Assembly: GCA_902587125.1 (NCBI GenBank)
Contig: CACIJW010000002.1
Coordinates: forward strand, 62,001-126,000
Length of the DNA: 64,000 nt
Direction of reading: 5' to 3'
From: an uncultured Bacteroidota bacterium
Lineage (GTDB): Bacteria; Bacteroidota; Bacteroidia; Flavobacteriales; BACL11
A program made the translations under genes and the position numbers. Shown piece by piece: positions 1-64,000 of the stretch. The notes under the pieces were generated by a model. That model did not search any database. It was not told the origin of the DNA and worked only from the letters and a program-made list of their open reading frames with translations. The stretch's first letter is position 1. Each line of letters starts with the position of its first letter.

Positions 1-2234
1 TCAGAGATTTCAGAGCAGAAAATGACGAAGAAGCTTTATGGACAAATAGGTTGTTTGGTGGAATGCCAGCATATCTTGTCAGCATGTCATACAAGTCAAA
101 CTTGGTTAGATATGTAAGTGAATTTCTACAATTAGGTATTCCAAGACCTGCAGATATGCTCTTTCTATATTTGCTTGGATTTTATTTTCTTTTAATATCT
201 CTTAACATTAATTATCGTATAGCAATTTTAGGTTCTATAGCATTTGCATTTTCAACCTATTTCTTAATTATAATTCAGGCTGGTCATATGACCAAAGCAC
301 ATGCTATTGCTTACATACCAATGGTTGTTGGCGCAGTTCTTTATTCATTCAGAGGTAATGTTTTACTAGGTGGTGTATTGACGGCTTTGTCAGTAGCAAT
401 GCAAATATATGCTAATCATCTTCAAATAAGTTACTACACTGCTCTTATACTTTTAGTAATTGGAATTGTTGAACTTTACCACAGAATTAAAGAAAATGAT
501 GTCAATAATTTTTTAAAAAGAGCATCTATACTCTTACTAGCGGCTTTTTTAGCTGCTGGTACATCAATGACACGGCTACTTGTAACATCAGAGTACGGAG
601 AATATAGCATAAGAGGAAAATCTGAGTTGAGTGAAGATCAAGATAATAAGACATCTGGTTTAGATAAGGATTATGCAACACAATGGAGCTATGGTATAGC
701 AGAAACACTAACTTTATTAATTCCAAATTTTTATGGTGGTGCATCAACTGGAGAACTTTCTGAAAAATCTAAAACTTATGAGGCAATTAAAAGAGCCCCA
801 AATGCAAAAAAAATTATTAAACAACTTCCACTTTATTGGGGTAGTCAGCCAATAACATCAGGACCAACTTATGTAGGTAGTATTGTTGTTTTCCTTTTTG
901 TACTTGGCTTGTTTATAGTCAAAGGGAGATTTAAATATTGGATATTGTCTGCAACAGTATTATCCATTTTATTAGCATGGGGAAAAAATTTCATGTTTTT
1001 GACTGATTTATTTTTGGACTATTTCCCAGCATACAATAAATTTAGAGCGGTATCAATGATACTTGTTGTGGCCGAGTTTACGATACCACTATTGGCTATC
1101 ATGGCTCTAGACACAGCTCTAAAATTTAAAAAAGATAGTAAATTAATAATTGAAAATAAACTAAAATATAGTTACTATATAGTAGGTGGTTTTTGTCTAG
1201 TTTTAGCACTATTACCTAGTTTGGCTGGCGATTTTAGTGGAATGCAAGATCAAAAATTACAGGCCAATGGATTTCCAATTGATGCTATTGTTGAAGACAG
1301 AAAATCTCTACTATCTTCAGATGCATTTCGTTCTTTTGTATTTATTACTATATCCTTTATTTTAATCTTAGTATTTCTGAGAGGCAAGCTCAAATCAAAT
1401 TTATTAGTTACAATATTGACTTTATTGATTCTTTTTGATTTATGGCCAATTAACAAAAGATATTTAAATGATGATAATTTTGAGAGAAAAAGTAAATTAA
1501 AAACAGTATACAAACAAACACCAGCTGATAGATTGATTCTTGCTGATAGTGATATAAATTTTAGAGTTTTTAATCAAAGTGTAAATACTTTCAATGATGC
1601 TAGCACCTCTTACTACCATAATTCAATTGGGGGTTACCATGGTGCCAAGTTAAGAAGATATCAAGATTTAATTGAAAAGCATATTTCGTCCGGCAATATG
1701 AAAGTTTTAAATATGCTGAATACTAAGTATTTTATTGATAGATCTGGTAAGGTCCAAATTAATCCTGGAGCTTTAGGTAATGCATGGTTTGTTGAGAATA
1801 TTGTATTTGTAAAAAATGCAGACGAAGAAATAAGTAATTTGAATGATTTTGTCCCATTTACTGAAGTAGTAGTAAATGAATCTTTCAGGAATTTAATATC
1901 AAAAAATCAATATTCAAAGACAAATCAAAAAATAAGTCTAGACGATTATAAACCCAATCATCTAACTTACATTGCTGAGGTAAATGAAACAAGTCTTCTT
2001 GCTTTTTCTGAAATATATTATGATAAGGGATGGAACTTATACCTCAATGGAAAGGAATATCCTTATTTCAGAGCAAATTATGTTTTAAGAGCTATGGAGG
2101 TTCCAGCGGGTAATCACAAAATTGAATTTAAATTTGAGCCTGAAAAGTACTACTTAGGAGAAAAAATATCTCTAGCCTCATCAGCAGTTTTGATTATTTT
2201 ATTGATTTTTGTGGGCTATAGAGAACTAAAGTAA
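1..2234 (+). CDS. YfhO-family multispanning membrane protein, 5' end cut by window
   Basis: The reading frame is open from the first bases of the window, so the N-terminus lies outside; the first in-frame residues read DFRAENDEEALWTNRLFGGM, which is internal YfhO-type sequence. At least 727 residues are visible. Many hydrophobic segments fill roughly the first 420 residues, then a soluble domain, and a final TM near the C-terminus. The conserved C-terminal pattern 'YYDKGWNLYLNGK ... VPAGNHKIEFKFEP' is typical of YfhO proteins, which in Gram-positives help transfer sugars to teichoic acids and in Bacteroidota occur near glycan genes. The stop codon directly abuts the next ATG, so it is cotranscribed with the glycosyltransferase. 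The exact substrate cannot be told. Confidence 0.85.
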   Translation, partial: RDFRAENDEEALWTNRLFGGMPAYLVSMSYKSNLVRYVSEFLQLGIPRPADMLFLYLLGFYFLLISLNINYRIAILGSIAFAFSTYFLIIIQAGHMTKAHAIAYIPMVVGAVLYSFRGNVLLGGVLTALSVAMQIYANHLQISYYTALILLVIGIVELYHRIKENDVNNFLKRASILLLAAFLAAGTSMTRLLVTSEYGEYSIRGKSELSEDQDNKTSGLDKDYATQWSYGIAETLTLLIPNFYGGASTGELSEKSKTYEAIKRAPNAKKIIKQLPLYWGSQPITSGPTYVGSIVVFLFVLGLFIVKGRFKYWILSATVLSILLAWGKNFMFLTDLFLDYFPAYNKFRAVSMILVVAEFTIPLLAIMALDTALKFKKDSKLIIENKLKYSYYIVGGFCLVLALLPSLAGDFSGMQDQKLQANGFPIDAIVEDRKSLLSSDAFRSFVFITISFILILVFLRGKLKSNLLVTILTLLILFDLWPINKRYLNDDNFERKSKLKTVYKQTPADRLILADSDINFRVFNQSVNTFNDASTSYYHNSIGGYHGAKLRRYQDLIEKHISSGNMKVLNMLNTKYFIDRSGKVQINPGALGNAWFVENIVFVKNADEEISNLNDFVPFTEVVVNESFRNLISKNQYSKTNQKISLDDYKPNHLTYIAEVNETSLLAFSEIYYDKGWNLYLNGKEYPYFRANYVLRAMEVPAGNHKIEFKFEPEKYYLGEKISLASSAVLIILLIFVGYRELK

Positions 2235-3509
2235 ATGAAAAAAGTTCTTATAATCTCATACTACTGGCCCCCCTCAGGAGGTTCCGGTGTACAGAGATGG
2301 TTAAAGTTTTCAAAATTCTTACCTAAATATGGAATTAAACCCTATGTATATACTCCTAAAAATCCAACTATTGAGCTTATTGATAATGAGCTAACTAAAC
2401 AGATATCAAATGATGTGACTGTTTGGAAAAAGAAAATATATGAGCCATATAGCATAAAAAATATATTTTCAAAGAAATCAAAAAAAACAGAAACCTCTGG
2501 TGTCATTTCAAATTCAAAATCCGGACATATTTTTAATTGGATTAGAGGTAATTTTTTTATTCCTGACCCTAAGATATTTTGGATTAAGCCATCGATTAAT
2601 TACTTAGAAAAGAGATTAATTGAAAATTCAATTGATACAATCATAAGTACTGGCCCTCCTCATTCAATGCATCTTATTGCTTTAGCATTAAAAAATAAAT
2701 TAAATTTAAAATGGATTGCAGATTTTAGAGACCCATGGTCAGAACTTGATATGTTAAATGAATTTCACTTAACAAAATCTTCAATCAATAGACATAAATC
2801 GCTTGAAAATCAAGTTCTGAAAAAATGTAACATATGCTTGACAGTTAGTGAAAAATGGGTAAAAATGTTTAGTGAACTTGGTGCCAGAAATGTTAAATTA
2901 ATAACAAATGGCTTTGATGAAGATGACTTCAAAGTTTCCACAGAGATTTCATTAGATAAGTTTGTGATTGGACACTTTGGTCTTATTAACCATCTACGAA
3001 ATCCGACCATGTTATGGAAAGCACTTAATCAAATTTGTGAAGAAAATAATGATTTTGATTCTAAACTAGAGATTAGATTATCAGGCAATATTGATTTAAA
3101 CATTTTAAGTAAGATAGAAAATTTCAAATATCTCAAAGGTAAAATCAAAAACTTAGGATATCTATCACATTCAGAAGTGATTAAACAATACAATAAATCT
3201 AATGTCCTTTTACTACTACTTTTCAATTCAGAAAGTGGTAAAGGAAATTATCCAGGAAAAGTTTTTGAGTATTTTGCTACTCAAAAGCCAATTCTTTCTT
3301 TTGGTCCCAGTGAAAGTGATACTAAAGAATTATTTTCAGAATTTAGTAAATCCTTTTATCACAGTTATGATGATACAATAGACACCATAAAAAAAACTAT
3401 TGAAATACTATTTGGCAAAAACTATAAATCTGATCATTATGATTTAAAAAGATTTACTAGAGAAAATTTAACAAAAGAGCTAGCTGATCTAATTATTTCA
3501 ATTGATTAA
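2235..3509 (+). CDS. Glycosyltransferase, GT4-like (GT-B fold)
   Basis: The product has 424 residues and starts with the donor/acceptor loop seen in Bacteroidota GT4 enzymes (SYYWPPSGGSGVQRWLKF, about residues 8-25). The middle contains ADFRDPWSE, and the C-terminal half has the nucleotide-sugar binding features GHFGLINHLRNP and YPGKVFEYFATQKPIL with a glutamate in the EX7E-like position. It begins immediately after the YfhO-type stop codon (TAA-ATG), so the two are one operon. Function is inferred as transfer of a sugar during surface polysaccharide or glycoprotein assembly at the cytoplasmic face of the inner membrane; donor and acceptor are unknown. Confidence 0.87.
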   Translation: MKKVLIISYYWPPSGGSGVQRWLKFSKFLPKYGIKPYVYTPKNPTIELIDNELTKQISNDVTVWKKKIYEPYSIKNIFSKKSKKTETSGVISNSKSGHIFNWIRGNFFIPDPKIFWIKPSINYLEKRLIENSIDTIISTGPPHSMHLIALALKNKLNLKWIADFRDPWSELDMLNEFHLTKSSINRHKSLENQVLKKCNICLTVSEKWVKMFSELGARNVKLITNGFDEDDFKVSTEISLDKFVIGHFGLINHLRNPTMLWKALNQICEENNDFDSKLEIRLSGNIDLNILSKIENFKYLKGKIKNLGYLSHSEVIKQYNKSNVLLLLLFNSESGKGNYPGKVFEYFATQKPILSFGPSESDTKELFSEFSKSFYHSYDDTIDTIKKTIEILFGKNYKSDHYDLKRFTRENLTKELADLIISID

Positions 3510-3551
3510 AATTGAATATAGTGTATAAATTACACATATATTTTTTTTGAT

Positions 3552-3559
3552 TATTTTTG
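3552..3559 (+). promoter_or_regulatory. -7 promoter box TATTTTTG for the adhesin gene
   Basis: The octamer matches the Bacteroidota -7 consensus TANNTTTG. It ends 5 nt before the ATG at 3565, so transcription should start at or next to the start codon. No clear -33 TTG/TTTG element is visible at the usual spacing. Confidence 0.5.
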
Positions 3560-3564
3560 TTGGT

Positions 3565-6500
3565 ATGGGCAAAAATAAATTCTTACTGGAGATAATATTT
3601 CTTTTTTTTGCTTTTAACGCATATTCACAAACAACAACTGTTACTACATCAATTTGTGATGGTGATAGTATTTTTTTGCAAGGAGCTTGGCAAAATAGCG
3701 CTGGAACATATACTGATGTTACTAGCTCAGGAACAATTATTACAAATTTAGTTATCAATCCACTTCCAGTAATTACTCCAAATTTTATATTTAATGGAAC
3801 AGCTGTTGTTCAACCAGGTAATGTATTTCAGTTAACTCAGGCAACAAATGGTCAAGCAGGATCAGTTTGGAACAATATTATGATAAATTTAAACCAACCC
3901 TTCAGCTTTGATGTTGATGTCTTTTTAGGATGCAATGGAGGTGGCGCTGATGGTATAGCTTTTGTTCTGCAGCCAGTTAGTACATCTCTTGGCTTTACTG
4001 GAGGTGGAATTGGATATCAAAGTATTTCGCCTTCATTTGCAGTTGAATTTGATACCTGGCTCAATAGTCAATATTCAGATCCTTGGTATAATCACGCAGC
4101 TATTCAAAAAAATGGAAATTTAAACCATACAGGTCCTTCAAACTTAGCAGGTCCTGTTGGATTTCCTCCAACTGGTTTTTCATCTATTGAGGATTGTCAG
4201 TGGCACAAAGCAATTTTTAATTGGGATCCTGCAACTACAAATTTTACACTAGATTTTGACGGTGTCCAAATATTAAATTATACAGGTGATATTGTTAATA
4301 CTATCTTTAATGGAAACCCAAATGTTTACTGGGGATTCACTGGCTCAACTGGTGGTGCAAATAATTTACAAAGATTTAGATTTAACTATGATTTACCAGA
4401 CACAACAATATGTCAAAATGATTCCATCATAATTAACTCTTTGACAACTGCTAGTTCCTTTACATATAATTGGTCACCAAACTATAATATTTCAAATAAT
4501 ACTTTAGCCGCTCCGCTGTTTTACCCAGACACTACAACTATCTACACATTAGATATAACAAACACTTACGGTTGTACATACACTGATTCATTTACAATTA
4601 ATGTTGATACAACAGCTACTGTAACATTTCCAAGTATTCCTCAACTTTGTGTTGGTGACAGTGCTATTAATTTGAATCTATCTCCATTTGGAGGGACATT
4701 GACTGGCTCCGGACTAATTGGAGTGAATAATGGATTTTTTAATCCAACTCAAAATCTTATTGGGTCATATAATTTAACGTATTCTATTTCAAACCCTCTC
4801 ACTGGTTGTAGTGATTCAAAAACTCAAAGTATTGTTGTCAACGATACTCCTGTTCTGTCAGTAGTTTCCACTAATGTTTCAACCTGCTTAGGAAATGATG
4901 GTTCCGTCGATGTCAGTGTTACAGGAGGAAGTAATCCTATTAACTATGCTTGGAATAATGGACAAACAACACAGGATTTAAATAACATAGCAGCAGGTAA
5001 TTATTCAGTAATTGCCACAGATGTAAACGGATGTCAAGATACTATATCTACATCAATTACTCAACCTAGTCCACCAACTATAATTTTCAGCAAATCAAAT
5101 GTTTCTTGCTTTGGATTTAACGATGGTAGTATTGATGTTACTGTTTTTGGTGGTCAATCACCTTATTCATATTCTTGGTCAAATGGTGCAACCTCTGAAG
5201 ATTTAAATAATTTATCAGCAGGTTTTTACTATTTGACCGTTACCGATTCAAACAACTGTGTTGTTTCACAAGGTATAGTAATTGATCAACCTAGTGAAAT
5301 ATTCATAAATTCTACAACAACTGATGTGTCTTGCTTTGGTTATAGCAACGGTAATGCTCAATTAAACGTTTCAGGAGGAGTATCTCCTTACATCCAAAAC
5401 TGGAATGGATTTAACCCTAATAATCTTTTAGCTGGTACTTATTCATATAATGTAATCGACAGTACTGGGTGCTCAAAAAATGGACAAATAACAATTAATC
5501 AGCCAAGCATACTAAGTGTTTCAAGCACAGTAAATTCTGTTACTTGTTACAATGGTTCCAATGGAAGTGTAGGTTTAAATATTACAGGTGGTACACCTCC
5601 GTATATCTCTAATTGGAACGGATTTAACCCAAATAATCTTTCTCTAGGAACCTACAGCTACACCGTTACTGATTTTAACAATTGCTCATACACTGATTCA
5701 GTTTATATTTCACAACCAAGTCCTATACAGGTTTCTTCCAATACTTATGATGCAACATGTTATGGATATAACGATGGATATGTAATTTTAAATATATCAG
5801 GAGGTACACTTCCTTATACACAGAACTGGGGGACTTATGATCCAAATAATTTATTTGCTGGCACTTACAATTATGACATTCTTGACTCTAATGGATGTAT
5901 ATACAGCGATATCATTACTATTTTGGAACCATCTGCTGTGACAGCAGTAATAGATACATTTAGAGCAAGTTGTTTTGGTTACAATGATGGTTATGTTTTA
6001 ACATCCTTTGTTGGAGGCACTCCGCCTTATGTTGTTGACTGGGGGAGTTTTGATCCTAACAATCTTTCTGCTGGAACTTATAATTTTTCTGTTACTGATT
6101 CAAGCTCTTGTGTTTATCAGTTTCAAGCTACAATAAGCCAACCTGAAGATATTTTAATAAATGAGATTACAAGTAATGTAAGTTGTTTCGGTTTTTCAGA
6201 TGGAACAGCATCTCTTACGATAAGTGGAGGCACACAACCCTATAATGTTGATTGGGGTGGTATTGATATTAATAACCTCTCTAGTGGTGTTTATGTTTAT
6301 AGCGTTAATGACGCAAATGGATGTGAAAAGAATGATTTTATAAATATTACACAACCAGATGAACTGATTGTAACGGAAATTGTTGATGAGGTAAGTTGTT
6401 TTAACTACAATGACGGCTCTGTTTTCTTAAATATATCTGGAGGTACACTTCCCTACATTCAGAACTGGAATGGATTCAATCCTAATCAATTATATACAGG

Positions 6501-7599
6501 CATTTATAATTACGATGTAGTAGATGCCAATGGATGTGATTTTTCATCAAATGTTTTTGTTGATCAAGCTAATAAAGTACTAGCGAACTTTTCAATTACT
6601 CCTCAAGTATGTGAAAATAGTAACGTAACAATCAATTTTGATATTGTCAATCCAAATTCAAATTTTTATTACGCCAAAATTATTGATGCTGATGGTTATG
6701 TTCATGAATTCTCAATTGATTCTTCAGGAAATCCATTTTATTTTGATCAAACTCTTGAATTTATACCTCTAACAAGTGGAGAGGTAATTTTTGAACTCAT
6801 CTCTGATGAATTTGGTTGCCAAAGCGGAATTTTTGATACTAGCTTTACAATTGTTAATAAAAATCCAAATCTGCAAATGACAATCGATGACCTTTGCATT
6901 AATTCAAGTTCTTTTGAGCTCAATCAAGCAATACCTTCAGGAGGAATATACAGCATCAACGATATTGATCAAAACATTTTTAATACGGAGGAATTAGGTG
7001 TTGGTAGTCATCTTGTCAACTATTATTATAAAGATTTAAATACTGGATGTTCTAATTCTATTTCTGATTTAGTTGAAATATTTGATTATCCAAAGGCAAA
7101 TATTTCTATTAGTCCTTCAATCACAGATTCTTTAAACGGAAATATTTATTTTAGTTCAGATTCAGAAAGAGCTAAATATTTTTACTGGTATAGCGACACA
7201 ATACTATTTTCAAACCAGCAAGAATTTTGGTATGAATATGATAGAGTTGGGGAGTATTCAATTAATTTGGTTGTTTATGATGATTTTGGTTGTTCAGACA
7301 GTGCCAATGGTAATTTAGTTATTAATCCTGTTTTTTCAGTATTTATACCTAATTCTTTTACACCTGGAGACAATGATCAAGTGAATAATTATTTTGGTCC
7401 AGTAACTTATTCGGAATCAAGTTTTATTATTTCAATTTATAATAGTTGGGGACAAAAAATATATGAATCTTCAGAGTTTTGGGATGGTAAGGTAGACGGT
7501 AATTTTGTACCACCAGGTACCTACACCTATTATATAGAAGTGATTGACTTCAAAGGAAAACCAGTAGATTTCTCTGGAAAACTTCAGATAATTAGATAA
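3565..7599 (+). CDS. Exported lectin/SprB-repeat adhesin with T9SS C-terminal (gliding-type) domain
   Basis: The ATG at 3565 is preferred over the TTG at 3547, because the TTG overlaps the promoter box and the ATG gives a clean signal peptide ending in FNAYSQ. The mature protein (1344 residues with signal) has an L-type lectin-like domain near residues 70-275 (GGGADGIAFVLQP, SFAVEFDTWLN), eight SprB-type repeats of about 71 residues (pattern SCFGxxDG ... GGxxPY ... NNLxxGxYxYxVxDxxGC), a less regular stretch, and a final CHU_C/gliding-motility C-terminal domain (FIPNSFTPGDND, SWGQKIYES, PPGTYTYYIEV). That last domain is a type IX secretion sorting signal (type B), so the protein should be secreted by the PorT/PorX-linked system found elsewhere in the window. 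Likely role: surface adhesion or glycan binding. Confidence 0.9.
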   Translation: MGKNKFLLEIIFLFFAFNAYSQTTTVTTSICDGDSIFLQGAWQNSAGTYTDVTSSGTIITNLVINPLPVITPNFIFNGTAVVQPGNVFQLTQATNGQAGSVWNNIMINLNQPFSFDVDVFLGCNGGGADGIAFVLQPVSTSLGFTGGGIGYQSISPSFAVEFDTWLNSQYSDPWYNHAAIQKNGNLNHTGPSNLAGPVGFPPTGFSSIEDCQWHKAIFNWDPATTNFTLDFDGVQILNYTGDIVNTIFNGNPNVYWGFTGSTGGANNLQRFRFNYDLPDTTICQNDSIIINSLTTASSFTYNWSPNYNISNNTLAAPLFYPDTTTIYTLDITNTYGCTYTDSFTINVDTTATVTFPSIPQLCVGDSAINLNLSPFGGTLTGSGLIGVNNGFFNPTQNLIGSYNLTYSISNPLTGCSDSKTQSIVVNDTPVLSVVSTNVSTCLGNDGSVDVSVTGGSNPINYAWNNGQTTQDLNNIAAGNYSVIATDVNGCQDTISTSITQPSPPTIIFSKSNVSCFGFNDGSIDVTVFGGQSPYSYSWSNGATSEDLNNLSAGFYYLTVTDSNNCVVSQGIVIDQPSEIFINSTTTDVSCFGYSNGNAQLNVSGGVSPYIQNWNGFNPNNLLAGTYSYNVIDSTGCSKNGQITINQPSILSVSSTVNSVTCYNGSNGSVGLNITGGTPPYISNWNGFNPNNLSLGTYSYTVTDFNNCSYTDSVYISQPSPIQVSSNTYDATCYGYNDGYVILNISGGTLPYTQNWGTYDPNNLFAGTYNYDILDSNGCIYSDIITILEPSAVTAVIDTFRASCFGYNDGYVLTSFVGGTPPYVVDWGSFDPNNLSAGTYNFSVTDSSSCVYQFQATISQPEDILINEITSNVSCFGFSDGTASLTISGGTQPYNVDWGGIDINNLSSGVYVYSVNDANGCEKNDFINITQPDELIVTEIVDEVSCFNYNDGSVFLNISGGTLPYIQNWNGFNPNQLYTGIYNYDVVDANGCDFSSNVFVDQANKVLANFSITPQVCENSNVTINFDIVNPNSNFYYAKIIDADGYVHEFSIDSSGNPFYFDQTLEFIPLTSGEVIFELISDEFGCQSGIFDTSFTIVNKNPNLQMTIDDLCINSSSFELNQAIPSGGIYSINDIDQNIFNTEELGVGSHLVNYYYKDLNTGCSNSISDLVEIFDYPKANISISPSITDSLNGNIYFSSDSERAKYFYWYSDTILFSNQQEFWYEYDRVGEYSINLVVYDDFGCSDSANGNLVINPVFSVFIPNSFTPGDNDQVNNYFGPVTYSESSFIISIYNSWGQKIYESSEFWDGKVDGNFVPPGTYTYYIEVIDFKGKPVDFSGKLQIIR
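4852..6573 (+). repeat. Eight tandem SprB-type repeats (about 213-216 bp each)
   Basis: Eight in-frame units follow one another inside the adhesin. Each starts with a beta-strand and a Cys (SCFG, TCYG, SCFN), has a DG/NG turn, a GG-x2-PY motif, an aromatic W, NNL, and ends DxxGC followed by QPS. Units 3 to 8 share the WNGFNPNNL-like variant, so they are more alike than units 1 and 2, consistent with local duplication. DNA identity is moderate, not exact. Confidence 0.9.
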
Positions 7600-7636
7600 T
7601 GGGTATTGTCATAAATCAGAGCATTAAAAAGAAATT

Positions 7637-8548
7637 GTGGTTACTGTAAGTGTAATTGTTACTGTATATAATTCAGAGAGTACTGTAAAAAAAGTTATTT
7701 CTAGTATAAAAAACCAAATAGGAGTTGGAATAAATTTTAAATTAGAAATAATAGTTATTGATGATTGTTCCACCGATAAATCCTTCAGCATTTTAAAAGA
7801 CATGGGAATTATTCTTCATAAAAATAAAAGTAATTCAGGAGGTCCAAATAAAGGAAGAAATTTAGGTATGAAATTAGCTAAAGGGGAATTTATTTGTTTT
7901 TGTGATCATGATGATCTTTGGAACAATGATAAAATAATTAAGATGCTTGAGTTTAGAAATTTAGCTCCAATAATTAGCTCAGGATACATTGTTAATGATT
8001 TGCAAAGCTCAAGAGTAATTAAACGCATAAAGTATAGCTCAAAAAGCAAATATCTGAAATATGAAAAAAACATTTCATTCTTTTCGAAACTTACAAAGAG
8101 TAATAGTGGTCAAAATTTATATCTAGGAAGTCTGATGATTCACAAGGACTTAAAAAAAATAAAGTTTGAAGAGCATTTTGGGATGGTTGATTATGATTGG
8201 ATTCTTAAAATACTGCATAAAAATTCATCTATTGAGGTTTGTGAATCATTATATACAAGGAACGTTAAAAAGGATAATCTCTCTTTAGAAAGAAATTATA
8301 GAAAGAATGATTTTGAAATAACACATAAAGCTATTAAGAGTTTTTCTCAATTATATCCAAAAAAATCAATTATAGGAATAAAAAAATTACATGGGTCTTA
8401 TGCTAGATATTTTTATTTAGTTGATGATATGGTCAAGGCAAGAACACACTTTTTAAATTCGGATTTTAGTCTTAAAAATATTTTATACTTTATAACTACA
8501 TTTGCAGGATCTAAATTCGTAAAAAAGTACTTTAATGTATTTGGTTAA
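7637..8548 (+). CDS. Glycosyltransferase family 2
   Basis: The 303-residue product has the GT-A fold start (VSVIVTVYNSESTVKKVISS), the nucleotide-binding DDCSTDKS near residue 42, and the metal-binding DHDD in ICFCDHDDLW near residue 95. The start is taken as GTG at 7637 because an in-frame stop lies 12 nt upstream and no ATG occurs before the conserved first strand. It probably adds a sugar to a lipid-linked or surface glycan together with the neighbouring glycosyltransferases and sulfotransferases. Donor and acceptor unknown. Confidence 0.85.
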   Translation: MVTVSVIVTVYNSESTVKKVISSIKNQIGVGINFKLEIIVIDDCSTDKSFSILKDMGIILHKNKSNSGGPNKGRNLGMKLAKGEFICFCDHDDLWNNDKIIKMLEFRNLAPIISSGYIVNDLQSSRVIKRIKYSSKSKYLKYEKNISFFSKLTKSNSGQNLYLGSLMIHKDLKKIKFEEHFGMVDYDWILKILHKNSSIEVCESLYTRNVKKDNLSLERNYRKNDFEITHKAIKSFSQLYPKKSIIGIKKLHGSYARYFYLVDDMVKARTHFLNSDFSLKNILYFITTFAGSKFVKKYFNVFG

Positions 8549-8560
8549 AAGTAATATTAA

Positions 8561-9400
8561 ATGAAATATACCCCAATTATCATTATTGGTATGCACAGAT
8601 CAGGGACAACTATGTTATCAAAGATACTGGAAAACTCTGGTGTTTTTTTAGGTAACAATAAAGACATAAATAATGAGGCATTATTTTTTCAAAAAATCAA
8701 TACTTGGGTCATGCGTCAGGTATATGCTAGTTGGGATAACCCTGAGCCAATGCTTCATATGAATCAAAATGAACTTAATTACTTAAAAAAGATATGTTTG
8801 GGTAAAATTCAAGGCATGCAAACCTAAAGTTTTTTAGGTTTACAAAGGTTTTTAAGATCAAATAAGCTTACTGATATAAATACACGTTGGGGTTGGAAAG
8901 ACCCTCGAAATACTTTTACCCTTCCGATATGGAAGAGTATATTCCCGGATTCTAGAATTATTCACATATATAGAAACCCAGTAGATGTTGCCAATAGTCT
9001 AAAATATAGAGCTGGTAATAAAGAATTGTTTAATTCTAAAATGTCATTTAAGAATTATATTAAGATATTTCTTTTGTCAGGTAAGATTACTGCATATAGG
9101 AGCATAAAGGTACGTAATCTATATGACAGTTATTTGTTATGGTCTTCTTATGTTCGGAGAGCTTTTGAATATAATAATATCATGCATGTTAAATATGAAG
9201 AATTACTTGATAATCCAAATAAAATTTTAAATAGTTTATTTGAATATTTAGATATTGAAATTAATGAAAATATGATTTCCGACTATTCTAGTCGCTTTAA
9301 TAAGGACAGAAAATATGCTTTTCTTAAAGATGATAAATTATGTTCATTTTATGAAGATATTATAAATCAACTATTAAACATGTGTTATTTCACACTGTGA
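8561..9400 (+). pseudogene. Sulfotransferase family gene interrupted by one in-frame TAA
   Basis: Translation from the ATG at 8561 gives a sulfotransferase N-terminus (IIGMHRSGTTMLSKILENSG, the PAPS 5'-phosphosulfate loop). A TAA at 8825-8827 stops it after 88 codons. Reading past that stop in the same frame stays open to the TAA ending at 9400 and supplies the missing half: WGWKDPRNTFTLPIW and the 3'-phosphate loop IYRNPVDVANS. The total of about 279 codons fits the family. So this is a single substitution-type nonsense lesion, not a frameshift. Two separate short proteins could be made (88 aa, and an internal TTG start at 9026), but neither holds both PAPS sites. A sequencing error or a recent mutation cannot be told apart here. 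Confidence 0.85.
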
Positions 9401-9404
9401 TTTG

Positions 9405-9412
9405 TAAGTTTG
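9405..9412 (+). promoter_or_regulatory. -7 promoter box TAAGTTTG for the second sulfotransferase
   Basis: The octamer matches TANNTTTG and ends 4 nt before the ATG at 9417, just after the broken sulfotransferase. It would give the intact downstream genes their own, probably leaderless, transcript. No clear -33 element. Confidence 0.45.
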
Positions 9413-9416
9413 CAAT

Positions 9417-10028
9417 ATGAGGATTGTATTGATACATGTGCCTAAAGCAGCAGGAAACTCCATAAAAAAGGTTTACGAAAAAGATGGCTTAATTACTTGG
9501 GGTCACAACCTTAGGAAAAGCAACTATACTCGATTTCCAGATTCTAGGCTAGCAAAATTAACCAATCGGTTTTACTTTTTGTTCCAGCATTTCTATTTCA
9601 CCTTTGCAGTTATCAGAAATCCATGGGATAGAGTATTCTCAGCATACAAGTACCTGTCAAAAGGTGGTAATTGTCAAGAAGACCAAGACGATTGTAATAA
9701 ATATATAGTTGACTACAAAGACTTTAAAGACTTTGTAAAACACGGACTTTCAAATGCCAGCAAAACACAAATACACTTTATCCCTCAAACGTTCTGGTTT
9801 TGTGACAATAACAATAATGTGCTTGCTAATGAGGTTATAAAACTGGACAATTTAGAAGAGTCCATAGCACAAATCATGAAGAGGTTTAATAAAAGTCATT
9901 ACAAATTACCTGTCGTAAATAAGAGTAATAGCTTAGATTATAGGCAGTTTTATAACAAAGAGACAATCGGCATTGTGAAGGACATTTACAAACAAGAAAT
10001 CGAACTGTTTAATTTTAACTTTGAATGA
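9417..10028 (+). CDS. Sulfotransferase, Sulfotransfer_2-like
   Basis: The 203-residue product carries the 5'-PSB loop HVPKAAGNSIKK (about residues 6-17) and the 3'-PSB element FAVIRNPWDRVFSAYKYL (about residues 63-80), both typical of the PF03567-type sulfotransferases that move sulfate from PAPS to a sugar hydroxyl. It has no signal peptide, so it should act in the cytoplasm on a nucleotide- or lipid-linked glycan. It overlaps the next GT2 gene by 4 nt (ATGA), which implies translational coupling. It differs from the damaged sulfotransferase upstream, so it is not a simple duplicate. Confidence 0.8.
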   Translation: MRIVLIHVPKAAGNSIKKVYEKDGLITWGHNLRKSNYTRFPDSRLAKLTNRFYFLFQHFYFTFAVIRNPWDRVFSAYKYLSKGGNCQEDQDDCNKYIVDYKDFKDFVKHGLSNASKTQIHFIPQTFWFCDNNNNVLANEVIKLDNLEESIAQIMKRFNKSHYKLPVVNKSNSLDYRQFYNKETIGIVKDIYKQEIELFNFNFE

Positions 10029-10882
10029 TTCCTTCACCACAGTTTCCGAAAGTTTCTATCTGCATACCCACATATAACGGTGAAGAATATTTGGAAGAAA
10101 CTATTTCTTCTATCGAAAAGCAAAATTATTCAAATTTTGAGGTTGTCTTCTCTGATGATCAATCAACAGATAACACATTGAAGCTTATTCGAAGCTTTCA
10201 AAACAGGTCCAAAATAGATATCAGAGTAATCGAACATCAGCCAAACGGAATTGGGTCAAACTGGAATAACTGCGTCCATTACGCAAATGGTGAGTTTATC
10301 AAATTTTTATTTCAGGATGATTTACTTGAAGCAAACTGCATCTCTGAGATGATCAGTCATTACCAAAAAAATGAAAGGAACAATATTGGAGTCGTATATT
10401 GTAATAAAGAATTAATTGGCAAAATAAATCAGAGCCAGATTAATCTTAACCAAAGTATTTTTGATCATTACAAGAATAAAACTAACAAGGAATTACTCTC
10501 CTCTTCTAAACTTTATAAAAAACCAAGAAATAAGATTGCAGAACCACCTTGCACATTAATAAAAAAATCTGTTTTCGATGAAATAGGTTATTTTAATGAG
10601 AGCCTAAAGCAGTCTTTAGATTATGAGTTTTTGTATAGAGTAATGACCAAGTTTGCAGTTATTCCTCTTGATCAAAAACTTATAAAATTTCGTATTCACG
10701 CTGCTCAAACCTCTGCACAAAACAACAAAACAATTATAAAAGATAGTTATTTGACTCCCTTACTCTTATTAAAGAAACACTTCAGAGTTCTTAATTACAA
10801 AACAACAGCATTACTAATATATAAAGTAATTTCAGGGGCAATCCTTTTCTTTATTTTCAAACCTTTTCTGAACGAAACTTAA
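10025..10882 (+). CDS. Glycosyltransferase family 2
   Basis: The 285-residue product begins with VSICIPTYNGEEYLEETISS, then EVVFSDDQSTDNT and the metal-binding QDD in KFLFQDDLLEAN, followed by an acceptor-binding region with CTLIKKSVFDEIGYFNE and SLDYEFLYRV. A hydrophobic C-terminal segment may touch the membrane. It is coupled by ATGA to the sulfotransferase, so both probably work on the same glycan. Its stop TAA lies in a TTAA shared with the stop of the convergent flippase gene. Confidence 0.87.
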   Translation: MIPSPQFPKVSICIPTYNGEEYLEETISSIEKQNYSNFEVVFSDDQSTDNTLKLIRSFQNRSKIDIRVIEHQPNGIGSNWNNCVHYANGEFIKFLFQDDLLEANCISEMISHYQKNERNNIGVVYCNKELIGKINQSQINLNQSIFDHYKNKTNKELLSSSKLYKKPRNKIAEPPCTLIKKSVFDEIGYFNESLKQSLDYEFLYRVMTKFAVIPLDQKLIKFRIHAAQTSAQNNKTIIKDSYLTPLLLLKKHFRVLNYKTTALLIYKVISGAILFFIFKPFLNET

Positions 10883-12357
10883 AGTTTTGATTTAATCAAA
10901 TCATAACCTTTCTTGACGGTACTATTAATTTCACTTGAAACTTTAGAAACAAGTATCAGAATAGAAAACAACCCTCCAACAATAAAACTCCTTGTTATTA
11001 TATCAGTGATCAAACTTAACTCTGGTAACAAAAGTTGAGTTGTATACGACAAGAGGAAGATAGATATAACAACTAAAAACCTATAGTTAAATGGCTGAAA
11101 TCCATACTTCCTGTATATAAATAGGTATTTAACTAGATTGGTTATAAACATAGAAATGGCGGAAGCTATTGCTGCTCCTTGAATACCCCATATCGGAATA
11201 AATATGTAGTTACTTACAATCACTAGTACTATAAGCAAGGAAACAAAAATAAGCATCATACGATATTGCTTTGAAAGACTAATTACAAGATTTTTAGCTC
11301 CTGTCCCCATATCTATAAGAAAGCTTAACCCAATAAAAAATATTACCCATTTAGCTTCTAAATAATCATCACCAAGTATTTCAAGAATATTGTCAATATT
11401 AACCCATATGCCTAAAAACAAAACGCACCCAAGAATAAATTGATTTAAACAACTTTTTTTATAAATTGAGTAAATCTTTTCTAAATCATTATCCTTCCAT
11501 GCATCAGCAATAATTGTACCTGCTATTTTTAGTAAAGGTCGAGAAGGTATGACAACTAAGGTTCCAAAAAAGAATGCAATAGTATATACGCCTGTGTTAC
11601 TTAAATCCAGGAGATTAAAAATGATAATCTTATCAATACTAAACACCGCAGATGTTCCAAATCCTGCTAACAAGCTAAACATTGCAACGCTTATGATTTC
11701 TTTTCTAAGTTTTGGTGTTATGAATGAAAGATTGGGTTTTAATTTTATAGACTTTTTTCTCCACAAATGAGCAATGATCAATATTCCTTTCATTGACAAA
11801 GCCAATGCATAAGCTAGAATAAAAACATTAATGTTAATAATCTTAAAGATAAAAAGAAGTGTGAATAGCAATATCAATAATCGCTGGACAAACTCTTGCA
11901 AAAAGGTTCCATATACTGCATCATAAAGAAGCTTATTATAAGAATCAAAGAATGCATAAAGAGAAACAAATAGAGTAACAACCTTAATTAAAAAAAAATG
12001 ATCTATTAATAATACGCTATCAGCTTTTCCTTCTAAAAGATATGGACTGATAATTGAGAAAACAGCCAAAAACAGAACAAAGCCAATTAAAACAACTGAA
12101 ACACCAATAAAAAGGAACCCATTATGTCCATTAGACTCATTACGGAAATAAGGAAAAAGGCGTCCTGTAACCCCCTTGATTCCCAAAGATGATAAGTGAC
12201 TTGCAATAGTAGAGTATGCTACAATAACTCCGAACAAGCCAATAACTTCAGTACTAACATATTTTGGGAAAAGAAAAGATGTAGTAACAAAACCTAATAC
12301 CACACCTAAATAGGACCAAAAACTCCCCATTATACTTTGTTTAATAATTAAGCCCAT
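10879..12357 (-). CDS. Wzx-like polysaccharide flippase (MOP superfamily)
   Basis: The 492-residue protein has about 12 to 14 hydrophobic segments and the N-terminal pattern of polysaccharide biosynthesis flippases (GSFWSYLGVVLGFVTTSFLF). Such proteins move undecaprenyl-linked glycan units across the inner membrane. It converges on the glycosyltransferase genes and shares a 4-nt stop overlap. Its own promoter lies upstream on the minus strand, so it is transcribed apart from the glycosyltransferases but belongs to the same functional locus. Confidence 0.85.
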   Translation of the reverse strand: MGLIIKQSIMGSFWSYLGVVLGFVTTSFLFPKYVSTEVIGLFGVIVAYSTIASHLSSLGIKGVTGRLFPYFRNESNGHNGFLFIGVSVVLIGFVLFLAVFSIISPYLLEGKADSVLLIDHFFLIKVVTLFVSLYAFFDSYNKLLYDAVYGTFLQEFVQRLLILLFTLLFIFKIININVFILAYALALSMKGILIIAHLWRKKSIKLKPNLSFITPKLRKEIISVAMFSLLAGFGTSAVFSIDKIIIFNLLDLSNTGVYTIAFFFGTLVVIPSRPLLKIAGTIIADAWKDNDLEKIYSIYKKSCLNQFILGCVLFLGIWVNIDNILEILGDDYLEAKWVIFFIGLSFLIDMGTGAKNLVISLSKQYRMMLIFVSLLIVLVIVSNYIFIPIWGIQGAAIASAISMFITNLVKYLFIYRKYGFQPFNYRFLVVISIFLLSYTTQLLLPELSLITDIITRSFIVGGLFSILILVSKVSSEINSTVKKGYDLIKSKL

Positions 12358-12377
12358 TCAATTATTTTTATAGGGGG

Positions 12378-12385
12378 CAAAGTTA
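12378..12385 (-). promoter_or_regulatory. -7 promoter box TAACTTTG for the flippase gene
   Basis: Reading the minus strand gives TAACTTTG, a match to TANNTTTG, 20 nt before the flippase ATG. The rest of the 250-bp gap up to 12607 is very AT-rich; I see no gene, RNA fold or clear terminator in it. Confidence 0.5.
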
Positions 12386-12607
12386 CAAATTCTCATTATT
12401 ATTAAAGATATGACTAATAATATAAGATCTACGATTTTAAATTATCAAAAATTATTCATAAATAACATAAAAAACAATTCTTATAAAATTGATACTATTT
12501 AAGATTTTACAACATAATAGTTAAAATACTACTTTTAAGATTAAATATTTTTTTTAACAAGTATAGTCCTATTTTAGAGACAAATAATTAAATTTTATTA
12601 ACCTAAA

Positions 12608-15600
12608 TTATAAAATTTTTGATAATCCAAATAACCATCTGAACTGTAAAAAATCATCATCAGTTGCTGGTGGTCTATTTAAAAATAGAGGAAAGTCAAA
12701 TCTTATTATAAGAGGATTAATAGTTTCTAATGGAGTCCACTCAGAAATATTAAATAAAAAACCTATACCAGCGTCAGCTCTTATTTCTGAAAAAGTATCT
12801 ATAAAATTTTCTCGAGTCAATTCTTTATTGGTAATAATACCTGCATCAGCAAAAATATATGGTTTTATGCCAATAGTATTTATTGATCTTGGAATTAAAC
12901 TAGTAAATTCAATTTCTAAATTAATAGAACCACCACTTGTTCCATTATAGCCAAAAAAATCAAAATTACCATTGTCATCATATTCTGGAGCTAGATAGCC
13001 AGAATATCCCCTTAGATTTAAGCCACCTGAATGATGAAAATTATTAATGCTCTCACCATATTCTAAATATTCTGAATTTATAAATCCTTTTGATCTAGTA
13101 AACTTATTGTTCATCATGTTCTCAAGATTTGATCCTGATAAATAAAGTTTACTTTCCGGAGCCCAATTAGAACCATTTCCAAATTGGAAAAAAGCTCTAC
13201 TTCTAAAAATTAGTTTATTTAATTTTCTATTATTAGTAGCAGTGAAAATTAATTTAGTGTAGTCATAGTCACTTAAAAAACCAGAGTTCATTAAATCAAT
13301 AGATAAAAGACCATTTCCTGAGTGATCTCCGCTGTAAAACTTAGTTAAGTTAATATCAATTCTATTATTAAATAAACCATAGGCCCAATCCTCATGAATT
13401 AAATAATTAGATACATTTGGGTTATTTCTATACAAAGATTTAAGTTTAATATTAACTTGAAATTTTTCATTTCTACTTTTATTTAAAAGGTTTATTTCAT
13501 TAGTTGCTAATCCATCTAACATGCTAGAATATATGGAGAAACTTGAGTTTTTTGTCAGTAAATCAAGATTGTGTTTGTAATAAGCCCTAAATGAAAATTT
13601 ATCATGTTCTTCTCTCTGATCAAAACCCTCTTGCATCATAGCTGAATTAATCCAAAAATTCAAGTCAAATATATGGTGATGCTTCATATATCCACCATTA
13701 ACATGAATTCCATATTTAATTCCGTCATAACTATTCCACCATATATCAGGTCTATATTTTATCTCATAATTTCTCCAGTCAGGATATTGCCAGATATTAT
13801 GATCTAGTGCATAATTAATATTTCGTTTTAAAGAATTGTCTGGCATATAACAATCTCCAAGTCTTTCTGATGGATCAATTATTACATCTTCAATTCCATT
13901 TGGAATATTTACAACTGTTTTGTAAGTAGGGTGAACCAAATCCCAGCCATGCCATTTTTCAAGAACTTTAGCTTCAGTTTCTTTTATAAACCATTGATTT
14001 GGAATATGAAATTTATATTTTTTCTTGTCTTTAGCTATTACTGTGAAGTCAATTGGAGATTGCATTCTTTTTTTTCTTTCAAAATGTAATTCATATTTGT
14101 CATTTCCAATTTTATTTACCTTATTTATCGAGTAATCTAATCTTTTATCTGTTTCTAACCACTGATCGAAAAACCAATTAAGGTCAACTTTTGTGTAGTT
14201 AATAATTACATTCCTAAAATCATCGTCATAGGGGTGTGCCATTTTCCATGTATTGAAGTAGTGTTTCATTGATTTTAAAAATAATTCATCACCAAGTACA
14301 TATTGTAAATTATATAACATTGCTGCAGTTTTATAATAAACATGTCTATACCCACCACCATGTCCATGAGCATCATCAAATTGATCTGAATGAGTCGCAA
14401 GAACTGGGTCTTTTTGTTTTGTTGCGTCTTTTATATATGAATAATAAATTTCACTGTCTATCGCTCTAAAGGGCTTATAAAACTTTGATTTATACCAATT
14501 AGTTCTCTTGTTTTCAATCATAAATTCACCATCAATTTTAATTAAAGCCCAAGCTGTTAAAAATTGAGTAAAACCTTCATCTAAAAGAGCTCTGTAAGTT
14601 TCATTATTACCAATTTGACCGAAGAACCACATATGTCCTATCTCATGAGCAAGAAGATCTCTATATCCAGGATCAGAACCACGATCAAGAGTAATCATCG
14701 GATATTCCATTCCATCTTGCGCATCAGCAACAATAACTTTATGATAGACATATTCTCCAAAGTCCTCAGAAAAAACTTTAAGGCACTCAGCACCAAAATC
14801 TGCAGCATTTAGCCATCTTGATGCATGAGGTTCTTGTACTAAAGAATAACATACTTTATCCTTCCATCTTGCCTCTCCAATTCTATATGTTGGATCTGCG
14901 GTAAATGCAAAGTCGTGAACATTTTCAGCATGAAAATACCATGTTTTTCTATTGTTCTTGTTGTATGGAATTATAACAGAAGGTTCACTGTTCCATTTTT
15001 TATTTGCAAAGTTTTTTAGATCTAATTTTTCTCTAAGTTCATCAGGTAAAACCTCACCTCTGTTTACTAAATTTCCTGTTGCTTCAACAATAAAATTTGA
15101 GGCAAAGGTTAATCTGACATCAAATGTTCCAAAATTACCATAGAACTCTCTGCCTAAATGTTGATCCTTTGTCCATCCAAATTTACTATCATATACACAA
15201 ATTCTTGGATACCAATGAACCCCGTTGTAGTGTTTATAACCCCAACTCTCATAACTTTTCATTCTTCTTCTAACACTTCCCTGATCGAAATATGTTTTAA
15301 AATCAAGTTCAAAAAGTATACTATCTCCCGGAAAAAGAGGCGAGTTAAGGTATATTTTAAAAATTGTGTTGTCTAAATCGGTAATAACATCTTTGTTATC
15401 AACCTTGATTGATTCTATTTTAGTTCCTAAACCTTGCTTTTCATATTTTCCATAAATAGGGTTCTTATGATTTTGTTTTTGAAGTTCATCATAATATGAG
15501 CCCGGCTGAAATGCGTTTTGATATAAATGGAAATAAACTTCATATAGCGTATCGGGAGAATTGTTCCAGTACTTTAACTTTTGAGAGGCAGATATTATAT

Positions 15601-15802
15601 CAGTTTCTTCATTAATTTCAGCATCAATTTCATAATAAACGTCTTGTTGCCAATAGCCTGGATATGGTAATTTGTTTTTCCAATAGTTTGGATTTTCAGA
15701 ACTCATATAGGAATTGGGAGGGTAAAGTGGATCATATTTTATTTGTGCTGATAAATTAATCGAAATTATGCAGAAGAGAAGTATTATGTTTTTAGCTGGC
15801 AT
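12608..15802 (-). CDS. M1-family metallopeptidase fused to an Omp85-like outer-membrane barrel
   Basis: The ATG at 15802 is chosen because it begins a good signal peptide (MPAKNIILLFCIISINLSAQ); the longer frame from 15841 adds 13 residues that bury it. The 1064-residue product has an M1 aminopeptidase part to about residue 580, with HEIGH at residues 386-390 and the third zinc ligand Glu exactly 18 residues later (HEXXH-X18-E). DGMEYP stands near the usual GAMEN position. From about residue 650 the sequence becomes a run of alternating beta strands. It includes GGLNLRGYSGY near residue 929, like the RGF/RGY loop of Omp85 proteins, IKPYIFADAG, RADAGIGFLFN and a last strand ending FRWLFGLSKIL, all typical of the D15/BamA C-terminus. 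No POTRA domain is evident. It overlaps the BrkB gene by 11 nt. Confidence 0.8.
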   Translation of the reverse strand: MPAKNIILLFCIISINLSAQIKYDPLYPPNSYMSSENPNYWKNKLPYPGYWQQDVYYEIDAEINEETDIISASQKLKYWNNSPDTLYEVYFHLYQNAFQPGSYYDELQKQNHKNPIYGKYEKQGLGTKIESIKVDNKDVITDLDNTIFKIYLNSPLFPGDSILFELDFKTYFDQGSVRRRMKSYESWGYKHYNGVHWYPRICVYDSKFGWTKDQHLGREFYGNFGTFDVRLTFASNFIVEATGNLVNRGEVLPDELREKLDLKNFANKKWNSEPSVIIPYNKNNRKTWYFHAENVHDFAFTADPTYRIGEARWKDKVCYSLVQEPHASRWLNAADFGAECLKVFSEDFGEYVYHKVIVADAQDGMEYPMITLDRGSDPGYRDLLAHEIGHMWFFGQIGNNETYRALLDEGFTQFLTAWALIKIDGEFMIENKRTNWYKSKFYKPFRAIDSEIYYSYIKDATKQKDPVLATHSDQFDDAHGHGGGYRHVYYKTAAMLYNLQYVLGDELFLKSMKHYFNTWKMAHPYDDDFRNVIINYTKVDLNWFFDQWLETDKRLDYSINKVNKIGNDKYELHFERKKRMQSPIDFTVIAKDKKKYKFHIPNQWFIKETEAKVLEKWHGWDLVHPTYKTVVNIPNGIEDVIIDPSERLGDCYMPDNSLKRNINYALDHNIWQYPDWRNYEIKYRPDIWWNSYDGIKYGIHVNGGYMKHHHIFDLNFWINSAMMQEGFDQREEHDKFSFRAYYKHNLDLLTKNSSFSIYSSMLDGLATNEINLLNKSRNEKFQVNIKLKSLYRNNPNVSNYLIHEDWAYGLFNNRIDINLTKFYSGDHSGNGLLSIDLMNSGFLSDYDYTKLIFTATNNRKLNKLIFRSRAFFQFGNGSNWAPESKLYLSGSNLENMMNNKFTRSKGFINSEYLEYGESINNFHHSGGLNLRGYSGYLAPEYDDNGNFDFFGYNGTSGGSINLEIEFTSLIPRSINTIGIKPYIFADAGIITNKELTRENFIDTFSEIRADAGIGFLFNISEWTPLETINPLIIRFDFPLFLNRPPATDDDFLQFRWLFGLSKIL

Positions 15803-16637
15803 TTTTATTAATTTTTTTTGAAAAGGTTGTATTGAGCTCAAATCCCAAAATTAGTATAAAAGAATTAAAATACATCCATAATAAAATGATCATTAGAGTT
15901 CCAATTGAACCATATAATTTGTTATAGGTGTCAAAATTATTTATGTAAATACTAAAAAGTATCGAAGTTATAATTATAAATAAAGAGGAAAAAACAGAGC
16001 CAATATTTATAAATCTAAATTTTGCTTTTTTGTTTGCAAGAAAGAAAATAATTGTTATTCCACTGTACAGAGATGCAAACAATATTAACCATTTTGAAAA
16101 CATAAACATTTTTATCGAACTAATATTTACTAAATTTTCGCTAATCAAGAATGATATAAGTTTTTCCCCTAATATGATAAATAGAATTGATAAAATTACA
16201 AGTAGAGTAATGATTATAGTTATCTCAAGTGCTATTAACCTTTTTTTAAAAAATCCAATTTCATTGTTAACATGGTATGATGCATCAAAAGCCTCTAATA
16301 GCGAATAAGCTCCATTAGTTGAGAAAAAAATTGTTAGTAAAAAACCTATAGATAATAATTCAGCTCTGGGATTACTTAATACATCATTTATTAAAAATAA
16401 TACTGAATCATTTGTCATTGGTGGTAATATATCAATAATGATTTCAAATATCCTTTTTTGAAAATCAGTAACTGGTATATAAGGTATAAGTGTAAATAGA
16501 AAAATTAGAGCAGGAAAAAAAGCTAAAAAGAAATTAAAAGCGATTGAAGAGGCTCTTGTTGAAATTGCCCCTTTTTTTAATCCATTAAAAAAGAATAGTA
16601 ATATTTCTTTTAGCTCATATTTATTTAAAAAATTCAC
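15792..16637 (-). CDS. YihY/BrkB-family inner-membrane protein
   Basis: The 281-residue protein has about six hydrophobic segments. Family hallmarks are STRASSIAFNFFLAFFPALIFLFTLIP near the N-terminus (written here only as a landmark in two parts: TRASSIAFNFF and LAFFPALIFL), SPRA-like NPRAELLSIG, and YHVNNEIGFFKKR. BrkB/YihY proteins are sometimes annotated as RNase BN in error; the real function is not settled. Its stop overlaps the start of the M1-barrel gene, and its start abuts the nadC stop, so the three genes form an operon. Confidence 0.82.
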   Translation of the reverse strand: MNFLNKYELKEILLFFFNGLKKGAISTRASSIAFNFFLAFFPALIFLFTLIPYIPVTDFQKRIFEIIIDILPPMTNDSVLFLINDVLSNPRAELLSIGFLLTIFFSTNGAYSLLEAFDASYHVNNEIGFFKKRLIALEITIIITLLVILSILFIILGEKLISFLISENLVNISSIKMFMFSKWLILFASLYSGITIIFFLANKKAKFRFINIGSVFSSLFIIITSILFSIYINNFDTYNKLYGSIGTLMIILLWMYFNSFILILGFELNTTFSKKINKNAS

Positions 16638-17476
16638 TATTTCAAAATTAATAAGCTCATGTCAAAACATTCAACACTGTGAGTTAGAGAACCACAGGAA
16701 ATAAAATCAACTCCACATTCTGCATATTCAACAATGTTATCAAAATCTATATTACCTGACGATTCAATTTTAAATATGTTTCTGCATATATCAACTGCTT
16801 TATTTGTGTGATTGATATTAAAATTATCCAAAATAACTCTGTTGATTTCTTTAAATTGCAATATTTTCTTTAACTCATCAACGCTTCTAACTTCAACAAT
16901 TATATTATATTTAAGATTATTCTTCTTTAAATAGTTGATTGTTTTTTTTACAGTTGTTTGAATATCTTCATTAAAGTCGATATGGTTATCTTTAATCATG
17001 ATTTCATCATATAATCCAAATCGGTGATTAGTACCTCCACCAATTCTTACAGCCCATTTTTCTATTATTCGATTGAGTGGTGTTGTTTTTCTAGTATCGA
17101 GGATTTTACAATCAGTATGATTAATTAAATTTTGAAATTTTTTTGTTTTGGTAGCTATTCCACTCATTCTTTGCATTGAATTTAAAACAAATCTTTCTTT
17201 AGCTAGTATTTCTCTTGCATTTCCACTCACCGATAATAACTTTTGACCATTTTTAATTTTTTCTCCATCAGAAACAAGTCTTGTAAATACTAGATTGGTA
17301 CTATTGAATTCAAAGATTTGTTTAGCCAATTCTATACCAGCAATTATACCTTCGTCTTTAGAAATAAGTACAGCAGATGTCCTCTTACTTTTTTCTATGC
17401 AAGATAATGATGTTATATCCCCATTTTTGATATCTTCTTCAAGTGAATCTGAAATAAACTTTTCTAAATTTTCCAT
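16637..17476 (-). CDS. nadC: Nicotinate-nucleotide pyrophosphorylase (quinolinate phosphoribosyltransferase)
   Basis: The 279-residue product converts quinolinate and PRPP to nicotinate mononucleotide in de novo NAD synthesis. Signature segments are DITSLSCI near the N-terminus, RMSGIATKTKKF, the phosphoribosyl-binding DTRKTTPLNR, GGGTNHRFGLYDEIMIKDNHI, EVRSVDEL and the C-terminal SSGNI and ISCGSLTHS. Length is normal for the family. It leads the nadC-brkB-M1 operon; the latter two have no obvious metabolic link to NAD. Confidence 0.95.
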   Translation of the reverse strand: MENLEKFISDSLEEDIKNGDITSLSCIEKSKRTSAVLISKDEGIIAGIELAKQIFEFNSTNLVFTRLVSDGEKIKNGQKLLSVSGNAREILAKERFVLNSMQRMSGIATKTKKFQNLINHTDCKILDTRKTTPLNRIIEKWAVRIGGGTNHRFGLYDEIMIKDNHIDFNEDIQTTVKKTINYLKKNNLKYNIIVEVRSVDELKKILQFKEINRVILDNFNINHTNKAVDICRNIFKIESSGNIDFDNIVEYAECGVDFISCGSLTHSVECFDMSLLILK

Positions 17477-17518
17477 AAAAAATTAATTTCTTTAATATTG
17501 ATTTAAAAATACAAAATA

Positions 17519-17986
17519 ATGAATATTGAATTGATTGTCATTGGTAAGACTTCAGAAAACTACCTAAAGATTGGAATTCAAGACTATCTTAGTAAGATTT
17601 CAAGGTTTTGTAGTGTTAGTATAAATGTTCTTAAACCCCACACTAATAAAAGTCTATCTACTAATGAAATAATCAAATTGGAGGCAAAAAGTATATTTCA
17701 AGTAATTAAACCAAAAGACTTTTTAATTTGTCTGGACTTAAATGGTAAAAAGATAAACTCTTTAGAGCTTTCGAAAGAAATAGGGAATTTAACAAACACT
17801 GGTAGAAGAGACTTAAAATTTCTGATCGGAGGACCATATGGAATTAGTGTTGATGTCAAAAAAAGATCGAATAAAATGATATCATTGTCTGCAATGACTT
17901 TTTCACACCAATTAGTTCGATTGATTTTTTTAGAGCAGTTATATCGGTCATTTTCAATATTAAATAACTTTCCTTATCACAAATGA
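17519..17986 (+). CDS. rlmH: 23S rRNA pseudouridine-1915 N3-methyltransferase RlmH
   Basis: The 155-residue SPOUT methyltransferase shows the C-terminal trefoil-knot motifs FLIGGPYGIS and SLSAMTFSHQLVRLIFLEQLYR region (AMTFSHQLVRL, FLEQLYR), which bind S-adenosylmethionine and the ribosome. It methylates the pseudouridine in helix 69 of 23S rRNA. It is divergent from nadC with a 42-nt gap and overlaps rdgB by 4 nt (ATGA). Confidence 0.95.
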   Translation: MNIELIVIGKTSENYLKIGIQDYLSKISRFCSVSINVLKPHTNKSLSTNEIIKLEAKSIFQVIKPKDFLICLDLNGKKINSLELSKEIGNLTNTGRRDLKFLIGGPYGISVDVKKRSNKMISLSAMTFSHQLVRLIFLEQLYRSFSILNNFPYHK

Positions 17987-18570
17987 AACAAATAGTTTTT
18001 TCTACACACAATGAAAATAAGTTAAAAGAGATAAAAAAAATACTTTCAGATAAATTTAAAATCTTAGGTTTAAGTGATTTAAATTGCGATGATGAAATAA
18101 TAGAGTCTGGTAAAACCTTGGCGCAGAACGCATATATTAAAGCTTCATTCATAAACAAATCATATAACATTGATTGTTTTGCTGATGATACTGGCTTGGA
18201 GATAAAGTCTTTAAATGGAGAGCCAGGAATTTATTCTGCTAGGTATGCTGGTGATGAGTGCAGTTCAGAAAAAAATATTGAAAAAGTGTTAAATAGTTTA
18301 TCAAATAAAAAATGCAGAAAAGCTGTATTTAAAACAGTTATTTGCTTAATATTCAACAAAGAAAAACATTTTTTTGAAGGAAAGGTATATGGTTCCATTT
18401 CACCAAAAATAATAGGAAAACAAGGTTTTGGATATGACCCAATATTTATTCCAGATGGATTTAATAAAACTTTTTCACAGATGTCTATAGATGAAAAAAA
18501 TAGAATTAGTCATAGAGCAATAGCAGTTCAAAAGCTATCAAAGTTTTTAAAGAGTAGATTCACTAAATAG
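17983..18570 (+). CDS. rdgB: XTP/dITP diphosphatase (Ham1/RdgB family)
   Basis: The 195-residue product has STHNENKLKEIK at the N-terminus, the catalytic region ADDTGLEIKSLNGEPGIYSARYAG (landmarks ADDTGLEI and PGIYSARYAG), QGFGYDPIFIPDG and the C-terminal SHRAIAV. The enzyme removes deaminated purine nucleotides such as dITP and XTP from the pool. It is translationally coupled to rlmH and ends inside the convergent coaD gene by 8 nt. Confidence 0.95.
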   Translation: MKQIVFSTHNENKLKEIKKILSDKFKILGLSDLNCDDEIIESGKTLAQNAYIKASFINKSYNIDCFADDTGLEIKSLNGEPGIYSARYAGDECSSEKNIEKVLNSLSNKKCRKAVFKTVICLIFNKEKHFFEGKVYGSISPKIIGKQGFGYDPIFIPDGFNKTFSQMSIDEKNRISHRAIAVQKLSKFLKSRFTK

Positions 18571-19012
18571 AATAAGAAACAAACTTTGAAATATCTCCAT
18601 TATTTTTAATAATCTCTCTAACTATTTTTGAGGAAATATGAGAATAAGAAGGGGAGCTGATGAAAAAAATAGTTTCAATATTGTTGTCTAGCTCTCTGTT
18701 TGCGTTAGCAATATCTTTTTCATAAGTAAAATCGATTTCGTTTCTTATTCCACGAATCAAAAAATTTATATTCTCTTTTTTACAAAAATCTATTGTCAAG
18801 CCTTCATAATAATGAACACTAATTCTATTATTTTTTTTATAAAGTAAATTAATTTTTTCAATTCTTTTTTCTAATGAAAAAAAATTGTTTTTAGTTGAAT
18901 TTTTTGAAATACCTATTATTATTTTGTCAAATAAATTTAGAGATTGCTTGACAATATCTTCATGACCTTTAGTGAATGGATCGAATGATCCTGGAAACAA
19001 TCCTGTTTTCAT
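18563..19012 (-). CDS. coaD: Pantetheine-phosphate adenylyltransferase
   Basis: The 149-residue enzyme catalyses the fourth step of coenzyme A synthesis. The nucleotidyltransferase motif GSFDPFTKGHEDIV (residues 8-21) contains the T/HxGH-type site, IRGIRNEIDFTYEKDIANANR covers the substrate loop (landmarks RGIRNEIDF and DIANANR), and SYSHISSKIVREI the SSS-x2-R-like end. It is the last gene of the operon anchored protein-DUF3822-rsmD-coaD; only 6 nt separate it from rsmD. Confidence 0.95.
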   Translation of the reverse strand: MKTGLFPGSFDPFTKGHEDIVKQSLNLFDKIIIGISKNSTKNNFFSLEKRIEKINLLYKKNNRISVHYYEGLTIDFCKKENINFLIRGIRNEIDFTYEKDIANANRELDNNIETIFFISSPSYSHISSKIVREIIKNNGDISKFVSYSI

Positions 19013-19018
19013 TTTTAA

Positions 19019-19543
19019 TTATTCATTTGCAAAGAAACTAAAATTTACATTTCCGTATCTTTTATTTAAGTAACAGTTTTCAAATCTATTATTATTGTCA
19101 TGTTCAATTACTAAAACCCCATTTTTCTTAAGTAAATTTCTTTCATTTATTTTATCAATTAAGGAATTATAGTATCTAAATTTAAAAGGGGGATCACAAA
19201 AAATAATTTCAAAATCTTCTTCGCAAACGTCCAAAAATTTTAATGCATCTGATTGAATTACTTTTATATTAAAATCAAATTTTACTTTATTTTTTTTTAA
19301 TGAATTTATTATTGACTTATTTATGTCTATGCATGTAATGTTTTTACAGCCTCTGGATGCAAATTCAAAGCTAATGTTGCCTGAACCAGCGAATAAATCT
19401 AAGACATTAATCTTTGAAAATTGATAATTATTGTTAAGTATATTAAATAATGCTTCCTTTGCAAAATCAGTAGTTGGTCTGATGTTAGAGTTCTTTGGAT
19501 AAATTATTTTTTGACCTCTCTTGCTTCCTGAGATGATTCTCAT
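19019..19543 (-). CDS. rsmD: 16S rRNA (guanine-966-N2)-methyltransferase RsmD
   Basis: The 174-residue Rossmann methyltransferase starts with MRIISGSKRGQKI, has an RPTTDFAKEALFN segment, the SAM-binding VLDLFAGSGNISFEFASRG and the catalytic DPPF near residue 116. It modifies G966 of 16S rRNA. It overlaps the DUF3822 gene by 4 nt. The rsmD-coaD neighbourhood is common in many bacteria. Confidence 0.93.
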   Translation of the reverse strand: MRIISGSKRGQKIIYPKNSNIRPTTDFAKEALFNILNNNYQFSKINVLDLFAGSGNISFEFASRGCKNITCIDINKSIINSLKKNKVKFDFNIKVIQSDALKFLDVCEEDFEIIFCDPPFKFRYYNSLIDKINERNLLKKNGVLVIEHDNNNRFENCYLNKRYGNVNFSFFANE

Positions 19544-20367
19544 ATTATTTGATTTAAAACTATTTTGAATTTTGAAGAATCAGCATTTTCTATTTTTAAT
19601 TTTTCAACTGTAAATTCTCCCAAGTAATCTTTTATTAGTGAATTTGTCAATTCATTTACTCTTCCACTTATTTTAATTGCACATTCTTCACGACTAATTT
19701 TTAATTGCTTAGTTGTATTAAGTATTAAATAAAGAATATCTTCTTCACTCTTAAAAATAAATTTATTATGAAATATAACTTCATTATTATAAAAATATGT
19801 AATGTAAATTGTATCATAGCAAATGTGAATTTTTAAAGATGGGAGAGGAGTTAATTCATTTAAATAATTTTTTATTAGTATGGTGTCTGAGCAGGAAATA
19901 CTTGAGTTGTTAAAGTAATTGTTAAATAAGTTATTGATACTGTTAGGAATTGAATAAATTATTTCTAAAATACTATCATTGTGTCTAATTAAGTCAGATT
20001 TTATGTTTTCATGAATATCAGTTTCCAGTTCAAGCATTTTTAATTTTTCATTTTCTGTTGTTTGACCAGAACTATTGACAATACAATTTATAGATGAGAT
20101 TGAAATTGTATTTGAATAAAAGTTTCGTTTCACGAATTCGTCAGAATTAATAATTGAAACTATTATATTAGATAGTTGATTTGTATTTTTAATTTCAATA
20201 AAGTATTCTCTTATTATTAGATACTTCATCGTGTTTGGATCTAATACTGCATATCTAAAAAAGTTATCACTTAACTCAACTGATAAATGATAATTTGAAC
20301 AGGACTCAACTTCGAATTTTTTTGAAATAAAATTAAATTTCAATAAATTATTCTCCCCAATTTCCAT
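19540..20367 (-). CDS. DUF3822-family protein
   Basis: The 275-residue protein is placed in DUF3822 from its Bacteroidota-typical position just upstream of rsmD and from its layout: LSVELSDNFFRYAVLDPN near the N-terminus, a central INNLFNNYF segment and a later KISGRVNELT element. This looks like a duplicated actin-fold-like shape, as in anti-activator ATPase-like proteins, but no ATPase motif is clear. Function is unknown. It overlaps both neighbours (4 nt and 20 nt), so it is cotranscribed and probably co-translated. Confidence 0.65.
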   Translation of the reverse strand: MEIGENNLLKFNFISKKFEVESCSNYHLSVELSDNFFRYAVLDPNTMKYLIIREYFIEIKNTNQLSNIIVSIINSDEFVKRNFYSNTISISSINCIVNSSGQTTENEKLKMLELETDIHENIKSDLIRHNDSILEIIYSIPNSINNLFNNYFNNSSISCSDTILIKNYLNELTPLPSLKIHICYDTIYITYFYNNEVIFHNKFIFKSEEDILYLILNTTKQLKISREECAIKISGRVNELTNSLIKDYLGEFTVEKLKIENADSSKFKIVLNQII

Positions 20368-20965
20368 TTAGAGATGCTTCATTCATTGATCCAACTTTTA
20401 AGAGTTTTTCCAAATCATATTTCTTATTTTTAGCATTTAGTCCAAATAAGACATTTTTGTATGTTGCTGATATTTCAAAAACCTGAACATTGACATTCCC
20501 TTTGTTAATGACTCCAGCCTCTATGTTGTAATCAATATCTGCAAATGGGATTTTAGTCATATTATTTTCATCAATGGGAAATGAATTGTTTCTTGTTTTT
20601 TTGTAAACTTCATCAAATAATGTTTCTCTTACTGCAACATATGATGTGTCTCTGGAAATTATTCCCATTTCAAGAGCTTGTTTATCGGTCAAAGTGTCAG
20701 GTGTTTCTCCTTCAGCTTTTACAATAAATAAAGAATCATTGAAATAAAATTTCATTAATGTATCAAAATTATCACAAAATTCATTGTTTGTTTTTTTATA
20801 AGCAACTTGTAACAGCCTTAAGTCTTTGAGCTTTTGAATGTTTTGGTCAATTCTGATTTTTGCTTCTTTTTGAAATGTTATCTCACTGTCGATGCTGTTA
20901 ATAACAAGATATGAAAGAAATAAAATCAAAGGCCATAGTAATATTTTAATGTATTTTTCTTTCAT
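20348..20965 (-). CDS. Conserved protein with one N-terminal membrane anchor, unknown function
   Basis: The 205-residue product has one hydrophobic helix (ILLWPLILFLSYLVINSI, residues 9-26), then a short coiled-coil-like stretch (AKIRIDQNIQKLKDLRLLQ) and an acidic soluble domain with KNNEFCDNF-like and ISRDTSYVAVRETLFDE segments. The topology suggests an inner-membrane anchor with a periplasmic domain. I do not recognise a named family. It is first in the operon leading to DUF3822, rsmD and coaD, behind a good TANNTTTG promoter box. Confidence 0.75.
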   Translation of the reverse strand: MKEKYIKILLWPLILFLSYLVINSIDSEITFQKEAKIRIDQNIQKLKDLRLLQVAYKKTNNEFCDNFDTLMKFYFNDSLFIVKAEGETPDTLTDKQALEMGIISRDTSYVAVRETLFDEVYKKTRNNSFPIDENNMTKIPFADIDYNIEAGVINKGNVNVQVFEISATYKNVLFGLNAKNKKYDLEKLLKVGSMNEASLNGNWGE

Positions 20966-20976
20966 TATTTTTTTGA

Positions 20977-20984
20977 CAAATCTA
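20977..20984 (-). promoter_or_regulatory. -7 promoter box TAGATTTG for the anchored-protein/DUF3822/rsmD/coaD operon
   Basis: On the minus strand the octamer TAGATTTG matches TANNTTTG and ends 11 nt before the ATG at 20965. The leader would be only a few nucleotides. Confidence 0.5.
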
Positions 20985-21031
20985 CAATTTTTCCTTTTTA
21001 CTTAGTTTTATTTACCTTTTATTTGTATAGA

Positions 21032-21580
21032 ATGTACAGAATTTCAAAAATAATATTTAGTTTTCTTGGTTGGAGAATAATTGGAGATAATATTTTTCCT
21101 AACAAATGTGTATTAATAGCTGTCCCACATACTTCTAATTGGGATTTTTTTTATGCAAGACTCTATTCCTACATCGTTAAAATTAAACCAAAATATCTAG
21201 CTAAAAAAGAACTTTTTGTACCATTCATTTCATATTTAATAAAGTTGAATGGTGGAATACCAGTTGATAGATCAAAGAATAACAAATTAGTTGACCTTCT
21301 TTCAAAGAAAATTATAGACAGTAAAACAATAATTTTATCACTTTCACCTGAGGGAACTAGAAAAAAAGTTGATAAATGGAAAACAGGTTTTTATTATATA
21401 GCTCAAAAATCAAATGTCCCAATTGTGATAGTTGGTATCAACTACAAAAAAAAAGAGATTGGAATTATAGATAAATTATCTCCTACAAGTAATATCAAAA
21501 ATGATATGAAGCGTATTCAAGAACAGCTTACAAATATAAGTGGAAAAAATAAAAAAAATTTTAATCCTATAATATACTAG
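21032..21580 (+). CDS. Lysophospholipid acyltransferase-like (PlsC superfamily) protein
   Basis: The ATG at 21032 is preferred to the TTG at 21023. The 182-residue product has the acyltransferase block I PHTSNWDFF (H-x4-D, about residues 31-39), block II/III GGIPVDRS and LSPEGTRKK, and a later PIVIVGINYKK. Such enzymes transfer acyl chains to glycerophospholipids or related lipids at the inner membrane. At 182 residues it matches the short acyltransferase subfamily seen in Bacteroidota more than canonical PlsC (about 240). It is divergent from the rsmD operon and not clearly linked to purL. Confidence 0.8.
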   Translation: MYRISKIIFSFLGWRIIGDNIFPNKCVLIAVPHTSNWDFFYARLYSYIVKIKPKYLAKKELFVPFISYLIKLNGGIPVDRSKNNKLVDLLSKKIIDSKTIILSLSPEGTRKKVDKWKTGFYYIAQKSNVPIVIVGINYKKKEIGIIDKLSPTSNIKNDMKRIQEQLTNISGKNKKNFNPIIY

Positions 21581-21656
21581 CATTGTTAATAAATGATGTA
21601 ATAAATCTCATGACAGCTAAACCTATATTTAAACATTAATTTAAATTTAGCGATAA

Positions 21657-23888
21657 ATGAAAGGCGTGAATCTAGCTACTGTTCATCAAGCAAAAGATAT
21701 GGGTTTGCTTGAATCTGAGTTTGAAAAAATTAAAGAAATTCTTGGTCGAACACCTAATTTTTGTGAACTAAGCATATATGGAGTCATGTGGTCCGAGCAT
21801 TGCTCTTATAAAAACTCTATATTATGGCTTAAAAAATTACCAAAAGATGGTCCTCATATGCTAGTTAAAGCTGGAGAAGAAAATGCTGGATTAGTTGATA
21901 TCGGTGATGGTTTAGCTTGTTGTTTCAAAATAGAATCTCATAATCATCCTTCAGCTATTGAGCCTTATCAAGGTGCTGCAACAGGAGTTGGTGGTATCAA
22001 CAGAGATATCTTTACAATGGGAGCTAGACCAATTGCTCAATTAAACTCTTTGAGATTTGGAGATATCAGCTTAGATAGAACTAAATGGCTGTTGCGTGGA
22101 GTAACTAAAGGTATTGGGGACTATGGAAATGCTTTTGGAATACCAATTGTTGGAGGTGAAGTATTTTTTGACAGTTCGTTTAATACAAATCCACTTGTTA
22201 ATGCATTTTCTGCAGGTATTATGAAATCTGAAAATATGATTTCTGCAGTTTCAAAGGGAGTTGGAAACCCTATTTTTATTGTTGGTTCAAGAACTGGAAA
22301 AGATGGAATACATGGTGCATCTTTTGCCTCTAAAGATCTAAGTGAGGATTCATCAGAAGACTTGCCAGCTGTTCAAGTTGGTGATCCATTTCAAGAAAAA
22401 TTATTACTTGAGGCTACAATGGAATTATCAAAAACTGACGCGATTGTTGGTATGCAAGATATGGGAGCTGCTGGAATTACGTGTTCAACCAATGAAATGA
22501 GTGCTGCTGGCTCGCATGGAATGAAAATATTTTTAGATAAAGTGCCTACTAGGCAATCTGATATGAAAGATTGGGAGATACTTCTTTCCGAAAGTCAAGA
22601 GAGAATGTTAATAGTAGTCAAGAAAGGAAATGAAAATATTGTTAATGAAATATTTAAAAAATGGGATTTATCATGTGAAAAAATTGGAGAAGTAATTGAA
22701 GGTGATTATGTAGAGTACTATATGCACGATTCGTTAGTTGCAAAAGTACCATATGATTCTTTAGTATTAGGTGGTGGAGCTCCAATTTACGAAAGAGAAT
22801 ATACAGAGCCAGAGTATTTTAAAAGCTATAAAACCTTTAATATTGAAAGCATTAAACTTCCAAGTGATCTTGTTAAAGTTGCTAGATTTATGTGTGAAAA
22901 CCCTAATATTTCTTCTAAAAGATGGGTTTTTGAACAATATGATTCAATGGTTGGTACAGTAAATATGTCAACAAATATTAAGTCTGATGCAGCTATAGTT
23001 AATTTAAAAGGATCTAAACGAGCATTAGCAATGACCGTTGATTGTAACTCAAGATTTGTTAATTCAAATCCTCAAGAAGGTTGCTCTATGGCTGTTGCTG
23101 AGGCTGCAAGGAATATTGTTTGCTCTGGAGGAGTTCCTTCTGCAATAACTAATTGTTTAAATTTCGGTAATCCATATAACCCTGAGGTATATTGGCAATT
23201 TGTGAACTCAATTAAAGGGATGAAATTAGCGTGTGAAAAATTTAAAACTCCTGTCACTGGCGGAAATGTTAGTTTCTATAATCAAACAAGTGATGATAAT
23301 ATTGAAATACCTGTTTTCCCGACGCCCACAATTGGAATGCTTGGTATAGTTGAAGATAAATCCCATATAACATCTCTTTCATTCCAAAATGAAAAAGATT
23401 TGATATTTTTAATCGGAACCTCAAAAAATAATATTTCATGTTCCGAATATTTAACATCTTTTCATAACATTAAAGAATCATCAACTCCAGAATTTTGTCT
23501 TGATACTGAGTTTAAACTACAAGAAGCTATCAAGAATTTAATCAGAAAAAATCTTATTAAATCTGCTCATGATGTTTCTGATGGTGGTCTATTTATCTGC
23601 TTGATTGAAAGTTGCATAGACAAAAAATTTGGATTTCAGATAAATGGGGAAGAATCTATAAGGGACGATGCATTTTTATTTGGTGAAAGTCCAAGTAGAG
23701 TTATAGTTTCTGTTAGCAAATCAAAAGAAAATAATTTTGTCAAACATTTAGAGTCTGAGAGAGTTGATTTCAGATTAATTGGAAGTGTTACATCTGGTGA
23801 GATAAGCTTCAATGATATAAGTTTTGGTGATATAAAAGATTATAAAAATTTATATGAGAATTCTTTGTCAGATAAAATGAACACTTAA
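21657..23888 (+). CDS. purL: Phosphoribosylformylglycinamidine synthase subunit PurL
   Basis: The 743-residue product is the small (PurL/FGAM synthase II) form, which needs PurQ and PurS partners encoded elsewhere. Landmarks are MWSEHCSYKNS near residue 44, the substrate-binding HNHPSAIEPYQGAATGVGG region (HNHPSAIEPYQG and ATGVGGINRD), GGEVFFDSS, MQDMGAAGITCS and SAHDVSDGG. It catalyses the ATP- and glutamine-dependent fourth step of purine synthesis. A weak TAAATTTA element lies just upstream. Its stop is shared in a TTAA with the convergent TonB receptor gene. Confidence 0.96.
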   Translation: MKGVNLATVHQAKDMGLLESEFEKIKEILGRTPNFCELSIYGVMWSEHCSYKNSILWLKKLPKDGPHMLVKAGEENAGLVDIGDGLACCFKIESHNHPSAIEPYQGAATGVGGINRDIFTMGARPIAQLNSLRFGDISLDRTKWLLRGVTKGIGDYGNAFGIPIVGGEVFFDSSFNTNPLVNAFSAGIMKSENMISAVSKGVGNPIFIVGSRTGKDGIHGASFASKDLSEDSSEDLPAVQVGDPFQEKLLLEATMELSKTDAIVGMQDMGAAGITCSTNEMSAAGSHGMKIFLDKVPTRQSDMKDWEILLSESQERMLIVVKKGNENIVNEIFKKWDLSCEKIGEVIEGDYVEYYMHDSLVAKVPYDSLVLGGGAPIYEREYTEPEYFKSYKTFNIESIKLPSDLVKVARFMCENPNISSKRWVFEQYDSMVGTVNMSTNIKSDAAIVNLKGSKRALAMTVDCNSRFVNSNPQEGCSMAVAEAARNIVCSGGVPSAITNCLNFGNPYNPEVYWQFVNSIKGMKLACEKFKTPVTGGNVSFYNQTSDDNIEIPVFPTPTIGMLGIVEDKSHITSLSFQNEKDLIFLIGTSKNNISCSEYLTSFHNIKESSTPEFCLDTEFKLQEAIKNLIRKNLIKSAHDVSDGGLFICLIESCIDKKFGFQINGEESIRDDAFLFGESPSRVIVSVSKSKENNFVKHLESERVDFRLIGSVTSGEISFNDISFGDIKDYKNLYENSLSDKMNT

Positions 23889-26320
23889 ATTTTAATAATT
23901 AATCTCGCATTTAGTTGTCTTGATGTCAAGTAGTTTGGAACAGCATACTGTCTTCCATTAATATCACTGACCCAAAGGTAGGAAACAGTATTATTAATAT
24001 CCAATAAATTAAATACCTCAGCAGATAACCATATTTCCTCAAAATAGTTGAGAAATTTAAATCTGGAAACTTTTTTACTGCTCTTTATTCCTGCAGAGAA
24101 TCCAATATCAACTCTTCTATATGATGGTATTCTTAAAATATCCTCGTATTTTTCTGACTTTGGTGGACCAAAAGGTAATCCAGATCCATATTTTAAGTTT
24201 AAATGCATTTTATAATTTGGATTATTTGGAACATAATCTTGAAAGAAAAGTGAAAAGTTTACTCTCTGGTCTGTTGGCCTTGGAATAAATCCAACCTCTG
24301 ATTGAATATTATCTTCGTTTACAATGTAATCACCTACAATATCTTCTGCAGTTTTCATTATTGATAAGCTTGCCCAACTTTCAACTCCGTTAACAAATTC
24401 ACCATTAATTTTAAGATCAAGACCTGTAGCATATCCGTTCGATTTCTCAAAAGGTAAATATTGTATTCTAACATTGTCAATTTTATATGGAATTAAATTT
24501 TTTAAATCTTTGTAGTAGACTTCTGTTACAAGCTTAAAAGGTCGTCCCCACGAATAAAAAAGATAATCACTAGAAATTACATGATGTATTGATTTTTGAG
24601 CTTTAATATTATTATTTAATTGCCCACTTTCATCTCTTAGTTCCTTGTAAAAAGGGCTTTGATAATAAATTCCTGAGGCTAATCTAAACACAAAATCTTT
24701 TTCCCATAGGGGAGCGTATGCTAATGAAATTCTGGGGCTCAGTAAAAGTTTTTTATTAAAAGACCAATAGTTAGTTCTAGTTCCGGCTGTCAAAGAGAGA
24801 TTCTTATAATCTTTTGAAAATTGGAAAAATGAAGTAACTCTATTTGAATTTATGTTTATTTCTGTTTTTCTAACTTCATCCAAAACAAAATTATTGTTAT
24901 TTGAGATTGTATCAAATTGATTACTGGATGATGGAATATTATATCCAGCGGAATCAATAAGCCGCCATTCATTTATAATATCTTCGAAAGTTTCTTTTTG
25001 TAACTTAACTCCCCAATTTAAATTTGTGTTGTTTATAAAATGAGTTCCTTTCAAGTGTAAGTTAAAGATATTTACGTTTAAATTGTTTCTTGAGTGATCG
25101 ATATATTTACCAATTCCTCTGTTATATGCTATATCTCCAAATGAATTAGAACCTAAATTATTATCTAATTGGTACAGAAAATATCTTCCCATTATATCAT
25201 AGTTTTCACTCTCATTGATTTCAAAAAATGATAAATTAGTCTGCAAATTTGAGTTTTCGGAAATTTTAAATTTGTTGATTACAGTTGTGAAGAATGTTGT
25301 GAATTCATCTTTCTCTTGTCCATCAAAAAAAATTCTGAGTTTTAAAGCTTCGTTTATGTTACCAAATTCTGTATCTCTACTTGTTGGAATCATTAAATAA
25401 TTATTGAAATTATAATTAGAAAGAATATTGAGGTTCCAGTAATCAAAAATTTTAAAGTTAAAGCTAGACTGTACATCAAAAAAACGAGGTCTATATTCAG
25501 CATCTGTATCTAAAGAGTTAAGTATATAGTTTGTAGTTTTATATCTTAATCCAATCAAAAAAGAATTGTTTTTGTTTTTTGATACTCCCTGAGTGTGAAA
25601 GTTGGTTCCAAGCAAACTTGTTGAAATAGATGTTTTATTTTCTTTTGGAACAATATACTTGATGTCTAAAACAGATGACATTTTGTCTCCATATTTTGCT
25701 TCAAATCCTCCCGATGAAAAATTAATTTCACTGACAAGATCAGAATTAATAAAACTTAAACCCTCTTGTTGACTGGAACTTATTAAAAATGGTCTGTAGA
25801 TTTCAATACCATTGACATAAACTAAGTTCTCATCAAAATTACCCCCTCTAACTGAATATTGTGAGCTTAACTCATTTGCTGAGCTTACCCCAGGCAATGT
25901 TTTAATCATTGCTTCTACGCCGCTGTTTCCTGTAGGTAGAATACTAACTTGCTTTGGTTTAATTTTACTTAGTCCTTTTTTTCTTATTTCTTTATCACCA
26001 ACAATAACCTTGTTTAGCAATATATTTTCTTCAAATAAAGTTATGTCAAGTTGGTAGATCTGATTTTTTTCTAATCTTGGAATTCTAATTTTTTCAGTTT
26101 GATATCCTACTGAGCTAAATTTCAGAACAATCGACTTCTTATTTTCAATATTAATTAAGTAATGACCATTTTTGTCCGATGTTACACCAATATTTTTATT
26201 TACTGAAATATTTATTTCAGAAAGTGGCTTATTATATTCATCAACAACTTTTCCAGAGATAATTTGTGAAAAACTCTCAAAGGTTATTAAGGATAATAAA
26301 AGTAGAAATGATAATTTCAT
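23885..26320 (-). CDS. TonB-dependent outer-membrane receptor with carboxypeptidase-like N-domain
   Basis: The ATG at 26320 is used, since the TTG at 26329 lies inside the promoter box. The 811-residue protein has a signal peptide ending FESFSQ, a carboxypeptidase-regulatory-like beta domain (GKVVDEYNKPLSEINISV, about residues 23-105), a TonB plug (LPTGNSGVEAMIKTLPGVSS, SVRGGNFDENLVYVNGIEIY, FSSGGFEAKYGDKMSSVLDI) and a long 22-strand barrel ending RQLNARLIIKI. It is not a SusC type: there is no neighbouring SusD and the length is shorter. The substrate is unknown; it may carry iron complexes, vitamins or oligomers. Confidence 0.92.
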   Translation of the reverse strand: MKLSFLLLLSLITFESFSQIISGKVVDEYNKPLSEINISVNKNIGVTSDKNGHYLINIENKKSIVLKFSSVGYQTEKIRIPRLEKNQIYQLDITLFEENILLNKVIVGDKEIRKKGLSKIKPKQVSILPTGNSGVEAMIKTLPGVSSANELSSQYSVRGGNFDENLVYVNGIEIYRPFLISSSQQEGLSFINSDLVSEINFSSGGFEAKYGDKMSSVLDIKYIVPKENKTSISTSLLGTNFHTQGVSKNKNNSFLIGLRYKTTNYILNSLDTDAEYRPRFFDVQSSFNFKIFDYWNLNILSNYNFNNYLMIPTSRDTEFGNINEALKLRIFFDGQEKDEFTTFFTTVINKFKISENSNLQTNLSFFEINESENYDIMGRYFLYQLDNNLGSNSFGDIAYNRGIGKYIDHSRNNLNVNIFNLHLKGTHFINNTNLNWGVKLQKETFEDIINEWRLIDSAGYNIPSSSNQFDTISNNNNFVLDEVRKTEININSNRVTSFFQFSKDYKNLSLTAGTRTNYWSFNKKLLLSPRISLAYAPLWEKDFVFRLASGIYYQSPFYKELRDESGQLNNNIKAQKSIHHVISSDYLFYSWGRPFKLVTEVYYKDLKNLIPYKIDNVRIQYLPFEKSNGYATGLDLKINGEFVNGVESWASLSIMKTAEDIVGDYIVNEDNIQSEVGFIPRPTDQRVNFSLFFQDYVPNNPNYKMHLNLKYGSGLPFGPPKSEKYEDILRIPSYRRVDIGFSAGIKSSKKVSRFKFLNYFEEIWLSAEVFNLLDINNTVSYLWVSDINGRQYAVPNYLTSRQLNARLIIKI

Positions 26321-26326
26321 GTTGGA

Positions 26327-26334
26327 CAAAAATA
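26327..26334 (-). promoter_or_regulatory. -7 promoter box TATTTTTG for the TonB receptor
   Basis: The minus-strand octamer matches TANNTTTG and ends 6 nt before the ATG at 26320, so the transcript would be nearly leaderless. It stands back to back with a plus-strand box 5 nt away. Confidence 0.5.
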
Positions 26335-26338
26335 AACT

Positions 26339-26346
26339 TAAATTTG
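26339..26346 (+). promoter_or_regulatory. -7 promoter box TAAATTTG for the small lipoprotein and arsC-like gene
   Basis: The plus-strand octamer matches TANNTTTG and lies 22 nt before the ATG at 26369. It supports the short lipoprotein frame as a real gene leading this operon. Confidence 0.5.
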
Positions 26347-26368
26347 TGCAGTAGTAGAACTTTAGTAA

Positions 26369-26521
26369 ATGAAATTTATTGTATTGATAAGAATTATAGT
26401 AATAAGTATATTAATAACAATATCATCATGTAGTAGTGGAGATATTTCTAAATTTGATAAAGAGGTAATTTTTTCTAATGACTCCACTGATTATGAAAAA
26501 GTAAAAATTAAGACACATTAA
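26369..26521 (+). CDS. Small lipoprotein, 50 residues
   Basis: The frame reads a basic start (MKFIVLIRI), a hydrophobic core, and the lipobox ITISSC with Cys at residue 21, followed by SSGDISKFDKE and a polar tail ending KIKTH. This is a complete type II signal peptide, so a 30-residue mature lipoprotein is predicted. It sits behind its own promoter box and ends 2 nt before the next ATG, consistent with an operon. I do not recognise the family. It is below common gene-size cut-offs and would be missed by automatic annotation. Confidence 0.65.
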   Translation: MKFIVLIRIIVISILITISSCSSGDISKFDKEVIFSNDSTDYEKVKIKTH

Positions 26522-26523
26522 AG

Positions 26524-26955
26524 ATGAAAAAAATATTAATTCTTTGTACTGGAAATTCTTGCAGATCTCAAATGGCAGATGGAATTTTGAAAGAAAATTT
26601 GCCTAATTCTTTTTTAATTAAAAGTGCTGGAACAAAACCAGAACCAGTAAACAAATACGCTATAAAAGTAATGAGTCTAACAAATATCAATATTTCTAAA
26701 AATGAGTCTAATCACATTAGTGATTTCGACAATATATTATTTGACTATGTTATAACTGTTTGCGATAATGCCTTAGAAACATGTCCAGTATTTAATAATG
26801 CTAAAAAACATATTCACAAAAGTTTTCGTGATCCCGCAAAGTTTAAGGGAAACTTAAAAGACACACTAAATTTTTATTCAGAAATCAGAGATGAAATAAG
26901 TTTGTTCTTAAATAAATTAATAAAAGAAGATATACTTAAGGAAGAATCATGCTAA
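26524..26955 (+). CDS. Arsenate reductase-like low-molecular-weight phosphatase (thioredoxin-type ArsC)
   Basis: The 143-residue protein has the P-loop CTGNSCRS with Cys8 and Arg14 (CX5R) and the redox pair Cys80 and Cys87 in VCDNALETCPVF, the arrangement of thioredoxin-coupled ArsC. This favours arsenate reduction over protein tyrosine phosphatase activity, where the later cysteines are absent. The usual ArsR repressor and Acr3/ArsB pump genes are not adjacent. Its 3' end overlaps the convergent M23 peptidase gene by 20 nt. Confidence 0.85.
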   Translation: MKKILILCTGNSCRSQMADGILKENLPNSFLIKSAGTKPEPVNKYAIKVMSLTNINISKNESNHISDFDNILFDYVITVCDNALETCPVFNNAKKHIHKSFRDPAKFKGNLKDTLNFYSEIRDEISLFLNKLIKEDILKEESC

Positions 26956-28582
26956 ATTTTTCTTCATTTCCAACATTATCAGTAACAGTTAAATCTAATT
27001 TTATTGGAGCTGAATATACTGAATCTATTTCGTGAAAAATCTTATTTTTTTTGGGGTCATATTCAAATAGAACCCATTTATCATTTATTTTTCCTTCATA
27101 ATTTTTTATTCCACTTTCGTTATCTTTAATTTTAAATGAAATTTTGGAATTTTTCTTTAGTTCTAGATTTTTTCTGTTTTGTAAAACAATTTTTGGATTT
27201 ATACTGTCTACTGCTAAACAAAATTCACCAAAACTTTTGCTTTTAGCTGAAACAAAATTTCCTCTTATTTTATTACCAATATAAATCATTTTTCCATTAT
27301 CGATTTTGGCTACATATAGATTTTTATTTCTTTTGTTTGCTTTAATTGAGATAACAAATTCTTTATGTAATGGTTCATATGCATAATGACATTTATATAT
27401 TTTTCTAGCTTGATTTTCTGATTCAATGACTTGATAGTCAAAATCAATATCACGATAAAGAGACTTTTTCTTCATATGTAATTGAAAATCTTTTTCATTA
27501 ATCACATTAGCTCTATCATAATAGAATTTACGTTTGAATTCATTTTCTTTTTTAATAAGTTTTATAGCAGGAGAATTTTTAATTTCAAATTCTAACACGC
27601 TTGTATTTAAGTTGTAATCAGAAATTTCAATTCTAATTTCATGCTTATTTTCACTATTTATTATTCCTCTGTTTATTAAGTCAACATAGTTTTCTAAAGT
27701 ATTATTTATATCAACATAACATTTGTGAAACTTAATTCTGTTTACGTGTTTCTCGTAATAATCTATGTGATTATTAATATATCTGTTTTTACTAAAGTCT
27801 AGCTTATTAGCCTCAAATCTATATACTTTAACATTATCACAATATAAATCTATTGAATAAACACCATTTATATTTCTTGAGCCATTATGTTGATCATAAC
27901 AATTTACACCAAATGCAATTTTTCCATTTGTTTGTATTATTTCTTTAATATAATAATTGTTGTTTTTTTTACAATTTAGAACAGTGGATGAATCTAAGTC
28001 AAAGAAATAAACTTTAAGTTTTTTAATTACGGGTGCAATATCATCTTTTACCTCAAGGTTGCAGGAGAGTGGATTAATAGGTTTTTGTGTTTTAGTATCT
28101 CTTATTTCAAAATGAAGGTGTGGGCCAGCACTGCTGCCAGTATTTCCTGAAATTGCAATTAAATCACCACTATTGTAAAAAAAATCTTTACTTTTTAAGT
28201 AATGGTCAATTTGAAATGTTTTTTTTTGGTATTGCAGAGTTTTTATGTACTTTTCAATTTCTTCATTGAATTTTTCTAGATGCGCATAAACTGAGGTTGT
28301 TCCATCATTGTGCTCTATATATAGAGTTTTACCATATCCAGAACTTGAAATTTTGATTCTTGAAACAAAACCGTCTTTTACATTAAAAATCTTTTCTCCA
28401 ATCTTACCCTTTGTTTTAATATCAATTCCAGTATGAAAATGATTATTTCTTAATTCACCAAATGTTCCAGATAAATAAATATTTGAACCAATGGGACTTT
28501 TGCAGTTTTGAGATAAAGCTAAAATATTTATTAATAAAAATGAAAATGATAAAAATATTTTCAATTGTAATTTTAGTACCAA
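26936..28582 (-). CDS. Secreted M23-family metallopeptidase (peptidoglycan hydrolase-like)
   Basis: The 548-residue product begins with a signal peptide (LKIFLSFSFLLINILALSQ). The M23 domain lies near residues 40-170 with HTGID (HxxxD zinc motif), the Tyr-Ala-His segment SVYAHLEKF and HLHFEIRD (HxH). The remaining 370 residues form a beta-rich domain of unknown role, seen in long Bacteroidota M23 proteins. All zinc ligands are present, so it should be active on peptide cross-links in the periplasm. No ATG fits; translation appears to start at TTG 28582, the last possible codon before the hydrophobic segment. Confidence 0.85.
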   Translation of the reverse strand: MVLKLQLKIFLSFSFLLINILALSQNCKSPIGSNIYLSGTFGELRNNHFHTGIDIKTKGKIGEKIFNVKDGFVSRIKISSSGYGKTLYIEHNDGTTSVYAHLEKFNEEIEKYIKTLQYQKKTFQIDHYLKSKDFFYNSGDLIAISGNTGSSAGPHLHFEIRDTKTQKPINPLSCNLEVKDDIAPVIKKLKVYFFDLDSSTVLNCKKNNNYYIKEIIQTNGKIAFGVNCYDQHNGSRNINGVYSIDLYCDNVKVYRFEANKLDFSKNRYINNHIDYYEKHVNRIKFHKCYVDINNTLENYVDLINRGIINSENKHEIRIEISDYNLNTSVLEFEIKNSPAIKLIKKENEFKRKFYYDRANVINEKDFQLHMKKKSLYRDIDFDYQVIESENQARKIYKCHYAYEPLHKEFVISIKANKRNKNLYVAKIDNGKMIYIGNKIRGNFVSAKSKSFGEFCLAVDSINPKIVLQNRKNLELKKNSKISFKIKDNESGIKNYEGKINDKWVLFEYDPKKNKIFHEIDSVYSAPIKLDLTVTDNVGNEEKFSMILP

Positions 28583-28629
28583 TTTAATAATAATTAGGAT
28601 ATAAAATTGTTAATTTGTGTTGTTAAATT

Positions 28630-28917
28630 ATGAAAGATTTAGTAATATCTGTCAAAGAAAAAATCAAAAAACTACTTTTCGTTTTAGATGAATTAAAAAA
28701 AGAAAATTCAATTCTTAAAAAAGATATTCAAGAACATAAAAAACAAAATGAAATTATGATAACTAAAATTAATAATCTGACTCAAAAGTCAGATTTATTA
28801 AAAATTAATCATTCTATTGAATCTGAAAGTGATTCAAACTATACCAAAAAAAAGATAGATCACTATATTAGAGAAATCGATAAGTGTATAAATTTAATCG
28901 ATAACAGAAATGTCTGA
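28630..28917 (+). CDS. Short coiled-coil protein upstream of zapA
   Basis: The 95-residue product is almost all charged heptads (KEKIKKLLFVLDELKKENSI and following), a parallel coiled coil, ending in an IDKCINLI helix. Its position directly before zapA, with an 8-nt overlap, suggests a role with the division ring, like ZapB in Proteobacteria; that is inference from context only. Sequence similarity to ZapB cannot be judged by eye. Confidence 0.7.
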   Translation: MKDLVISVKEKIKKLLFVLDELKKENSILKKDIQEHKKQNEIMITKINNLTQKSDLLKINHSIESESDSNYTKKKIDHYIREIDKCINLIDNRNV

Positions 28918-29200
28918 AAAATTATCCATCAAAATAAATATTGCTAATCGTTTATACCCGATGAAAGTTAATAAAGAATCAGAGGAGCATATTAGATTAG
29001 CTGCAAAAAATATTGAAGAGAGAATTAAATTTTATGAAAATAATTATGAAATTAATGACAAACAAGACTTATTAGCTATGTGTCTTATTGAATTTGCAAC
29101 AAAAATTAAAAGTCAAAGTCAAAATTACAAAAAGGAGAGGAGTGATATCTCTGATGATTTAAATCAAATCAATAATATTCTTTCTGAAAAATTAAGTTAA
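28910..29200 (+). CDS. zapA: Cell division protein ZapA
   Basis: The 96-residue product has the ZapA N-domain pattern SIKINIANRLYPMKVNKESE followed by EHIRLAAKNIEERIKFYE and a C-terminal coiled coil. ZapA binds and cross-links FtsZ filaments at the Z ring. It overlaps the upstream coiled-coil gene and is followed after a few bases by the probable 6S RNA, the same zapA-6S order known from many bacteria. Confidence 0.88.
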   Translation: MSEKLSIKINIANRLYPMKVNKESEEHIRLAAKNIEERIKFYENNYEINDKQDLLAMCLIEFATKIKSQSQNYKKERSDISDDLNQINNILSEKLS

Positions 29201-29203
29201 ATT

Positions 29204-29211
29204 TATATTTG
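29204..29211 (+). promoter_or_regulatory. -7 promoter box TATATTTG for the 6S-like RNA
   Basis: The octamer matches TANNTTTG and lies just past the zapA stop. A start 5 to 7 nt downstream would fall at the base of the long closing helix of the RNA. Confidence 0.5.
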
Positions 29212-29370
29212 CAAAGGAATAATGTTAAACTCGACAATTATTATTATTGGAGTTTGACTTGGTTCTTCAAAAACGGGCCTCAACCAATTGGTTTATTTTT
29301 ATGACAGTGGAAGTTTGCGATTAGCTAGCAACTCCATCCATTTCTAAATGGAGTTTAACAATTTCTTTGC
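29211..29370 (+). ncRNA. ssrS: Probable 6S RNA
   Basis: The segment folds into one long rod. Bases 29211-29220 pair with 29361-29370 (GCAAAGGAAT with ATTTCTTTGC, one G-U), and 29224-29232 pair perfectly with 29351-29359 (GTTAAACTC with GAGTTTAAC). Inside are a large open region and an inner helix (GGAGTT near 29249 with AACTCC near 29326), as expected for the promoter-mimicking bubble of 6S RNA, which binds sigma-70 RNA polymerase. Location right after zapA is the classic 6S position, and Flavobacteria have a described 6S variant. Ends are estimates. An alternative is a large terminator-like fold, but the internal conserved-looking bubble argues against that. Confidence 0.65.
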
Positions 29371-29373
29371 GAT

Positions 29374-30261
29374 TTATATAATTTTTTCAATTTCTGAATC
29401 TGAAAATACGAAACCTGTATCATTAATCTTTTTAGAACATATATTTATGTTGGACTTTATAATTGAAGATTTTTCTCCAAATATTAAATCTAATAAGTAG
29501 TCAGGAAGACTTATTATTATTGAGTATTTATATTTATTTAATCTTATATTTCTGAGTATATCTATTTTTGAATATTTTTTTGATGATGCAATGTTGAAAG
29601 GGCCTTGAATATTTTTATTTTTAATACTGAAGTCAATAAATCTACATATATCGTTTGTACTAACCCAATTTAAAATTTGATTTTTTTTTCCGAAAATTAA
29701 TCCCATCCCAAATTTCATTGATAATAAATTATATTTTAGAAATCCATGTTTTTTATCAAATATTAACGGTATTCTAAGTTGTATGCACCTTGCGTTAAGC
29801 TCTTCAAATTTATTTGATTCATCTTCCCAATCGCTTACTAGCTTTCCAATCCAAGATTTTGATTTAGAGCTATTTTCCTTTTGATTGTTACCTGTATTTT
29901 CTTTATAGATCCCTATTGCTGACGCAGAAATAAAGGTTTCAATTTTTAATCCTAATTTTTTGATAGAATTAAATATCAATCTTGAGCTTATAATTCTACT
30001 ATCATAAATTAGTTTTTTATTTTTTTTTGTCCACTTACTTAAAATTGGAAAACCTGCAAGATGAATAATATGACTACATCCTTTCAACGCATTGGCGTCT
30101 AATATTTCATTACTGGGGTCCCAAAAAAATACATTATTGTAAATTAGGGATTTTTTACTTGTTGTAAGAGATCTTACTATGTATTTTGTTTTTAAGAAAT
30201 TTGTGAGGTGTTTTGCTAAAGAACCGTTATATCCAGTAATTAAAACAATTTCTTTTGTCAA
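29374..30261 (-). CDS. TIGR01777-type NAD-dependent epimerase/dehydratase-like protein
   Basis: The 295-residue product has the Rossmann start VLITGYNGSLAKHLTNFLK, the HLAGFPI segment, KKLIYDSRIISSRLI, SASAIGIY and WVSTNDICRFIDF, which together mark the TIGR01777 subgroup of extended short-chain dehydrogenases rather than sugar epimerases with YxxxK. The true substrate is unknown. It is cotranscribed behind carH with no gap. TIGR01777 proteins are often fused to SRPBCC domains, and a separate SRPBCC gene lies across the island at 34695, so the two may act together in light or membrane stress. Confidence 0.82.
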   Translation of the reverse strand: MTKEIVLITGYNGSLAKHLTNFLKTKYIVRSLTTSKKSLIYNNVFFWDPSNEILDANALKGCSHIIHLAGFPILSKWTKKNKKLIYDSRIISSRLIFNSIKKLGLKIETFISASAIGIYKENTGNNQKENSSKSKSWIGKLVSDWEDESNKFEELNARCIQLRIPLIFDKKHGFLKYNLLSMKFGMGLIFGKKNQILNWVSTNDICRFIDFSIKNKNIQGPFNIASSKKYSKIDILRNIRLNKYKYSIIISLPDYLLDLIFGEKSSIIKSNINICSKKINDTGFVFSDSEIEKII

Positions 30262-31137
30262 TTAGGCAATTAGTTTTATGAACTCTTGAATGTCATAAAT
30301 AACATTGGCATTTTTGTTCAATTCTTTTCCTTTGGCTCTATCTTTAGACGTAATTAAAAATCTCTGAGCTTCTGGTTTTAAATTTTTTAAATATTCAATT
30401 GTGTAATCAATATTTGAGATAATAGGATTAGAAACTGCAAAAAATAATAGTTTGTCAACATCTACTTTTTCTACAACATGTTTAAGTGATGAGAACGGGA
30501 GGTTAGCTCCTAAGTAAATAACATTATACCCATTAAGCTTAAGTATAAGATGAGAAACGAGTAAACCAATTTCATGAAACTCGTTTTCTGGAAGGAACAA
30601 TACCCAATTATCGGTTTTGGTTATAGATTTTTGTTCTTCAATTTGCTTTGCTATTTTAGTTTTAATAAGTTCTACAAGAAAGTGTTCTTGTGATGGTGCT
30701 ATGAAATTTGTTAGCCACAGAATTCCGATTTTGTTTAGCGATTGTATAAGAACTTTTTCATAAAATTCCACAATACCAAATCTATCAATACCATTTTCAT
30801 AAGTTTTTTCAAATAATTTTTTATCAAAGTTTAGTCCTGACTCTATAGTTTTAGATATTAATAAATCATGTTGATTGACAACGTTTTCATTTTTAAGGGC
30901 ATTAACCATTGACATAATTTGGTTAATTGTCATTTTAGCAATATGGGAAATCTTGAAATTATTGTCAATTAATATCTTGGTGTTCAATGCCTTAACTATC
31001 ATATTATCATCATACAACCTGAGATTTGTTTCTGTACGACTGGGAACAATAAAACCATATCTGTTCTCCCAAGTTCTTAACAAAATTTTGTTGAGGCCGG
31101 TTATTTTAGAAAATTGATCTATACTGTAGGTTGACAT
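30262..31137 (-). CDS. carH: CarH-like MerR-family regulator with cobalamin-binding photosensor domain
   Basis: The 291-residue protein has a MerR winged helix (residues 4-45, TYSIDQFSKITG and RTWENRYG), a helical bundle with W141 and E151-H152 in the exact W-x9-EH pattern of CarH photoreceptors, and a Rossmann B12 domain with E186-x-H188-x2-G191 (the ExHxxG cobalamin ligand motif). In characterised CarH proteins adenosylcobalamin holds a DNA-bound tetramer in the dark and light breaks it, releasing carotenoid genes. Here residue 142 after the Trp is Leu, where Thermus CarH has the His that caps cobalt in the light state. It is divergent from crtI across a spacer rich in TATACAA half-sites, so control of crt and of itself is likely. 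Confidence 0.85.
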   Translation of the reverse strand: MSTYSIDQFSKITGLNKILLRTWENRYGFIVPSRTETNLRLYDDNMIVKALNTKILIDNNFKISHIAKMTINQIMSMVNALKNENVVNQHDLLISKTIESGLNFDKKLFEKTYENGIDRFGIVEFYEKVLIQSLNKIGILWLTNFIAPSQEHFLVELIKTKIAKQIEEQKSITKTDNWVLFLPENEFHEIGLLVSHLILKLNGYNVIYLGANLPFSSLKHVVEKVDVDKLLFFAVSNPIISNIDYTIEYLKNLKPEAQRFLITSKDRAKGKELNKNANVIYDIQEFIKLIA

Positions 31138-31153
31138 ATATTAAAAAACTATA

Positions 31154-31161
31154 CAAATATA
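31154..31161 (-). promoter_or_regulatory. -7 promoter box TATATTTG for carH, within a half-site
   Basis: The minus-strand octamer matches TANNTTTG, 16 nt before the carH ATG. It lies inside CTATACAAATATAG, so the same bases are both promoter and probable operator, suggesting autoregulation. Confidence 0.5.
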
Positions 31162-31175
31162 GACTTATTTTATCA

Positions 31176-31207
31176 ATGCATAATTAAAAAAAAAAATAAT
31201 TATGCAT
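31176..31207. repeat. Perfect 11-bp inverted repeat around an A10 spacer
   Basis: The left arm ATGCATAATTA (31176-31186) and right arm TAATTATGCAT (31197-31207) are exact reverse complements, separated by ten A. It lies midway between the carH and crtI promoters. It could be a further regulator site, a cruciform or an insulator-like element; the A-tract would also bend DNA. Confidence 0.85.
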
Positions 31208-31245
31208 TTTGTATAATATTTATATCTAGTGTTATTCTATTTTTT

Positions 31246-31260
31246 TATACAATTTGTATA
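31246..31260. promoter_or_regulatory. Palindromic operator TATACAA-T-TTGTATA in the crtI promoter spacer
   Basis: A perfect 7-bp inverted repeat with one central base runs into the crtI -7 box (31259-31266). This is the spacer location used by MerR-family regulators, and the likeliest site for light-reversible repression of crtI. Confidence 0.55.
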
Positions 31261-31266
31261 TATTTG
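31259..31266 (+). promoter_or_regulatory. -7 promoter box TATATTTG for the crt operon
   Basis: The octamer matches TANNTTTG, 28 nt before the crtI ATG. It overlaps the TATACAA palindrome by 2 bp. Confidence 0.55.
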
Positions 31267-31294
31267 TTAGTGAATTTCTATACAAAATATTTAA

Positions 31295-32764
31295 ATGAAA
31301 AAAATTACTGTAATTGGTAGTGGGTTCTCAGGACTCAGTTGTGCAGCATATTTAGCAAAGAACGGATGTGATGTTACAGTAATAGAAAAAAATGATAATT
31401 GTGGTGGTAGAGCTAGACAATTTACTCACAATGGTTTTAAGTTTGATATGGGGCCTAGTTGGTTTTGGATGAAAGATGTCTTTGATAAATTTTTTAATGA
31501 TTTTAACAAAAAATCAACTGATTTTTTTGAAACTATAAAATTAGATCCTGGTTTTCAAATAATTTTTAAGGACAATCTTTTAAAATTGCCATCAAATTGG
31601 GAAGACATACTAGATCTTTTTGAATCATATGAAAAGGGTAGTTCAGTAAATTTGAAAAAATTTATGATTGAAGCTGAGGCTAAGTACGATATTGGTATTA
31701 ATACGCTAGTACAAAAGCCAGGATTATCAATTTTTGAACTATTAGATTTAAAAGTCATTAAGAATCTTTCCAAACTAAAGCTTTTTACTTCTTACAGAAG
31801 TCTTGTATATAAAAGTTTTAAAAATAAATATTTAAGATCACTGCTTGAATTTCCAGTATTATTTTTAGGTACTGCACCTAAAGATACTCCTTCTATTTAT
31901 AGCTTGATGGCTTATTCAGGAATTAAAGAAGGAACATTTTACACTATGGGAGGATTTGTTTCAGTTATTAATGCAATGAAAACTATTTGTGATGATTTAG
32001 GCGTAAAATTTAAATTTAATTTTGATGTTGAAAATGTTGAAATAAAAAATAATAAAATAGTGTCTGTCAGCTCTAGTAATAGTAAACTTAGTACTGAAAC
32101 TGTAATTTGTAGTGCTGACTACAATTTTTTTGAGCAAAAAATATTACCAAAAAAATATCAGTCTTATACTAATCGTTATTGGCAAAGTAGAACAATGTCA
32201 CCTTCTAGTTTACTTTTCTACTTGGGAGTTTCTAAGAAAATTAAAAATTTAGAACATCATAATCTTTTCTTTGATGAGGACATTGAGGAGCATATTGACG
32301 ATATCTACAAGAAACCAATATGGCCTAAAAAACCGCTTTTCTATGTTTGTTGTCCGTCAAAAACCGATATTGAAGTTGCTCCAATAGACAAAGAAAACAT
32401 CTTTATTTTGATACCTATTGCCCCTGGAATTGAGGATACGAGCGGTATAAGAAAGAAATATTATGATATTGTATTAGATAGATTAAGTAAATATTGTCAA
32501 ATTGATTTAAAACAAATCATTGAATATGATAGGAGTTATTGTATTAATGATTTTATATCTGATTATAATGCATTTAAGGGAAACGCATATGGCCTTGCTA
32601 ATACTTTGACACAAACTGCTAATCTCAAACCAAAAATTAAAAGCAAAAAATTAAATAATTTGTTTTACACTGGGCAGCTGACAGTTCCTGGTCCTGGAGT
32701 ACCCCCTTCACTGATTTCAGGTAAAGTTGTTGCTAATTATATCTTAAATAAAGAACCATGTTAA
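31295..32764 (+). CDS. crtI: Phytoene desaturase (phytoene to lycopene)
   Basis: The 489-residue FAD enzyme opens with the dinucleotide fold VIGSGFSGLSCAAYLAKNG and EKNDNCGGRARQF, has the family segment MGPSWFWM near residue 50, and ends with TGQLTVPGPGVPPSLISGK, the carotenoid desaturase C-terminal signature. It introduces double bases into phytoene to give lycopene in the membrane. It overlaps crtB by 7 nt and leads the light-regulated operon. Length is typical. Confidence 0.95.
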   Translation: MKKITVIGSGFSGLSCAAYLAKNGCDVTVIEKNDNCGGRARQFTHNGFKFDMGPSWFWMKDVFDKFFNDFNKKSTDFFETIKLDPGFQIIFKDNLLKLPSNWEDILDLFESYEKGSSVNLKKFMIEAEAKYDIGINTLVQKPGLSIFELLDLKVIKNLSKLKLFTSYRSLVYKSFKNKYLRSLLEFPVLFLGTAPKDTPSIYSLMAYSGIKEGTFYTMGGFVSVINAMKTICDDLGVKFKFNFDVENVEIKNNKIVSVSSSNSKLSTETVICSADYNFFEQKILPKKYQSYTNRYWQSRTMSPSSLLFYLGVSKKIKNLEHHNLFFDEDIEEHIDDIYKKPIWPKKPLFYVCCPSKTDIEVAPIDKENIFILIPIAPGIEDTSGIRKKYYDIVLDRLSKYCQIDLKQIIEYDRSYCINDFISDYNAFKGNAYGLANTLTQTANLKPKIKSKKLNNLFYTGQLTVPGPGVPPSLISGKVVANYILNKEPC

Positions 32765-33594
32765 AAATATTTAATCAAATTTCAAAATCAACATCAGAGC
32801 TTACTACAAAATCATACAGCACAAGCTTCAGCTTTGGTATAAAAGCTTTAAGTAAAAGTATACAACAGCCGATATATAACATTTATGGTTTTGTAAGATT
32901 TGCTGATGAGATTGTTGATACATTTCATAATTTCAATAAACAAGAGTTATTAAAAAAGTTTAAAAAAGACACATTTCACTCTATTGAAAGCGGAATAAGC
33001 TTAAATCCAATACTAAATAGTTTTCAAGCTGTAGTTAACAAATATAATATAGATCATAAGCTCATAAATTTATTTTTTAATAGTATGTTCATGGACTTAA
33101 ATTCAAGCGTTCATGATGACGACTCATACAAAAAATATATACTTGGATCCGCTGAAGTAGTAGGATTAATGTGTCTTAAGGTTTTTGTGGATGGCGACGA
33201 GAAAAAATATAATAAGCTTAAACCACATGCAATGAGTCTTGGATCAGCTTTTCAAAAAGTTAACTTTTTAAGAGACATTAACGATGACTTTGTTAAACTT
33301 GGAAGAACTTATTTTCCAGGTGTTGATATGAACAATTTTACTGAATTTGATAAAATGGTAATTGAGGATGATATAATCAAAGACTTTGAAAATGCTTTAA
33401 TTGGTATTAAACAACTTCCATCATGTTCTAAAGGAGGTGTATACTTAGCTTACATTTATTATTACAAACTTTTTAAAAAAATTAAAACTGTTCCTTACTA
33501 CGAAATATTTAATAGAAGAATAAGGGTTCAAAACTCAAACAAAATTCTTTTAATGTTTCAATCTGTTGTTAAGAACCAATTTAATTTGATATGA
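32758..33594 (+). CDS. crtB: Phytoene synthase
   Basis: The 278-residue enzyme condenses two geranylgeranyl diphosphates to phytoene. It has both aspartate-rich sites: FADEIVD near residue 48 (DxxxD) and NFLRDINDDF near residue 171, which bind magnesium and diphosphate, along with RTYFPG. It overlaps crtI by 7 nt and the next gene by 4 nt (ATGA), so the operon is translationally coupled. Confidence 0.95.
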   Translation: MLKIFNQISKSTSELTTKSYSTSFSFGIKALSKSIQQPIYNIYGFVRFADEIVDTFHNFNKQELLKKFKKDTFHSIESGISLNPILNSFQAVVNKYNIDHKLINLFFNSMFMDLNSSVHDDDSYKKYILGSAEVVGLMCLKVFVDGDEKKYNKLKPHAMSLGSAFQKVNFLRDINDDFVKLGRTYFPGVDMNNFTEFDKMVIEDDIIKDFENALIGIKQLPSCSKGGVYLAYIYYYKLFKKIKTVPYYEIFNRRIRVQNSNKILLMFQSVVKNQFNLI

Positions 33595-34067
33595 AGTTTA
33601 TTTTTCTATCGATTTTTTTAATCATTTCCAAGAATATTTTTTCATCTCAAATTGATGATATCAGAAAGTTGTATGTGCAATCATCAAACTCACTAGAGAA
33701 TGCGTTCAAATTACAGAAAATAACTAATGATTTAGTTTTTAGTGATAATGCTTTTAACAAGCACTCAGAAAAGATTTTCAAAAACCCCAATATTAGTGGA
33801 TACTTAGCGTCTTCATTTTTTTTAATTGCTAAAAATTCAAAAAATATATTTTTAAAATTTAAAAACTTTGAAATTGGGAAGTTTATTCTTGAAAAGTTAA
33901 TCCACAAATTTCCAAATAATTTAGAGCTCATAATTCTTAGAAATAATATTCAAACAAATTGTCCAAAAGCTTTAAATTATGACGATTGCTTAGTAGAGGA
34001 TATTTTTTTCATAGAAAAAAATATTCATCTTTTTGATAATTTAAAAATGCTTACCAATGTTCGGTGA
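33591..34067 (+). CDS. Small exported protein of flavobacterial crt operons, unknown function
   Basis: The 158-residue product has a signal peptide (MKFIFLSIFLIISKNIFSSQ) and a helical body with IDDIRKLYVQSSNSLENA, GYLASSFFLIAKN and KFPNNLELIILRNNIQTNCP. The helical pattern, with paired leucines and N-P-N turns, resembles the small proteins encoded between crtB and crtZ in other flavobacteria, as I recall them. Function unknown; a role in carotenoid handling at the membrane or periplasm is only contextual inference. Confidence 0.75.
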   Translation: MKFIFLSIFLIISKNIFSSQIDDIRKLYVQSSNSLENAFKLQKITNDLVFSDNAFNKHSEKIFKNPNISGYLASSFFLIAKNSKNIFLKFKNFEIGKFILEKLIHKFPNNLELIILRNNIQTNCPKALNYDDCLVEDIFFIEKNIHLFDNLKMLTNVR

Positions 34068-34132
34068 GATGGTTGTACTTGCTAATTATACATCCAAATT
34101 TTAACAAAAAATAAGTTTCAGATTTTAAATAT

Positions 34133-34240
34133 ATGAGCATTGAAGATTTAGAAATAGAAATTAATAAAATTCCTCAAAATTATAATCATTGGTTCAAGTT
34201 GTGCGTTCCAAAGATTAGTAAATTTGTAAAAAAAATATAA
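34133..34240 (+). CDS. 35-residue open frame just before crtZ
   Basis: The frame runs MSIEDLEIEINKIPQNYNHW and on to a basic end (KISKFVKKI), and its TAA overlaps the crtZ ATG (TAATG), a common coupling arrangement. A near-consensus box TAAGTTTC lies about 20 nt upstream. The acidic-then-basic composition looks like a real peptide, but such short frames occur by chance in AT-rich DNA, and there is no recognised family. Confidence 0.4.
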   Translation: MSIEDLEIEINKIPQNYNHWFKLCVPKISKFVKKI

Positions 34241-34687
34241 TGATTGGCATACTGTTTAATATTCTGATTACTGTCCTTGTTTTTATCTTTATGGAATTTT
34301 TTGCTTGGTTCGCTCATAAATATATTATGCATGGTTTTTTATGGTCGTTACATAAGGATCATCACCAAGTCAATCATGATCATAAGTTTCAAAAAAATGA
34401 TTATTTCTTTTTAATTTTTGCTATTCCTTCAATCATTCTTTTTGTATTAGGTTCCAAGGATTTTAACTATATGTTTTTTTCTGGCCTTGGTATTGCATTA
34501 TATGGGCTGGCATATTTCATAGTTCATGAAATAATAATACATAGAAGATTGCCCCCCCCCTAGTAAAACTAAAAGCAAGTATATCAAAGCAATTAGAAAG
34601 GCTCACAAAATTCATCATAAAAATAGGAATAAAGATCATTGCGTTAATTTTGGAATGTTGATTGTTCCATTTAAATACTTTAAATAA
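34240..34687 (+). pseudogene. crtZ: Beta-carotene hydroxylase CrtZ, frameshifted at a C9 run
   Basis: The first 107 residues match CrtZ (fatty acid hydroxylase superfamily): membrane helices and the histidine boxes HKYIMH, HKDHH and HEIIIHRR. At 34552-34560 nine Cs end in a TAG. Reading from 34562 in the +1 frame continues as SKTKSKYIKAIRKAHKIHHK to FGMLIVPFKYFK and TAA at 34687, which restores the last box HKIHH needed for the di-iron site. With eight Cs the gene would be one 148-codon frame. As written the product lacks one iron-binding box and should be inactive. Either a sequence error, phase variation, recoding or a true mutation. Confidence 0.88.
34552..34560 (+). repeat. C9 homopolymer in crtZ
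   Basis: Nine consecutive Cs in a very AT-rich genome, exactly at the point where the reading frame of crtZ breaks. The last codon before the stop is CCC, followed by TAG T. Confidence 0.95.
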
Positions 34688-34694
34688 TATTTAC

Positions 34695-35156
34695 ATGGCT
34701 GCATTTCAATTCAAAAGAGAACAAATAATTAATAGTGATATTGATACCATTTGGGATTTTGTTTCATCACCTAAAAACTTGAAGGAAATCACACCGGATT
34801 ACATGCTTTTCCAAATAACTTCAGATAATATAGATCAAAAAATGTATCCAGGTATGATTATAACTTACAAAGTAGCTCCAATCCTAAACATAAAAATTGA
34901 TTGGATGACTGAAATAACTCATGTCCGAGATAAAAAGTTTTTTATTGATGAACAAAGAATGGGACCATATAAAATGTGGCATCATCAACATATTTTTGAA
35001 ATCAAAGATAATGGAGTGTTGATGAAAGATATCATAACTTATATTCCTCCACTAGCTCTAATAGGTCAGATTGCAAATAAGATATTTATCAAAAAACAGT
35101 TGAAAAATATTTTTGATTACAGGCAAAAAGTAATAAACAAAAAATTTAATCAGTAG
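34695..35156 (+). CDS. SRPBCC-family (START-like) protein
   Basis: The ATG at 34695 gives 153 residues starting AAFQFKREQIINSDIDTIW. The pattern DTIWDFVSSPKNLKEITPDYM, then PGMIITYKVAPILNIKIDWM-type strands (landmarks SSPKNLKEITP and NIKIDWMTEI) and QRMGPYKMWHHQH, marks the polyketide-cyclase-like SRPBCC fold that binds hydrophobic ligands. It is 8 nt after the crtZ frame and cotranscribed. Related proteins are often paired with TIGR01777 epimerases, one of which is in this island. Confidence 0.82.
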   Translation: MAAFQFKREQIINSDIDTIWDFVSSPKNLKEITPDYMLFQITSDNIDQKMYPGMIITYKVAPILNIKIDWMTEITHVRDKKFFIDEQRMGPYKMWHHQHIFEIKDNGVLMKDIITYIPPLALIGQIANKIFIKKQLKNIFDYRQKVINKKFNQ

Positions 35157-36435
35157 CTAGAGAGCTTTTATATGTTTGTAAGCACCGTTTTCTAGCAAAT
35201 TTATGTTCAACAATCCTTTTGATGTAGTTAGAAGAATCAAAATCATTAATCCATTTTTTCACATACTCATATTTTGAATCAAACTTTATCTGCTGAGTTT
35301 CAGGATTAAAAACTCTGAAGTATGGAGCACTATCACATCCGGTTCCAGCTACCCATTGCCAATTTCCATTATTTGATGACAGATCGAAATCTAATAATTT
35401 TTCTGCAAAATATCTTTCTCCCAATCTCCAATCAATTAGAAGATGTTTAACTAAGAAGCTAGCAGTTATCATTCGAACTCTATTATGCATATATCCTGTA
35501 GAGTTTAATTGATTCATTCCAGCATCTACAATTGGATATCCTGTTTTTCCACTACACCACATTTGGTATTCATTATTATTATCCCTCCATTTTATTTTTG
35601 AATATTTTGCTTTGAAAGGTTGATTAACAACATGTGGAAAGTTATATAGTATTTGACTGTAAAATTCTCTCCAAATTAGCTCACTGAGGAAAATTTTATT
35701 TTTACTAAATGCGTATTTCACACACTCTCTTATCGAAACAGATCCAAATCTTAAATGTGGGCTTAGAAAAGATGTTTTATTTTCTGATGGAAAGTCTCTG
35801 AACTTTTCATAATCTTTTATGAAATCAAAGTTTGGATTAATTACTTTGATAGATGATTTTTTAAAACCAAAGTCTTCAAGATTTATTGTCTTTTCCTTTA
35901 TTTGATAGAGATTTTTTATTTTTTTTTCTGAATCGTAGAACTTGAGATCTTCACTATTAATTGAGCTTATCCATTTATTCTTGTATGGAGTGTATACTGT
36001 ATATGGGTTTCCATCATCTTTTGATATTTCATTCTTTTCAAAAATTAAATGATCTTTATATGATGATGTTTTTATATTGTTTTTAGTTAAGAGATCAATT
36101 ATTTGTTGGTCTCTTTTAATAGCATACGGTTCATAATCTCTGTTAAAAAAAACATTTGAGATTTCATACTCAGAAATTAGTTCTTTCCAAATATCAACGG
36201 GATTACCGTATTTACAAAGCACATTACTTTTGAATTTCTCTATTTTTTTATTGATATTATTAATGAGCGAACTAATGAATGTTACTCTTGGGTCATCTTT
36301 TTTGAGATTTCTTAGTATTGAGTCATCATATATGAATAAAAGTAACGTCTTTCCGCTACTTAAACTATTGTAAAGTCCAATATTATCTCTAAGCCTTAAA
36401 TCTCTTCTAAACCAAAATACATTTATCTTATCCAT
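35146..36435 (-). CDS. phr: Deoxyribodipyrimidine photolyase (class I CPD type)
   Basis: The 429-residue product has the N-terminal antenna-binding domain (VFWFRRDLRLRDNIGLYNSL) and the C-terminal FAD domain with LIWREFYSQIL, MHNRVRMITASFLVKHLL, and NWQWVAGTGCDSAPYFRVFNP (landmarks GNWQWVAGTG and APYFRVFNP). The Trp electron-transfer chain residues appear present, so it should repair UV-induced pyrimidine dimers using blue light. A cryptochrome cannot be excluded from sequence alone. It ends the operon that begins at 37753 and overlaps the convergent SRPBCC gene by 11 nt. Confidence 0.92.
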   Translation of the reverse strand: MDKINVFWFRRDLRLRDNIGLYNSLSSGKTLLLFIYDDSILRNLKKDDPRVTFISSLINNINKKIEKFKSNVLCKYGNPVDIWKELISEYEISNVFFNRDYEPYAIKRDQQIIDLLTKNNIKTSSYKDHLIFEKNEISKDDGNPYTVYTPYKNKWISSINSEDLKFYDSEKKIKNLYQIKEKTINLEDFGFKKSSIKVINPNFDFIKDYEKFRDFPSENKTSFLSPHLRFGSVSIRECVKYAFSKNKIFLSELIWREFYSQILYNFPHVVNQPFKAKYSKIKWRDNNNEYQMWCSGKTGYPIVDAGMNQLNSTGYMHNRVRMITASFLVKHLLIDWRLGERYFAEKLLDFDLSSNNGNWQWVAGTGCDSAPYFRVFNPETQQIKFDSKYEYVKKWINDFDSSNYIKRIVEHKFARKRCLQTYKSSLATD

Positions 36436-36454
36436 TAAATAACAATTATTTATT

Positions 36455-36901
36455 TCAGTTGATACTGCAGTTTAGCCAGCCTTTTTCACAATTAGAACCA
36501 AATTTTTTGTAAAAATTTATAGCATCTTTGTTCCAATCTAGTACCTGCCAGCAAAATCCATTATATTCTTTTGATATAATTATGAGATTCTTAAAAATTT
36601 CTGAGCCAAAACCTTTACCTCTATGTTTTTCGGTAACAATTAAATCTTCCAAATATAAAATCTCTCCCTTCCAACTCGAATATCTAATATAATACATTGC
36701 AATTCCAACAATTTCATTGTTAAACTCACCAACAATAAAATTATAGCTTGGTTTTTCTTTAAAACAATCATTCAAAAGGGAATCCTGACTTATTATTAGC
36801 TTATGTTCTGACTTTTCATATATCGCTAATTCTTTTATGAGTTTGAAGAGAGAAGTAATATCTTTTTTTTCACCTTTTCTTATTTTTAAATTTTTCATCA
36901 T
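36455..36901 (-). CDS. GNAT-family N-acetyltransferase
   Basis: The 148-residue product has the diamine-acetyltransferase-like pattern: IRKGEKKDITSLFKLIKELA, the beta-4 strand YLEDLIVTEKHRGKGFGSEI with the acetyl-CoA pyrophosphate loop RGKGFG, and CWQVLDWNKDAINFYKKFG. The substrate is unknown (polyamine or amino acid derivatives are possible). It overlaps the QueD-like gene by 4 nt and lies 20 nt from phr, so it is in the same operon. Confidence 0.85.
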   Translation of the reverse strand: MMKNLKIRKGEKKDITSLFKLIKELAIYEKSEHKLIISQDSLLNDCFKEKPSYNFIVGEFNNEIVGIAMYYIRYSSWKGEILYLEDLIVTEKHRGKGFGSEIFKNLIIISKEYNGFCWQVLDWNKDAINFYKKFGSNCEKGWLNCSIN

Positions 36902-37368
36902 TTTTTATTAAGATATATGGCACTATTGTTTTCGTTTTCGCTGAATTCAATTTTTCTAATATTAACTCTACTACTAGTCTCAAGCTTGATAAACTCAGAT
37001 AGCTTGTTGTAGATATATTCGGCGAAACCCTCTGCTCCAACATAGGGTATTATTCTCAATTGGATAATTTTATTTTCATTCATTTTTATGAACTCTTGCA
37101 AAAAAGGATCATCTTCTGCAATTATAACTGTATGATCAAACATATACTTTATCCACTCATCTGGTCGCATTCCATCGATTTTATTTTTTGCTCTTTTCAT
37201 TCCTCCAAAATCCCAGACCCAGTTATTCTCATCTAGATCACCCTCAAAATAGACTTTAAATGATATTGCGTATCCGTGTAGAAAGCTGCAATGAGTATGC
37301 TTTGCTCTCCATTGCCTAAAGCAGCAAGTAAATCCGCTAAATCTCTTTGTTGAAATAAATTTTTTCAT
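36898..37368 (-). CDS. 6-pyruvoyl-tetrahydropterin/6-carboxy-tetrahydropterin synthase-like protein
   Basis: The 156-residue protein has the PTPS fold: FSGFTCCF at the N-terminus, THCSFLHGYAI at residues 25-35 with the catalytic-position Cys27, NWVWDFGGMK, and MFDHTVII with the Asp-His pair. However the zinc motif is HGY (31-33) instead of HGH, so one standard zinc ligand is a tyrosine. It may have a shifted zinc site or another function. The overlap with both neighbours (4 nt and 32 nt) places it in the photolyase operon, suggesting a pterin role, perhaps for the photolyase antenna; queuosine synthesis is the default alternative. Confidence 0.75.
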   Translation of the reverse strand: MKKFISTKRFSGFTCCFRQWRAKHTHCSFLHGYAISFKVYFEGDLDENNWVWDFGGMKRAKNKIDGMRPDEWIKYMFDHTVIIAEDDPFLQEFIKMNENKIIQLRIIPYVGAEGFAEYIYNKLSEFIKLETSSRVNIRKIEFSENENNSAIYLNKK

Positions 37369-37753
37369 TGTATATTTTTTTGATTAATAAATTATTTTGT
37401 TTTGGGTTTTTATATTGCAACTTGTAAATTGAATTCTCAATTTGAAGTGTAAGTACATTGTCGTTACTCATAATTTTTAGTTTATTAAAATGACAACAGT
37501 CTAAGTACTCCTCGTTTTTAAATCTGAAATGCAGTGATATACCCTTTTTTCTTATCTCTATATTAGAGTAAACAATATCTGAAGACTCTGAAAATTCATC
37601 ACTGAGATCATTATTTCTAATTGAAATGATTCTATACTGTTGTGAACCATAAATACCTTTTTTAATTCTTTCAATAAATGTGTATCCTTTACCTGAGAAG
37701 TCATTTAACAAACTTTGTAGTTCGGTTTTTTTTATTTTTTTATTCACTAACAC
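37337..37753 (-). CDS. Unknown 138-residue protein leading the photolyase operon
   Basis: The product begins at GTG 37753, since an in-frame stop lies just upstream. It is basic, with a helical start (IKKTELQSLLNDFSGKGYTF), then GIYGSQQYRIISIRNND and a beta-rich tail rich in charged residues. No family is recognised. It overlaps the QueD-like gene by 32 nt and is behind a TANNTTTG box, so it is transcribed with queD-like, GNAT and phr. Confidence 0.65.
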   Translation of the reverse strand: MLVNKKIKKTELQSLLNDFSGKGYTFIERIKKGIYGSQQYRIISIRNNDLSDEFSESSDIVYSNIEIRKKGISLHFRFKNEEYLDCCHFNKLKIMSNDNVLTLQIENSIYKLQYKNPKQNNLLIKKIYNEKIYFNKEI

Positions 37754-37783
37754 TTAGTATAATTTATATGTAAAAAAGTTATG

Positions 37784-37791
37784 CAAAATTA
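37784..37791 (-). promoter_or_regulatory. -7 promoter box TAATTTTG for the photolyase operon
   Basis: The minus-strand octamer matches TANNTTTG and lies 30 nt before the GTG start at 37753, directly after the tmRNA terminator. The tmRNA gene has the identical box upstream, so both use the same promoter form. Confidence 0.45.
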
Positions 37792-37793
37792 GT

Positions 37794-37801
37794 AAAAAAA
37801 G
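37794..37801 (-). terminator. T-run terminator after tmRNA
   Basis: Seven consecutive T on the minus strand follow directly after the tmRNA acceptor and T-arm helices, which can act as the hairpin of an intrinsic terminator. Confidence 0.5.
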
Positions 37802-38158
37802 TGGAGCTGGTGGGATTTGAACCCACGTCCAAACAAGCAATTTAAAAGGGTTCTACATGCTTATCATTACTTTTATTTCAAATTATTAAGGTTGTAATGA
37901 AAACCAAACAAATAATTCAATTCTCTAATTCTCATTAAAATAGCGAGAAATTATTTTAACTATCCTAACAAATATGATGCCTCAAAGTAAACCGTTAGGA
38001 AAATTTACAAGAGACAAAAGCTAATTAATTATTAATTAAGCAGCTAAAGCGTAATTATTTTCGCCAATTAAAAAAGTTGTAATTATGTTTAACGAGAAAA
38101 TTACAAGCTCGACATGCTAGCTAAAAAATTATTCTTGTTGTCAAAACCTGTCAGCCCC
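37802..38158 (-). ncRNA. ssrA: tmRNA
   Basis: Reading the minus strand, the 5' end is GGGGCTGACAGG and the 3' end is the T-arm GTGGGTTCAAATCCCAC followed by CAGCTCCA, which closes the alanine-type acceptor stem with the 5' GGGGCTG. The tag frame (38065 to 38036) reads GENNYALAA and TAA, the Flavobacteria form of the degradation tag. The RNA rescues stalled ribosomes together with SmpB. The CCA tail is not encoded (bases after the discriminator are CTT), so it must be added by CCA transferase. Predicted mature length 357 nt. Confidence 0.96.
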
Positions 38159-38177
38159 AAAATATAAAGATCTGATG

Positions 38178-38185
38178 CAAAATTA
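38178..38185 (-). promoter_or_regulatory. -7 promoter box TAATTTTG for tmRNA
   Basis: The minus-strand octamer matches TANNTTTG, 20 nt before the mature tmRNA 5' end. A start about 6 nt downstream leaves a short 5' leader for RNase P to remove. Confidence 0.5.
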
Positions 38186-38214
38186 AAAAAAAAGCTGATT
38201 ATAAAATCCTTTTA

Positions 38215-38222
38215 TATTTTTG
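38215..38222 (+). promoter_or_regulatory. -7 promoter box TATTTTTG for the saccharopine-dehydrogenase-like gene
   Basis: The octamer matches TANNTTTG and ends 4 nt before the ATG at 38227, which would give a leaderless message. Confidence 0.5.
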
Positions 38223-38226
38223 TACA

Positions 38227-39423
38227 ATGAAAATAGGAATAATTAGGGAGGATAAAATACCAGTTGATAAAAGAACTCCTTTAACTCCGAAGCAATGTTT
38301 ACATATCAAGGAAAAATTCAGTGAATTAATTATCTATGTTCAAGAAAGTAGACACAGGTGTTTTACTGACAGTGAATATTTAGATTTAAATATTAAAGTT
38401 GTAAAAAATCTTGACCATTGTGATATAATTATTGGCATTAAAGAGATTAAAATAAATAATATAATACATGGGATGTCTTATATTTTCTTCTCACACACAA
38501 TTAAAAAACAAGAGTACAATAAGAAACTGCTAAAAAGTCTATTATCATCAAATAATACATTATATGACTATGAGGTTATGAAAAATAATGGAAAAAGATT
38601 AATAGGTTTTGGAAAATACGCAGGTATTGTGGGAGCATACAATAGTTTTCGCGCTTACGGTTTAAAAACAAAAAAATTTAATATTGATAAAGCTTCAACT
38701 TTTAATAGTAAAGAAGAAATTTTTAAAATATTAAATAATATTCAAATTTCAAATGAAAAAATTCTTATAACTGGAGTAGGTAATGTCTCAAAAGGTATAG
38801 TTGAGGTTCTACAAAATATGAGTATACGAAAAGTAGATTCAAATGAGATTATTACTCAATCTTATAATGAGCCAGTATACTCACAAATTGACTGTTTAGA
38901 CTATTACAAAAGAATTGATAATTCAAATAAAGATATTTATGATTTTTACAATAATCCCTCAAGCTATGTTTCTACAATGAAAAAGTATTTATCATTTGTG
39001 GATATTTTAATAACAGGTCATTATCACTCAGAACTTTCTCCACCAATTATCACAAAGTCTGACTTTAATTTAAAAGATCTGAAACTTAAAGTTATTGGAG
39101 ATATCTCATGTGATATTGCAACAGCTATCGCTTCAACAATTAGGCCCTCAACAATTCAAAATCCAATTTATGGTTATAATTATAAGACTCATGAGGAAGA
39201 TGATTTTCTAAAAGAAAATACAATTGCCGTTATGGCTGTAGATAACCTACCTTGTGAATTACCAAGAGATTCCTCAAAAGACTTTGGAGATCAATTAATC
39301 AAACACTTAATACCTTTTATTGCTGATAATAATCATTTTATTTTAAAAAATTCCATGATTTGTAAAAATGGAGTATTAACAAATAATTTTAGTTATCTAA
39401 AAGACTTTGTTAGTACTGCTTGA
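38227..39423 (+). CDS. NAD(P)-dependent saccharopine/alanine dehydrogenase-like oxidoreductase
   Basis: The 398-residue product starts KIGIIREDKIPVDKRTPLTP, the AlaDH/PNT N-terminal signature shared with fungal Lys1, then FFSHTIKKQEYNKKLL, RLIGFGKYAGIVGAYNSF and the nucleotide-binding ILITGVGNVSKGIVEVL (GxGxxG). Later GDISCDIATAI resembles the lysine-forming saccharopine dehydrogenases. The likely reaction is reversible NAD-linked conversion of saccharopine to lysine and 2-oxoglutarate, but no lysine pathway gene is nearby to prove it. The 3' end overlaps the convergent rpe by 14 nt. Confidence 0.82.
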   Translation: MKIGIIREDKIPVDKRTPLTPKQCLHIKEKFSELIIYVQESRHRCFTDSEYLDLNIKVVKNLDHCDIIIGIKEIKINNIIHGMSYIFFSHTIKKQEYNKKLLKSLLSSNNTLYDYEVMKNNGKRLIGFGKYAGIVGAYNSFRAYGLKTKKFNIDKASTFNSKEEIFKILNNIQISNEKILITGVGNVSKGIVEVLQNMSIRKVDSNEIITQSYNEPVYSQIDCLDYYKRIDNSNKDIYDFYNNPSSYVSTMKKYLSFVDILITGHYHSELSPPIITKSDFNLKDLKLKVIGDISCDIATAIASTIRPSTIQNPIYGYNYKTHEEDDFLKENTIAVMAVDNLPCELPRDSSKDFGDQLIKHLIPFIADNNHFILKNSMICKNGVLTNNFSYLKDFVSTA

Positions 39424-40060
39424 GTTTTTTTATTGTTTCAATAGGATTTTCAGATTTGAACACAAAACTGCCTGCAACTAATACGTCTGCTCCAAGACTC
39501 ACAAGCTCTTTAGAATTTTGAAGATTTACACCACCGTCAATTTCAATTAAAAAAGAACAATTTTTATCATTTCGTATTTTATTTAATTCTCGGACTTTGT
39601 TAAATGTATTTTTAATAAACTTTTGACCTCCAAATCCAGGGTTGACTGACATTAAGCAAACTAAGTCAATATCTCCAATTACATTTTCTAAACTATTTAT
39701 AGATGTGTGTGGGTTGATTGCAACTCCAGCTTTCATATCATTTTCTTTGATTTCACAAATAGTTCTATGAAGATGGTTACAAGCTTCAAAGTGAACAGTT
39801 AAGATGTCAGCACCAACGCTTTTGAATTTTTGTATATATTTTTCTGGATTAACAATCATTAGGTGAACATCTAGCTTTTTTTTGGCTAAAGATTTGATGC
39901 TTTTGATAACAGGAAAACCAAAAGAAATATTAGGAACAAAAACCCCATCCATTACGTCTATATGAAACCAATCTGCCTTGCTTTCATTTACCATTTGGCA
40001 TTCCTTGCTTAGATTACCAAAATCCGATGCAAGAATTGATGGTGCAATGAGATGATTCAC
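39410..40060 (-). CDS. rpe: Ribulose-phosphate 3-epimerase
   Basis: The 216-residue TIM-barrel enzyme interconverts ribulose-5-phosphate and xylulose-5-phosphate. Landmarks are APSILASDFGNL near residue 6, DWFHIDVMDGVFVPN with the metal-binding His and Asp, LDVHLMIVNPEKYI, MSVNPGFGGQKFI and EIDGGVNLQN. It lies 7 nt downstream of rpoD on the same strand. Confidence 0.96.
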   Translation of the reverse strand: MNHLIAPSILASDFGNLSKECQMVNESKADWFHIDVMDGVFVPNISFGFPVIKSIKSLAKKKLDVHLMIVNPEKYIQKFKSVGADILTVHFEACNHLHRTICEIKENDMKAGVAINPHTSINSLENVIGDIDLVCLMSVNPGFGGQKFIKNTFNKVRELNKIRNDKNCSFLIEIDGGVNLQNSKELVSLGADVLVAGSFVFKSENPIETIKKLKQY

Positions 40061-40067
40061 TGTTTTT

Positions 40068-40931
40068 TTAACCTAAATAAGTTTTTAGAATTTTACTTCT
40101 TGATGTGTGCTTTAATCTTCTTACAGCTTTTTCTTTGATTTGTCTAACTCTCTCTCTAGTTAAATCAAACTTTTCACCTATCTCTTCGAGAGTCATTGCA
40201 TGACCACCACTTAATCCAAAGTATGATGAAATAACATCAGCTTCTCTAGGCGTAAGTGTGTCTAATGCTCTACTTATCTCTTCTCTTAGTGATTCTAAAA
40301 TTAAACTACTGTCAGGGCTAGGACTTTCTTCAGAACCCATAACGTCATATAGGTTGCTGTCTTCTCCATCAATTAGAGGTGCGTCCATAGATACATGTCG
40401 GCCAGAGTTTTTTAGCGATTGTTTTACTTCAGCTATTGATAATTCTACAAGTTCTGCAATTTCTTCAGCGGTTGGTGGTCTTTCAAATTCTTGTTCAAGC
40501 TTTGCATAAGCCTTATTTATTTTATTTATTGAGCCAATCTTGTTTAAAGGAAGCCTTACAATTCTAGACTGTTCAGCCAATGCTTGCAAGATAGATTGTC
40601 TTATCCACCAGACAGCATAAGAAATAAATTTAAAACCTCTAGTTTCATCAAATCTTTTAGCTGCCTTAATTAATCCAAGATTTCCTTCATTTATAAGGTC
40701 TGGTAATGTTAGTCCTTGATTTTGATATTGTTTAGCAACCGATACAACAAATCTTAAGTTTGCTTTTGTGAGTTTATCTAAAGCTTTTTCATCACCAGCT
40801 TTAATTTTCTGAGCTAGTTCAACCTCTTCTTCAGCTGTAATCAGTTCAACTCTACCAATTTCTTGTAAATATTTGTCTAACGATGCAGTTTCTCTGTTTG
40901 TTACCTGTTTAGTTATTTTTAATTGTCTCAT
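40068..40931 (-). CDS. rpoD: RNA polymerase primary sigma factor (RpoD/SigA, short Bacteroidota form)
   Basis: The 287-residue protein has region 1.2 ([13 protein letters not shown]), region 2 with [13 protein letters not shown] (the -10 recognition helix), region 3, and region 4 ending with [18 protein letters not shown]. It lacks the long N-terminal region 1.1, as is normal for the Bacteroidota primary sigma factor, which reads the unusual TTG/TANNTTTG promoters found throughout this window. Confidence 0.96.
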
Positions 40932-40992
40932 TTTAGATTTTGATGTTAGTTTGGTTTGATTTTACGGATTCTTGTGAAAAAGGTTACAAAAA

Positions 40993-43122
40993 TTATTCTT
41001 TTTTAGTTTCTTTTTTTTCAATTAATACTTTTCTTGAAAGTTTGAGTTTACCACTTTTTTCATCAATATTAATAAGTTTAACTTCAATTTCTTGACCTTC
41101 TTTTAAATGATCTTCTACTTTTTCAACTCTTTCCCAAGCTATTTCAGAAATATGAAGTAATCCGTCCGTATTCTTTGAAATACCAACAAATGCACCAAAT
41201 GTAGTGATATTCTTGACTATTCCTTTGTAAACTTTATTTAGCTCTGGAACAAATGCAATACTTTTGATTTCAGAGATCGCAAAATCGATTTTTTCTTGAT
41301 CTGTACCAAGTATCTCTACAATACCTTTTTCGTCAACCTCTTCTATTGAAATAGAGGTCTCTGTTTTTTGTTGCATTTCTTGAATTACTTTTCCTCCAGG
41401 CCCTATTATTGCACCTATAGTCGATTTAGGAACTGTTAGTGTTATTATTTTTGGAGTCTGTGGTTTAAGATTTGTTCTTGGTTCTTTAATACATTCCTCA
41501 ATTTTATCAAGTATATGAAGCCTACCATTCTTAGCTTGATTTAAAGCTTTTTCGAGTATCTCATAAGACAGTCCTTCAATTTTAATATCCATTTGGCATG
41601 CTGTAATTCCGTCCCTTGTTCCCGTAACTTTAAAATCCATATCTCCAAGATGATCTTCATCACCTAATATATCTGAAAGTATGGCATATCTTGATTTATC
41701 CTCTTTGTCTGAGATTAATCCCATTGCAATTCCTGAAACAGGTTTTTTTATGTTTATTCCAGCATCCATTAGAGCCAATGTACCAGCGCAGACAGTTGCC
41801 ATTGATGATGAACCATTGGATTCAAGAATGTCTGAGACAATTCTTATTGTGTAAGGAGTATCATCTGGAACGACTTTTGCTAAAGCTCTTTGTGCTAAAT
41901 TACCATGTCCAATCTCTCTTCTTGATGTTCCTCTAATTGGTCGAGCTTCTCCAGTTGAAAATGGAGGAAAGTTGTAGTGTAAGTAAAACCTTTCACTTCC
42001 TTGTTCAGTAACACCATCAATTCTATTAACATCAGTAGCAGACCCCAATGTAACAGTAGTTAAAGACTGAGTTTCTCCTCTGGTAAATACTGCAGAGCCA
42101 TGAGGAGATTTTAAGTAGTCAACTTCACACCATATGTTTCTAATTTCATCACTTTTTCTTCCATCTAATCTTATTCCCTCATCCAAAAGTAGATTTCTGA
42201 CCGCTTTTTTTTCTGTTATGTAGTAATATTGATTTATTAGTGAATCATTCTCTTCAACAAAAGATTCATCCAGATCGGTTTTAAAATCTTCCTTAATTTT
42301 TGAAAATTCTAAACCTCTTTCTTCTTTACTCAAAGATTTCTTTGCTACATCATAAATTTTCTGATAAGTTTTTACTTCGACTTGATTTTTTAAATCATTA
42401 TCATGCTTTTCATGAGAATATTCTCTTTTATCAGATGATTTTGTTTCAATCTCTAATTCCTTTTGAATTTCACATTGAACTTTTATTGCTTCATGAGCAA
42501 ACTTTATTGCATCAATCATTTCCTTTTCTGAAACTTCGTCCATTTCTCCTTCAACCATTGCAACACTGTCAGATGAAGCTCCAACAATTAAATCTAAATC
42601 ACTTTTTTCAATTTGCTCAGGAGTTGGATTTATAATAAAGGTATTATCAGTTCTGGTTACTCGAACTTCAGAAATAGGTCCATTAAAGGGAATATCAGAA
42701 ACTGATAGTGCAGCAGATGCAGCTAAAGCAGCTAAGCAATCAGGCATAACATTTTCATCATGTGAATTGAGTGATATCATAACTTGAACATCGGAATGGT
42801 AATCATCAGGAAACATTGGTCTTAAAATTCTATCAACTAATCTCATTATCAATATTTCATGGTTCGAGGGTCTAGCTTCCCTTTTTAAAAAACCTCCAGG
42901 ATACCTTCCATCAGCAGCAAATTTTTCTCTGTAGTCTACAGTCAAGGGAAGAAAGTTAATGCCTTCCATTGCGTCTTTGTTGGAAACTACAGTTGCTAAT
43001 AAGTGAGTTGACCCCATTGTTACTTCTACTGAACCGTGTGCTTGCTTTGCAAGTTTACCAGTTTTTAATGTTATTTCTCTCCCGTCAGGTAGAGTTATAA
43101 CTTTTCTTATTTCTTTAAGCAT
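40993..43122 (-). CDS. pnp: Polynucleotide phosphorylase
   Basis: The 709-residue exoribonuclease has two RNase PH domains ([20 protein letters not shown] in the first; [13 protein letters not shown] and FPPFSTGE in the second), a KH domain ([18 protein letters not shown] near residue 565) and a C-terminal S1 domain ([18 protein letters not shown]). It degrades RNA from the 3' end with phosphate. It follows rpsO by 27 nt, the classic rpsO-pnp order, with no promoter box between, so the two should be cotranscribed. Confidence 0.97.
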
Positions 43123-43149
43123 ATTATTGTATTTGTGGGAGAATAATAA

Positions 43150-43416
43150 TTATCTCCTTAGTTTGAGATCTTTAATAAGTTCTCTGTATTTGATTATATT
43201 TTTTTCTCTTAGATAGTCTAATAAATTTCTTCTTTTACCAACCATTAGTTGTAGGGATCTTTGTGTGTTGAAATCCTTTTTATTAAGCTTCAGATGATTA
43301 GTAAGTTGGTTTATTCTTTCAGTAAATAATGCTATTTGACTGTATACTGAGCCAGTATCTTTTTCATTATTACCATATTTTTTAAAAATTTTCTTTTTGT
43401 CTATTGTTTCTGACAT
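43150..43416 (-). CDS. rpsO: 30S ribosomal protein S15
   Basis: The 88-residue protein has the S15 pattern TGSVYSQIALFTERINQLTN-like core and LMVGKRRNLLDYLREKNIIKY (landmarks GSVYSQIALFTERI and VGKRRNLLDYL). It binds 16S rRNA helices in the central domain of the small subunit. It is preceded by a TANNTTTG promoter box and followed by pnp. Confidence 0.97.
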   Translation of the reverse strand: MSETIDKKKIFKKYGNNEKDTGSVYSQIALFTERINQLTNHLKLNKKDFNTQRSLQLMVGKRRNLLDYLREKNIIKYRELIKDLKLRR

Positions 43417-43434
43417 ATAATTTTATTAAGGCTG

Positions 43435-43442
43435 CAAATCTA
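43435..43442 (-). promoter_or_regulatory. -7 promoter box TAGATTTG for rpsO-pnp
   Basis: The minus-strand octamer matches TANNTTTG, 18 nt before the rpsO ATG in the 57-nt gap after accD. Confidence 0.5.
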
Positions 43443-43473
43443 CTAAAATTAAATGTAAATTCAGATATGAGTA

Positions 43474-44319
43474 CTAGTTTTTGAAAAACACTAGCAGTTT
43501 TTTGATTTTTACTTTTAGATCTTTTCTGTGAACAATAAAGTCAAGAAACCCTTTTTCAAGTAAAAATTCTGAAGTTTGAAATCCTTTTGGTAAGTCTTTT
43601 CCAATTGTCTCCTTTACAACTCTTGGGCCAGCAAAACCAATCAAAGCCTTAGGTTCTGCAATATTTACATCACCAAGCATAGAAAATGATGCAGTTGCTC
43701 CACCAAAAGTAGGATCAGTTAGTAGAGATATGTAAGGAATTTTATTTTCACTTAGCTTGTGAAGTTTAGCTGAAGTTTTTGCTAGTTGCATTAAAGATAA
43801 TGCTGCTTCCATCATACGAGCTCCACCAGACTTTGAAATTATTATCAGAGGGTATCTTTTTTTAATGCAAACATCTATTAGTCTTGATATTTTTTCACCA
43901 ACTACAGAGCCCATTGATCCTCCAATAAATTCAAAATCCATGCAGGCCAAACAAATTGAATCATTGCCAATTTTTCCAATGCCTGTTTTTATTGCATCAT
44001 CTAAGCCTGATTTTTTTGTTGCATTTTTCAGTCTTAGGGAATATGAAATCTTATCTTCAAAATTGAGAGGATCAATTGATTTTATTTCTTTAAATAGTTC
44101 TGTAAATGATTTTTTTTCACAAATTATATTTATGTAATCATTTGATGATATTCTTTCATGGTGATCACAATATGAACATACAAAATAATTTTTTTTATGA
44201 TCCTCAAAAGGAATTATTTTTTTACAATTAGTGCATTTGTGCCAAAGTCCTTCGGGAGTTTCTTTTTTTTGTCTGGTAGAGGTAGTAATTCCCTCCTTAA
44301 TTCTTTTAAACCAACTCAT
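43474..44319 (-). CDS. accD: Acetyl-CoA carboxylase carboxyltransferase subunit beta
   Basis: The 281-residue product has an N-terminal four-cysteine zinc ribbon (CTNCKKIIPF and CSYCDHHERIS) and the carboxyltransferase core with SGGARMMEAALSLMQLAK and LTDPTFGGATASFSMLGD, IGFAGPRV. With AccA it transfers the carboxyl group from biotin to acetyl-CoA to start fatty acid synthesis. It overlaps fbaA by 4 nt, so the two are one operon. Confidence 0.96.
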   Translation of the reverse strand: MSWFKRIKEGITTSTRQKKETPEGLWHKCTNCKKIIPFEDHKKNYFVCSYCDHHERISSNDYINIICEKKSFTELFKEIKSIDPLNFEDKISYSLRLKNATKKSGLDDAIKTGIGKIGNDSICLACMDFEFIGGSMGSVVGEKISRLIDVCIKKRYPLIIISKSGGARMMEAALSLMQLAKTSAKLHKLSENKIPYISLLTDPTFGGATASFSMLGDVNIAEPKALIGFAGPRVVKETIGKDLPKGFQTSEFLLEKGFLDFIVHRKDLKVKIKKLLVFFKN

Positions 44320-45386
44320 TTATTTCTGTTAACGTTGTTAAGATCAGTGAAACATTTAGTAAGTCTTTCTTTAAAAGTAATTTCTCCTTCTCTCAACCAT
44401 ACTCTAGGATCATAATATTTCTTGTTGGGAATATCTTTTCCTTGGGGATTACCAATTTGAGATTTTAGATAATCTTGCTTGCTGCTGAAGTAGTTTCTAG
44501 TTCCAATTGTAAAACCCCATTGAAGATCTGTGTCTATATTCATTTTTATAGCACCATATGAAATTGCTTCTCTAATTTCATCTACAGAAGATCCAGATCC
44601 ACCATGAAAAACGAAATCTATTGGCATTGAATTTTTAGTGGAAAATTTTTCATGTACAAATTTTTGAGAATTTAAGAGAATTTTTGGTGTTAGCTTAACA
44701 TTACCAGGTTTGTATACACCGTGTACATTTCCAAATGCTGCAGCAATTGTGAACTTATCACTAACTTTTATTAATTTTTCATATGCATATGCGACTTCCT
44801 CAGGTTGAGTATACAATTTATTGCTTTCGATGTCAGTGTTGTCGACTCCATCTTCTTCTCCTCCAGTAATTCCTAATTCTATTTCTAATGTCATATCTAT
44901 TTTTGATAAAACTTTTAAATATTCAACGCATGTATTGATATTGTCTTCAATTGGCTCATCAGATAAATCTATCATATGAGATGAGTATAAAGGCTTACTG
45001 TGCAAATTGAACCATTTTTGACTTTCAGAAATTAAACCGTCAATCCATGGTAAGTTTTTTCTGCTACAGTGGTCTGTATGAAGAATTACTGTGGCTCCGT
45101 AGCTTTCGGCAAGTTGATGAACATGCATCGCTCCTGAAATTCCTCCTAATATTGTAGCCTTGTGGTTATTGTTACTGAGACCTTTTCCACTAAAAAAATG
45201 ACAGCCACCGTTTGAAAATTGGATAATGACAGGTGAGTTTAGTTCAGCTGCTGTTTCTAGCACAGCATTAACAGTACTTGAGCTTGTTACATTTACGGCA
45301 GGTAGCGCGTATTTATTAATTTTAGCATCCTCAAATATTTCTTGAACTAATTTGCCAGATGCGACTCCATGTTTAAATTTTGACAT
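44316..45386 (-). CDS. fbaA: Class II fructose-bisphosphate aldolase
   Basis: The ATG at 45386 (MSKFKHGVASG) is chosen, because the GTG at 45395 lies in the promoter box. The 356-residue zinc enzyme has ILHTDHCSRKNLPW with the zinc His and catalytic Asp, ELGITGGEEDGVDN, AAFGNVHGVYKPGNV and FHGGSGS, all class IIA signatures. It cleaves fructose-1,6-bisphosphate in glycolysis and runs in reverse in gluconeogenesis. Confidence 0.96.
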   Translation of the reverse strand: MSKFKHGVASGKLVQEIFEDAKINKYALPAVNVTSSSTVNAVLETAAELNSPVIIQFSNGGCHFFSGKGLSNNNHKATILGGISGAMHVHQLAESYGATVILHTDHCSRKNLPWIDGLISESQKWFNLHSKPLYSSHMIDLSDEPIEDNINTCVEYLKVLSKIDMTLEIELGITGGEEDGVDNTDIESNKLYTQPEEVAYAYEKLIKVSDKFTIAAAFGNVHGVYKPGNVKLTPKILLNSQKFVHEKFSTKNSMPIDFVFHGGSGSSVDEIREAISYGAIKMNIDTDLQWGFTIGTRNYFSSKQDYLKSQIGNPQGKDIPNKKYYDPRVWLREGEITFKERLTKCFTDLNNVNRNK

Positions 45387-45394
45387 TTTATTCA

Positions 45395-45402
45395 CAAAAA
45401 TA
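45395..45402 (-). promoter_or_regulatory. -7 promoter box TATTTTTG for fbaA-accD
   Basis: The minus-strand octamer matches TANNTTTG and ends 8 nt before the fbaA ATG, predicting an almost leaderless message. It also overlaps the alternative GTG start, arguing against that start. Confidence 0.5.
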
Positions 45403-45449
45403 TTAAGATTGATAATATATCATACAGATTTTTTAAATAATTTTAAGTA

Positions 45450-46193
45450 ATGGAAACTGAAAAAAAATTAATCACTAAAAAGTATATAAAATTTATCAAA
45501 TCACTTAGATTAAAGAAAAATAGGTATTTACATCAGAAGTTTACTGTCGAAGGAGAAAAGAATATTGATGTTCTTTTAGATTCTAAATTTAAAGTTGATA
45601 AAATTATAATCAGTAATAAGTTAGTTCTGAAAAAAAAAATTAAAGATATTGAGATACTTATTGCAAGTAGTTCTGAAATGAAACAAATTTCAAATTTTAA
45701 AACACCAAGTAATATTTTTGCTGTTGTTAACATGAAGGAAAAAATTATTTATGAGAAACAGAAAAAAATATTGGTTCTTGATAGTATAGCAGATCCAGGA
45801 AATCTAGGTAATATTATCCGCTCCTCTCATTGGTTTAATATTAAGTTAATTGTTTTATCAGAAAACTGTGTTGATATCTATAATGAAAAAGTTATTCAAT
45901 CTAGTATGGGATCTATTTTTTGTGTTGATTTTATATATAGTAACATATCTGAGTTCTTAAAAAAATGTGTTGATGTTCCTAAAATCTCTACAACATTATC
46001 TGGTAATGAATTTGATGGAAATATTAGTTTTGAATCATTTGCTTTAATTTTAGGAAGTGAATCTCATGGAATACGCAAAGAGATACTTGAAATCTCGGAT
46101 TACAATTATACGTTATCAAGTAATTCTCAAAATATAGACTCTTTAAATGTAGCTTCTGCGGCAGCTATATTTATGTATAAATTAAATAATTAG
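45450..46193 (+). CDS. TrmH/SpoU-family RNA 2'-O-methyltransferase
   Basis: The 247-residue product has an N-terminal substrate-binding part ([18 protein letters not shown]) and the SPOUT knot: [42 protein letters not shown] and [21 protein letters not shown] (landmarks [19 protein letters not shown] and [10 protein letters not shown]). It should methylate a ribose in rRNA or tRNA; the exact target is unknown. The stop shares a 4-nt overlap with the convergent zinc-ribbon gene. Confidence 0.92.
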
Positions 46194-46462
46194 CTCCACC
46201 TTAGCCCTGTCCAACCACAATAACGACATTTATATCTTTTAAGATTGAAAATATTGAATGTTAAAATTATTAACAATATGTCAGTTTTACTTTTTTGGAC
46301 TCTAGTAAGAGGACTAATTTTATTTTTGTGTTCTAAACACTCAGGACAACAATTATTACAGTTTCTATTTGATATTTTTTTTCCAACTTTAAAGATTTTT
46401 AATAAGTAAAGTATAAAAATATAGCTAATAAGTATTATGAGAACTTTTAAATATATGTCCAC
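46190..46462 (-). CDS. Small membrane-anchored zinc-ribbon protein
   Basis: The 90-residue product has a N-terminal membrane helix ([18 protein letters not shown]), then Cys-rich CNNCCPEC and a second CRYCGW near the end, which together make a four-cysteine zinc ribbon like those of small rubredoxin-like or DUF-type proteins. Function unknown. It is last in the 16-gene minus-strand run and 18 nt from porT. Confidence 0.65.
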
Positions 46463-46480
46463 ATCATAAATATAGTTTTT

Positions 46481-47185
46481 TTATTCGAAAGTTACACTAA
46501 TTATCCAATTTCTGCTTTTTAAGTTTCTCAAGTGTTTTGTGAATAAAATATTTTTGTTTGATAGCAAATCTAAAACTCCTGTTGCTAATTTTATTTGAGG
46601 TGAAAATTTGAAGTATGGCAGATAAAAATCAAAACCAAAACCGAACTCAGCCAATAAATCATTTTTTTTGAGTTTTACAATTTCTAAATTATCATTAGTA
46701 ACTTCTTTTTGTGATGCTATATCTAAACTATATTTAATTCCTGATAATGTAAAAGCTCTAAAATTATTGTATCTCTCAGATTTGTACTTAAAAATAATTG
46801 GGAAATCAATAAGAGTTGATTCAATAATTTTTTTTGTAGTGATTTCATTTAGAAATGTATATTCTAAATGTCTCTCTCCAAAAACAAGTGATGGTGTAAA
46901 TCTTAGGTCAGTATATCTTCCAATTCTCAAGTTAGATACAATCCCTAGATTGAAACCAAGCTGATTTTTTGATTGAATGACTTGAACAGAATCATCATTT
47001 AAAAAAGAGAAATATTTATTGTCGTTAAAGTCCAATGAATTTACGCCTAATGAAAACCCAAAATGTAGTTTTTTAAAGTCATGTCTAGGTAAATTCTGAG
47101 GTTTTTTAAACTTTTGACTTAAACATTCATTTGAGTATATTGTAAAAAAAAACAATAATAAAAAATGGGACAAATATCTGTTCAT
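46481..47185 (-). CDS. porT: PorT-like outer-membrane protein of type IX secretion
   Basis: The 234-residue product has a signal peptide ending NECLSQ, then a PorT-type barrel with HFGFSLGVNSLDF, GFNLGIVSNLRIGRYTDLRF and a C-terminal SRNWIISVTFE strand. PorT/SprT is an essential outer-membrane part of type IX secretion and gliding in Bacteroidota. A general outer-membrane beta-barrel family member is possible, but the LGVNxxDF segment and length fit PorT. It goes with the T9SS-tailed adhesin and PorX in this window. Confidence 0.82.
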   Translation of the reverse strand: MNRYLSHFLLLFFFTIYSNECLSQKFKKPQNLPRHDFKKLHFGFSLGVNSLDFNDNKYFSFLNDDSVQVIQSKNQLGFNLGIVSNLRIGRYTDLRFTPSLVFGERHLEYTFLNEITTKKIIESTLIDFPIIFKYKSERYNNFRAFTLSGIKYSLDIASQKEVTNDNLEIVKLKKNDLLAEFGFGFDFYLPYFKFSPQIKLATGVLDLLSNKNILFTKHLRNLKSRNWIISVTFE

Positions 47186-47204
47186 GAGAATAAAACAGAA
47201 ATAA

Positions 47205-48212
47205 TTAGAATTTATTGTAATGTGAAACTGCTTCTTTGTATAGTTTTTCCTTTTCTAATTTTACAACACCAGGATATTCACATACAATACCACCTGCTAG
47301 ATTGGAAAGAAAGCCTAAAAGTTCAATAGGAGTATTTTGACTAAGGCAAAGTGCAGCAACTGAAATTACAGTATCTCCAGCTCCTGAAACATCTACTATT
47401 TTTCTATCGACATTTTTAAAATGTGATGAAGAACTTTCAGTTTTAATTTGCATTCCATTTTCTGACATTGTTAGCATAATAATATCACAGTTTAATCTTT
47501 CTTGTAACTTTTTAGTTGCAAAAGTCACATCATCATTTCTCTCAGGATTAATTTTTATTCCACCACCATTTCTTATTTCGGATAGATTTGGCTTAATTAG
47601 TGTACAGTTTTTGAAAGAATAGAAATTTTTAATTTTTGGATCACAGAGAGTGGGAATATTTCTTTTATTGGCATATAATATCACTTCTTCGATAACATTT
47701 TTTGTTAGATTACCCTTATTGTAATCTTGTAATATAATTGCATCAATTTCATTCATTTGACTTTTTATCAAAGAAATGAACATTTTCTCATTATTTATGT
47801 CCTCAACAATTTCATCATCAATTCTGATGTGGTGCTTATTATAATTTCTAGAAAAATATTTTTCAGAAATAATTCTTTTTTTCTCTGTTGTAATTCTATT
47901 TTTTTCAGAAATGATTCCATCAGTATTAATATTTTCTTTCTTTAGCAATTCTTTAAATACTTTTGATTTATAGTCATCACCAATAACGCTACAAAGTTTT
48001 ACTTTGGCTCCAAGTGCTTTTAGATTCAACGCTACGTTGGCAGCCCCTCCAATTCTTGATTCTTTTTTTGTCACATTAAGTAGAGGTACGGGAGCTTCAG
48101 GAGACATTCTGTCAATTTTACCCCAAACGTATGAATCAATCATTGAATCTCCTACAACAAGAACATTTGATTTATTAAATGAATTAAAAAGTGAATCAAT
48201 TTCTAAGCTCAT
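47205..48212 (-). CDS. rfaE1: PfkB-family heptose kinase (RfaE1/HldE kinase domain-like)
   Basis: The 335-residue product has VVGDSMIDSYVWGKIDRMSPEAPVP (landmarks VGDSMIDSYVWG and MSPEAPVP), RIGGAANVALNLKALGA, NKHHIRIDDE and the PfkB signature DVSGAGDTVISVAALCLS. This fits D-glycero-beta-D-manno-heptose-7-phosphate kinase, which makes the LPS core sugar precursor. There is no nucleotidyltransferase domain, so that activity would come from another gene. It overlaps the aminotransferase by 4 nt. Confidence 0.88.
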   Translation of the reverse strand: MSLEIDSLFNSFNKSNVLVVGDSMIDSYVWGKIDRMSPEAPVPLLNVTKKESRIGGAANVALNLKALGAKVKLCSVIGDDYKSKVFKELLKKENINTDGIISEKNRITTEKKRIISEKYFSRNYNKHHIRIDDEIVEDINNEKMFISLIKSQMNEIDAIILQDYNKGNLTKNVIEEVILYANKRNIPTLCDPKIKNFYSFKNCTLIKPNLSEIRNGGGIKINPERNDDVTFATKKLQERLNCDIIMLTMSENGMQIKTESSSSHFKNVDRKIVDVSGAGDTVISVAALCLSQNTPIELLGFLSNLAGGIVCEYPGVVKLEKEKLYKEAVSHYNKF

Positions 48213-49408
48213 TTTAACTTTTCTAAAGATTTTTTTATTCTTTGTGTAGCTTCAGTTATATTTTTAGTCGATGTTGCATAAGAAATTCTTATACACTCGC
48301 TGGTACCAAAAGCATCGCCAGCAACTGTAGCGACATGAGCATCATTCAGCAAATACATGCTTAAATCATTGGAGTTTTTTATAAAACTGTTATTTTCGTC
48401 TTTCTTATCGAAGAAATAAGAAATATCAGGAAATACATAAAATGCTCCGTCTGGAACATTACATTTAATTCCTTCAATTTGTGAAAGTTGATTAACTATC
48501 AAATCTCTTCTTTTTTTGAATTCAATTTTCATATGTTTAGTTGAGTCTTCAGGCTTTGATAATACTGCTGCCTGGGTAGCTTTTTGGGCTATTGAGCATG
48601 TCGCGGATGTGATTTGGCCTTGAATTTTATTGCAAGCGCTGGCAATAAATTCAGGTGCGCCAATATAGCCAACGCGCCAACCAGTCATGGCAAAACCTTT
48701 GGAAACTCCATTTACGGTTATTGTTCTATCTTTCATACTTTCGATTAATCCAAAGCTGTAGTGTTCATTAGTGAAGTTTATGTGTTCATATATTTCGTCC
48801 GATATCACAAATAAATTGTCATATTTTTTTAACATATCTGCCATTAATATAAGTTCTTTTTTAGAGTATACTGAGCCACTAGGGTTACAGGGAGAACTAA
48901 ATATTAAAAGTTTAGTTTTGTTTGATATTTTCTTTTCAATTTCTTTAACTGAAGATTTAAAATTATTTTCGATTTTTGATTCTACAACAATTGGTTTTGC
49001 TCCACATAATTTAACTATCTCAAAATAGCTAACCCAATAAGGAGCTAGTAAAATCACTTCATCTTCCTTGTCTAATAAACTGAGACAAACATTTGCAATA
49101 GATTGCTTGGCACCAGTTGAAACTACAATTTGATTCTCATTAAATTCGAGATTATTATCTCTGTAAAATTTTTCACAAATACTTTTTCTAAGCTCAAGAA
49201 TTCCTGGAACTGGAGTGTAATGTGAGAAATTGTCATTAATCGCTTGAACTGCACTTTTTTTTATAAAATCAGGAGTATTAAAGTCTGGTTCACCTAAACT
49301 TAAAGAAATCACATCTTTACCTTGCTGTTTAAGTTCTCTGCTTAGTCTTGACATTGCTAATGTTGCAGATTCAGATAGATTGTTGATTCTTGTCGAGAGT
49401 TTATTCAT
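48209..49408 (-). CDS. Pyridoxal-phosphate aminotransferase (aspartate aminotransferase, class I)
   Basis: The 399-residue enzyme has SLGEPDFNTPDFIKK, ILLAPYWVSY, SSPCNPSGSVYSKKE and the PLP lysine in GVSKGFAMTGWRVGYI. It is of the Ib aspartate/prephenate aminotransferase type and probably interconverts aspartate and oxaloacetate. It overlaps rfaE1 by 4 nt and is 26 nt downstream of meaB. Confidence 0.92.
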   Translation of the reverse strand: MNKLSTRINNLSESATLAMSRLSRELKQQGKDVISLSLGEPDFNTPDFIKKSAVQAINDNFSHYTPVPGILELRKSICEKFYRDNNLEFNENQIVVSTGAKQSIANVCLSLLDKEDEVILLAPYWVSYFEIVKLCGAKPIVVESKIENNFKSSVKEIEKKISNKTKLLIFSSPCNPSGSVYSKKELILMADMLKKYDNLFVISDEIYEHINFTNEHYSFGLIESMKDRTITVNGVSKGFAMTGWRVGYIGAPEFIASACNKIQGQITSATCSIAQKATQAAVLSKPEDSTKHMKIEFKKRRDLIVNQLSQIEGIKCNVPDGAFYVFPDISYFFDKKDENNSFIKNSNDLSMYLLNDAHVATVAGDAFGTSECIRISYATSTKNITEATQRIKKSLEKLK

Positions 49409-49434
49409 GTTGCAAATTTATAAATTTCTTTATC

Positions 49435-50364
49435 TTAAAATGAACTGATATATTCTAAAATCTTGTGAATTTGAGGATTAGCTTTAAAACTATTAAGAAA
49501 CTTTAAGTGATTATTGTTTAAAAGTAATTTCTCATAGTTTTTATTACCAAAATTTATCTTTAGTTCAATTTCAAGCCAATAAATTATTTGATCTTTCCTA
49601 TTAGAAAAAATTTTGTTTTTGTTGATTTGAAAAAAATCTAAAATACTGTCATAAATAGTATCAATCCCAATGCCTTGAGTTGATGAAGTAGCAACTATTT
49701 TAGTATTTCTTTCATAAATATTTAAAATATTTTTTAAGGCATTTTTTTTTGCAGTAATTTCATTTTTGTCCAAGATATCAGATTTATTTATTGCTATAAT
49801 ATCAGCAATTTCCATTATCCCTTTTTTCATTGCTTGTATTTCATCTCCTGTATTAGCTATGTTTAAATATATTAGAAAATCAGTTATTTTACTTATATTG
49901 TATTCAAGTTGTCCCGATCCAACGGTTTCAATTAAGATAACATCAAACTCTGCTAATTCACATAAATTTATACTACACAAAGTTTCAAAATCAATTGCTG
50001 AGTTTTTGTTTTTTGATGGTGAAGGTCTAACAAAAGCATTTTTGTTATTGTTTAAAAAATGCATTCTCATTTTATCCCCAAGAATACTTCCTTTGCTAAT
50101 GGCCGAGGATGGATCAACTGCTATTACAGCTACTCGATGTTTTTTTTTAAGAAAATAATATCCTATCTGATTTATAAATGTACTTTTACCAACACCTGGA
50201 GGACCAGTAACTCCAATTCTCATTGTATTATTTACTGATTTTAAATAGTTAAGTAATTCAATTTTGTATTTTAAATCTGATTTTTTTTCACTCTCAATTA
50301 GTGTAATTCCTTTTGCTAATGAAACTTCATCTTTTTTTTTGATTTTATCAACTAAATTTTTCAT
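49435..50364 (-). CDS. meaB: MeaB/ArgK-family GTPase (methylmalonyl-CoA mutase chaperone)
   Basis: The 309-residue G3E GTPase has the Walker A loop GVTGPPGVGKSTFINQIG, AVDPSSAISKGSILGDKMRM, FVRPSPS, VILIETVGSGQLEY and the base-binding INKSD. MeaB loads or protects the adenosylcobalamin cofactor of methylmalonyl-CoA mutase. The mutase genes are not in the window, but a B12-dependent regulator is (carH). It overlaps ridA by 4 nt. Confidence 0.92.
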   Translation of the reverse strand: MKNLVDKIKKKDEVSLAKGITLIESEKKSDLKYKIELLNYLKSVNNTMRIGVTGPPGVGKSTFINQIGYYFLKKKHRVAVIAVDPSSAISKGSILGDKMRMHFLNNNKNAFVRPSPSKNKNSAIDFETLCSINLCELAEFDVILIETVGSGQLEYNISKITDFLIYLNIANTGDEIQAMKKGIMEIADIIAINKSDILDKNEITAKKNALKNILNIYERNTKIVATSSTQGIGIDTIYDSILDFFQINKNKIFSNRKDQIIYWLEIELKINFGNKNYEKLLLNNNHLKFLNSFKANPQIHKILEYISSF

Positions 50365-50717
50365 TTATGTGCAATAAATGATATCTCTATATTGGCATTT
50401 GCCGGTAATCCTTTTACTTCTACAGTTTCTCTAGCAGGAAACCTTTTTTTAAAATAACTTTTGTAAACTTCATTAACCATATCGTAGTAGCTCATGTCAA
50501 CAATGAAAATTGTTGTCTTTACTATGTTTTCAAAATCTAGGTTTTCGCTAATTAATATTTCTTTGATATTTTTCATAATTTGATGTGTCTCTTGAGAAAT
50601 ATTTGAATTGATTAAATTATTAGTTTCTGGACATATTGCTATTTGACCTGAACTGTATAGAATATGGTTTTTAAAAATATATTGTGAGTATGGGCCTAAA
50701 GGTTTTATTTTTTTCAT
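50361..50717 (-). CDS. ridA: RidA-family enamine/imine deaminase
   Basis: The 118-residue product has GPYSQYIFKNHILYSSGQIAI (landmarks GPYSQ and LYSSGQIA), TTIFIVDMSYY and ARETVEVKGLPANANIEISFIA with the conserved Arg. RidA hydrolyses reactive enamine intermediates made by PLP enzymes, which suits its place between the YggS PLP protein and the aminotransferases here. Confidence 0.92.
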   Translation of the reverse strand: MKKIKPLGPYSQYIFKNHILYSSGQIAICPETNNLINSNISQETHQIMKNIKEILISENLDFENIVKTTIFIVDMSYYDMVNEVYKSYFKKRFPARETVEVKGLPANANIEISFIAHK

Positions 50718-50719
50718 AA

Positions 50720-51358
50720 TTATTCAAATAAAAGACTACCAATTCTAAGCATGTTTGAACCACTTTTGATTGCAACTTTATAATCATTACTCATGCCTAT
50801 AGAAAGATATTTAAGATTGTATTTGTTTTTAAAAATATTAAAAAAATGATTTAACTCATCAAATTCTGAGCTTACTAATTTTAAATCATTAGTATTAGTA
50901 CCCATTCCCATTAAACCAATTATATTTATGTTCTCTAATTTTTCACAATGTAAAAGAAAGTTCTCTAACATTTCACATCTAATTCCAGACTTAGTTGCTT
51001 CTTTAGCTATTTTTACCTGAACAAGACAGTTTATTTTAATGTTTTTATAAGTGGCTCTCTTATCTAATTGATCAGCTAGCTTGATAGAATCTAGCGAATG
51101 TATTAAATGAACTTTATTAAATATTTTTTTTACTTTTTTGGTCTGTAAATTGCCAACAAAATGCCAATTAATATCAGCTGGTAATAATTCTTTTTTTGTA
51201 ATTAACTCTTCAACTCTATTTTCACCAAAATCTCTGTGACCATTTTTGTAATAAAATAAAATTTCTTCAACAGATCGTCTTTTTGAAACAATAACAACAG
51301 TTCCAAAAAATTGAGATTTAATTTTTTTTAATTTTTTTAGATTAAGTTTTGAAATCAT
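50720..51358 (-). CDS. YggS-family PLP-binding protein
   Basis: The ATG at 51358 (MISKLNLKKL) is preferred to the codon at 51391, because it gives a normal length of 212 and less overlap with DUF1015 (17 nt). Conserved segments are VVIVSKRRS with the PLP lysine, GHRDFGENRVEELI, WHFVGNLQTKKVKKI, NIIGLMGMGT and YLSIGMSNDYKVAIKSGSNMLRIG. The family keeps PLP and amino-acid pools balanced. Confidence 0.92.
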   Translation of the reverse strand: MISKLNLKKLKKIKSQFFGTVVIVSKRRSVEEILFYYKNGHRDFGENRVEELITKKELLPADINWHFVGNLQTKKVKKIFNKVHLIHSLDSIKLADQLDKRATYKNIKINCLVQVKIAKEATKSGIRCEMLENFLLHCEKLENINIIGLMGMGTNTNDLKLVSSEFDELNHFFNIFKNKYNLKYLSIGMSNDYKVAIKSGSNMLRIGSLLFE

Positions 51359-52526
51359 AGATTGTAATTCCAGAGCGAATTTTTGGCTCAATGTAGGTGC
51401 TTTTTGGTGGCAATATTAAATTGTTATCAGCTATTTGCATTAATTGTTTTGAATCTATTGTTTTAGTAAAAATCAATAACGAGTTTTTTTTCAAAGGATT
51501 TTGGTTTAAAAATAATTCGATTTTCGAACTTTCTATGAATTTAACTCTTTCTGTTTGTTTGGTGTCTCTTATTTTTAAGATCTGATTAAATATATGAAAA
51601 TCAATTATCTGTGTATCTGTAAAATGAGCACAATTAACATATTCTTTTTTTAATTGTAAATCATAATAAGTATTATTAAAGAAAATAGTTATGAAATCAG
51701 ACTTAGATTTGATACTGTTAACTTTTGACTCTTTATATATGTCTTTCAACTCAAACTTTTTTTTAATTTCTTCTAAAAAATCAGTATTAGCATATTCAAT
51801 GGTATCAATGTATCTTATAAAACTTCCACAAAATATATTTTTCTCAGAAACTAAAAATGATAGAAAAAAAGTTTCTTTTTTTAGTTTATTTGAAATTAAA
51901 TTAGAAGAGGAAACTCTGTGATGACCATCTGCAATATAAAATTCATTAATTTGATTGTAGTTAATAATAATTTCATCGATTAGTGATTTTTCAGAAATTT
52001 TCCAAAGTTTGTGATTCACTCGATCAGTAGTGGTAAAATTATATGTATGATTTTTCTTTTTATACAGTTCAATAATTTTATTAATTTCTGAATTTTCTTC
52101 GTGGAAAATGAGTACTGGTTCAGCATTAATTTGAGTCTCTAATAGATATCTCTGAAAAATTTTCTCTCTTTTCGTTATGGTATTTTCATGTTTTTTTAAG
52201 ATTCCTTTTTTTAAGTTAGAAGTTGGAAATAACGAAATAATGCCAATTGATTTCTTTTTCTCTCTAGAAATTTGATATAAATAAAAAGATTCTTCTTTGT
52301 CTTTAATTAAAATCTGATCATCAATAAATTTTTCAAACTGTTTTCTAATTTCAGAAAAATTATTGGTGTTATTAGATTTTGAAATTATGTTTAAAAATGA
52401 ATATGGATTGTTAGATATTTTGTCTTGAAATGTTCTCTTGTCATAAGATTGATGATTTCTTGTAACAAATAATCCAACCTTGTCTTCCGCTGCTCGAACA
52501 GCTTTGAATGGTAGAATCTTATTCAT
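51342..52526 (-). CDS. DUF1015-family protein
   Basis: The 394-residue product starts ILPFKAVRAAEDKVGLFVTR, has a phosphate-loop-like YIADGHHRVSSSNL and ends IRSGITIYDFKT; these match DUF1015 (PF06245 type) proteins that sit beside serine biosynthesis genes in many Bacteroidota. Function is not well known; a kinase-like role on serine or a related metabolite has been proposed for relatives. Its position in serC-serA-DUF1015 supports a link to serine metabolism. It overlaps the serA-like gene by 8 nt. Confidence 0.85.
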   Translation of the reverse strand: MNKILPFKAVRAAEDKVGLFVTRNHQSYDKRTFQDKISNNPYSFLNIISKSNNTNNFSEIRKQFEKFIDDQILIKDKEESFYLYQISREKKKSIGIISLFPTSNLKKGILKKHENTITKREKIFQRYLLETQINAEPVLIFHEENSEINKIIELYKKKNHTYNFTTTDRVNHKLWKISEKSLIDEIIINYNQINEFYIADGHHRVSSSNLISNKLKKETFFLSFLVSEKNIFCGSFIRYIDTIEYANTDFLEEIKKKFELKDIYKESKVNSIKSKSDFITIFFNNTYYDLQLKKEYVNCAHFTDTQIIDFHIFNQILKIRDTKQTERVKFIESSKIELFLNQNPLKKNSLLIFTKTIDSKQLMQIADNNLILPPKSTYIEPKIRSGITIYDFKT

Positions 52527-53481
52527 TAAATTTATAAAAGCTTTTTATTTCTTTCACAATTTCATCTCCAATTCTTTCTTGAGCCTCCACTGTTGAACCC
52601 CCAATATGTGGAGATAAGGAAATTTTATCATGCATTAATAATTGTATGTTGGGTGTAGGTTCATTTTCAAATACATCTAGCGCCGCGAATGAAACTTTTT
52701 TATTATTTAAAAATTTTATCAATTCACTTTCATCAATTAGCCCTCCTCTGGAGGTATTAATGATTCCAACTCCTTTTTTCATTATATCGAACTCATCTCT
52801 TCCTATAAATGGTTTATCGTTGATTTTTGGTATGTGAAGTGTTATAAAATCAGATTCTTTCAAAACATCATCCAGAGAGGATGTTATTAAATCAAAAAAG
52901 ATATTTTGATTTTTTATATAATCCAATTGAATTTTTATTTTTTCGATATTTTTATCAAATGCAACAACATTCATTCCCAATGAAAAAGCTCTTTTTGCAA
53001 CTTCCTGACCAATTCTTCCCAATCCGATTATACCTAATGTCTTGAACATAACTTCACTGCACTTAGAACTATGGCTTTTAATCTCTTTAAATTTTGTATC
53101 ACCATTTAGTGGCATGGTTCTGTTTGTGATATGTAGGTCTCTATTGGCTGAAAGCAAATGTGAAATTACCAGCTCTGCAACGGAAATTGAAGATGCATTG
53201 GGAGTATTGAAAACCCTTACATTATTTTTTTTAGCTGATATAAGATCAATATTATCTAATCCAACTCCCGCTCTTCCGATCAACTTAATACTTTTACAAT
53301 TGTTTAAAATCTCAGAATTTATAGTTGTTGCACTTCTAACCAAAATTATTTCTATGTGATTCTTGTTTATATATCTGATTAACTCACTTTGATCTATTTT
53401 TGTATCAAATATTTTAAAATTTAAATCAATTAACTCTTTTTTAGAGTTTTGAGAAATTCCATCATTAGCTAAAATTATCAT
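52519..53481 (-). CDS. serA: D-2-hydroxyacid dehydrogenase (phosphoglycerate dehydrogenase-like)
   Basis: The 320-residue enzyme has IGRAGVGLDNIDLISAK, the NAD-binding GIIGLGRIGQEVAKRA, INTSRGGLIDE, LDVFENEP and LSPHIGGSTVEAQ with the catalytic Arg, Glu and His. With serC next to it (4-nt overlap), oxidation of 3-phosphoglycerate, the first step to serine, is the best call. It lacks the C-terminal ACT regulatory domain of longer SerA forms. Confidence 0.9.
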   Translation of the reverse strand: MIILANDGISQNSKKELIDLNFKIFDTKIDQSELIRYINKNHIEIILVRSATTINSEILNNCKSIKLIGRAGVGLDNIDLISAKKNNVRVFNTPNASSISVAELVISHLLSANRDLHITNRTMPLNGDTKFKEIKSHSSKCSEVMFKTLGIIGLGRIGQEVAKRAFSLGMNVVAFDKNIEKIKIQLDYIKNQNIFFDLITSSLDDVLKESDFITLHIPKINDKPFIGRDEFDIMKKGVGIINTSRGGLIDESELIKFLNNKKVSFAALDVFENEPTPNIQLLMHDKISLSPHIGGSTVEAQERIGDEIVKEIKSFYKFNE

Positions 53482-54548
53482 GCAATATCTTTTTCTAATT
53501 TAACCATACAATTTACTAGGGCATTGACACTTTCAATGGGAAGTGCGTTGTAGAGAGAGGCTCTATATCCGCCAACTGACCGATGTCCATTGATTCCACT
53601 GATTTTATTTTTAGCACAAATTTTTTCAAATAAATTTTTGTGATTTTGATCTTTGAGGTTGAAAGTTATGTTCATCTTAGATTGATCCTCTTTATTTATA
53701 AGTGTTTTAAATAATGAATTTCTATTGATTTCTTGATAAAGAATTTTTGATTTCTTATTATTATTTTTTTCAATGTAATCTAATCCACCTTTGGCTTTTA
53801 ACCATCTTAGATTTAGCATTGATACATATACAGAAAAAACAGGAGGGGTATTAAACATACTTTTTTTATCGATATGAGTTCTGTAATCTAGCATACTAGG
53901 AATATCTCTTTCACTTTTACCCAAAATTTCATTTTTTACTATTACTAAAGTTGCACCAGCTGGACCAAGATTTTTTTGTGCTCCTGCATATATTAGACCA
54001 AATTTGTTGACATCTATTTTTCTGCTGAAAATATCGGAGCTCATGTCACATACCACAGGAATATTACATTCAGGGAAAGTTTTTATTTGAGAACCATAGA
54101 TTGTGTTGTTTGATGTGCAATGAAAGTAATCATGAGTATCAGAAATTATAAAATCTTTTGGGATATAGTTGAAATTTTTATTGGATGAGTCTCCAACGAT
54201 TTCAATATCACCAAACTTTTTAGCTTCAAAAATAGCTTTTTTGGACCATGTTCCAGTATTCAAATATGCGGCTGATCCATTATTTTTTTTCAATAGATTT
54301 AAGGCAACCATACAAAACTGTAAGCTAGCACCTCCTTGCAAGAAAATTATTGAATAGTTAGATGGTACGTCAAGGATATCTCTTACAAGTGTAATGCTTT
54401 CAGACATTACATCTGTGAAAGCATTACTTCTATGAGAAATTTCTAAAATTGATAGCTCATTATCAAACTCTAATACTTTTTTAGAGGCATTGGTTATTAC
54501 AGATTGTGGTAAAATACTAGGGCCAGCACTAAAATTATGTGTTTTCAT
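53478..54548 (-). CDS. serC: Phosphoserine aminotransferase
   Basis: The 356-residue PLP enzyme has HNFSAGPSILPQSVI at the N-terminus, FLQGGASLQFCMVALNLL, AYLNTGTWSKKAI and the PLP lysine in YAGAQKNLGPAGATLVIV, then GHRSVGGYRASLYNALPIESV. It converts 3-phosphohydroxypyruvate to phosphoserine. It overlaps efp and the serA-like gene by 4 nt each. Confidence 0.96.
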   Translation of the reverse strand: MKTHNFSAGPSILPQSVITNASKKVLEFDNELSILEISHRSNAFTDVMSESITLVRDILDVPSNYSIIFLQGGASLQFCMVALNLLKKNNGSAAYLNTGTWSKKAIFEAKKFGDIEIVGDSSNKNFNYIPKDFIISDTHDYFHCTSNNTIYGSQIKTFPECNIPVVCDMSSDIFSRKIDVNKFGLIYAGAQKNLGPAGATLVIVKNEILGKSERDIPSMLDYRTHIDKKSMFNTPPVFSVYVSMLNLRWLKAKGGLDYIEKNNNKKSKILYQEINRNSLFKTLINKEDQSKMNITFNLKDQNHKNLFEKICAKNKISGINGHRSVGGYRASLYNALPIESVNALVNCMVKLEKDIA

Positions 54549-55108
54549 TTTACTCTTTCAATATATGTTTTCTTTACTGTGTCTATTTTTATTTTGTCAC
54601 CAACATTAATAAATAGAGGAACCTGAATTTCAGCTCCTGTTTCAGTTTTTGCAGGCTTAAAAGTATTTGTAGCAGTATTTCCTTTAATTCCTGGTTCTGT
54701 CTCAGAAATTTCTAAAATTAAGTGAGGAGGAAGTGATGCTGATAATGGTTTGCCCTCATCAGCATGAAATAAAACCTCAACATTTTCTCCTTCTTTTAAA
54801 AATTCATTATTTTGGATAGCTGATCTCTGGATAGAAATTTGTTCAAAATCGTCATTATTCATTAACACACAATCATCACCATCATCATATAAAAATTGAT
54901 ATTTTCTATTTTCAATTCTTATGATTTCTATTTTGACGCCTGCAGTAAATGTATTCTCAAGTAGTCTTCCAGTGTTTAAATTTCTAATTTTTGTTCTTAC
55001 AAATGCTGGTCCCTTTCCAGGCTTAACGTGCTGAAATGATTCAATTTTCCAGGGCTCGTTGTTATGTCTTATACAAAGACCATTTCTAAAATCTGAAGTA
55101 TTTGCCAT
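54545..55108 (-). CDS. efp: Translation elongation factor P
   Basis: The 187-residue protein has the three beta domains of EF-P. The tip loop KPGKGPAFVRTK carries the lysine that contacts the CCA end of P-site tRNA and may be modified; the C-terminal signature DKIKIDTVKKTYIERVK ends the protein. It relieves stalls at polyproline stretches. It is 1 nt from lpxA and overlaps serC by 4 nt. Confidence 0.96.
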   Translation of the reverse strand: MANTSDFRNGLCIRHNNEPWKIESFQHVKPGKGPAFVRTKIRNLNTGRLLENTFTAGVKIEIIRIENRKYQFLYDDGDDCVLMNNDDFEQISIQRSAIQNNEFLKEGENVEVLFHADEGKPLSASLPPHLILEISETEPGIKGNTATNTFKPAKTETGAEIQVPLFINVGDKIKIDTVKKTYIERVK

Positions 55109-55109
55109 T

Positions 55110-55892
55110 TTATATTGGTTTATATCCTCTCATAATTCCTCTTATTGAGTTCTGAACAAAGGTTATGATTTCATCTCTTTCATCAGAGATGGGCATGTCA
55201 GTTTCAATTATTAGTATTGAGTTAGTGTTATTACTATTTTTTTGATAAAGAATTCTGTAAATGTCCTGAATTTCATTTATTTTTTCTTTTGTAAATCCTC
55301 TTCTTCTAAGCCCAATGGAGTTTATTCCTACATAAGACAAGGGGTTCCTTCCAGCTTTAACATAATGAGGAACATCTTTACGAACTAGTGAGCCTCCCGA
55401 AATCATACAATGTTTACCAATTTTTACAAATTGATGAACTGCCGTAAGTCCGCCAAGAATTGTATATTCTCCTATTTTTACTTCTCCTGCTATTTGCACA
55501 CTATTTGAAAGTATACAGTTATTTGATATTAAACAATCGTGTGCTATATGTGAATAGGCCATAACAAGTACATTTTCTCCAACAAAAGTTTTTCCTTTTG
55601 ATTGTGTTCCTCTGTTAATAGTGACACATTCTCTGATTGTGGAATTATTTCCAATGTAAGTATATGTTTGTTCACCATTATATTTTAAGTCTTGAGGTGG
55701 AGCTGAGATCACTGCACCCGGAAATATTTTACAATTTTTTCCAATTATTGCTCCTTCCATAATAGTGACATTGGAGCCAATCCATGTACCACTTCCGATT
55801 TCAACATTTTTTTCAATTGTAACAAAAGGATCAATTACTACATTCTCTGCAATTTTAGAGTTTGGGTGAACATAGGAGAGAGGTTGTATCAT
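55110..55892 (-). CDS. lpxA: UDP-N-acetylglucosamine O-acyltransferase LpxA
   Basis: The 260-residue left-handed beta-helix enzyme has hexapeptide repeats from residue 1 on, ISAPPQDLKYNGEQTYTYIG, ECVTINRGTQSKGKT and the catalytic-His region MAYSHIAHDCLISNN. It performs the first step of lipid A synthesis in the cytoplasm. It abuts fabZ (no gap) and belongs to the lpx operon. Confidence 0.96.
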   Translation of the reverse strand: MIQPLSYVHPNSKIAENVVIDPFVTIEKNVEIGSGTWIGSNVTIMEGAIIGKNCKIFPGAVISAPPQDLKYNGEQTYTYIGNNSTIRECVTINRGTQSKGKTFVGENVLVMAYSHIAHDCLISNNCILSNSVQIAGEVKIGEYTILGGLTAVHQFVKIGKHCMISGGSLVRKDVPHYVKAGRNPLSYVGINSIGLRRRGFTKEKINEIQDIYRILYQKNSNNTNSILIIETDMPISDERDEIITFVQNSIRGIMRGYKPI

Positions 55893-56345
55893 TTATTTTC
55901 TTAAAATTTGGGCTAAAAGATCGGCTTCAACAACTATTTTCTCATTTACATAGCCTTTGCCGTGCATATGACATAGTCCTCTTCTAATAGGAGAAATAAG
56001 TTTTAAATGAAAAATAATTTTTTCATTGGGAACAACTTTCTTTTTAAACTTGGCATTGTCAATTTTTAAAAAATAAGTTAAGTAATCTTGAGGATTTTCT
56101 ACGGTACTTAAAATTAAAACTCCACCGGCTTGTGCCATAGTTTCAAGTTGAAGCACACCAGGCATGACTGGTGCGCCTGGGAAGTGTCCCTTAAAGTAAT
56201 ATTCATCTTCATTTACATGCTTGGTTCCAATAATATAATCTTCACCAAGTTCATTAATTTCATCAATAAATAGAAAAGGGTCTCTGTGAGGCAGAATATT
56301 CTTAATCTGTGACTTGTTATATATGATTTTTTGGATGTATTTCAT
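55893..56345 (-). CDS. fabZ: 3-hydroxyacyl-ACP dehydratase FabZ, separate protein
   Basis: The 150-residue hot-dog enzyme has LPHRDPFLFIDEINEL, then YYFKGHFPGAPVMPGVLQLETMAQAG region (landmarks KGHFPGAPVMPG and QLETMAQAGG) with catalytic His and Glu. It dehydrates 3-hydroxyacyl-ACP in fatty acid synthesis. In most Bacteroidota this domain is the C-terminal half of a fused LpxC-FabZ protein; here it is an independent frame with an ATGA overlap with lpxC. Confidence 0.95.
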   Translation of the reverse strand: MKYIQKIIYNKSQIKNILPHRDPFLFIDEINELGEDYIIGTKHVNEDEYYFKGHFPGAPVMPGVLQLETMAQAGGVLILSTVENPQDYLTYFLKIDNAKFKKKVVPNEKIIFHLKLISPIRRGLCHMHGKGYVNEKIVVEADLLAQILRK

Positions 56346-57271
56346 AACAAATTATTTTCATGAAGTTTTTTAATTTTTTTTGCTAAAATGATATTTTCTT
56401 TGTGAGAGGGCATGTAAGCTTTGATGCTAAAGTTTAAAATCATCTCAGTCAAAGACAAATCACCAATCAAGTCTAGGATTTTATGTCTTGCTGACTCATT
56501 TTTAAATCTTAGCGGTTCATTGTTTAAAATATTATTATCCGACTTTTTTAAAGTTTTTACTTTAAATTTTTTCTTCAACAGTTCTATTTTTTTCTCTTCA
56601 ATTTTTTTATCTATGTAAACAACGCAGTTGTCTAAACTGCCACCATTAATTAAATTTTTTGATAGTAAAAGTTCAATTTCACTTATCATACAAAATGTTC
56701 TACAGTTAGAAATTTCTTTGTCAAATTTATTAATATCATTTAGGATAGCAAAATTCTCGTATAATATTTGCTTATCATAGTTGAGCTCTGCACTTATTCT
56801 AAATTTATTGTGAGGAACTAGTTCGTAATATGTGTTCGAAAATTCACTAAAAATAGTTTTTGGTTTGCTCAAGAAAATTCTTTTTCTCTCTTTTTTTTGA
56901 TTTAAAACACCAACTTTATTTATTAAATTACAGTACTCTAGCGAACTTCCATCAAAAATGGGAAGTTCATAACCATCAATTTCTACTAATATGTTACTAA
57001 TCCCATAATAGTATAGTGCTGCTAGAAAGTGTTCTACTGTACTAATGCTTACATTATTATTGCTAATTACTGTACTTCTTTCAGTTGATGATACATTCTC
57101 TAAAGTAGCCTTGATTAAATTGTTTTTTTTAATATCAGTCCTTTTAAAAACTATTCCATGATCTTCTTTTGCTGGAATAATTTTAATATTGACTTTTTTT
57201 CCACTGTGTATACCAGTTCCGCAGCATAAGATAGTCTTATTGATTGTCTTTTGATTCAATTTTTTTTTCAA
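56342..57271 (-). CDS. lpxC: UDP-3-O-acyl-N-acetylglucosamine deacetylase LpxC, separate protein
   Basis: The 309-residue zinc enzyme has GTGIHSGKKVNIKI at the N-terminus, STVEHFLAALYYYGI with the zinc His, RHKILDLIGDLSLT with zinc His and Asp, and SHKEN near the end with the catalytic His. It is the committed step of lipid A synthesis. It ends where the fused Bacteroidota protein would continue into FabZ. Its start overlaps lpxD by 35 nt; no later ATG fits. Confidence 0.95.
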   Translation of the reverse strand: MKKKLNQKTINKTILCCGTGIHSGKKVNIKIIPAKEDHGIVFKRTDIKKNNLIKATLENVSSTERSTVISNNNVSISTVEHFLAALYYYGISNILVEIDGYELPIFDGSSLEYCNLINKVGVLNQKKERKRIFLSKPKTIFSEFSNTYYELVPHNKFRISAELNYDKQILYENFAILNDINKFDKEISNCRTFCMISEIELLLSKNLINGGSLDNCVVYIDKKIEEKKIELLKKKFKVKTLKKSDNNILNNEPLRFKNESARHKILDLIGDLSLTEMILNFSIKAYMPSHKENIILAKKIKKLHENNLL

Positions 57272-58274
57272 TATTTTCTATCTTTTTTACAATTTCTGGA
57301 AGTCTTTTAAATAAGACATTTGATCTTTGAAATTTCTTTAAATCGTAAGCAAACAATGAGCTCTGAACTACGCTATCACTTTTAATGTTAGAGCCAACTC
57401 CACTGTGCCCTGCAATCTTTACATTATCTCCAATAATAAGATGACCAGCTATAGAAGAATTTCCACCAATCAAACATGATTTTCCGATTTTTGTGGAGCC
57501 AGCAATAGCAACATTTCCGGCAATCATTGTATAGCTTCCAATTTCAACATTATGTCCAATTTGCACTAAGTTATCAATCTTAACATAATCTGAGATTACA
57601 GTTGAGTCAAATGTTGATCTATCAATGCACGTATTTGCACCAATCTCTACATGCTTACCAGTAATCACATTTCCTATGTGTTTTACTTTTTGTAAAGTTT
57701 TGTTTTCAAAAGCAAATCCAAATCCATCACTTCCAATCACTGCATTACTGTGTATAATATTATTCTCACCAATTACACTATTGTCATAAATTTTAACTCC
57801 AGGATAGATTACAGAATTGTCTCCAATTGTAACATTTTTACCTATATGGCAATTTGAAAGAATTTTTACGTTATCTCCGATTTTTGAGTTTGAATTAATT
57901 TTTACGAAAGAGTCAATAAAGCAATTTTTACCTTTTACAAAATTTTCAGTAGTTTCATGTTTAAGATTAATTTCATAATTTTTGTTTTTTGACATAATCA
58001 AGTCAATTATTGTATTTGTCGCAATTGTGATATCTTTTACAAAAATGAAATTTAAATCAAGACTATCAACTTTATTTTTCAAGCTATTACTAACTAAAAA
58101 AGCAGCTGCCTTACTTTGTTTTAAGTCATTGAAATATTTTAAGTCTGAAAAAAACGAGATTTCATTTTCTTTTGCGGACTTTAATGAACTAATTCTGGTA
58201 ATTTTTAAGCAAATTTTTTTTGAAAAAACTCCATTGACTTTTTCACATATTTCATTAATGTCATACATAAACAC
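57237..58274 (-). CDS. lpxD: UDP-3-O-acylglucosamine N-acyltransferase LpxD
   Basis: The 345-residue enzyme has an N-terminal uridine-binding domain (KENEISFFSDLKYFNDL), a beta-helix of hexapeptide repeats (GENNIIHSNAVIGSDGFGFA, IDNLVQIGHNVEIGSYTMIA) with the catalytic His in QIGHNV, and a C-terminal coiled coil ending KKIENIEKKIESK. It adds the third acyl chain of lipid A. It is 8 nt downstream of the HD hydrolase gene. Confidence 0.95.
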   Translation of the reverse strand: MFMYDINEICEKVNGVFSKKICLKITRISSLKSAKENEISFFSDLKYFNDLKQSKAAAFLVSNSLKNKVDSLDLNFIFVKDITIATNTIIDLIMSKNKNYEINLKHETTENFVKGKNCFIDSFVKINSNSKIGDNVKILSNCHIGKNVTIGDNSVIYPGVKIYDNSVIGENNIIHSNAVIGSDGFGFAFENKTLQKVKHIGNVITGKHVEIGANTCIDRSTFDSTVISDYVKIDNLVQIGHNVEIGSYTMIAGNVAIAGSTKIGKSCLIGGNSSIAGHLIIGDNVKIAGHSGVGSNIKSDSVVQSSLFAYDLKKFQRSNVLFKRLPEIVKKIENIEKKIESKDNQ

Positions 58275-58282
58275 AATAGTTT

Positions 58283-59488
58283 TTATTTAACATAGCAAAG
58301 AAAGTATTTTTTTTTGTTGGTTGACATGCTGAATTTTATTCGTTTGGATATTTCAGAAATATCTAATGTATCCCTATTTTTTTTAAGTATCTCAATTTTT
58401 TTTTCATATTCATCATAAAGTTTGTTAGAAATTGTGTCAGTGAAAATAAAATAACTTGAAATCTTTTCATTTACACCATGTTTTTTTTTGAAGTTTTTTA
58501 TGAGATTAGAAATTAGATCTTTATTAAATTCTTTGTCGGAAAACTCTATTTTTAGAAGTTCTCTGCTGATAAGCATTTTTGAAAGCTTTGAAAGTACAAA
58601 ATCTTTGGAACACATTGATTCTTTGAGTAGTTGAACTATATCACTGTCGTCAATTTCTGCAAAGATTTTTAGTTTGTTTTGAGTTGAAAGTTTAGTAGAT
58701 AATAATTCTTTGAACTTATTATTGAGTATATCATTTTTTCCACATTTTTGTAAATACTTATATCTTTTGAAAAAATTAAGTAACATCTTTTCTGCAATAA
58801 CCACAGTTTTATGTAAGTATACTTGCCAGTACATAAATTGTCTTGATATTAAAAATTTTTCTATTGAATATATAGCTTTTTCTTCAGCAACTAACTGATT
58901 GCCACTAATGTTAAGCATGTTTATTAGTCTGTCTGATCCAATATTACCCTCTACGACACCAGTGTAAAAACTATCCCTTTTTATGTAGTCAAGTCTATCA
59001 ATATCAAGCTGAGATGATACGAGTTGATTCAAAAATCTTTTTTTGTGATTATTTGTAAATATTTTTATGCATCCAGACAATTTTTTTTTAAATTTTTCGT
59101 TTAAAATTTGCATGAACATAAGAGATATTTTTTCATGATTATGATCATCAATGATAACATTTTCAAGAGCATGAGAGAATGGACCATGACCTATGTCGTG
59201 AAGCAATATTGCTAATTTCAAATCAATGGCTTCTTTCTTACTAATGAAATTACCTTTGTTGTTCAGATGAGTAATGACTTTTTGCATTAAATGTAAAGTT
59301 CCTAATGCATGTTGAAATCTAGTATGATTAGCTCCTGGATAGACTAAGTTGACTAGTCCTAGTTGGCTAATTCTTCTTAGTCTTTGAAAATATGGATGTT
59401 CTATTATCTCATGAATAATAGGTTCTTTAATGCTTATTATTCCATATATAGGGTCGTTAATGATTTTATCTTTTATATTTTTATGCAT
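58283..59488 (-). CDS. HD-domain nucleotide phosphohydrolase-like protein
   Basis: The 401-residue product has HPYFQRLRRISQLGLVNLVY, GANHTRFQHALGTLHLM, and the metal-binding LLHDIGHGPFSHALENV, the dGTPase/SAMHD1-like HD signature. A dNTP triphosphohydrolase role is likely but the exact nucleotide is unknown. It starts 29 nt from porX, which runs the other way, and is the first gene of the lpx operon, as in many other Bacteroidota. Confidence 0.9.
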   Translation of the reverse strand: MHKNIKDKIINDPIYGIISIKEPIIHEIIEHPYFQRLRRISQLGLVNLVYPGANHTRFQHALGTLHLMQKVITHLNNKGNFISKKEAIDLKLAILLHDIGHGPFSHALENVIIDDHNHEKISLMFMQILNEKFKKKLSGCIKIFTNNHKKRFLNQLVSSQLDIDRLDYIKRDSFYTGVVEGNIGSDRLINMLNISGNQLVAEEKAIYSIEKFLISRQFMYWQVYLHKTVVIAEKMLLNFFKRYKYLQKCGKNDILNNKFKELLSTKLSTQNKLKIFAEIDDSDIVQLLKESMCSKDFVLSKLSKMLISRELLKIEFSDKEFNKDLISNLIKNFKKKHGVNEKISSYFIFTDTISNKLYDEYEKKIEILKKNRDTLDISEISKRIKFSMSTNKKKYFLCYVK

Positions 59489-59517
59489 TGGTAATAAAAT
59501 ATAAAATTAATAATAAT

Positions 59518-61065
59518 ATGGTTTCTATTCTTTGGGTTGATGATGAAATTGATTTACTAAAACCACATATTATATATTTGAATCAAAAGGGATATAATGT
59601 GCAAAGCTCTAGAAGCGGTGATGAAGCTCTTGATTTATTAAAGCTTGAAACCTTTGATTTAATTTTTTTGGATGAAAATATGACAGGTCTTTCTGGACTT
59701 GAAACTCTTGCTCTGATTAAAGAAAAATATCCAAGAGTGCCTGTAATAATGATAACGAAAAATGAGGAGGAAAGTATTATGGACGAGGCTATTGGATCTA
59801 AAATATCGGATTACCTTATAAAGCCTGTAAATCCAAGGCAAATATTATTGGCCATCAAAAAAAATATTGAAACTAACCAGCTAGTAAGACAAAAAATGAT
59901 TAGGAGATATCAATCAGAATTTAATAAATTAAGTCGTGATATTTCATCAAATCTCGATCATAATGAATGGAAAGACTTATACAAGAGAATTGTTTTTTGG
60001 GAGTTAGAAATAGGTTCTTACTCTGATGTAGAGATAAGTGATATATTAGAAATGCAAAAAGTTCAAGCAAATAATCAATTTTGTAAGTTTATTACAAAGA
60101 ATTATAAATCTTGGCTTCATAATAACAACTCTCCGCTACTTTCAAATAAAGTATTTCAAACAAAAGTTTTCCCTGAAATTGAAAAAAATAAAACACTATA
60201 CTTTGTATTAATTGATAATTTGAGATATGATCAATGGAAGATGATCAGCTCGCTCGTTTCAAAAGATTTTGATGTATTAGATGATGATATTTACTACAGT
60301 ATTCTTCCTACCTCTACTCAATATTCAAGAAATTCATTATTCTCAGGATTATTACCTCTTGAAATTCAGAAAAAGTTTCCAGAGTTCTGGAGAAATGATT
60401 CAGATGAGGGTGGAAAAAATATGTATGAGGAGTTATTTTTAAGAAAATTAGTAGATGAAAAATTTAATCATGACATCAAATTATCATACAATAAGATTAC
60501 TAATATTGATTTTGGTAGAAAATTCGTTAATCAAATTAATAATCTTTCAAATAATGAGTTAAATGTAATAGTTTACAATTTTGTAGACATGCTATCTCAT
60601 GCTAGAACAGATATGAAAGTAATTAAAGAACTGGCAGAAGATGATTATGCTTACAGATCATTAACACTTTCTTGGTTTGAGCATTCTCCATTGAGAGAAA
60701 TATTAAGAAAAATTTCAGACCATGGAGCAAAACTCATTATCACTACTGATCATGGAACAATTAATGTTGAGAAACCAATTAAAATCATCGGAGATAGAAA
60801 TGTAAATTCTAATCTAAGATATAAACAGGGTAAAAATTTAAATTTTAAAGCTAATGAAGTCTTTGAAATTTCTGACCCACATAGTTATTTTTTACCAAAA
60901 CAAAATATCAGCTCTAAATTCATATTTAACACTGAAAAAAACTATTTTGTTTATCAAAATAACTACAATAATTTCGTAAATTTTTATAAGAATACATATC
61001 AACATGGTGGAATTTCTATGGAAGAAATGCTTGTACCCATCATTAAGTTAAATTCGAAAAAATAA
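59518..61065 (+). CDS. porX: PorX: response regulator with PglZ-type phosphatase domain (T9SS regulator)
   Basis: The ATG at 59518 starts MVSILWVDDEIDLLKPHI; the TTG at 59488 would add 10 residues of non-conserved sequence. The 515-residue protein has a receiver domain with the phospho-acceptor Asp52 (LIFLDENMTGLSG), and a C-terminal alkaline-phosphatase-like PglZ domain with VLIDNLRYDQWKMI, STQYSRNSLFSG and ITTDHGTINV. PorX works with the PorY kinase to control type IX secretion. It is followed by tsaE with no gap. Confidence 0.93.
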   Translation: MVSILWVDDEIDLLKPHIIYLNQKGYNVQSSRSGDEALDLLKLETFDLIFLDENMTGLSGLETLALIKEKYPRVPVIMITKNEEESIMDEAIGSKISDYLIKPVNPRQILLAIKKNIETNQLVRQKMIRRYQSEFNKLSRDISSNLDHNEWKDLYKRIVFWELEIGSYSDVEISDILEMQKVQANNQFCKFITKNYKSWLHNNNSPLLSNKVFQTKVFPEIEKNKTLYFVLIDNLRYDQWKMISSLVSKDFDVLDDDIYYSILPTSTQYSRNSLFSGLLPLEIQKKFPEFWRNDSDEGGKNMYEELFLRKLVDEKFNHDIKLSYNKITNIDFGRKFVNQINNLSNNELNVIVYNFVDMLSHARTDMKVIKELAEDDYAYRSLTLSWFEHSPLREILRKISDHGAKLIITTDHGTINVEKPIKIIGDRNVNSNLRYKQGKNLNFKANEVFEISDPHSYFLPKQNISSKFIFNTEKNYFVYQNNYNNFVNFYKNTYQHGGISMEEMLVPIIKLNSKK

Positions 61066-61485
61066 ATGTCTTCTTTTACTATAACAAATGAAAATGAACT
61101 AGTAAAAGTTGCTAAGTTCATATGTACACATCATTTACATAACAAAATATTTCTTTTTTATGGTGGGGTAGGTGCAGGCAAAACAACTTTAATAAAAAAA
61201 ATTTGTGAATATTTAAAAGTTGAGGATAATGTCACAAGTCCAACTTTTTCTATAGTAAACAATTATACTTATGCCAATAATCATACTATTAGTCATTTTG
61301 ACTTTTACAGACTTGAAAGCATTGATGAAGTGTATAATATTGGAGTTTATGAATATATTGATAATTCAAAATTTTGTTTTTTTGAGTGGCCGGAAGTTGC
61401 TAATGAAATTTTTACAGATAAGTATCTTAAAATATTCATTAGAGTAAATAATTCAAAAAGAATAATTAATATTGTATCACAATGA
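61066..61485 (+). CDS. tsaE: tRNA threonylcarbamoyladenosine biosynthesis ATPase TsaE
   Basis: The 139-residue protein has the Walker A loop GGVGAGKTTLIKKI near residue 30, TSPTFSIVNNY and HFDFYRLES, and FFEWPE, all typical. It helps TsaB and TsaD make t6A in tRNA. Its start abuts porX's stop and it overlaps ald by 4 nt, so the three form an operon. Confidence 0.94.
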   Translation: MSSFTITNENELVKVAKFICTHHLHNKIFLFYGGVGAGKTTLIKKICEYLKVEDNVTSPTFSIVNNYTYANNHTISHFDFYRLESIDEVYNIGVYEYIDNSKFCFFEWPEVANEIFTDKYLKIFIRVNNSKRIINIVSQ

Positions 61486-62690
61486 AAAATATCTTAATTG
61501 ATAAATCTATTAAATTACTTCCAGAAGAGGAAATGTTGGAGGTTAATCAAAATTTTAAATCATTAAGTATTGGTATACCAAAAGAATCCTCTCTACAAGA
61601 AAAAAGAGTTGCATTAACTCCCGAGTCAGTTGAACTATTAGTAGACAGTGGTCATAAAGTGTATGTTGAAAAAGATGCGGGTAATTTTTCAAATTTTTAC
61701 AACGAAGAATACATAAAATATGGTGCTGTAATTACCGATAAAAGAGATGAGATCTACAACTGTGATTTTGTTTTAAAGATTGAACCCCCAACAGCAAGTG
61801 AAATTAATTTTTTATCTGAAAAAAATGTTATCATTTCGGCACTTCAATTGAATATGCATAAAAAATCTTTTTTTGACTCAATAAATAAAAAAAATATCAC
61901 AGCTGTGTCATTTGAATATTTGCAGGATAATGAGGGTAAAAATTCTATCGTTAGGAGCATGAGTGAAATAGCTGGAAATACTTCAGTCTTAATTGCCAGT
62001 GAATGCTTAAGTAATATTAATGGTGGAAAAGGAATATTACTTGGAGGTATTTCAGGAGTAATATCTACAAACGTTGTTATTCTTGGTGCAGGAACTGTAG
62101 CTGAGTTCGCTGCAAGATCTGCCGCTGGACTAGGTGCTAATATTACCATTTTTGATAATTCAATCACAAAATTAAAGAGATTACAAAATAATTTAAACAT
62201 AAGAGTAAATACTTCAAGTTACACATCTAGGTCTCTCATAAAATCTCTCATGAGAGCTGATGTTGTTATTGGTGCATCATCTAGTCATAACTATAAACAA
62301 AATGGAATATATGTTTCAAGTGATATGGTTAAAATGATGAAAAAAGGTTCAGTGATTGTTGATGTTAGTATTGATCAGGGAGGTTGTTTCGAGACATCAA
62401 AAATTACTAATCACAAATCACCAACCTTTGAAAAATTTGGTGTAGTTCACTATTGTGTTCCAAACATACCATCTAGAGTTTCAAGAACCGCATCAATTTC
62501 AATAAGCCAAGTTTTGACTAATTTACTGATTAAAATAGGAAAAAGTGGTGGAGTTATTAACCATATGAAAAATAATAAGGGATTTAGAAGTGGAGTCTTT
62601 TCTTATGATGGCTTTACTACGAACAAATACATTTCTGAAAAATTTGGCTTAGTTTATAAAGATTTGGGCTTGATTATGCCGAGTTTTTAG
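61482..62690 (+). CDS. ald: Alanine dehydrogenase
   Basis: The 402-residue enzyme has SIGIPKESSLQEKRVALTPE near residue 30, EKDAGNFSNF, NVVILGAGTVAEFAARSAAGLGA as the NAD-binding fold, and VPNIPSRVSRTASISIS near the C-terminus. It reversibly deaminates alanine to pyruvate. An extra N-terminal stretch of about 30 residues is common in Bacteroidota forms. tsaE-ald adjacency is also common in this phylum. Confidence 0.92.
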   Translation: MKNILIDKSIKLLPEEEMLEVNQNFKSLSIGIPKESSLQEKRVALTPESVELLVDSGHKVYVEKDAGNFSNFYNEEYIKYGAVITDKRDEIYNCDFVLKIEPPTASEINFLSEKNVIISALQLNMHKKSFFDSINKKNITAVSFEYLQDNEGKNSIVRSMSEIAGNTSVLIASECLSNINGGKGILLGGISGVISTNVVILGAGTVAEFAARSAAGLGANITIFDNSITKLKRLQNNLNIRVNTSSYTSRSLIKSLMRADVVIGASSSHNYKQNGIYVSSDMVKMMKKGSVIVDVSIDQGGCFETSKITNHKSPTFEKFGVVHYCVPNIPSRVSRTASISISQVLTNLLIKIGKSGGVINHMKNNKGFRSGVFSYDGFTTNKYISEKFGLVYKDLGLIMPSF

Positions 62691-63071
62691 ATGATAAAAA
62701 GAATAAGATTATTTGGCTTTGGTTTTTTAGCTGGAATACTAATTCTTTCAATTGGTCCTGAAAATCGGTTAAAGAAAACATTTCTGAGTTATATTGACTA
62801 TTTTAACATGAGTAAAAGAGTACACTATCACATTTTAAAATCTGAGATAGTTTTAGAAGATAAGCTTAAAAATAATTATGAAATTGATGAATTAATAGAA
62901 GCTATTAAGATTTCAAAAATAAATTTTAAAAAAAGTAACACGGACTTAGGAGAATGTAAATATTATGTGCTAGAGACTAAGCTCAATCTACAAGACTCTG
63001 AAATAGACATAAAATATTGTGAAAAGGATAAAAAATCTTTTGTTTCTAAAATTGAAAAATCTTTCTATTAG
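62691..63071 (+). CDS. Small protein with N-terminal membrane helix (DUF4258-like, uncertain)
   Basis: The 126-residue product has an N-terminal hydrophobic helix (LFGFGFLAGILILSIG), a linker, and a small soluble domain with CKYYVLETKLNLQDSEIDIKY-like strands. A similar small anchored protein follows ald in other Bacteroidota, as I recall. The family name is uncertain. It starts directly after the ald stop. The 3' end overlaps the convergent proline dehydrogenase by 26 nt. Confidence 0.65.
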   Translation: MIKRIRLFGFGFLAGILILSIGPENRLKKTFLSYIDYFNMSKRVHYHILKSEIVLEDKLKNNYEIDELIEAIKISKINFKKSNTDLGECKYYVLETKLNLQDSEIDIKYCEKDKKSFVSKIEKSFY

Positions 63072-64000
63072 AAATTTCCTTTTTTAGTTGTAGTAATTCT
63101 CTATTCATTTGGCCTTTTATTGACTTATTTTCTTCTGCTCGGCGAGTGAGGTATGGTATTAGGTCTTTTACTGGGCCATATGGTAGATATTTCGCTACAT
63201 TAAATTTATTCTCAGCTAAAGTAGAAGTAATATTATCACTCATTCCAAATAACTGTGAAAAATAAATTCTTTTGTCGGAGTTTAAGATATTATTTTGCTT
63301 AACTAAATCTATCAATAAATTGGTACTTTTTTCGTTATGAGTTGCACAACAAATGCTTACAGAGTCTAGATTCTCTACACAAATTTTTAATGCATTATTA
63401 AAATCTTCATCAGTTTTTTCTTTTGTTTTGTTTATTAGAGATGTGTTACCATTTTTGAATGCATTATGGCTTTCTTTTTCTAAGTAAGCTCCTCTAACAA
63501 GTTTAAATCCACATTTTATTTTTTGTTTTTTGAATTTTAGAATTATTTTCTTTAAGTAATCTAATTTATCGCTTCTATACATCTGAACTGTATTAAAAAT
63601 CAGTGTTTCTTGTTTATTGTATTTAATCATCATTTCTTCAACTAAATGATCAATGATGGGTTGAATCCATGATTCTTCAGCATCTATCATTATTGGAATA
63701 TTTTTTTTGGATGCATATGAACATACTTTATCAATTTTTTTATAGAGAACTTTATATTTACTTGAGGAAATATCAATCAATTGTTGTGAGAGTTCTTTTA
63801 ATATATTTATTTTCTCAATTCCAGAAAATTTAAATACTACAAATGGAATATTTTTATTCTCAGATGCAAAATCAATATTTTTTATAACCTCTTCTAAACA
63901 ATTATAATGCTTAGATTCTTCATTGTTATTTTCTGAAGCATAGTCTAATATGGTGGAAATATCTTTATTATAAAGACTTTCAATTGTTTTATTACATTCA
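63046..64000 (-). CDS. Proline dehydrogenase, N-terminus beyond the window
   Basis: The frame stays open from the stop at 63046 to the right edge, giving more than 310 residues; the TTG at 63780 is only an internal leucine. Landmarks in order are YNKDISTILDYASEN, NIPFVVFKFSGIEKI, MIDAEESWIQP, KLVRGAYLEKE, CCATHNEKST and YLPYGPVKDLIPYLTRRAEEN (here split: YLPYGPVKDL and LTRRAEEN), the FAD-binding core of proline dehydrogenase. It oxidises proline to pyrroline-5-carboxylate and feeds electrons to quinone. No aldehyde dehydrogenase domain is visible in this part, so it is the monofunctional type. Confidence 0.92.
   Translation of the reverse strand, partial: ECNKTIESLYNKDISTILDYASENNNEESKHYNCLEEVIKNIDFASENKNIPFVVFKFSGIEKINILKELSQQLIDISSSKYKVLYKKIDKVCSYASKKNIPIMIDAEESWIQPIIDHLVEEMMIKYNKQETLIFNTVQMYRSDKLDYLKKIILKFKKQKIKCGFKLVRGAYLEKESHNAFKNGNTSLINKTKEKTDEDFNNALKICVENLDSVSICCATHNEKSTNLLIDLVKQNNILNSDKRIYFSQLFGMSDNITSTLAENKFNVAKYLPYGPVKDLIPYLTRRAEENKSIKGQMNRELLQLKKEISNRKIFQF

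Follow-up and report, generated by a model that had tools for sequence, protein, structure and literature searches.

An M1 aminopeptidase joined to an Omp85-type barrel without POTRA in Bacteroidota: a probable membrane-anchored periplasmic enzyme

The window, that is, the whole stretch of 64,000 nucleotides analysed here, derives from a marine Bacteroidota and contains on its minus strand an ORF of 1064 aa (12608-15802), with an ATG at 15802 and a stop at 12608. A plus-strand reading of the same interval was rejected because of its many stops. The product begins with 20 residues that end in SAQ and, judged by eye, fit a Sec-type signal peptide, as had been claimed by the first-pass annotation. 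Upstream lie a YihY/BrkB-family gene, whose end overlaps the start of the M1-barrel gene by 11 bases, and nadC. These features are as follows:

12608-15802, minus strand: whole gene, M1 aminopeptidase and Omp85-type barrel (ORF, conserved frame, purifying selection)
15743-15802, minus strand: signal peptide, residues 1-20, MPAKNIILLFCIISINLSAQ (translation, by eye)
15792-16637, minus strand: YihY/BrkB-family protein, upstream neighbour (Pfam PF03631, E 6e-52)
16637-17476, minus strand: nadC, next upstream, same direction (named by eye)

In the best 80 of at least 535 relatives, many with short flanks, homologues of nadC, YihY and rlmH were found near the M1-barrel gene in 40, 36 and 35 loci, respectively, and clustering of the ORFs at the best 80 loci gave 39, 35 and 34; other neighbours occur in the remaining loci. 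This neighbourhood looks like a gene block kept by shared ancestry more than a dedicated partner, and therefore no function was drawn from it. A literature search for a link between YihY and TamB returned unrelated papers only. Elsewhere in the window, a 1350-aa protein (3547-7599, plus strand) contains a domain of the legume-lectin type as well as SprB repeats and a CHU_C signal for type IX secretion, and another product (59488-61065, plus strand) combines a response regulator with a PglZ domain, a make-up that we take to be that of the type IX secretion regulator PorX.

The N-terminal half of the protein corresponds to an M1 metallopeptidase:

13835-15661, minus strand: M1 peptidase region, residues 48-656 (Pfam, VIA-align, end point of short homologues)
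14576-14647, minus strand: zinc site HEIGH-x18-E at residues 386-409 (H386, E387, H390 and E409 in all 52 ingroup rows)
14699-14713, minus strand: GMEYP at residues 364-368, an exopeptidase motif of the GAMEN type (E366 and Y367 in all 52 ingroup rows)
14336-14338, minus strand: presumed catalytic Tyr489 (Tyr in all 52 ingroup rows and all 9 outgroup rows)

Peptidase_M1 (PF01433) was detected at residues 382-548 (E 1e-13) and is the sole Pfam match in the 1064-aa protein, in which no Pfam match to a patatin domain was obtained. NCBIfam yielded only M1 matches below cut-off for the window protein and four relatives, and sequence searches of NCBIfam and PDB with the whole protein touched the M1 half only and left the barrel half unmatched. 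A spike-protein row at E 0.24 from a whole-protein sequence search falls in the M1 half and was dismissed as spurious. The complete M1 zinc chemistry reported by the first-pass annotation is present, with HEIGH occupying residues 386-390 and E409 as second zinc Glu, at the claimed spacing of 18 residues. Together with E366, Y367 and Y489, the last presumably the catalytic Tyr by its role in M1 enzymes, the residues H386, E387, H390 and E409 are conserved in every one of 52 Bacteroidota relatives, whether or not these have a barrel. The Glu and Tyr of GMEYP and the HEIGH-x18-E residues are invariant in 71 alignment rows; the exact string GMEYP is absent from four of the 78 loci considered among the best 80 relatives. 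Structural comparison with VIA-align matched the M1 fold over 387-482 residues of solved M1 enzymes (Z 26.8-29.7), the matches being tricorn factor F3, IRAP, ERAP1/2, LTA4H and a two-domain Deinococcus M1. With the zinc and catalytic residues present and the fold matched, an active exopeptidase would be the natural expectation.

The C-terminal half was predicted to form a barrel, with the following landmarks:

12611-13768, minus strand: 16-strand Omp85-type barrel, residues 679-1064 (AlphaFold2, Foldseek, VIA-align)
12935-13165, minus strand: loop 6, residues 880-956, containing GGLNLRGY (926-933); 77 residues, between strands 11 and 12
12839-12853, minus strand: FADAG in strand 13, residues 984-988 (invariant positions, BamA 4k3b match)

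AlphaFold2 models were computed for residues 21-1064 from 71 sequences (pLDDT 89.4, pTM 0.86) and for residues 645-1064 alone from 62 sequences (pLDDT 85.1, pTM 0.83). Strands 1 to 8 were placed at residues 679-690, 694-705, 709-719, 736-745, 753-762, 765-775, 781-792 and 811-824, and strands 9 to 15 at 829-840, 847-861, 864-879, 957-965, 979-991, 1008-1019 and 1031-1041; with a low-confidence strand 16 near 1057-1059, the predicted total is 16 strands in the C-terminal 386 residues. The structure check proposed with the first-pass annotation thus returned a barrel and not a soluble domain. All 50 matches listed by Foldseek (E 2.3e-10 to 1.4e-7) and all 50 listed by VIA-align (Z 17.9-19.8, 281-323 residues aligned, rmsd 4.2-6.1) are BamA, TamA or mitochondrial SAM chains, and these models and matches bear out the proposal of an Omp85-type barrel. 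Among them, 5ayw is titled only 'membrane complex' and we take it to be BAM, while the mitochondrial SAM chain is presumably Sam50. The alternation of hydrophobicity expressed as a combined value was p 4e-11 for 15 barrel strands vs p 0.003 for 14 control strands of the M1 half, on a hydrophobicity scale altered for Trp and Tyr.

A (V/L)RG(F/Y) motif in loop 6 and FxDxG in strand 13 are the usual recognition marks of Omp85 proteins, and in BamA the RGY tip of loop 6 occupies the barrel lumen. The C-terminal motifs named by the first-pass annotation were recovered, namely LRGY at 930-933 (claimed near 929), FADAG at 984-988 and GIGFLFN at about residues 1012-1018; G926, G927 and R931 of loop 6 and F984, D986 and G988 of strand 13 (FxDxG) are invariant in 62 rows. 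Profile searches gave fainter signals. The diverse A1 profile matched BamA 4k3b over the RGY and FADAG strands (E 1e-4), and no PDB match was obtained with the close-family A4 profile. PF01103 (Omp85) recognised one of nine A1 members (6.8e-6) and none of 55 A4 members, and Pfam was silent on the window's barrel alone. Against the BamA barrel family of the same genome, hhalign gave a probability of 17% for A1 (P 0.0015) and 0.3% for A4. Judged by sequence, the case for Omp85 membership is weak. PF01103 found no match anywhere in the window's genome, which encodes an ordinary five-POTRA BamA on C1, and the model therefore appears blind to this lineage. The genome also encodes a 480-aa protein (L146:1089-2531, plus strand) with one POTRA and, by eye, a short barrel; this further POTRA protein lies a few genes away from BamA.

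Between the two halves lies a short linker:

13769-13834, minus strand: linker, residues 657-678 (between the end of short M1 forms and strand 1)

Barrel-less M1 homologues stop at about residue 656 and strand 1 begins at 679, which leaves 22 residues, too few for a POTRA (79 positions in the Pfam model); the first-pass annotation was therefore right to describe the barrel as devoid of this domain. At least one POTRA is given as a characteristic of the Omp85 superfamily in the available part of PMC11116518. In that of PMC4104836, Heinz and Lithgow count POTRA-less members as Omp85, so that the claim to the superfamily rests on the barrel.

The M1-barrel design is widespread in Bacteroidota and no peculiarity of this window. 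An A2 alignment scan of contigs from 84,980 species yielded at least 591 stretches, at least 535 of them encoding a relative. Among the best 80, the zinc motif stands in a frame reaching the end of the barrel in 78 loci, the other two being cut by contigs, and the search for the same architecture suggested at the outset was thereby answered. The A3 alignment holds 70 of the 78 loci, the omitted ones being five that contain unread bases and three that are truncated or broken, and the A5 alignment used for the barrel model holds 61 of these 70 plus the window. An M1 match occurs in 225 of 296 Bacteroidota genomes, and 26 of the 296 have a frame of more than 1000 aa spanning the M1 tail and the barrel (in a 27th, G097, the frame is 497 aa). 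Within the order, 42 of 196 genomes, from four family codes (f1, f55, f57 and f63), have a strong barrel match, one each, and a 43rd match is marginal (E 9.6e-4); the barrel was also matched in 47 of the 100 closest genomes. No match was found in viral contigs. As side observations, the fusion gene lies in two frames of 222 and 717 aa at locus L074, and the barrel has its own 421-aa frame at L052, each by sequencing error or a real split.

Both halves are under purifying selection, with the enzyme more constrained. Compared with L062 and L063, dN/dS was 0.024 and 0.039 for M1 and 0.187 and 0.155 for the barrel, and comparisons with L033, L035 and L056 went in the same direction; overall, values against close kin were 0.01-0.05 for M1 and 0.16-0.19 for the barrel. 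Identity to L062 was 99.2% in the M1 half and 91.7% in the barrel.

Many genomes with a short M1 form (about 610-690 aa) also encode a separate barrel of about 400-470 aa, whose match to the profile is confined to the barrel part. Ten such loci were looked at, one of which (L215) proved to be a fusion; the other nine hold ten free-standing barrels, including a tandem pair at L212 (4266-5570 and 5641-6954, minus strand). By eye, these nine loci have no adjoining M1 gene; a GreA-like gene adjoins the barrels, mostly together with Nudix-like and acetate-kinase-like genes. Pfam gave no match for the 10 free-standing barrels, nor did NCBIfam for the one searched. In a tree, the ten free-standing barrels group in a single clade that excludes all 29 fused barrels, and four genomes (G022, G104, G112 and G123) contain both a fusion and a free-standing barrel, so that an origin of the free-standing barrels by fission of the fusion is unsupported. 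In the M1 tree, built by a quick method with a single support value, fused forms fall in several deep groups, with which the 16 short forms (from f6, f9 and f24) are interspersed. The outgroup is not one side of any branch in this tree, which would fit either a loss in the short forms or a gain in the fused ones. The placement of the fused and short forms points to a fusion that is old in the phylum, in deeply separated families. Three proteins placed in the outgroup (L220, L221 and L222) form another deep group, of M1 proteins of 966-1014 aa whose end resembles a barrel; FADAG and YDAGIG occur in L222, which matches M1 and, below threshold, M60 in Pfam, and L220 and L221 match M1 only.

Based on these features, the gene product is probably an outer-membrane-anchored periplasmic aminopeptidase with an Omp85 barrel as its anchor. 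The chain would be exported by Sec and its C-terminal 16-strand barrel inserted into the outer membrane; as in BamA, loop 6 with its LRGY tip would probably fold back inside the barrel. The N-terminal M1 enzyme would hang from strand 1 by the linker of about 22 residues, on the periplasmic side and with no POTRA, and would most likely strip N-terminal residues from peptides near the inner face of the outer membrane, such as peptides imported via outer-membrane transporters or remnants of protein turnover. A barrel of 16 strands has its two ends on one side, which to our knowledge is the periplasm in all outer-membrane barrels of this kind; with loop 6 extracellular as in BamA, this topology would place the M1 domain in the periplasm. 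Loops with odd numbers are longer (19 residues on average) than those with even numbers (6.4), and insertions occupy 63 alignment columns in odd loops vs 18 in even ones, loop 6 being left out. In substitution variability, no difference was seen between the two sets of loops (p 0.98).

Alternatively, the barrel might pass the M1 domain to the cell surface in a type Vd-like self-secretion, yielding the self-presenting surface peptidase envisaged by the first-pass annotation. The order of the chain, enzyme first and barrel last, is that of autotransporters, and a 22-residue linker could in principle thread the barrel; against such a passage stand the long, conserved loop 6, whose RGY tip lies in the lumen in BamA, the lack of a long lumen-filling helix in the predicted secondary structure and the slower evolution of the M1 half. 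AaaA of P. aeruginosa has a classical autotransporter barrel, unrelated to Omp85. It likewise unites an aminopeptidase and an outer-membrane autotransporter in one chain but is tethered to the surface (available part of PMC3426542), which lends the idea some precedent. However, PlpD, a patatin-Omp85 protein and the closest architectural precedent, holds its enzyme domain in the periplasm, and surface export of the passenger is contested even for PlpD (available part of PMC11116518). Strand topology and this precedent therefore favour a periplasmic, membrane-anchored aminopeptidase, and display at the surface is rated as distinctly unlikely.

It is rather unlikely that the barrel is still an Omp85 insertase or translocase in which M1 has taken the place of POTRA as a module for substrate handling or proofreading: the full 16-strand Omp85 fold, the conserved loop 6 and FxDxG positions and the single copy in each of the order's 42 strongly matching genomes would suit such a role, but the fusion protein has no POTRA, an ordinary five-POTRA BamA is encoded in the same genome and related lineages get by with a short M1 to which no barrel is fused. 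The further proposal that the fusions form an old Omp85 subfamily spread across the phylum, with an M1 exopeptidase in the place of POTRA as periplasmic module of a still-active barrel, appears quite unlikely; if true, polypeptides crossing or inserting at the outer membrane would be N-terminally trimmed or proofread there. That the M1 domain is a pseudo-enzyme scaffold is highly improbable, as all the zinc and catalytic residues checked are kept in the 52 sequences. A chance tandem of unrelated domains, brought into one frame by assembly or annotation error, is virtually untenable given its conservation in 78 of the 80 best loci and the fused frames above 1000 aa in 26 genomes of the phylum.

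The preferred reading, an anchored periplasmic aminopeptidase, has several partial counterparts. Short Bacteroidota M1 metallopeptidases share the M1 domain and the catalytic residues but have no barrel, and the free-standing barrels, recognised by the A1 barrel profile, share a PDLWYNxxDG-like start but carry no enzyme domain. PF00149 is, as we understand it, the Metallophos phosphoesterase family. This domain, termed a metalloprotease in PMC4104836, is the one found in the 'Metallo' subfamily, which resembles the fusion in joining a metal-dependent enzyme domain to an Omp85 barrel but is not M1; the ten Omp85 subfamilies defined in the available part of that paper (Heinz and Lithgow 2014) include none with M1, and its barrel-only 'noNterm' subfamily is a putative equivalent of the free-standing barrels found here. 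Patatin-Omp85 proteins (PlpD, type Vd) also have an N-terminal hydrolase and a C-terminal 16-strand Omp85 barrel in one chain (available part of PMC11116518). Their enzyme domain, a patatin, is unrelated to an M1 zinc peptidase, and type Vd has one POTRA between enzyme and barrel, where the fusion has its linker. The likeness to type Vd drawn at first thus stands for an enzyme joined to an Omp85 barrel, here without POTRA, but not for surface display. In the available main text of PMC12611786, on the BAM subunits of F. johnsoniae, the words 'peptidase' and 'aminopeptidase' are absent and no M1 subunit is described. No description of an M1-Omp85 design was found in searches of the open-licence PMC literature.

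With the M1 fusion, a peptidase joins the few enzymes linked to an Omp85 barrel, and the idea that this barrel has been reused as a membrane anchor and not only as a protein-insertion machine gains support. The question of the anchor is testable, since genomes with the fusion can be compared with those having a short M1 and a separate barrel.

Follow-up and report, generated by a model that had tools for sequence, protein, structure and literature searches.

The DNA analysed here (the window, 64 kb in length) contains a carotenoid cluster, in which the genes for a phytoene desaturase, a phytoene synthase and a CrtZ-type hydroxylase lie on the same strand, and the hydroxylase gene is interrupted at a run of nine Cs. 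The features of the locus are:

30262..31137, minus strand, MerR plus B12-binding regulator, CarH-like, divergent from crtI (PF13411, PF02607)
31295..32764, plus strand, crtI-type phytoene desaturase, intact (NCBIfam NF058655, 677 bits, over the cut-off)
32758..33594, plus strand, crtB-type phytoene synthase, intact (PF00494)
34240..34563, plus strand, 5′ part of crtZ, an open reading frame of 107 amino acids with the first histidine motifs, whose stop is the TAG after the tract
34552..34560, plus strand, C9 homopolymer, read as codons CCC CCC CCC and followed by TAG
34559..34687, plus strand, 3′ part of crtZ in the +1 frame, 42 codons and a stop, including HKIHH
34695..35156, plus strand, small intact gene 3′ of crtZ, with at most a weak polyketide-cyclase/START-like match
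35146..36435, minus strand, DNA photolyase, convergent with the crt cluster (PF03441, PF00875)

The CarH-like regulator scores below the cut-off of the CarH profile itself (NF052513). There are two sister species, i.e., members of the same genus in which the locus is present: G003 (MAG SP47) and G004 (AH-716-K08). The sister orthologue of the small gene 3′ of crtZ matches PF03364 below the cut-off (E = 0.03). Between crtB and crtZ lie two further open reading frames. The first (33591–34067) has no match in Pfam or NCBIfam and its protein evolves fast, as 30 of the 52 changes relative to one sister and 17 of the 27 relative to the other are nonsynonymous. The second (34133–34240) encodes 35 amino acids (MSIEDLEIEINKIPQNYNHWFKLCVPKISKFVKKI), is conserved in both sisters, and has a stop codon that overlaps the start of crtZ (TAATG).

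Elsewhere in the window, the region 7631–12394 carries genes of the sulfotransferase, glycosyltransferase and polysaccharide-flippase types, is mostly unaligned to the sisters, and appears to be a variable surface-polysaccharide island. Within this region lie two adjacent open reading frames, 8561–8827 and 9026–9400, which correspond to opposite ends of sulfotransferase profiles and could be fragments of a single broken gene. A tmRNA gene with the tag GENNYALAA is located at 37801–38158 on the minus strand.

The reading frame across the C tract is CAT AGA AGA TTG CCC CCC CCC TAG TAA. Thus, the frame of crtZ is broken exactly where the nine Cs lie, with TAG directly after them, as the sequence-only reading had stated. 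The same reading had held that the product ends at residue 107 without the histidine box HKIHH, and that eight Cs would give the full-length enzyme. Both statements are borne out: the codons for HKIHH are intact one frame over, the region 34559–34687 is open in that frame (PSKTKSKYIKAIRKAHKIHHKNRNKDHCVNFGMLIVPFKYFK, followed by a stop), and the version with eight Cs encodes 148 amino acids. The extent of the CrtZ proteins of the sisters is the same as that of this restored protein, apart from one additional N-terminal methionine.

The first 107 residues of CrtZ are 94–95% identical to the intact CrtZ of the sister species. The sister orthologues score above the cut-off of PF04116 (fatty acid hydroxylase superfamily), and the 107-residue fragment from the window matched no profile in a Pfam search. 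Across 89 relatives (sister numbering), the near-invariant histidines include H26, H31, H38, H41, H42, H96 and H101 on the N-terminal side of the tract, and H122, H125 and H126 on its C-terminal side; the latter three are outside the open reading frame as assembled. The assembled CrtZ is therefore missing part of the conserved metal-binding set and, from established knowledge of the superfamily, the product of the C9 version would be expected to have lost its activity. A search of the organism's own genome with crtZ as query revealed no second copy, i.e., no second hydroxylase that would make crtZ dispensable.

Comparison with the sister species revealed how the tract differs. In both sisters, the run is interrupted by an A (CCCCCACCC or CCCCCACCT), giving CCCCC-A-CC(C/T): G003 reads TTG CCC CCA CCT AGT, G004 reads TTG CCC CCA CCC AGT, crtZ is intact in each, and both encode the same Leu-Pro-Pro-Pro-Ser that the window would encode. 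Among 60 relatives searched, crtZ is intact in all 36 that have a match, and there is no stop in any match to crtZ itself. The uninterrupted C run is absent from both sisters, and is shorter or absent in all other relatives read; a C8 intermediate was not seen in any relative, and none has a CCC-stop in crtZ. A search of viral contigs for DNA of the same species gave two matches, both to an unrelated gene.

Over approximately 38–51 kb, the DNA of the window is 93–94% identical to that of both sisters. The C9 in crtZ is the only window-specific one-base indel inside a gene relative to both sisters in this alignment; the remaining window-specific one-base indels are all outside genes. In the 3′ part of crtZ, there are five window-specific differences relative to the two sisters, each of them synonymous. 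Because of this, the break in crtZ is either recent or not real, which agrees with the view of the sequence-only reading that it does not reflect old decay.

The C9 is the sole C/G run of at least 7 in the window, and was seen in none of 100 dinucleotide shuffles of it. The genome (1.54 Mb) has 12 C/G runs of at least 7, just one of which is a C9. The other 11 comprise ten that lie inside one open frame and one that lies outside any long frame. No frame is disrupted at the three other C8 runs of the assembly, which lie in ftsZ, an M20 peptidase gene and mnmE, nor at its C7 runs within genes or at the A/T runs of the window, so the rate of homopolymer errors in this assembly is low. In other genomes of the family, C9 and C10 runs are present at other loci.

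A pattern search for C/G runs of at least 8 in 52 genomes of the family was used as a survey, and about 95 runs were read and classified (L280, where a gene seemed to be broken, lies at a junction of genes and was classed as intact). A gene is broken by nine of these runs: crtZ in the window, lipA in G004, a gene for a PBP1a-like protein in G001, and six genes in G029 (AG-426-M23; L268, L269, L270, L304, L305 and L307, five with a shift of +1). In G029, six of eight C/G runs of at least 8 break a gene, versus none of 18 A/T runs. In the assemblies titled as MAGs (G003, G005, G010, G021 and G022), none of about 25 C/G runs is broken. Comparing these with G029 and G004 together, which can be taken as single-cell genomes from their isolate names, gives a Fisher p of about 7e-6, a value that is pseudo-replicated, as six breaks come from one genome.

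In G004, lipA is broken by a G9 run (L181:1499–1507, C23); the alignment shows a length change, and lipA is intact in the three other members of the genus where it was found. This case resembles crtZ: a substitution removed the interrupting base, after which the run became longer by one base. In G001, a G8 run (L183:1452–1459, C8) breaks the gene for the PBP1a-like protein exactly at the GGASTITQQLAK motif; this motif, which runs on in the next frame, is what identified the gene. Loss of LipA or PBP1a should be harmful, which makes error the better explanation of these breaks. Neither gene is a plausible target of a pigment-like switch. Breaks in such unrelated, essential-type genes fit errors in amplification, sequencing or assembly, or slippage at random, better than they fit a switch under selection.

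Taken together, the comparisons favour a change in length by one base at an accidental C8, an isolated event that is probably technical in origin (probability roughly 0.55), over a maintained switch. By parsimony, a synonymous A-to-C change (CCA to CCC) in the conserved Pro-Pro-Pro stretch would have built an uninterrupted C8, at which one further C would then have been gained, most likely in amplification, sequencing or assembly. Spurious homopolymer indels are known in Illumina data (PMC8808543). A technical origin is supported by the intact crtZ of the sisters, by the 3′ part with synonymous differences only, and by the intact crtI and crtB; counted against it is that the assembly of the window is otherwise clean at long runs. 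If, as is probable, the added C is technical, then CrtZ is probably still full length in the living population, and carotenoid still hydroxylated.

That otherwise clean assembly would suit a second explanation, in which natural slippage at the accidental C8 had recently added one base (+1) in the sequenced cell or strain. C/G runs of at least 8 are known to be mutable in Campylobacter (PMC6321876), and the 3′ part of crtZ shows no decay, as expected if the slip was recent. The cell would then have a CrtZ without its last histidine box, which is probably inactive, and its β-carotene would remain unhydroxylated: a transient loss rather than a selected switch. However, as crtZ is the single copy in the genome and is intact in all matched relatives, its loss should be selected against, and the similar breaks elsewhere fall in genes that are unlikely to be dispensable. 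A sporadic mutation is thus possible but unlikely.

Phase variation, the central proposal of the sequence-only reading, fares less well. Slipped-strand mispairing would reversibly toggle crtZ (on with C8, off with C9), giving mixed populations with hydroxylated and non-hydroxylated carotenoids. The tract is rightly placed for this: at C9 it reaches the length of contingency tracts (C/G runs of at least 7–8; in Campylobacter, where contingency loci have poly-C/G tracts, the cut-off is at least 7 G/C, PMC6321876), and one base is enough to toggle expression between the frames of crtZ. Against this, comparison of the locus in related genomes, by which that reading had proposed to check its claim, gave relatives with an intact crtZ and without the uninterrupted tract, both among the sisters and among all others read. 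Furthermore, the 12 C/G runs of at least 7 in the genome do not form a set of on/off loci, as no second broken C/G tract was found; the breaks in other genomes strike unrelated, essential-type genes; and crtZ encodes a biosynthetic enzyme, rather than being a typical surface or restriction-modification contingency gene. In the literature collection searched, no paper combined the terms phase variation, carotenoid and homopolymer. The tract could work as a contingency tract, judging from its length and position, but cannot be filed as one, and phase variation of crtZ is improbable.

A switch at crtZ would nevertheless have an effect. The genome carries a CrtYcd-type lycopene cyclase and a rhodopsin that adjoins a Blh-type oxygenase (G000 C2:10022–11655; L204, L210), so that β-carotene is expected to be converted both to retinal and, via CrtZ, to zeaxanthin. 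Hydroxylated carotenoids, among them zeaxanthin, can serve as antennae for some rhodopsins that have a fenestration glycine (PMC12308411, PMC13093654). By motif alignment, the rhodopsin has WG where bacteriorhodopsin has WW, with glycine at the fenestration position. The TM6 positions are P and G, not the polar residues of Kin4B8 and KR1, and antenna binding is therefore uncertain despite the fenestration glycine. The antenna context raises the stakes if crtZ switches; it is no evidence of switching. It is very unlikely that, in this rhodopsin-bearing marine flavobacterium, a poly-C contingency tract has newly arisen and toggles carotenoid hydroxylation (between β-carotene and zeaxanthin), thereby possibly changing the antenna of the proteorhodopsin. 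If crtZ truly switched, a free-living marine bacterium would have a pigment enzyme that phase-varies via a poly-C tract, and bet-hedging would be linked to light use.

A further possibility, quite improbable, is that the C9 is real but leaky, with some full-length CrtZ being made via +1 ribosomal frameshifting or RNA polymerase slippage. The shift would occur at CCC_UAG, where the tRNA-Pro in the P-site would slip from CCC to CCU, or the polymerase would slip on the C9 itself. The frame needed is indeed +1, a stop comes directly after the CCC, and constraint on the 3′ part persists. Provided that the additional C is real, CCC-UAG could plausibly act as a +1 ribosomal shift site, by analogy with CCC_UGA, which is a natural +1 shift site in tsh of Listeria phage PSA and shifts at 15% in pheL of E. 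coli K-12 (PMC5009743). Here, though, the stop is UAG and not UGA, no stimulatory RNA structure was found around CCC_UAG (z = 0.47), and the arrangement is absent from all relatives, whereas a programmed +1 frameshift would be expected to have a shift site that relatives share. A recent origin or an artefact would account equally well for the lack of decay.

Three other candidates were rejected. Old pseudogene decay is contradicted by the lack of any window-specific nonsynonymous change in the 3′ part, together with the intact crtI and crtB. A generally poor assembly with many frameshifts is contradicted by there being no other coding one-base indel relative to both sisters, and by the window A/T runs of at least 8 being in frame (the three that were flagged are gene junctions). 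A conserved contingency tract is contradicted by the runs of at least 8 in relatives, which mostly sit in other genes and are in frame.

Thus, an isolated and probably technical gain of one base at an accidental C8 remains the preferred explanation. In assemblies of this group, genes are sometimes broken by one base at long C/G runs, and such breaks are dense in one assembly with a single-cell-style name. Since such breaks recur, a break in a single genome should not be called a pseudogene or a phase-variable gene without reads.

The locus can be compared with four known systems. As in the CrtZ-type carotenoid hydroxylases of Bacteroidota (PF04116), the gene has histidine motifs and a neighbourhood of crtI and crtB; the copy in the window, as assembled, differs in being without the last histidine box. 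PSA tsh and E. coli pheL (PMC5009743) likewise have a proline CCC directly before a stop, with the protein continuing in the +1 frame, but crtZ has UAG in place of UGA, no stimulator was found, and no relatives share the arrangement. The poly-C/G loci of Campylobacter (PMC6321876) have in common with crtZ a C/G run that is long enough to be unstable, within a gene of an AT-rich genome, where one base switches the frame; in contrast, the tract in the window is not conserved even among sister species, is the sole C9 in its genome, and lies in a gene for a pigment enzyme rather than a surface or restriction function. From the homopolymer length errors of sequencing and assembly (reviewed in PMC8808543), the present case differs in that the other long runs of the window are correct; it resembles them in the one-base indel at a long run, in a gene that is constrained and otherwise undamaged, and in the breaks in unrelated genes of related assemblies.
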